A stretch of DNA of 19,884 nt from Bordetella parapertussis (GTDB taxonomy: Bacteria > Pseudomonadota > Gammaproteobacteria > Burkholderiales > Burkholderiaceae_C). The notes under the pieces are model-generated. The model saw only the letters and a list, made by a program, of their open reading frames with translations. It did no database searches and was not told the DNA's origin. Below, in pieces: positions 1 to 19,884 of this stretch. The translations under genes and the position numbers were made by a program. The stretch lies in NCBI GenBank assembly GCA_945871945.1, contig CAMBXY010000007.1:1-19884 (forward strand), given 5' to 3'. The stretch's first letter is position 1; each line of letters opens with the position of its first letter.

Positions 1-1158
1 TGGCTACAGGCCATGTCACCCGACTATGGATTTTTACGGGTATTTCAATACCTGACATTCAGAGCAGTCATGGCGGCAATGACCGCACTGCTGATGGGTT
101 TGATAGCGGGCCCTTTTGTGATTCGAAAATTAGCAGAGCTCAAAATAGGCCAGCCCATCAGAGGCTATGGTGTTGAGTCACATCTGGTGAAGTCGGGTAC
201 CCCCACCATGGGCGGCATATTAATTCTGTTGGCAATTTCCTTGTCCACCTTGCTATGGATAGATCTGTCCAACCGGTTTGTATGGATTGTGCTGTTGGTA
301 ACCCTTGGTTTCGGCGCAATAGGTTGGGTCGATGACTGGCGCAAAGTCGTGAGAAAAGACCCTGAGGGAATGCCTTCAGGCGAAAAATATCTATGGCAAT
401 CTTTGATTGGCTTGCTCGCTGCTTTGTACTTGGTCTTCAGTATTTCCGAGGTCAGCAACCTGCGTGTCGTAGAGCTTTTTTACAGCTGGGTGCGCTCTGG
501 CTTTGATGTAAGCTTGCCGCCCAAAGCTGGCTTGTTTTTACCCTTTTTCAAAGAGATCAGCTATCCCTTGGGCATCTTGGGATTTGTGGGATTGACATAT
601 CTTGTGATCGTCGGTTCAAGCAATGCGGTCAATTTGACCGATGGTTTGGATGGACTCGCCATCATGCCTGTGGTGATGGTGGGTTCAGCTTTGGGGGTGT
701 TTGCCTACGTCACAGGTTCAGCTGTTTATTCGCGGTATTTGTTTTTCCCTTACATACCGGGTTCTGGTGAATTACTGGTGTTTTGTGCGGCGATGGCAGG
801 AGCGGGTCTGGCTTTTTTATGGTTTAACACCCATCCTGCGCAAGTCTTTATGGGTGATGTTGGGGCGCTGGGTTTAGGTGCTGCTTTGGGAACCATTGCC
901 GTCATCGTCAGACAAGAAATTGTTTTGGCCATCATGGGTGGAATCTTTGTGGCTGAAGCGGTGTCGGTGATGTTGCAGGTGAGTTATTTCAAGTACACCA
1001 AACACAAATACGGCGTGGGTAAACGCATATTGAAGATGGCCCCATTGCACCATCATTTTGAAAAATCTGGCTGGAAAGAAACACAGGTGGTGGTGCGGTT
1101 TTGGATCATCACCATGTTGTTGTGCTTGGTGGGTTTGTCCACATTGAAGCTGCGGTGA
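1..1158 (+). CDS. mraY: MraY, phospho-MurNAc-pentapeptide transferase (5' end cut off)
   Basis: Integral membrane enzyme that moves phospho-MurNAc-pentapeptide from UDP to undecaprenyl phosphate, giving lipid I. The frame is open from base 1 and the four codons before the ATG at 13 read W-L-Q-A, which fits the usual N-terminus of betaproteobacterial MraY. So the true start lies a few codons upstream of the window and the ATG at 13 is probably internal. Family motifs are present: GTPTMGG, the WVDDWRK aspartate pair, [22 protein letters not shown] and the APLHHHFE histidine cluster near the end, with many hydrophobic membrane segments between them. About 385 residues are visible, close to full length. 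Its TGA stop overlaps the murD ATG by one base (TGATG), so the two are probably translationally coupled. Confidence 0.97.
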
Positions 1159-2645
1159 TGATGAAAATTCTGCCCGATCTGCACATTTTGGTACTGGGTC
1201 TTGGCGACTCAGGACTGGCCATGGTGCGTTGGTGTGAGTCGCAGGGTGCCAAAGTCACCGTGGTCGATACCCGCGAACACCCGCCAGGTCTTGACAGCTT
1301 GCGAGCAGAAGGTCTGTCGGCTACTTTTATTCATGGGGACTTCCATGCCCAGCTTTTGGAAGATCAAACCATACAAGGCGTATTCAAAAGCCCAGGACTG
1401 ACCCCCACGCAAGTTCAATCGGTGTGGCATGGCGCCAAGCAAAAAGGTATCTGGCTAGGTACGGAATTAAGTTTGTTTGCACATGCCTTGGCACACTTGG
1501 CAAAAGAGCATGCCTACCATCCGCGAGTGATTGCCATTACTGGGACCAATGGCAAAACCACCGTCACTGCATTGACCACACTTTTGCTGCAGCGTGCTGG
1601 ATTGAGTGTGGCCATGGCGGGCAATATTGGCCCGACTTTATTGGATACCTTAAGTCAATGTTTACCAGAGTTACCTCAAGCATGGGTCTTAGAACTGTCA
1701 AGTTTTCAGCTTGACGCCCAAGACAGCTTTGAGCCAACGGCTGCATGTGTTCTCAACCTGACACAAGACCATTTGGACTGGCATGCAGATATGGCCAGTT
1801 ATGGCCTGGCCAAATCTCGCGTGTATGGACAGCAAGCCATTGCTGTGATGCCGCGCCATGATGAGGCGGTGCTGGCCTTATTGCCCAAAAATTCAATCAA
1901 GAAGAAATCGTTACAAAGACAGGTCATCAGTTTTGGGAATGATTTGCCCGAACAAGCCGGTGACTATGGTCTTGAAAAAACCAACGGCATGACATGGCTG
2001 GTTCGTCTGAACGTGCCTGAAACCGAGGGTAAGCGGCAGGTAGCAGAGGCATTGCACATTCAACGCTTGATGCCTGCCGATGCATTGCGCTTGCGGGGAC
2101 AGCATAACGCTGTCAATGCATTGGCAGCACTCGCCTTAGCAAGCACCTGTGGCGCAGGAATGGCCGCCATGTTGCATGCATTGCGCGAATACCGAGGTGA
2201 GCCGCACCGCATGCAGTCGGTGGGTGTTGTCAATGACATTGAGTATGTGAATGACAGCAAGGGAACCAATGTGGCGGCAACGCTTGCTGCCCTTGGCAGT
2301 CTGGGAACAGATAAAAACCTGGTCGTGATTTTGGGCGGTGAGGGCAAAGCACAAGATTTCACCCCGCTGCTCAAACCACTGAAACAATTTGCGCGAGCGG
2401 TTGTTTTGATAGGTAAAGATGCACCCCTGATTGAAAAAGTTTTATCTGGTGTTGCGTTCCCCGTGCTTCATGCAAGCGACATGGCCAGTGCGGTTAGCAA
2501 AGCACAAGAACAAGCACAAACGGCTGACACGGTATTGCTTTCACCCGCATGTTCAAGTTTGGATATGTTCAAAAACTATGAAGAGCGCGGATACGTGTTT
2601 GGTGAGTGTGTCAACGCCTTGGTATTTGAGGAGGGGCACGCATGA
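1158..2645 (+). CDS. murD: MurD, UDP-MurNAc-L-alanine:D-glutamate ligase
   Basis: Cytoplasmic ATP-dependent ligase that adds D-glutamate to UDP-MurNAc-L-Ala. The 495-residue protein has an N-terminal Rossmann-like segment ([15 protein letters not shown], about residues 11-25), the Mur ligase ATP loop GTNGKTT (129-135), the [10 protein letters not shown] segment typical of MurD, and a C-terminal domain with NDSKGTN and a late [17 protein letters not shown] motif. Two ATG codons lie in tandem at 1158 and 1161; I chose the first because it overlaps the mraY stop. The frame is open further upstream to 1101, but that part lies inside mraY and does not resemble MurD. It is somewhat longer than E. 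coli MurD (438), as is common in this order. It overlaps ftsW by four bases. Confidence 0.96.
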
Positions 2646-3913
2646 GCCAAGCCGTGCTGTCCAGTTGGGGTGAACGCATGAGAAGTTGGTGGCCAAGCGC
2701 CCCCAGTGAAGGACCCGACGCATTGCCCGTGCGGGTGCATGGGCGTGAGTATGGTCGAACCCGCGCTGTTCCCGCAGGAATCAAAGCATTTGATCAAGCC
2801 TTGGCTTGGGCGATTGGGAGTTTATTACTTTGGGGTTTGGTGATGGTGTATTCCGCATCCATCGCACTCAACGATGGGCCGCAGTCAACAGGGTTCTCAC
2901 AAGTTCAGTATTTGGTGCGTCACTCTGTAGCCCTGGTCATAGGGTTTACTGCAGCCTTGTTGGTATTTCAAATTCCCATGAATACATGGGAAAAAGCAGC
3001 GCCATGGGTGTTTATTGTCTCGATTGTTTTATTGATCGTGGTGCTGCTGCCTTTCATGGGGAAAAGCGTCAATGGCGCTAGACGTTGGATAAACCTAGGC
3101 CTGTTAAATTTCCAGCCCTCCGAATTGGCCAAACTCGGAACACTCTTGTATGCAGCCAGTTACATGGTGCGCAAAATGGATGTGAAAGAAAAATTTTTTA
3201 CTGCCGTAACGCCCATGGGAGTGGCCATTGGCATTGTGGGTTCATTGCTACTGGCCGAACCTGATATGGGGGCGTTTTTGGTGATTGCGGTGATCGCCAT
3301 GGGGATACTGTTTTTAGGTGGTGTCAACGCCAGAATGTTTGTGTTGATGGCCTTTGTGCTGCTGATCGCATTTGGTTTGATCATTGGATTATCGGAATGG
3401 CGGCGCGAGCGAATTTTTGCCTACCTCGATCCTTGGAGTGCGAAATACGCACTCGGAAAAGGCTATCAACTGTCCCACTCCTTGATTGCCTTTGGTCGGG
3501 GAGAAATATTCGGTGTGGGTTTGGGTGGAAGTGTTGAAAAATTGCACTGGCTTCCTGAAGCGCATACCGATTTTCTGCTTGCAGTCATAGGCGAAGAATT
3601 TGGTCTGATAGGTGTGGTGATTTTGATTGGCGTCTTTATGTGGATGACCAGACGCATTATGTTTATCGGTCGCCAAGCGATTGCCATGGACCGCGTATTT
3701 GCTGGCTTGGTCGCGCAGGGCATTGGTATATGGATTGGTTTTCAAGCGTTCATTAACATGGGTGTGAACTTGGGTGCTTTGCCTACCAAAGGTCTGACCT
3801 TGCCGCTGATGAGCTATGGCGGCTCAGCCATCTTGCTTAATTTGGTTGCCTTGGCGATTGTCCTGCGAGTGGATTATGAAAACCGACTGATGATGCATGG
3901 AGGGCGTGTATGA
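2642..3913 (+). CDS. ftsW: FtsW, septal SEDS peptidoglycan glycosyltransferase
   Basis: Polytopic membrane protein of the SEDS family that polymerises lipid II at the division septum together with its partner class B PBP. About 55 polar residues precede the first membrane segment, as in other betaproteobacterial FtsW. Key motifs are [37 protein letters not shown] (containing the aspartate expected to be catalytic) and [18 protein letters not shown] near the C-terminus. The 423-residue length is normal. The start ATG overlaps the murD TGA (ATGA), and a strong Shine-Dalgarno sequence, GAGGAGGGG, sits at 2628-2636 inside murD. It is followed by murG with another four-base overlap. Confidence 0.97.
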
Positions 3914-4977
3914 GCAGTCCTACCGCCTTGATCATGGCCGGTGGGACCGGAGGACATATCTTTCCAGGCTTGGCCATTGCTGAGGTTTTGCGCAGTCAAG
4001 GATGGAATGTGCATTGGATGGGAGCGCCCCCACCGAGCATGGAGTCAGCGCTGGTCCCAGCCAAGGGCTTTGCATTTGAGTCAGTGCATTTTGGTGGTGT
4101 GCGTGGCAAAGGCTTGGGCGCTGCACTGGTATTGCCTTGGAGACTATTCAAAGCATTAAGCCAAAGTCTGATGTTGATAAGACGATTGCGACCCGATGTG
4201 TTGGTGGGCTTGGGCGGCTACATCACTTTCCCAGGCGGCTTGATGGGCGTTGTTTGCAGCAAGCCTCTGATCTTGCATGAACAAAATGCGGTGGCCGGCA
4301 TGGCAAACACTTGGCTGGCCAAAGTTGCCAAGCGGGTCTTTAGCAGTTTTCCGCAGGCCTTGCCCCACGCGGTTTGGGTGGGAAACCCGCTTCGCGAAGA
4401 ATTTTTGATGCAAGAGCCACCCTTGAAAAGATTTGCACAACGCCAAGGGCCTTTGCGCGTGCTTGTCATGGGCGGGAGTTTGGGTGCACAAGCGATTAAC
4501 CAAGCAGTGCCCGAAGCTTTGGCTTTGATTCCTTTACAAGACCGCCCGATTGTCATGCACCAAGGCGGTGAAAAGCATTTGGCAGATTTGAAAGCTGCCT
4601 ATGCAAAAGCCCATGTCGAGGCAGAGCTCACTGCATTCATTCACAACACTGCGCAAGCCATGGCACAGGCTGATGTGGTGATTTGTCGAGCAGGTGCAAG
4701 CACCGTGAGTGAGCTGTCAGCTGTGGGCGTGGCTGCATGGATGGTGCCGTTTCCCCATGCGGTCGATGATCATCAAACCAAGAACGCCCAATTTTTGTCA
4801 GACCAAGGGGCGGGATGGTTAATCCCACAAAACGAATTGACACCAGAATGGTTGGCGCGGCATTTGCAAACCGTAGACCGTGCGAGCTTGCTGCAAGTCG
4901 CCAATAAGGCCTATGCATTGCGACAAACAGAAGCTGCCCAAAAAGTGGCTCTGGCCTGCACGGAGGTGTTGGCATGA
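3910..4977 (+). CDS. murG: MurG, lipid II synthase (GlcNAc transferase)
   Basis: Membrane-associated GT28 glycosyltransferase that adds GlcNAc from UDP-GlcNAc to lipid I, giving lipid II, the substrate of FtsW and RodA. The N-terminal glycine-rich loop [10 protein letters not shown] starts at residue 11. A second loop, [12 protein letters not shown], starts the C-terminal domain, followed by [11 protein letters not shown] and [14 protein letters not shown], which form the UDP-GlcNAc site. At 355 residues it has the usual length. The ATG overlaps the ftsW stop by four bases, and GGAGGG at 3899-3904 is a well placed ribosome binding site. The next gene, murC, overlaps by four bases. Confidence 0.97.
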
Positions 4978-6401
4978 AACACGCCATCAGCCATGTTCAC
5001 TTTGTCGGTATTGGTGGTGCAGGCATGAGCGGCATTGCAGAAATATTGCATAACTTGGGTTATCGGGTATCGGGTTCGGATTTAAATGATGGACCTGTGA
5101 TGCAGCGCTTGTCTGCATTGGGCATTCAAACCAAAGTGGGGCATGCTGCCAAAAATATCATGGGTGCAGATGCGGTGGTGACTTCAACCGCCGTACAAGC
5201 TGATAACCCAGAAGTGATGGCGGCGCATGAAAAATGGATACCGGTGGTTCCAAGGGCTGTGATGTTGGCAGAGTTGATGCGCCTCAAGCAAGGCATTGCA
5301 ATTGCCGGCACACATGGCAAGACAACCACCACCAGCTTGGTCGCCAGTGTGCTGGCGCAAGGCGGCTTAGACCCCACCTTCGTGATTGGGGGAAGGCTGA
5401 TCAGCGCGGGCGCAAATGCCAAGCTGGGCGCTGGCGACTACATCGTGGTCGAGGCTGATGAGTCGGATGCGTCGTTTTTAAATTTGAACCCCATCATGTC
5501 GGTGGTCACCAATATTGATGCAGACCACATGGAAACCTATGGCCACGATTTCAACAAATTGAAATCCGCCTTCATCGAATTTTTGCATCGCATGCCGTTC
5601 TACGGGGCGGCGGTTTTATGCATAGATGATCCTGTGATTGGCAGCATCTTGTCGCAAGTGTCCCGTCCTATCACCAGCTATGGCTTATCAGAACAAGCCC
5701 AAGTCAGAGCCGTCGATGTACGAGCTGAAGGCGCGCGTATGCGCTTCTTGGTCAAGCGCAGCAACGGCGTGACGTTGCCGGATATGCAAATAGATTTGAA
5801 CTTGCCTGGCCTTCACAATGTGCGCAATGCCTTGGCTGCGATTGCCATTGCGGTTGAGCTCAATGTGCCAGACGAGGCGGTGGTTGCGGCGCTGGCCAAC
5901 TTCAGCGGCGTGGGTCGGCGCTTTCAGCGACATGGAGAAATTTCTGCCCGACAAGGCGGAACATTCACCTTGGTAGAAGACTATGGACACCATCCTGTGG
6001 AGTTGGCGGCCACGCTTGAAGCCGCACGCGGTGCATTTCCAGGCCGGCGATTGGTGTTGGCCTTTCAACCCCACCGATTCAGCAGAACACGCGATTGTTT
6101 TGAAGATTTTGTTAAAGTCTTGCAAAGCGTGGATGTCTTGTGGTTGACCGAGGTCTATGCTGCAGGTGAAGCAGCCATTGCCGCTGCAGATGGTCGCGCA
6201 CTGGCCCATGCGGTGCGAGTAGCGGGGCAGCAGCAACTGGTCTTTGCGCAAGACTTAAAACAACTAGAAGATCTGATTGTGGAGAACGCCCGAGATGGCG
6301 ATGTGGTGTTGTGTATGGGAGCCGGCTCTATAGGGTCATTGCCAAGCAAAGTGGCACAGCGTAAGGCAGACCAAACGCCTTTGAAAGTGGTGGCCGCATG
6401 A
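4974..6401 (+). CDS. murC: MurC, UDP-N-acetylmuramate:L-alanine ligase
   Basis: Cytoplasmic ATP-dependent ligase for the first amino acid of the stem peptide. The 475-residue protein begins with the MurC-type dinucleotide-like loop [16 protein letters not shown] (about residues 10-25), followed by the ATP loop [11 protein letters not shown] (111-121), [10 protein letters not shown] and [11 protein letters not shown] in the central domain, and DYGHHPVE and FQPHRFSRT in the C-terminal domain. All are classical for the family. The start overlaps the murG TGA (ATGA), and GGAGGT at 4962-4967 is a good Shine-Dalgarno sequence six bases from the ATG. It overlaps ddl by four bases. Confidence 0.97.
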
Positions 6402-7372
6402 GCACTTTCAATGTTGGCACCAGTAAAGTCGCCGTGCTCATGGGTGGGAGATCAGCAGAACGCGAGATCTCTTTGTTGTCTGGGCAAGGGGTTTTGAAAG
6501 CACTGCAATCCGTCGGTGTGAATGCACTGAGTTTTGATCCGGCACAACAGCTCATCACGCAATTAAAAGAGCAAAAATTCACCCATGTCTTTATTGCCTT
6601 GCACGGGCGTCACGGAGAAGACGGCACGGTGCAAGGTGCCTTGGAATTAATGGGTATTCCTTATACCGGTTCGGGTGTCATGGCCTCAGCGATTGCCATT
6701 GACAAACACATGACCAAACGTATTTGGCGAGCCGAGCATTTGTCCACCCCCTCTTCTGTATGGCTGGCTCCTCACCAGCAAACAGCAGACAACATCAACG
6801 CAATCACCAAACAGCTAGGCTTGCCATTGATGGTCAAGCCGCCACATGAAGGCTCTTCGATTGGCATATCGAAAGTGACTGAGCAAGCGCAACTCTTGCC
6901 TGCCATTGCCTTGGCAACAACTTATGACGCTGACCTGTTGTGTGAAATGTTTATCGAAGGGGACGAGGTCACGTGTCCGGTGCTAGGCCAAGGCGAAGAT
7001 GCCGTGGCCTTGCCGGTGGTCAAAATTGTGGCGCCACAGGGGGCTTATGACTATCAAAATAAATATTTCACCGATGCGGTCAGCTACCACTGCCCCAGCG
7101 GCTTGCCAGCAGAAGAAGAAAAAAACATACAAGCTTTGAGCGTGGCCGCATACAAGGCATTGGGTTGTCGAGGTTGGGCCAGAGCGGACGTGATGATTCG
7201 TGCCAGCGACCGCCAACCCTTCTTGCTTGAAATGAATACCAGTCCCGGTATGACAAGCCACTCATTGGTGCCCATGTCAGCCTTGGCTGCTGGTATTTCA
7301 TATCCGCAACTGTGTCTAAAGATCTTGTCTACAGCCGCTTTGGACAGCGTTGCCGGAGTGGATGCGGTATGA
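6398..7372 (+). CDS. ddl: Ddl, D-alanine:D-alanine ligase
   Basis: ATP-grasp ligase that makes D-Ala-D-Ala for the pentapeptide; the usual target of D-cycloserine. The 324-residue protein shows the N-terminal [14 protein letters not shown] segment with the conserved Glu, [14 protein letters not shown], the [14 protein letters not shown] lysine/serine loop, [15 protein letters not shown], a YDYQNKY tyrosine segment, and the [17 protein letters not shown] metal-binding end of the ATP-grasp domain. Position after murC and before ftsQ matches the dcw-linked DdlB type. The start ATG overlaps the murC stop by four bases; its Shine-Dalgarno sequence is weak, so reinitiation by ribosomes finishing murC is likely. 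Its own stop overlaps the chosen ftsQ ATG. Confidence 0.96.
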
Positions 7373-8181
7373 AAGCACGCGACGCCATGTATGCAAACGA
7401 GTCCACGCCCACGCCCTTGGCCTTGGATATACGTTTGATGAATATGACCAGCGCATTGCTGTTGATGATGTTGTCATTGGTGTTGGTCTGCGTATTGCTG
7501 TGGTGGATGCTTCGTCACCCTGTCTTTGCGCTTTCCGCTATTTCGGTTCAAGGGGATGTGCGGCATACCAATGCCGTGACTTTGCGCGCCAATGTAGTGC
7601 CAAGTTTGCAGGGAAGTTTTTTTACGGTCGACTTGGAGCAAGCGCGCACAGCTTTTGAAAAAGTACCTTGGGTTCGACAAGCTTTGGTGAGGCGAGAGTT
7701 TCCAAATCGACTGAGTGTGTTTCTAGAGGAGCACCAGCCTGTGGCCTATTGGGGCAATGAGTCAGAGTCACGCTTGCTTAACCAGCAAGGAGAAGTATTC
7801 AGTGCAAATTTTGGAGAGTTAGATGATGAAAACTTGCCTCACTTAAGCGGGCCAGACACAGAATCAACCCAAGTATTGCAAATGTATGAAATTTTAAAAC
7901 CAGAGCTAAGCAAAGTTCAGTTAGAGATAAAAGGCTTGGAGTTGACCGGCAGAGGCAGTTGGCGTGCAGTTCTCAAGGGGGGTGCACACATTGAGTTGGG
8001 ACGGGGTGCAAAGGAAGAAGTCATGACTCGCGTTCAGCAAATGACGATGACACTGGCACAAGTCAGTCAAAGATATGGACGACAAACACAAGCGCTTGAA
8101 GCGGCAGATTTGCGACATGTGAATGGATACGCCTTGCGCTTGCGCGGGGTGAGTACGTTGACATCACCCCCAACAAGGTAA
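7369..8181 (+). CDS. ftsQ: FtsQ, divisome protein with POTRA domain
   Basis: Bitopic inner membrane protein that links early and late divisome parts through FtsB/FtsL. The 270-residue protein has a short cytoplasmic tail, one hydrophobic span (about residues 26-48, rich in L, M, V, W) and a POTRA domain (about 51-120; [16 protein letters not shown] and [17 protein letters not shown] are typical), followed by the FtsQ beta domain with the HQPVAYW segment. The frame is open upstream to 7312, but I chose the ATG at 7369: it overlaps the ddl TGA (ATGA) like the previous four junctions, has GGAGTG at 7355-7360, and gives the usual N-terminus. Confidence 0.94.
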
Positions 8182-8197
8182 TCAAACAGAGGTTTCC

Positions 8198-9427
8198 ATG
8201 GCAAAAGAGTACAAAGACTTGGTCATAGGCTTGGATATAGGCACCAGCAAAGTGATGGTGGTTGTAGCCGAAGTATTGCCAGGGGCAGAGCTAAAGCTTG
8301 CTGGATTTGGTATTGCACCCAGCAGCGGCTTGAAGCGAGGAGTCGTTGTCAATATAGATGCCACTGTGCAAAGTATTCAGCAAGCTTTGAAAGAAGCAGA
8401 GTTGATGGCTGACTGCAAGATCACCCGTGTTTACACGGGCATCACCGGCAGCCATATACGTGGCATGAATTCACATGGCATGGTGGCGGTCAAAGACCAT
8501 GAGGTCACAGCAGCTGATGTGGCCCGAGTGGTTGAGACGGCCAAGGCCATCAATATTTCAACCGATCAGCGCTTGCTGTTGGTTGAGCCGCAAGAATTTG
8601 TGATTGACGGGCATGATGTGAAAGAGCCGATTGGCATGAGCGGCATCCGACTCGAAGCCAAGGTGCATATTGTCACGGGTGCACAAAGCGCAGCAGAGAA
8701 CATCATCAAATGTGTCAGGCGTTGCGGATTGGATGTGGAGCAACTCATGCTCAATCCCTTGGCCTCCAGCCACTCTGTACTGACGGCAGATGAGCGCGAG
8801 CTTGGGGTTGCCTTGGTAGACATTGGCGCTGGCACCACAGATGTTGCCATCTTCACCAATGGGGCGATTCGCCACACTGCGGTGATTCCGATTGCGGGTG
8901 ACTTGATCACCAGCGATATTGCCATGGCACTGCGCACGCCCACCAAAGACGCTGAAGATATCAAGGTGGAGTCTGGTTTTGCCAAGCAACTGCTTGCCGA
9001 CCCGAATGTGCAAGTTGAAGTGCCGGGCTTGGGCGACAGGGGACCGCGCATGCTAAGCCGTCAAAACTTGGCAGGCGTGATCGAACCTCGCATCGAAGAA
9101 ATTTTTTCCTTGGTCCAGCAGGTCTTGCGTGATTCTGGTTACGAGGAAGTCATCTCCTCAGGCATCGTGTTGACGGGGGGCAGTGCCATGATGCCGGGGA
9201 TGATCGAACTCGGTGAAGACATATTTTTAAAAGCGGTCCGTCGAGGTGTTCCCCGCTACAGCAGTGCGCTCTCCGACATGGTCTCCCACCCACGCGCAGC
9301 CACTGTCATGGGTTTATTGGAAGAAGCGCGCTTGGCTCGCTTGAGAGGTTTCAGAGTCGCGCAAAAAAATGGCTCAATGAAAACAGCGGTTGGGCGTGTA
9401 AAAGATTGGTTTGTGGGGAATTTTTGA
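8198..9427 (+). CDS. ftsA: FtsA, actin-like FtsZ membrane anchor
   Basis: Actin-family ATPase that ties FtsZ filaments to the inner membrane and recruits later divisome proteins. The 409-residue protein has LVIGLDIGTSKVMVVVAE near the N-terminus (phosphate 1), an SHI/1C domain region with GITGSHIRGMNSHG, LVDIGAGTTDVAIF (phosphate 2) and LTGGSAMMPGM (adenosine motif). The last 15 or so residues (GRVKDWFVGNF) form the expected amphipathic membrane-targeting helix. It starts 16 bases after ftsQ with AGAGGT at 8188-8193 as ribosome binding site. A 164-base gap follows before ftsZ. Confidence 0.97.
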   Translation: MAKEYKDLVIGLDIGTSKVMVVVAEVLPGAELKLAGFGIAPSSGLKRGVVVNIDATVQSIQQALKEAELMADCKITRVYTGITGSHIRGMNSHGMVAVKDHEVTAADVARVVETAKAINISTDQRLLLVEPQEFVIDGHDVKEPIGMSGIRLEAKVHIVTGAQSAAENIIKCVRRCGLDVEQLMLNPLASSHSVLTADERELGVALVDIGAGTTDVAIFTNGAIRHTAVIPIAGDLITSDIAMALRTPTKDAEDIKVESGFAKQLLADPNVQVEVPGLGDRGPRMLSRQNLAGVIEPRIEEIFSLVQQVLRDSGYEEVISSGIVLTGGSAMMPGMIELGEDIFLKAVRRGVPRYSSALSDMVSHPRAATVMGLLEEARLARLRGFRVAQKNGSMKTAVGRVKDWFVGNF

Positions 9428-9591
9428 TGATGAAAATACACAGCGCTTACGGATTTAAAAGAGTCCCCAATGGATACCGCAACCATCGCCGATGGCGACC
9501 TTGTGCAGGAGGCGCACCGCCCACCAGTTAGGACTGTAGCCACACACAACAACTTAACGGTTAAACAAAATCACAGACATCGGAGAAATAT
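9428..9591 (+). other. ftsA-ftsZ intergenic leader with possible micro-ORF
   Basis: This is the only real gap inside the dcw block. An ATG overlapping the ftsA stop by one base (9427, tandem with 9430) opens a 34-codon frame ending with TAG at 9529-9531; the product would be basic and Arg-rich. There is no match to a family I know, so coding is doubtful. Two small dyads are visible: TCGCC-gat-GGCGA at 9486-9498 and TTAAC-g-GTTAA at 9554-9564. The second lies 27 bases before the ftsZ ATG. A private ftsZ promoter or leader control is plausible here, but I see no convincing -35/-10 pair. Confidence 0.4.
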
Positions 9592-10836
9592 ATGAACATC
9601 GAAATGATTGAAAAAAACGAATTTAGCTCTGACACCCAAATCCGCGTTATTGGCGTAGGGGGTGGCGGCGGCAATGCGGTAGAGCACATGATCAAGAGCG
9701 GTGTGAGAGGTGTTGAATTCATTTGCGCCAACACCGATGCCCAAGCCCTGCGTGCCAGTTCAGCACACCGTGTGATTCAACTCGGTGACAACGGTTTGGG
9801 CGCAGGCAGCAAGCCCGAGCGTGGACAGTCGGCTGCTGAAGCTGCGACTGAAACCATTCGAGAGGTGCTCGAAGGCGCCAATATGGTCTTCATCACTGCG
9901 GGCATGGGCGGCGGTACGGGTACCGGTGCTGCCCCAGTGGTGGCACGTGTTGCACGTGAGATGGGAATTCTCACGGTCGGTGTGGTCACCAAGCCATTTG
10001 ATTGGGAGGGCGGACGCCGAATGACCAATGCAGAAGCGGGTTTGGCAGAGTTGGAAGCCAACGTGGATTCATTGATTGTGGTGTTGAATGAAAAACTGCT
10101 GGATGTACTTGGCGACGATGTCACACAAGACCAAGCTTTTGCTTATGCCAATGATGTGCTGCGTAACTCTGTGGGTGGCATTGCCGAGATCATCAATGTA
10201 GAGGCCTTGGTCAACGTCGACTTTGAGGACGTACGTACCGTCATGAGCGAACAAGGCAAGGCCATGATGGGAACTGCCACGGCCAACGGACCAGACCGTG
10301 CGCGCATCGCAGCAGAACAAGCCGTTGCCTGTCCCTTGCTTGAAGGTGTCGATATGACGGGCGCCAAAGGCGTGCTGGTCCTCATCACAGCGGCCAAAGG
10401 TGCACTGAAATTAGCTGAATCACGTGAAGCCATGAACACCATTCGGGCCTTTGCCTCTGCTGAGGCGCATGTGATTTATGGAACGGCTTACGATGAGTCC
10501 TTGGGTGACCAAATTCGTGTCACAGTTGTTGCCACGGGTTTAGCCCAGGCAGGCAAGCGTGTCGCCCCACCGCTGACGGTCATACAAAGAACCGGTACAG
10601 ACAATGTGGGCTATGCCCCTCAAGCCATCATGCCAAGCAGTGGTGTGTCCGGTAACGGCGCCATGGTGAGCACTACGCCCAGCATGGCAACACCCACAGA
10701 CTATGGCGATGTCAATGTGCCCAGAGTTTGGCGCACGCGTGACCGTACCCAAGCCGCGGCCAAAGTCGACGCCATGTCTTCGGGCGGAATGGACAACTAC
10801 GAAATACCAGCGTTCTTACGCAAACAAGCAGATTAA
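9592..10836 (+). CDS. ftsZ: FtsZ, tubulin-like cell division GTPase
   Basis: Cytoplasmic GTPase that polymerises into the Z ring and organises septal wall synthesis. The 414-residue protein has the N-terminal [17 protein letters not shown] segment, the tubulin signature [12 protein letters not shown] (from residue 106), the NVDFEDV T7-loop segment that completes the neighbour's GTP site, and an acidic-to-variable linker. The C-terminal tail, [13 protein letters not shown], is the conserved peptide that binds FtsA and other partners. The start is set by GGAGA at 9582-9586, five bases before ATG. lpxC follows after only 10 bases. Confidence 0.98.
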
Positions 10837-10846
10837 AATCCCCTGC

Positions 10847-11770
10847 GTGTTAAAGCAAAGAACCCTTAAAACCCTCACCCGTGCGGTTGGTGTTGGTCTG
10901 CACAGCGGCCAGCGTGTTGAATTGTGTCTGCGCCCAGCGCCACCCGATACAGGCGTGGTGTTCAGGCGCATCGATTTAACCCATCCTGTTGATATCCCGG
11001 TGACGGCTACTGCGGTGACAGACACGCGGCTGGCATCAACCATTTCAGCGCATGGCGTCAAAGTACACACGGTAGAGCATTTGATGTCGGCTTGCTCGGG
11101 ACTGGGTATCGACAATTTGTTTGTCGACATCACAGCCGAGGAAGTGCCCATACTCGATGGCTCGTCAGCTTCCTTTGTGTTTCTTTTGCAAAGTGCGGGC
11201 ATTGCTTTACAAAATTCACCCAAGCGCTTTATCCGACTCTTAAGTGAAGTATCTGTCACTGAAGGTCAAGCAGAGCACCGCAAGTGGGCCAAGCTTTCCC
11301 CCCACCATGGCTATAAGTTGAGTTTTGAAATCGATTTTCAGCATCCAGCAGTGGACGCAACTGGCCAGCGTGTTGAGTTTGATACCGAAACCGGCAGTTA
11401 TGTCAAAGACATTGCCAGAGCGCGTACCTTTGGTTTTTCCAAAGACATAGAACATATGCGCGCTAATGGCTTGGCTCTGGGAGGTGGATTAGACAATGCC
11501 ATCGTGATGGATGATTACAAAGTCCTCAACAGCGATGGTTTGCGCTATGACGATGAGTTTGCCAAACACAAAATATTGGACGCCATGGGGGACTTGTATT
11601 TACTGGGGCGTCCATTGTTAGCCGCCTACAGTGCCTTCAGATCTGGCCATGCATTGAACAACCGACTGCTGCGCGAGTTGCTCAGCCAACCCCAAGCCTA
11701 TGAAATCGTCAGCTTCGACGATGAGCGTCGCGCCCCGCGCGGACTTGCCCAGCTGGCACCGGCTTGGTAG
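10847..11770 (+). CDS. lpxC: LpxC, UDP-3-O-acyl-GlcNAc deacetylase
   Basis: Zinc amidase that performs the committed step of lipid A synthesis in the cytoplasm. I set the start at GTG 10847, giving 307 residues beginning [20 protein letters not shown], the family's standard N-terminus. The open frame goes back to 10703, but that part overlaps ftsZ and shows no LpxC similarity. Zinc and catalytic residues are in place: VHTVEHLM (Glu77, His78), HKILDAMGD (His241, Asp245) and SGHALNN (His268). No clear Shine-Dalgarno sequence precedes the GTG; initiation probably depends on ribosomes leaving ftsZ 10 bases upstream. The last 62 bases overlap the convergent ruvC gene. Confidence 0.95.
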
Positions 11771-12284
11771 CTTGATCCCCAAGTGCGCGCATATGCGCAC
11801 TGTTACGCGCATGCGCATGCGTGATCGCTAGGCCCAAAGCGTCCGCTGCATCTGGCCCTGGCAAGCCAGGAAGATTGAGCAAGCGCTTAACCATTTCCTG
11901 CACTTGCGCTTTGGCCGCTTTGCCATGACCCGCAATCGCCTTTTTCATTTGCAAAGCTGTGTACTCAGCCACAGGTAAATCTTGATGAACCAAGGAGGTG
12001 AGGCAAGCCCCTCGGGCTTGTCCTAGCAACAAACTGGCTTGTGGGTTCATATTCACAAAGACAATTTCAACCACCGCTTCTTGCGGCTCATAGCGCTTCA
12101 CCACTTCAACAATACCTTTGAAAATCACGCTTAAGCGAGCGGGTAAATCTTCACGCGGCAAATGGGTGGTGGTGATGGTTCCGCTGGCGACATAGAGCAA
12201 TTGATGACCCGTCATGTCGACCACACCAAAGCCGACGCATTGCAAACCTGGGTCGATACCCAAAATACGAACGGTTTGATTCAC
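11709..12284 (-). CDS. ruvC: RuvC, Holliday junction resolvase
   Basis: Dimeric endonuclease that cuts Holliday junctions during recombinational repair, normally with RuvAB (not in this window). The 191-residue protein keeps the four acidic metal ligands expected from E. coli RuvC: Asp11 in ILGIDPG, Glu73 in VVEIVFVN, and Asp145 and Asp148 in [15 protein letters not shown]. The LLLGQARGA segment is also typical. The start codon is GTG, read on the minus strand from 12284, overlapping the mtgA stop by four bases (GTGA). The C-terminal part (about residues 160-191) is a His/Ala then Arg-rich tail of unknown value, whose last 20 codons overlap lpxC on the other strand. Confidence 0.95.
11782..11821. 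repeat. Two adjacent DNA palindromes inside the ruvC tail, just after lpxC
   Basis: Twelve bases beyond the lpxC stop is a perfect 7-bp inverted repeat, AGTGCGC (11782-11788) and GCGCACT (11795-11801), with a GCATAT loop. Six bases later a 14-bp uninterrupted palindrome, CGCATGCGCATGCG, covers 11808-11821. Both lie in ruvC codons for the His/Ala-rich stretch [15 protein letters not shown]. They could fold in the lpxC transcript and help end it, but there is no T tract, so a role is only a guess. Confidence 0.55.
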
Positions 12285-13021
12285 GGCAAAGTGACCATGG
12301 ACATGCGACTCAAAATGACGCTTGCACGTTCATTCAAATAAGGCGAACGCGATAATTTTTCATAGTATTTAGGGCGTGGCAACATGACGGCGAGTCTGGC
12401 CGCTTGCCAAGCGTTCAATTGCGCAGAAGGTTGCTTAAAGTAATGGATTGAAGCCGCCTCGACGCCAAAAACACCTTCACCCCATTCGACACTGTTGAGG
12501 TAAATGTCCAAAATACGTTGTTTGCTTAAAAATTGCTCTAAGGCCAAGGTCAAAATCAGCTCTTGGGTTTTGCGAAATAAAGTTCTTTCACCGCTGAGAA
12601 AAAGGTTTTTAGCCAGCTGCTGGGTGATGGTTGACCCACCCACCACTTTGGGTGTTTGATTGCTGGCTTGCGCTCTGGCTTGCGCGCGTGAGTTCTTGTT
12701 CCAAGCACGCTCCAGCGCTGCCCACTGCACCCCCGTGTGCGTGGCAAAAGTATCGTCTTCGGATGCAATCACAGCGCGTTGGATTTGTGTAGGAAATTTA
12801 TCAGAGGAAACCCAGCGCTGAGACCAACGTAAATCATGTTTTTTGTGGCTGATGCGCCAAACCTCAGACCTTTGAAAAGCTGTGGAAGCGGGGTCTATAT
12901 AGCGCATCAAAAAAATGCGACTTAGAAAAAAAACTTGCAAACCCAAAGCACACAAGATCAGCAAAATCAGCCAGCGAAGTCCAGCCTGCCAAAAAGGATG
13001 TCGACGCAGGTGCAAAGTCAT
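12281..13021 (-). CDS. mtgA: MtgA, monofunctional peptidoglycan transglycosylase
   Basis: Inner membrane GT51 glycosyltransferase that polymerises lipid II without a transpeptidase domain. The 246-residue protein has one N-terminal membrane span (about residues 15-37) followed by the GT51 motifs: [14 protein letters not shown] with the catalytic Glu88, [16 protein letters not shown], and [24 protein letters not shown]. There is no penicillin-binding domain, and length fits the MtgA family. ATG at 13021 overlaps the stop of the TonB-like gene by four bases, and its own stop overlaps the ruvC GTG, so it sits in the middle of a tightly coupled minus-strand operon. Confidence 0.95.
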
Positions 13022-13875
13022 TCTGCTTGCAGTGTGGTTTTCAACATATTGTTGTGGTCAAAACTAAAGCGCGTGACCAAAGCAAGTTGGTCCATCTCGC
13101 GCCGCATCTTGTCGCTAAAGACGCCATAAGGACCAGCATTTTTAGCAATTTGCTTGGCTTGAAAGTCAAGCAATGGATTGCCAGAACTTTGAGAAACATC
13201 AGCCGAAAGAATTTGCCCACGCGCATCAATCGTGATGACCATAATCAAGCTGCCGTACAACTTATCACCTTGGTGTTGAGGAAACTCCCGCGTTCCGCGT
13301 TCTTCAATTTTGCGTCGCATCAGGTCGTAATACTTGGCGTAAGAAGCCTCCTGCGTGCTGGGACTGACATAGCGTTTTCGCGGGCGAGCATTTTCTTCTT
13401 GTATTCGTTTTTCAATTTGTGCAAGTAAATTAATGAGTTGTTGGCGTTGACGCTCGATCGCCGGGTCTTTGTTGTCGTTGTGTGAGGTGTTGAGCTTGGC
13501 AAGGGTTTGTTTGGTGCGTGTCAAAAGCTCGGCTTGCTCACGCTCTTTAGCTGATAATTTTTGTTGAACTTGATCATCGGCTTGACCAGAGCGGGTCGAG
13601 GGTGAGTTCAGCAGTGGCGATGTGGATCGGTCGTTAGTTGTCTCACCGCCACCCGCAAGATGGGTTTGTGCGATAGCTTTGGGTTTGACTGGCGCTTTTT
13701 CGTCCGAGTTTGTATTGACCAAAATAACTTCCAACCCCGCGTCGCGCACCAATCGATCAATAGCCTCTGGAGGGCTGAGCCGAACTGCCAACGCGGCAGC
13801 ATGCACGGTCAATGAAATTCCCAAAGCCAAGGGCAGCAGTTTGTCGGCGTTAATTTTGACGGCAAGCATTCGCAT
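13018..13875 (-). CDS. TonB-family periplasm-spanning protein
   Basis: A 285-residue envelope protein. A short cytoplasmic start is followed by one membrane anchor (about residues 13-32, PLALGISLTVHAAALAV), whose S..H pattern resembles the TonB/TolA anchor that contacts an ExbB/TolQ-type motor. The middle (about 100-170) is rich in Q, E, K and L and looks like a coiled coil. The C-terminal 100 residues have a TonB fold pattern (YYDLMRRKIEERGTREFP, GSLIMVITIDARGQI, SGNPLLDFQAKQI). It lacks the Pro-Lys/Pro-Glu rod of classical TonB, so the spacer is more TolA-like. No exbB/exbD gene is adjacent; the partner receptor and substrate are unknown. ATG at 13869 is an alternative start. It lies 21 bases after the RNase gene and overlaps mtgA by four bases. 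Confidence 0.82.
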   Translation of the reverse strand: MRMLAVKINADKLLPLALGISLTVHAAALAVRLSPPEAIDRLVRDAGLEVILVNTNSDEKAPVKPKAIAQTHLAGGGETTNDRSTSPLLNSPSTRSGQADDQVQQKLSAKEREQAELLTRTKQTLAKLNTSHNDNKDPAIERQRQQLINLLAQIEKRIQEENARPRKRYVSPSTQEASYAKYYDLMRRKIEERGTREFPQHQGDKLYGSLIMVITIDARGQILSADVSQSSGNPLLDFQAKQIAKNAGPYGVFSDKMRREMDQLALVTRFSFDHNNMLKTTLQAE

Positions 13876-13896
13876 AGCGATAAAAAGTATTTGTCC

Positions 13897-15951
13897 CTAA
13901 GTGCTGGCAGGCGCTGTGGAGGTTTCATCTGCATCATCTAAGTTGACCGCAATGGTCAGCGTACCGGTGGATATGTCTTCTTCGTCTTCGGAGTCGCCAG
14001 TATCTTGTTTTTCTAACAAAGACTCTTGGTATTGTGCACGGATATCGAGCGAAATCAAATCCATTTCACCCAGTCGAACCCGCAACCGACTGCCTCTTTC
14101 AAGTGCGGGCGAACCCATCACTGAAAAAACCAGCGGCAAATGGTCTGCGCGTGCCAACGGGGCTTCACCTGGAAAAGATTTGATGACGGTGGCCTCAAGC
14201 TCGGTGAGCTTATGTTGCTGCAAGTATTGCAAAGTCCAAAACCGCTCCATGCTGGCTTGCTGGGTGTTGTAAGCGCTGTAGGCGGATTCAAATCCGGTGA
14301 TGATGCCAAACAGCTCGGCATCTTTAGGCTTGAACGGCGCAGCCAGTGCGGCGGTAGCGCCATGCCGCACGCAGGCAATCAATTGCCATTGGTTGACCAA
14401 ATCGGTGTAGCGTCGCAAGGGCGAGGTGCTCCACGCATAGCTGGGCACGCCGATACCCGCATGCGGCAAGGACTTGGTGCCCATGCGCACTTTGATGCCA
14501 GGCGACAAGGAGGCTTGGCTTCGGTAAATGGCTGGCACGCCCAAACTGGCCAACCATTGGCCCCATGTGCTGTTAGCCAAAATCATCGCTTCTGCCACGA
14601 TCAGGTCGAGTGCAGAGCCACGTTGGCGAACACTGATGAGGATTTTCTCATCGCCAATCGGGCCATTTTCAGGAACATCTTGCAGGCGGAAGTTGTAATC
14701 AGGTCGGTTAAAAGTTTCGGGCTTGCCACGCACAACTTCGCGGGCTGCTTTCAAATGCTTGGCCAGGCGAAAGAGAAATGCCAATTCAGCATGCGGCATG
14801 GCGACTTCTGGGGTGGCCTGGGGCTCAAGAGCGTCTTGGCTCAGCCAACTTTCGGTGACCACCTTATCGAGTTGATCATGGCGCATATTGGCGACGATGG
14901 GCACTTGTTCTAAGCGAGTTTGGGTTTTCAGTACCGACAGTGTGTGGGCATCAAAACTCACATACAAAGACAAAGCGGGACAGGCGCGACCTTCTTGCAA
15001 GGTATAAGTTTTCACCACGCTGTCGGGCAGCATGGTGATTTTGTGTCCTGGCATGTAGACCGTCGACAAACGTGCACGGGCGCACTGGTCAATGGGGTCT
15101 GCAGGCTGCAGTGCCAAGGCCGGCGCGGCAATGTGAATGCCCACAGTGATGCAGTCGCTGCCCAAGCCTTGTACCGACAAAGCATCATCAATCTCGGTGG
15201 TTTGTGAGTCATCGATGGAATAGGCTCGCACATCAGCCAAGGCCAGGTCAGCCTCAATCGGCGGGGCAAGCAAGTCGGGCAAGGCCGTGCCTTTGGGGAA
15301 ATGCTCAAACAAAAAGCGTTGCCAGTGAAATTCATAAGGCGAGCGAATGGCGCCAGCCTTTTGCAGCAAAACCAAAGGCGCGGTTTGGCTTTCACGCGAG
15401 GCTTCAACCACCGCCTTGTATTCAGCTGCGTTTTTATCGGGCTTGAAAAGGATTTTGAAAAGCTGAGTCTGTACTTCGGCCGGACACTGGCCCTCAATCA
15501 ACTTGTGTGCCCAAGCGGAAATTTGCTGCTGAAGTTGCTTCTTCTTCTCTATGGCGATGAGGGCTTGCTGCACAATTTCCGCCGAGGCTTTGCGAAAGCG
15601 ACCTTTGCCAGCGCGACGGAAATAATGAGGCGCTTCAAAGAGGCAAAGCAAAGCGCCCAGTTGTTGGCTGGGGTTGGCGTCTTTAGAGAAATAGTCGCGG
15701 GCCAAGTCGGCGAACCCAAATTCTTCTTCGGGGGCGAACTCCCAGGCCATCTCGACTTCCATACCGTGGGCAACTTCTTGACCGGCCCGCATGAACTCAG
15801 CAGGCGCAGGCTTATCAAATTTCATCAGCAATTGCGCGGTTTTGACCTTGACCCGCTTGCCGCTGTCAAGCTCGATTTGCGCCGACGCCTCAGCCTCAGA
15901 CAAAACCCGCCCAGTTTGGAATTTCCCGCCTTCTTCATAAAGTGCATACAT
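13897..15951 (-). CDS. RNB-domain 3'-5' exoribonuclease (RNase II/R family)
   Basis: Processive single-strand RNA exonuclease family. The catalytic RNB domain begins around residue 245 with YSIDDSQTTEIDDALSV, which carries the metal-binding aspartates, and continues through GIHIAAPALALQP, TVYMPGHKITMLP and AWSTSPLRRYTDLVNQ. The N-terminal 230 residues are not a clear cold-shock pair, so it resembles the RNase II-like proteins often found in Burkholderiales rather than RNase R. The C-terminus ends in an acidic tail (DSEDEED). I place the start at 15951 (684 residues, MYALYEEGGKF), because this matches relatives as I remember them and GGGAG lies 11 bases upstream. ATGs at 15969 and 15993 are in frame, and the last would overlap rodA. 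It is first in the minus-strand operon. Confidence 0.88.
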   Translation of the reverse strand: MYALYEEGGKFQTGRVLSEAEASAQIELDSGKRVKVKTAQLLMKFDKPAPAEFMRAGQEVAHGMEVEMAWEFAPEEEFGFADLARDYFSKDANPSQQLGALLCLFEAPHYFRRAGKGRFRKASAEIVQQALIAIEKKKQLQQQISAWAHKLIEGQCPAEVQTQLFKILFKPDKNAAEYKAVVEASRESQTAPLVLLQKAGAIRSPYEFHWQRFLFEHFPKGTALPDLLAPPIEADLALADVRAYSIDDSQTTEIDDALSVQGLGSDCITVGIHIAAPALALQPADPIDQCARARLSTVYMPGHKITMLPDSVVKTYTLQEGRACPALSLYVSFDAHTLSVLKTQTRLEQVPIVANMRHDQLDKVVTESWLSQDALEPQATPEVAMPHAELAFLFRLAKHLKAAREVVRGKPETFNRPDYNFRLQDVPENGPIGDEKILISVRQRGSALDLIVAEAMILANSTWGQWLASLGVPAIYRSQASLSPGIKVRMGTKSLPHAGIGVPSYAWSTSPLRRYTDLVNQWQLIACVRHGATAALAAPFKPKDAELFGIITGFESAYSAYNTQQASMERFWTLQYLQQHKLTELEATVIKSFPGEAPLARADHLPLVFSVMGSPALERGSRLRVRLGEMDLISLDIRAQYQESLLEKQDTGDSEDEEDISTGTLTIAVNLDDADETSTAPAST

Positions 15952-15991
15952 AGGTATGGATTCTCCCATGGCGCTCCGATAAACTTTGAGC
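15952..15991. promoter_or_regulatory. Short divergent start region between the RNase gene and rodA
   Basis: Only 40 bases separate the two chosen start codons, so regulatory signals for both must overlap one gene or the other. On the plus strand TAAACT at 15980-15985 resembles a -10 box (four of six consensus bases) and ends six bases before the rodA ATG; the matching -35 (TGGATT, 15957-15962) is poor. No plus-strand Shine-Dalgarno sequence is seen. Confidence 0.3.
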
Positions 15992-17146
15992 ATGGGAACT
16001 CAAATTGGTAAATACAGTGTGTTCCAGCGCATCACGCCGCTGGTCAAAGGCTTTGATAATGTCATTGCCTTTGCAGTTTTGCTGTTGGCCGCTATCGGTT
16101 TGCTGTCTATTTTTTCAGCCGGCTATGGTGAAGGACAGCGTTTTGTAGACCATGGCCGCAATATGTTGATTGCCTGCGCCATCATGTTTGTGGTGGCGCA
16201 AATACCTCCCCAACGCATGATGGCTTTAGCCGTACCCATTTACACCGTCGGTTTGGCGCTGCTGGTGGCAGTGGCTTTGTTTGGTTTGACCAAGAAAGGG
16301 GCGCAGCGCTGGCTGAATGTGGGTATCGTCATTCAACCCAGCGAAATCATGAAAATTGGTATGCCACTGATGCTGGCTTGGTGGTTTCAAAAACGTGAAG
16401 GCCAGTTAAGAATACTTGATTTTTTAGTGGGTGGCTTGATCCTGCTTGTACCCGTGGCCTTGATTGTCAAGCAACCCGATTTGGGCACCGCCATTTTGGT
16501 CATGGCCGCTGGCTTGTACGTTATTTTTTTTGCTGGTTTGAGTTGGTGGTTGATCATCCCACCGCTGATTCTGGGCGTGGTGTCAGTTGTTTTGCTGGTG
16601 GTGTTTGAGCCCAGTTTATGCGTCCCTGGCGTGGACTGGCCCTTTTTGCGCGACTACCAGCAGCAGCGGGTGTGTACCTTGCTTGACCCGGGGCGCGACC
16701 CCTTAGGTAAAGGGTTTCACACCATCCAAGGCATGATCGCCATCGGGTCGGGTGGTTTTTGGGGTAAGGGTTTGATGCAAGGCACCCAAGCCCAACTCGA
16801 TTTCATCCCCGAGCGAACCACCGATTTCGTATTTGCCGCATATGCCGAAGAATTTGGCTTGCTGGGAAATATGCTGCTTATCGGTGGCTTTTTGGTCTTG
16901 GTGTTTCGTGGCTTGGCAATTGCGCTGGAGGGGCCGACACTGTTTGCCAGATTGTTGGCAGGCAGCATAACCCTGATATTTTTCACCTATGCCTTTGTCA
17001 ATATGGGCATGGTCAGCGGTCTGCTGCCTGTGGTGGGCGTGCCTTTGCCGTTTGTCAGCTACGGCGGTACAGCCATGGTGACACTGGGTTTTGGCATAGG
17101 TATTTTGTTGTCTATTGCCAAAGCCAAGCAACTGGTGCAGTCATAG
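15992..17146 (+). CDS. rodA: RodA, elongation SEDS peptidoglycan glycosyltransferase
   Basis: Polytopic membrane glycosyltransferase that polymerises lipid II for side-wall growth, normally with PBP2 and the MreBCD cytoskeleton. The 384-residue protein has the SEDS motifs GAQRWLNVG, IQPSEIMKIG, LDFIPERTTDFVFAAYAEEFG (with the expected catalytic aspartate) and GVPLPFVSYGGTAMVTLGFG. Membrane segments run through the whole length. I chose ATG 15992; an in-frame TTG at 15986 is also possible. It is a different paralogue from FtsW: no long polar N-terminal extension, and the YVIFFAGLSWW segment is RodA-like. mre genes and PBP2 are not nearby. tldD follows after 54 bases. Confidence 0.95.
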   Translation: MGTQIGKYSVFQRITPLVKGFDNVIAFAVLLLAAIGLLSIFSAGYGEGQRFVDHGRNMLIACAIMFVVAQIPPQRMMALAVPIYTVGLALLVAVALFGLTKKGAQRWLNVGIVIQPSEIMKIGMPLMLAWWFQKREGQLRILDFLVGGLILLVPVALIVKQPDLGTAILVMAAGLYVIFFAGLSWWLIIPPLILGVVSVVLLVVFEPSLCVPGVDWPFLRDYQQQRVCTLLDPGRDPLGKGFHTIQGMIAIGSGGFWGKGLMQGTQAQLDFIPERTTDFVFAAYAEEFGLLGNMLLIGGFLVLVFRGLAIALEGPTLFARLLAGSITLIFFTYAFVNMGMVSGLLPVVGVPLPFVSYGGTAMVTLGFGIGILLSIAKAKQLVQS

Positions 17147-17154
17147 CCGCGCCT

Positions 17155-17176
17155 CAACCCGCGATCCAAAGGGTTG
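17155..17176 (+). other. Weak hairpin after rodA
   Basis: CAACCC (17155-17160) and GGGTTG (17171-17176) can form a 6-bp stem with a 10-base loop just after the rodA stop. There is no T run behind it, so it is at best a weak or factor-dependent end of the rodA transcript. Confidence 0.25.
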
Positions 17177-17188
17177 TTGGTCGACTCT

Positions 17189-17194
17189 TACAAT
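17189..17194 (+). promoter_or_regulatory. -10-like box before tldD
   Basis: TACAAT matches five of six bases of the sigma-70 -10 consensus and ends six bases before the tldD ATG. Transcription from it would start at or next to the ATG, giving a leaderless message. No convincing -35 element lies 16-18 bases upstream, and no Shine-Dalgarno sequence is present. Confidence 0.4.
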
Positions 17195-17200
17195 AGCGCC

Positions 17201-18661
17201 ATGATTTCACGCGAACCCACCCTCGAGCGATTGACCATCGCGCAAAACCTGCTCCTCACCCCTTATGGTTTGGACGAATCCCATCTCACCCAAGCCTTGT
17301 CGGCCATTCGCGCCCACCAGGTCGATGATGCCGACTTGTATTTCCAATACACCCGCTCGGAAGGCTGGAGTTTGGAAGAAGGTATTGTCAAAACGGGCTC
17401 TTTCAGCATCGACCAAGGTGTGGGCGTGCGGGCAGTGAGTGGCGAGAAAACCGCCTTTGCCTATTCCGACGATATTTCCATGGCTTCGCTCATGGACGCT
17501 GCTCACACGGTGCGCAGCATTGCGACGGCTGGCTTGAGCGCCAGCACCAAGGTGCCAGCCCGAGTGATTGCGCCCAGCCGTTCGCTCTACATGGGTGTGG
17601 ACCCTATCGGCAGTTTGGACAGCACCGCCAAAGTTGAGTTGCTCGAGCGTTTGGAAAAGCAAGCCCGAGCCAAAGACCCGCGAGTGGTGCAAGTCATGGC
17701 TGGTCTGGCCAGCGAGTACGACGTGGTCATGGTGGCCCGTGCAGACGGCACCTTGGCCGCTGATGTGCGGCCTTTGGTGCGACTGTCTTTATCGGTCATC
17801 GTCGAGCAAAACGGTCGCCGCGAGAGTGGTTCGGCCGGCGGTGGGGGGCGTTTTGGCTTGGCCCATTTCGACGCCAACTGTCTCACCGGCTATGTGGAAG
17901 ACGCCGTGGGTTCTGCCCTCACCAATTTAGAGGCGCGACCTGCGCCTGCGGGCGAAATGACCGTGGTGCTGGGCTCGGGTTGGCCTGGCATTTTGTTGCA
18001 CGAGGCGATTGGCCACGGCTTAGAAGGCGACTTCAACCGCAAGGGTTCAAGCGCCTTCAGCGGCAAAATGGGTAAGCGTGTGGCGGCCAAAGGCGTCACC
18101 GTGTTGGATGACGGCACCATCGCCGACCGGCGCGGCTCGCTCAACGTCGACGATGAAGGCCACGCCAGCCAGAAAAACCTGCTGATTGAAGACGGTATTT
18201 TGGTTGGTTATATTCAAGACAGCATGAACGCCCGCCTCATGGGTGTGGCCCCCACGGGCAACGGCCGGCGCGAAAGCTATGCGCATGTGCCCATGCCGCG
18301 CATGACCAACACCTATATGTTGGGCGGCGACAAGCACCCTGAAGAAATCGTTGCCAGCATCAAAAAGGGTTTGTATGCCACCAACTTTGGCGGCGGACAA
18401 GTCGACATCACCTCGGGTAAATTTGTGTTTTCTGCCAGTCAGGCTTTTTGGGTGGAAAACGGCAAGATTCAATACCCTGTCAAGGGCGCGACCTTGGTGG
18501 GCAACGGCCCAGACGCGCTCACCCGCGTCAGCATGATTGGCAATGACATGGCTTTAGACCCAGGTGTGGGCACCTGTGGCAAAGAAGGTCAAAGTGTGCC
18601 GGTGGGTGTGGGACAACCCACCTTGCGAATCGACGGATTGACGGTGGGCGGCACGGCTTAA
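17201..18661 (+). CDS. tldD: TldD, metalloprotease of the TldD/PmbA pair
   Basis: Subunit of the TldD/TldE(PmbA) zinc protease, which degrades unfolded peptides and matures some ribosomal peptides such as microcin B17. The 486-residue protein contains the metal site WPGILLHEAIGHGLEGD, with the HEAIGH helix at 267-272, and family segments EGIVKTGSFSIDQGVGVRA and GRRESYAHVPMPRMTNTY. Length matches the family. I chose ATG 17201 over the upstream in-frame start at 17174, because MISREPTLERL is the usual type of N-terminus and the upstream part looks like untranslated promoter sequence. The partner pmbA gene is not in the window. Confidence 0.95.
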   Translation: MISREPTLERLTIAQNLLLTPYGLDESHLTQALSAIRAHQVDDADLYFQYTRSEGWSLEEGIVKTGSFSIDQGVGVRAVSGEKTAFAYSDDISMASLMDAAHTVRSIATAGLSASTKVPARVIAPSRSLYMGVDPIGSLDSTAKVELLERLEKQARAKDPRVVQVMAGLASEYDVVMVARADGTLAADVRPLVRLSLSVIVEQNGRRESGSAGGGGRFGLAHFDANCLTGYVEDAVGSALTNLEARPAPAGEMTVVLGSGWPGILLHEAIGHGLEGDFNRKGSSAFSGKMGKRVAAKGVTVLDDGTIADRRGSLNVDDEGHASQKNLLIEDGILVGYIQDSMNARLMGVAPTGNGRRESYAHVPMPRMTNTYMLGGDKHPEEIVASIKKGLYATNFGGGQVDITSGKFVFSASQAFWVENGKIQYPVKGATLVGNGPDALTRVSMIGNDMALDPGVGTCGKEGQSVPVGVGQPTLRIDGLTVGGTA

Positions 18662-18669
18662 AACACGTT

Positions 18670-18692
18670 CACAGGCTCTGAAAAAGCCTGTG
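18670..18692. promoter_or_regulatory. 8-bp dyad between tldD and the aro leader
   Basis: CACAGGCT (18670-18677) and AGCCTGTG (18685-18692) form a perfect 8-bp inverted repeat with a 7-base loop, CTGAAAA, nine bases after the tldD stop. It has no T tract, so it is not a canonical intrinsic terminator. Its right arm runs into the TG of the putative extended -10 box at 18691-18699. It may be a tldD 3' hairpin, or a repressor operator over the aro promoter; it does not look like an E. coli TyrR box. Confidence 0.5.
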
Positions 18693-18699
18693 CTACATT
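18691..18699 (+). promoter_or_regulatory. Putative extended -10 promoter for the aro leader
   Basis: TGCTACATT fits the extended -10 pattern TGnTAnnnT and ends seven bases before the leader-peptide ATG at 18707. A clear -35 is missing (TTCACA at 18668 would need a 20-base spacer), as is often the case for extended -10 promoters. Transcription would begin close to the leader ATG. Confidence 0.4.
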
Positions 18700-18706
18700 A
18701 CTTCCT

Positions 18707-18775
18707 ATGGCTTCTTTGCACTTTTACTTTGCTTATTTTTTCTTCTCACGCTGCGCTGGCGGTCGAGAGGTTTAA
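18707..18775 (+). CDS. Phe/Tyr-rich attenuator leader peptide
   Basis: A 22-codon frame running ATG to TAA. Residues 6-13 are FYFAYFFF, so five Phe and two Tyr codons lie in a run of eight, followed by SRCAGGREV. Placed 105 bases upstream of a DAHP synthase gene and 30 bases before an intrinsic terminator, this has the form of a regulatory leader peptide, as in the E. coli pheA or trp leaders. Its role would be to sense charged tRNA-Phe and tRNA-Tyr: ribosome stalling in the aromatic run should let the downstream gene be transcribed. No Shine-Dalgarno sequence is visible, so the peptide may be read from a leaderless transcript. Confidence 0.85.
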   Translation: MASLHFYFAYFFFSRCAGGREV

Positions 18776-18815
18776 ACGCAAACGATGCGATGAACCCCAC
18801 GAACCAACCGCCGGC
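18755..18815 (+). promoter_or_regulatory. Candidate antiterminator pairing
   Basis: GCTGGCGGT (18755-18763), inside leader codons 17-19, can pair with ACCGCCGGC (18807-18815) over nine base pairs including one G-U. The second partner contains the left arm of the terminator, so the two structures exclude each other. The first partner lies just after the aromatic codons and 10 bases before the leader stop codon: a ribosome stalled on Phe/Tyr codons leaves it free, while one at the stop codon covers it. This is the classical arrangement of segments 2 and 3 in a trp-type attenuator. A segment 1:2 hairpin is not evident. Confidence 0.65.
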
Positions 18816-18833
18816 CTCCGGCGGTTTTTTTTT
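18806..18833 (+). terminator. Intrinsic terminator of the aro attenuator
   Basis: AACCGCCGG (18806-18814) and CCGGCGGTT (18818-18826) form a perfect 9-bp GC-rich stem with a 3-base CCT loop, and a run of nine T covers 18825-18833. This is a canonical Rho-independent terminator. It lies between the leader peptide and the DAHP synthase start, so read-through is needed for expression of the enzyme. Confidence 0.92.
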
Positions 18834-18880
18834 GCCCTGCACCTTTTGCCACAGATTTGAAACGCTTCCAAGGAGCCTCC

Positions 18881-19884
18881 ATGAAAACCCCCAAGCTTGA
18901 TGCTTATGCGCCTATCAACGACCAAACCAGCCAAACCGATAACCAACGCATCAAGGACATCACCGTGCTGCCGCCTCCCGAACACCTTATTCGTTTTTTC
19001 CCGATCGCAGGCACCGCTGTTGAAACCCTGATCGCCAAAACCCGCCAGCGCATCCACAAAATCATGGCGGGCAAAGACGACCGATTGTTGGTAGTGATGG
19101 GCCCTTGCTCCATCCACGACCCCGCCGCTGCTTTGGACTATGCCCGCCGCTTGAAGTTCGAGCGTGAAAAATACGCCGACACCTTGGAAATTGTGATGCG
19201 GGTGTATTTCGAGAAACCCCGCACCACCGTGGGCTGGAAGGGTTTGATCAACGACCCGTATCTGGATGAGAGCTTTCGCATCGACGAAGGCCTGCGCATT
19301 GCGCGTCAGTTGTTGATCGAGATCAACCGAGCAGGCGTGCCGGCTGGCAGCGAATTCTTAGATGTGATTTCACCCCAATACATTGGCGACTTGATCAGCT
19401 GGGGCGCGATTGGCGCGCGCACCACCGAAAGCCAAGTGCACCGCGAACTTGCTTCGGGCTTGTCGGCCCCGATTGGCTTTAAAAATGGCACTGACGGCAA
19501 TATCAAAATTGCCACCGACGCCATTCAGGCTGCGGCGCGCGGACACCACTTTTTATCGGTGCATAAAAACGGTCAAGTAGCGATTGTGCAAACCCAGGGC
19601 AACCCAGATTGCCATGTGATTTTGCGCGGCGGGAAAGCGCCCAATTACGACGTCGCCAGTGTGGCGGCCGCCTGCAAAGAACTTGAAGCTGCGAAGTTAC
19701 CCGCCAGCTTGATGATCGACTGCAGCCATGCCAACAGCAGCAAACAGCATCAGCGTCAGTTGGTGGTGGCTCAAGACATTGCGCACCAGTTATCAGGCGG
19801 ATCGCACAGCGTGTTTGGCGTGATGGTGGAGAGTCACCTTAAAGCCGGCGCTCAAAAATTCACCCCTGGCAAAGACAAAGTAGA
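18881..19884 (+). CDS. aroG: Class I DAHP synthase (3' end cut off)
   Basis: First enzyme of the shikimate pathway: condenses phosphoenolpyruvate and erythrose 4-phosphate to DAHP. The frame opens at ATG 18881 after a perfect AAGGAG (18870-18875) and stays open to the window end (334 codons); about 20 residues should be missing compared with the 350-357 of the family. Landmarks are GPCSIHD (74-80, metal-binding Cys76), EKPRTTVGWKGLINDP, IGARTTESQVHRELASGLS, GFKNGTDG, QGNPDCHVILRGGKAPNY and MIDCSHANSSK. It resembles both the Phe-sensitive AroG and Tyr-sensitive AroF of E. coli, so the symbol and the feedback inhibitor are uncertain. The upstream leader suggests extra transcriptional control by both Phe and Tyr. 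Confidence 0.95.
   Translation, partial: MKTPKLDAYAPINDQTSQTDNQRIKDITVLPPPEHLIRFFPIAGTAVETLIAKTRQRIHKIMAGKDDRLLVVMGPCSIHDPAAALDYARRLKFEREKYADTLEIVMRVYFEKPRTTVGWKGLINDPYLDESFRIDEGLRIARQLLIEINRAGVPAGSEFLDVISPQYIGDLISWGAIGARTTESQVHRELASGLSAPIGFKNGTDGNIKIATDAIQAAARGHHFLSVHKNGQVAIVQTQGNPDCHVILRGGKAPNYDVASVAAACKELEAAKLPASLMIDCSHANSSKQHQRQLVVAQDIAHQLSGGSHSVFGVMVESHLKAGAQKFTPGKDKV

Follow-up and report, generated by a model that had tools for sequence, protein, structure and literature searches.

Neshat et al. (2014) is said to be the original report of the aroR leader of Corynebacterium glutamicum, a described case of a leader peptide placed in front of a DAHP synthase gene. According to the passages of PMC11802643 that deal with it, this leader of aroF carries the residues Phe-Tyr-Phe, and Phe limitation enhances transcription whereas Tyr has no effect; the leader is also treated in a part of PMC4046766. 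A second arrangement, the uORFC-13-1 motif of Acholeplasma, consists of a Phe-codon uORF with an adjacent terminator before aroF and is presented as a prediction in the relevant section of PMC8632094, which also mentions an old hypothesis of attenuation for aroF of E. coli. Attenuation by leaders with aromatic codons is described for E. coli pheA (pheL) and pheST in the corresponding passages of PMC11802643. For DAHP synthase in other Proteobacteria, the table of Merino 2005 (PMC1173090), in the portion considered here, lists predicted attenuators before Vibrio DAHP synthase–tyrA operons, and its Bordetella parapertussis entry is the gyrA-serC-pheA-tyrA cluster. Searches of open literature, which took in few subscription papers and no supplements, listed no description of an aroG leader for the Burkholderiales; an earlier prediction is possible, and Vitreschak 2004 and Lopatovskaya 2010 are likely places for one. 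The main text of a genome-wide terminator study (PMC2965389) contains none of the terms aroG, DAHP, and aromatic.

In the window, which is the whole stretch of 19,884 nucleotides analysed here, a leader peptide frame of 22 codons, MASLHFYFAYFFFSRCAGGREV, occupies 18707–18775 on the plus strand, from an ATG at 18707 to a TAA at 18773–18775, and is conserved in relatives. The initial annotation had described a 22-residue leader with FYFAYFFF at residues 6–13, and both the sequence and the open reading frames bear this out, with the aromatic run at 18722–18745. The window has 316 ATG frames of 12–45 amino acids, counting both strands, and no other reaches seven aromatic residues in nine; the next best has five in nine. 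An overlapping frame of 56 amino acids (18690–18860) was set aside because it is the 22-residue frame that recurs in relatives. Upstream on the same strand, tldD (17174–18661, NF008006) ends 45 bases before the leader. Downstream, also on the plus strand, a Shine-Dalgarno sequence AAGGAG (18870–18875) precedes the ATG at 18881 of a class I DAHP synthase gene of the aroF/G/H type, which is cut by the window end at 19884. This identification, likewise made in the initial annotation, holds: the gene matches the aroFGH model TIGR00034 with 497.8 bits against a cut-off of 173.2 and also matches PF00793, and the narrower AroG model NF006723 scores 501.3, below its cut-off of 568.

Between the two frames lies the intrinsic terminator that had been noted after the leader (18806–18833), and it recurs in relatives. 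Its stem joins 18806–18814 to 18818–18826 in nine pairs around a 3-base loop, and nine T follow at 18825–18833, the first two of which pair within the stem. The terminator alone is unremarkable, with two terminator-like sites found in 18000–19200 compared with 2.2 in shuffled sequences. Four plus-strand segments can pair in this region. Strand 1 (CTTCTC and GCTGC, 18742–18754) is predicted by local folding to pair with strand 2 (CTGGCGGTCGAGAGG, 18756–18770) in a putative protector hairpin. Within strand 2, CTGGCGGT at 18756–18763 is the 5' arm of a predicted antiterminator and is complementary to ACCGCCGG at 18807–18814. These bases belong to strand 3 (AACCGCCGG, 18806–18814), which has a CCGCC core and supplies both the 3' arm of the antiterminator and the 5' arm of the terminator, as it also pairs with 18818–18826 in strand 4 (CCGGCGGTT and the T tract, 18818–18833), the 3' half of the terminator.

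We propose that the DAHP synthase gene is regulated by ribosome-mediated transcription attenuation of the trp/phe kind, and we put the probability of this reading at roughly 90%. Transcription would begin at the leader AUG or beside it, with a ribosome trailing the polymerase through the aromatic codons. When charged tRNA-Phe or tRNA-Tyr is short (or, in many relatives, perhaps tRNA-Trp), the ribosome would stall in the run and leave strand 2 (GGCGG) available for pairing with newly emerging strand 3 (CCGCC), so that no terminator would form and the gene would be transcribed. With a good supply, the ribosome would cover strand 2, strands 3 and 4 would pair, and transcription would stop in the T tract near 18833.

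Relatives of the locus retain the elements that such an attenuator would use. In an alignment of 62 sequences (the window and leaders from the best 80 loci, not chosen for the cores), GGCGG is found in the leader of 60 and CCGCC in the terminator 5' arm of all 62. Over a larger set of 131 leaders, GGCGG is read in phases 0, 1, and 2 in 41, 7, and 83 cases, respectively, and is translated as different residues; it is therefore the RNA, not the peptide, that is conserved at strand 2. Three positions beside the cores were compared: in strands 2 and 4 the one immediately 5' of GGCGG, and in strand 3 the one immediately 3' of CCGCC. Taken in the order of strands 2, 3, and 4, they read C/G/C in 46 of the 131 leaders and T/A/T in 36. 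At these positions strands 2 and 3 form a standard pair in 101 leaders, compared with 78.6 expected from independent columns, and a non-standard one in 30. This covariation partly reflects clades, and the rules and model used to collect the leaders themselves require the cores. The linked changes are those expected of mutually exclusive antiterminator and terminator helices, and the GGCGG/CCGCC/GGCGG cores and linked flanks of an antiterminator that excludes the terminator are present in silico.

The same comparison bears on a different role for the leader, through a trans-acting peptide or through its terminated RNA as an sRNA, with attenuation in cis secondary. For peTrpL/rnTrpL of Sinorhizobium meliloti, part of PMC7298713 reports functions in trans, and a short terminated RNA is expected at the window locus too. 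However, lineages differ in the sequence, length, and reading phase of the C-terminal half of the peptide and yet keep the RNA strand, and because pairing in cis accounts for this pattern, we consider a primary role in trans improbable.

The spacing within the leaders can be compared with what a stalled ribosome would cover under cis attenuation. From the last aromatic codon to GGCGG, the mean distance is 14.2 bases (s.d. 3.3), with 113 of 131 leaders in the range 11–17; the aromatic run ends about where the front edge of a stalled ribosome meets GGCGG. In a simple stall model, the ribosome has a 16-base footprint that begins with the P-site codon, and folding precedes the synthesis of strand 4. 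For a ribosome positioned at the last aromatic codon, 2:3 pairing is likely in 105 of 131 leaders; three codons later, it is likely in only one. The model allows the antiterminator from some Phe codon in 128 of 131 leaders, from some Tyr codon in 119 of 124, and from some Trp codon in 73 of 75. For the window, the antiterminator probability before strand 4 exists is 0.94–0.99 for ribosome positions up to codon 14 and 0 afterwards. When the full window RNA is taken to equilibrium, the terminator has a probability of 0.59–0.51 for stalls at codons 2–8, 0.44 at codon 9, 0.07 at codon 10, 0.70 at codon 11, and 1.0 from codon 12 on. As the terminator is at equilibrium equal or superior to the antiterminator for most stall positions, switching must be kinetic, with strands 2 and 3 pairing before strand 4 appears. 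Kinetic switching is as in the trp model. Early stalls at aromatic codons give a weak antiterminator even before strand 4 in two (L034 and L064) of the seven leaders listed.

The protector hairpin formed by strands 1 and 2 has a local fold of −13.5 kcal/mol in the window (z = −2.28). Its mean z over the 131 leaders is −1.14, with 71 values below −1 and two above 1. The antiterminator is likely without any ribosome in 60 of the 131, so the hairpin is weak in many leaders. We regard a 1:2 hairpin as moderately supported across leaders; a stronger one had been expected. The stop codon lies at least 16 bases past the start of GGCGG in 103 of 131 leaders (15 bases in the window), and at a distance of at least 16 a ribosome resting at the stop would leave strand 2 partly uncovered.

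In the leaders of relatives, the aromatic run is kept as amino acids and not as fixed codons. Both synonymous codons are used over the whole leader frames, with 374 TTT and 221 TTC for Phe and 129 TAC and 112 TAT for Tyr. This usage is relevant to a further alternative, in which an RNA-binding protein or a metabolite governs strands 2, 3, and 4 and the aromatic codons are part of a pyrimidine-rich site. Although the run is U-rich, its conservation as amino acids through both synonymous codons, the presence of TGG before GGCGG in 76 of 131 leaders, and the lack of an Rfam family matching the window element make this alternative very improbable, more so than a role in trans. Rfam 15, where the initial annotation had proposed to look for a matching leader family, gave no match in the window, and a permissive search of 18500–19000 returned six, all far below the gathering score.

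If the ribosome is the sensor, as we propose, the codons suggest what it may respond to. The 131 leaders comprise 75 with Phe, Tyr, and Trp, 50 with Phe and Tyr, four with Phe only, and two with Phe and Trp; all three residues precede GGCGG in 74. Trp also occurs in the leader of 17 of 20 additional family genomes. It is absent from the window, from G001, the nearest of the genomes compared (L094, MALLHFYFAYFFFSRCAGGREV), and from a genome of the same genus (L215, MSSARFYFAYFFISRPHGGREI); the L094 leader differs from that of the window in two codons and is identical to it from the stop to the T tract. The history of the family is likely to have been that of a three-way sensor narrowed to Phe and Tyr in the window's genus. 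Only tentatively do we extend this to the Burkholderiales, which may carry an old three-way aromatic sensor that opens DAHP synthase when any one of Phe, Tyr, or Trp is short, in the manner of an OR gate on tRNA charging, and that the window's genus has narrowed to Phe and Tyr. E. coli controls its DAHP synthase genes with TyrR and TrpR; a three-way leader would do this in one RNA. Which amino acids matter can be suggested from the codons, but a leader codon alone is no proof of a response. For the Phe-Tyr-Phe leader of C. glutamicum, Tyr availability is reported to make no difference, so that a merging of two end-product signals by the window's element, as the initial annotation put it, is no more than a possibility.

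Also part of the three-way reading is that the leader is initiated without a Shine-Dalgarno sequence and, within the window's family, right at the 5' end of the transcript, which we offer as a plausible suggestion and not as a firm assignment. No Shine-Dalgarno-like word precedes the window leader, and only three of 131 leaders have one 4–16 bases before the ATG. An extended −10-like element (TGC-TACATT, 18691–18699, plus strand) is the probable leader promoter, with a start expected near 18706–18707. In 62 of the 131 leaders, including that of the window, the extended −10-like word TGNTANNNT ends 6–9 bases 5' of the ATG; of the remaining 69, 61 have no −10-like word within 60 bases and eight have one farther off. 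From this spacing, the leader transcript may begin at the AUG or within a base or two of it. There is a precedent in S. meliloti: part of PMC7298713 states that the leader-frame ATG is where the trpL RNA starts. A promoter scan that requires a −35 hexamer missed the element at 18691–18699 and reported its sole site elsewhere. That the leader is translated is likewise suggested by its sequence. An inverted repeat, CACAGGCT...AGCCTGTG, at 18670–18692 overlaps the presumed leader promoter and is called a minus-strand terminator-like site in the terminator scan; it could be an operator or a structure at the end of tldD.

Conservation was assessed at several levels of relatedness. A leader with a terminator precedes the related gene in 61 of the best 80 loci, which are the best-scoring of a longer list encoding relatives of the window's DAHP synthase, under a rule that requires an aromatic-rich short frame and a downstream GG-then-T run and nothing else. 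A model, R1, was built from the aligned leaders, with base pairs for the terminator only. Some R1 match at E ≤ 0.01 occurs in 146 of 300 genomes of the order, many of these matches being terminator-only; short matches in this search were taken as bare terminators and left out of the counts. Full-length matches at E ≤ 3e-7 were found in 77 of the 300 genomes, from 14 families, and not in the other 223, and a DAHP synthase gene lies beside the match in all 77 loci. The nearest of the genomes compared, G001, shares 35% of the window's sampled words, and in a sample of 150 genomes from its family, 146 have a full-length match with E of 2.3e-10 or better; the four without a match are 55–90% complete. 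DAHP synthase is present at 27 of 28 further family loci, and the other, L193, ends before the gene position. A class-wide draw of 369 genomes gave seven R1 matches, three of the family and four others, all four before DAHP synthase. The aromatic run and terminator, whose absence from close relatives the initial annotation would have taken as evidence against it, are kept in relatives, and at the level of sequence its interpretation of the locus as an attenuator is supported. A chance aromatic frame beside a terminator that serves only to end the upstream tldD transcript would suit the nearness of tldD on the same strand and the ordinary frequency of terminator-like sites, but aromatic frame, GGCGG, and terminator recur jointly before DAHP synthase, with model matches in nearly all family genomes, which leaves this the least probable of the alternatives, with next to no weight.

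The leader is associated with one copy of the enzyme. In 12 genomes searched for DAHP synthase, ten have two copies and two have one (including G001, which is 82% complete). The leader match lies directly before the copy most like that of the window in all 12, and no leader element was found upstream of the second copy in any of the ten. At one second copy (L206), a frame with five aromatic residues in nine overlaps a terminator, and the arrangement is absent.

Not every related gene has the leader. The 171 sources considered, the window and 170 loci, include 131 with a leader by the strict rule, 28 with DAHP synthase and no leader, and 12 without DAHP synthase. Two of the 28 (L002 and L170) lie at an edge, and seven (L022, L042, L099, L111, L132, L152, and L154) show a frame that fails the stricter pattern; L146 has a reduced frame and L150 has none. 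As several of the 28 carry looser aromatic frames, the absences are somewhat overstated. The strict rule accepts 70 of the 77 full-length order loci; five others (L099, L111, L132, L152, and L154) have an aromatic frame by a looser rule, and L146 has its reduced frame. The other 17 of the 28 have no leader by the looser rule (L030–L033, L036, L045, L047–L050, L066, L072, L073, L076–L078, and L080); they include Polynucleobacter, Cupriavidus, Thauera, Rhodocyclus, and Azoarcus, some outside the Burkholderiales. In one family (L138, L146, and L150), the run shrinks (FFFTF, HFTF) or is gone, as in L150, where the aromatic run is lost and the pairing strands are kept; decay of the sensor is a possible explanation. 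L031 and L036 (Polynucleobacter) and L047 have no aromatic leader and carry instead a similar short TTG frame (MREGRAKRSSRGWTAYPKD and like), starting 163, 163, and 140 bases upstream of the DAHP synthase match, respectively.

Leaders of the same style are also found away from DAHP synthase. Full-length but weak R1 matches at L155–L158, in four genomes that belong to a single genus of the order (L171 and L172 are longer stretches of two), mark such leaders at loci without DAHP synthase. In L155 the leader MVTFSVVYNVYFYWYRSSGGAKGC has a Tyr/Phe/Trp run followed by a GCCGCC...GGCGGC hairpin. The gene after the L155–L158 leader encodes an uncharacterised protein of ~205 amino acids, and its copy in L172 has no Pfam or NCBIfam match. 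A second aromatic attenuator, here in front of an undescribed gene, is one possibility. DAHP synthase is likewise absent from L162–L169. At L166, where the match is weak (E = 0.001), a frame MKTHALNKSFAHDYWYCLNRRYLLRVLKK and a terminator precede a protein that resembles, by eye, that of L155–L158.

An attenuator of this kind would offer a simple mechanism, open to experiment, for governing entry into the shikimate pathway across a large order whose aromatic regulation is otherwise easily deduced from the E. coli repressors. The RNA element is absent from Rfam 15, and with it almost every family genome sampled is predicted to make a short terminated RNA and a leader peptide. It is also a candidate for a natural sensor that monitors several aromatic tRNAs together.

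Several known systems resemble the locus in part. Like C. glutamicum aroR, it has a Phe/Tyr leader peptide before a DAHP synthase gene, a likeness drawn from description; C. glutamicum is an Actinobacterium and three aromatic residues are named in its leader, whereas the window's run has eight positions, seven of them aromatic. The uORFC-13-1 motif shares an aromatic uORF and a terminator before 3-deoxy-7-phosphoheptulonate synthase, but it belongs to Acholeplasma, has Phe only and another RNA consensus, and is a prediction in the section of PMC8632094 that presents it. Attenuation by an aromatic leader is common to the window and to E. coli pheA and pheST, which respond to Phe alone and have other target genes, whereas the window has both Phe and Tyr codons. 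S. meliloti trpL concerns another operon and amino acid and has a known start site, whereas the start in the window is placed at the leader AUG by inference. The Vibrio attenuators of Merino 2005 involve DAHP synthase in Proteobacteria, as does the window, but in another genus and operon, and the part of PMC1173090 that lists them mentions no leader peptide. Leader-peptide attenuation is already known; what is distinctive here is the Phe/Tyr/Trp codon content and the layout with a presumed start at the AUG.
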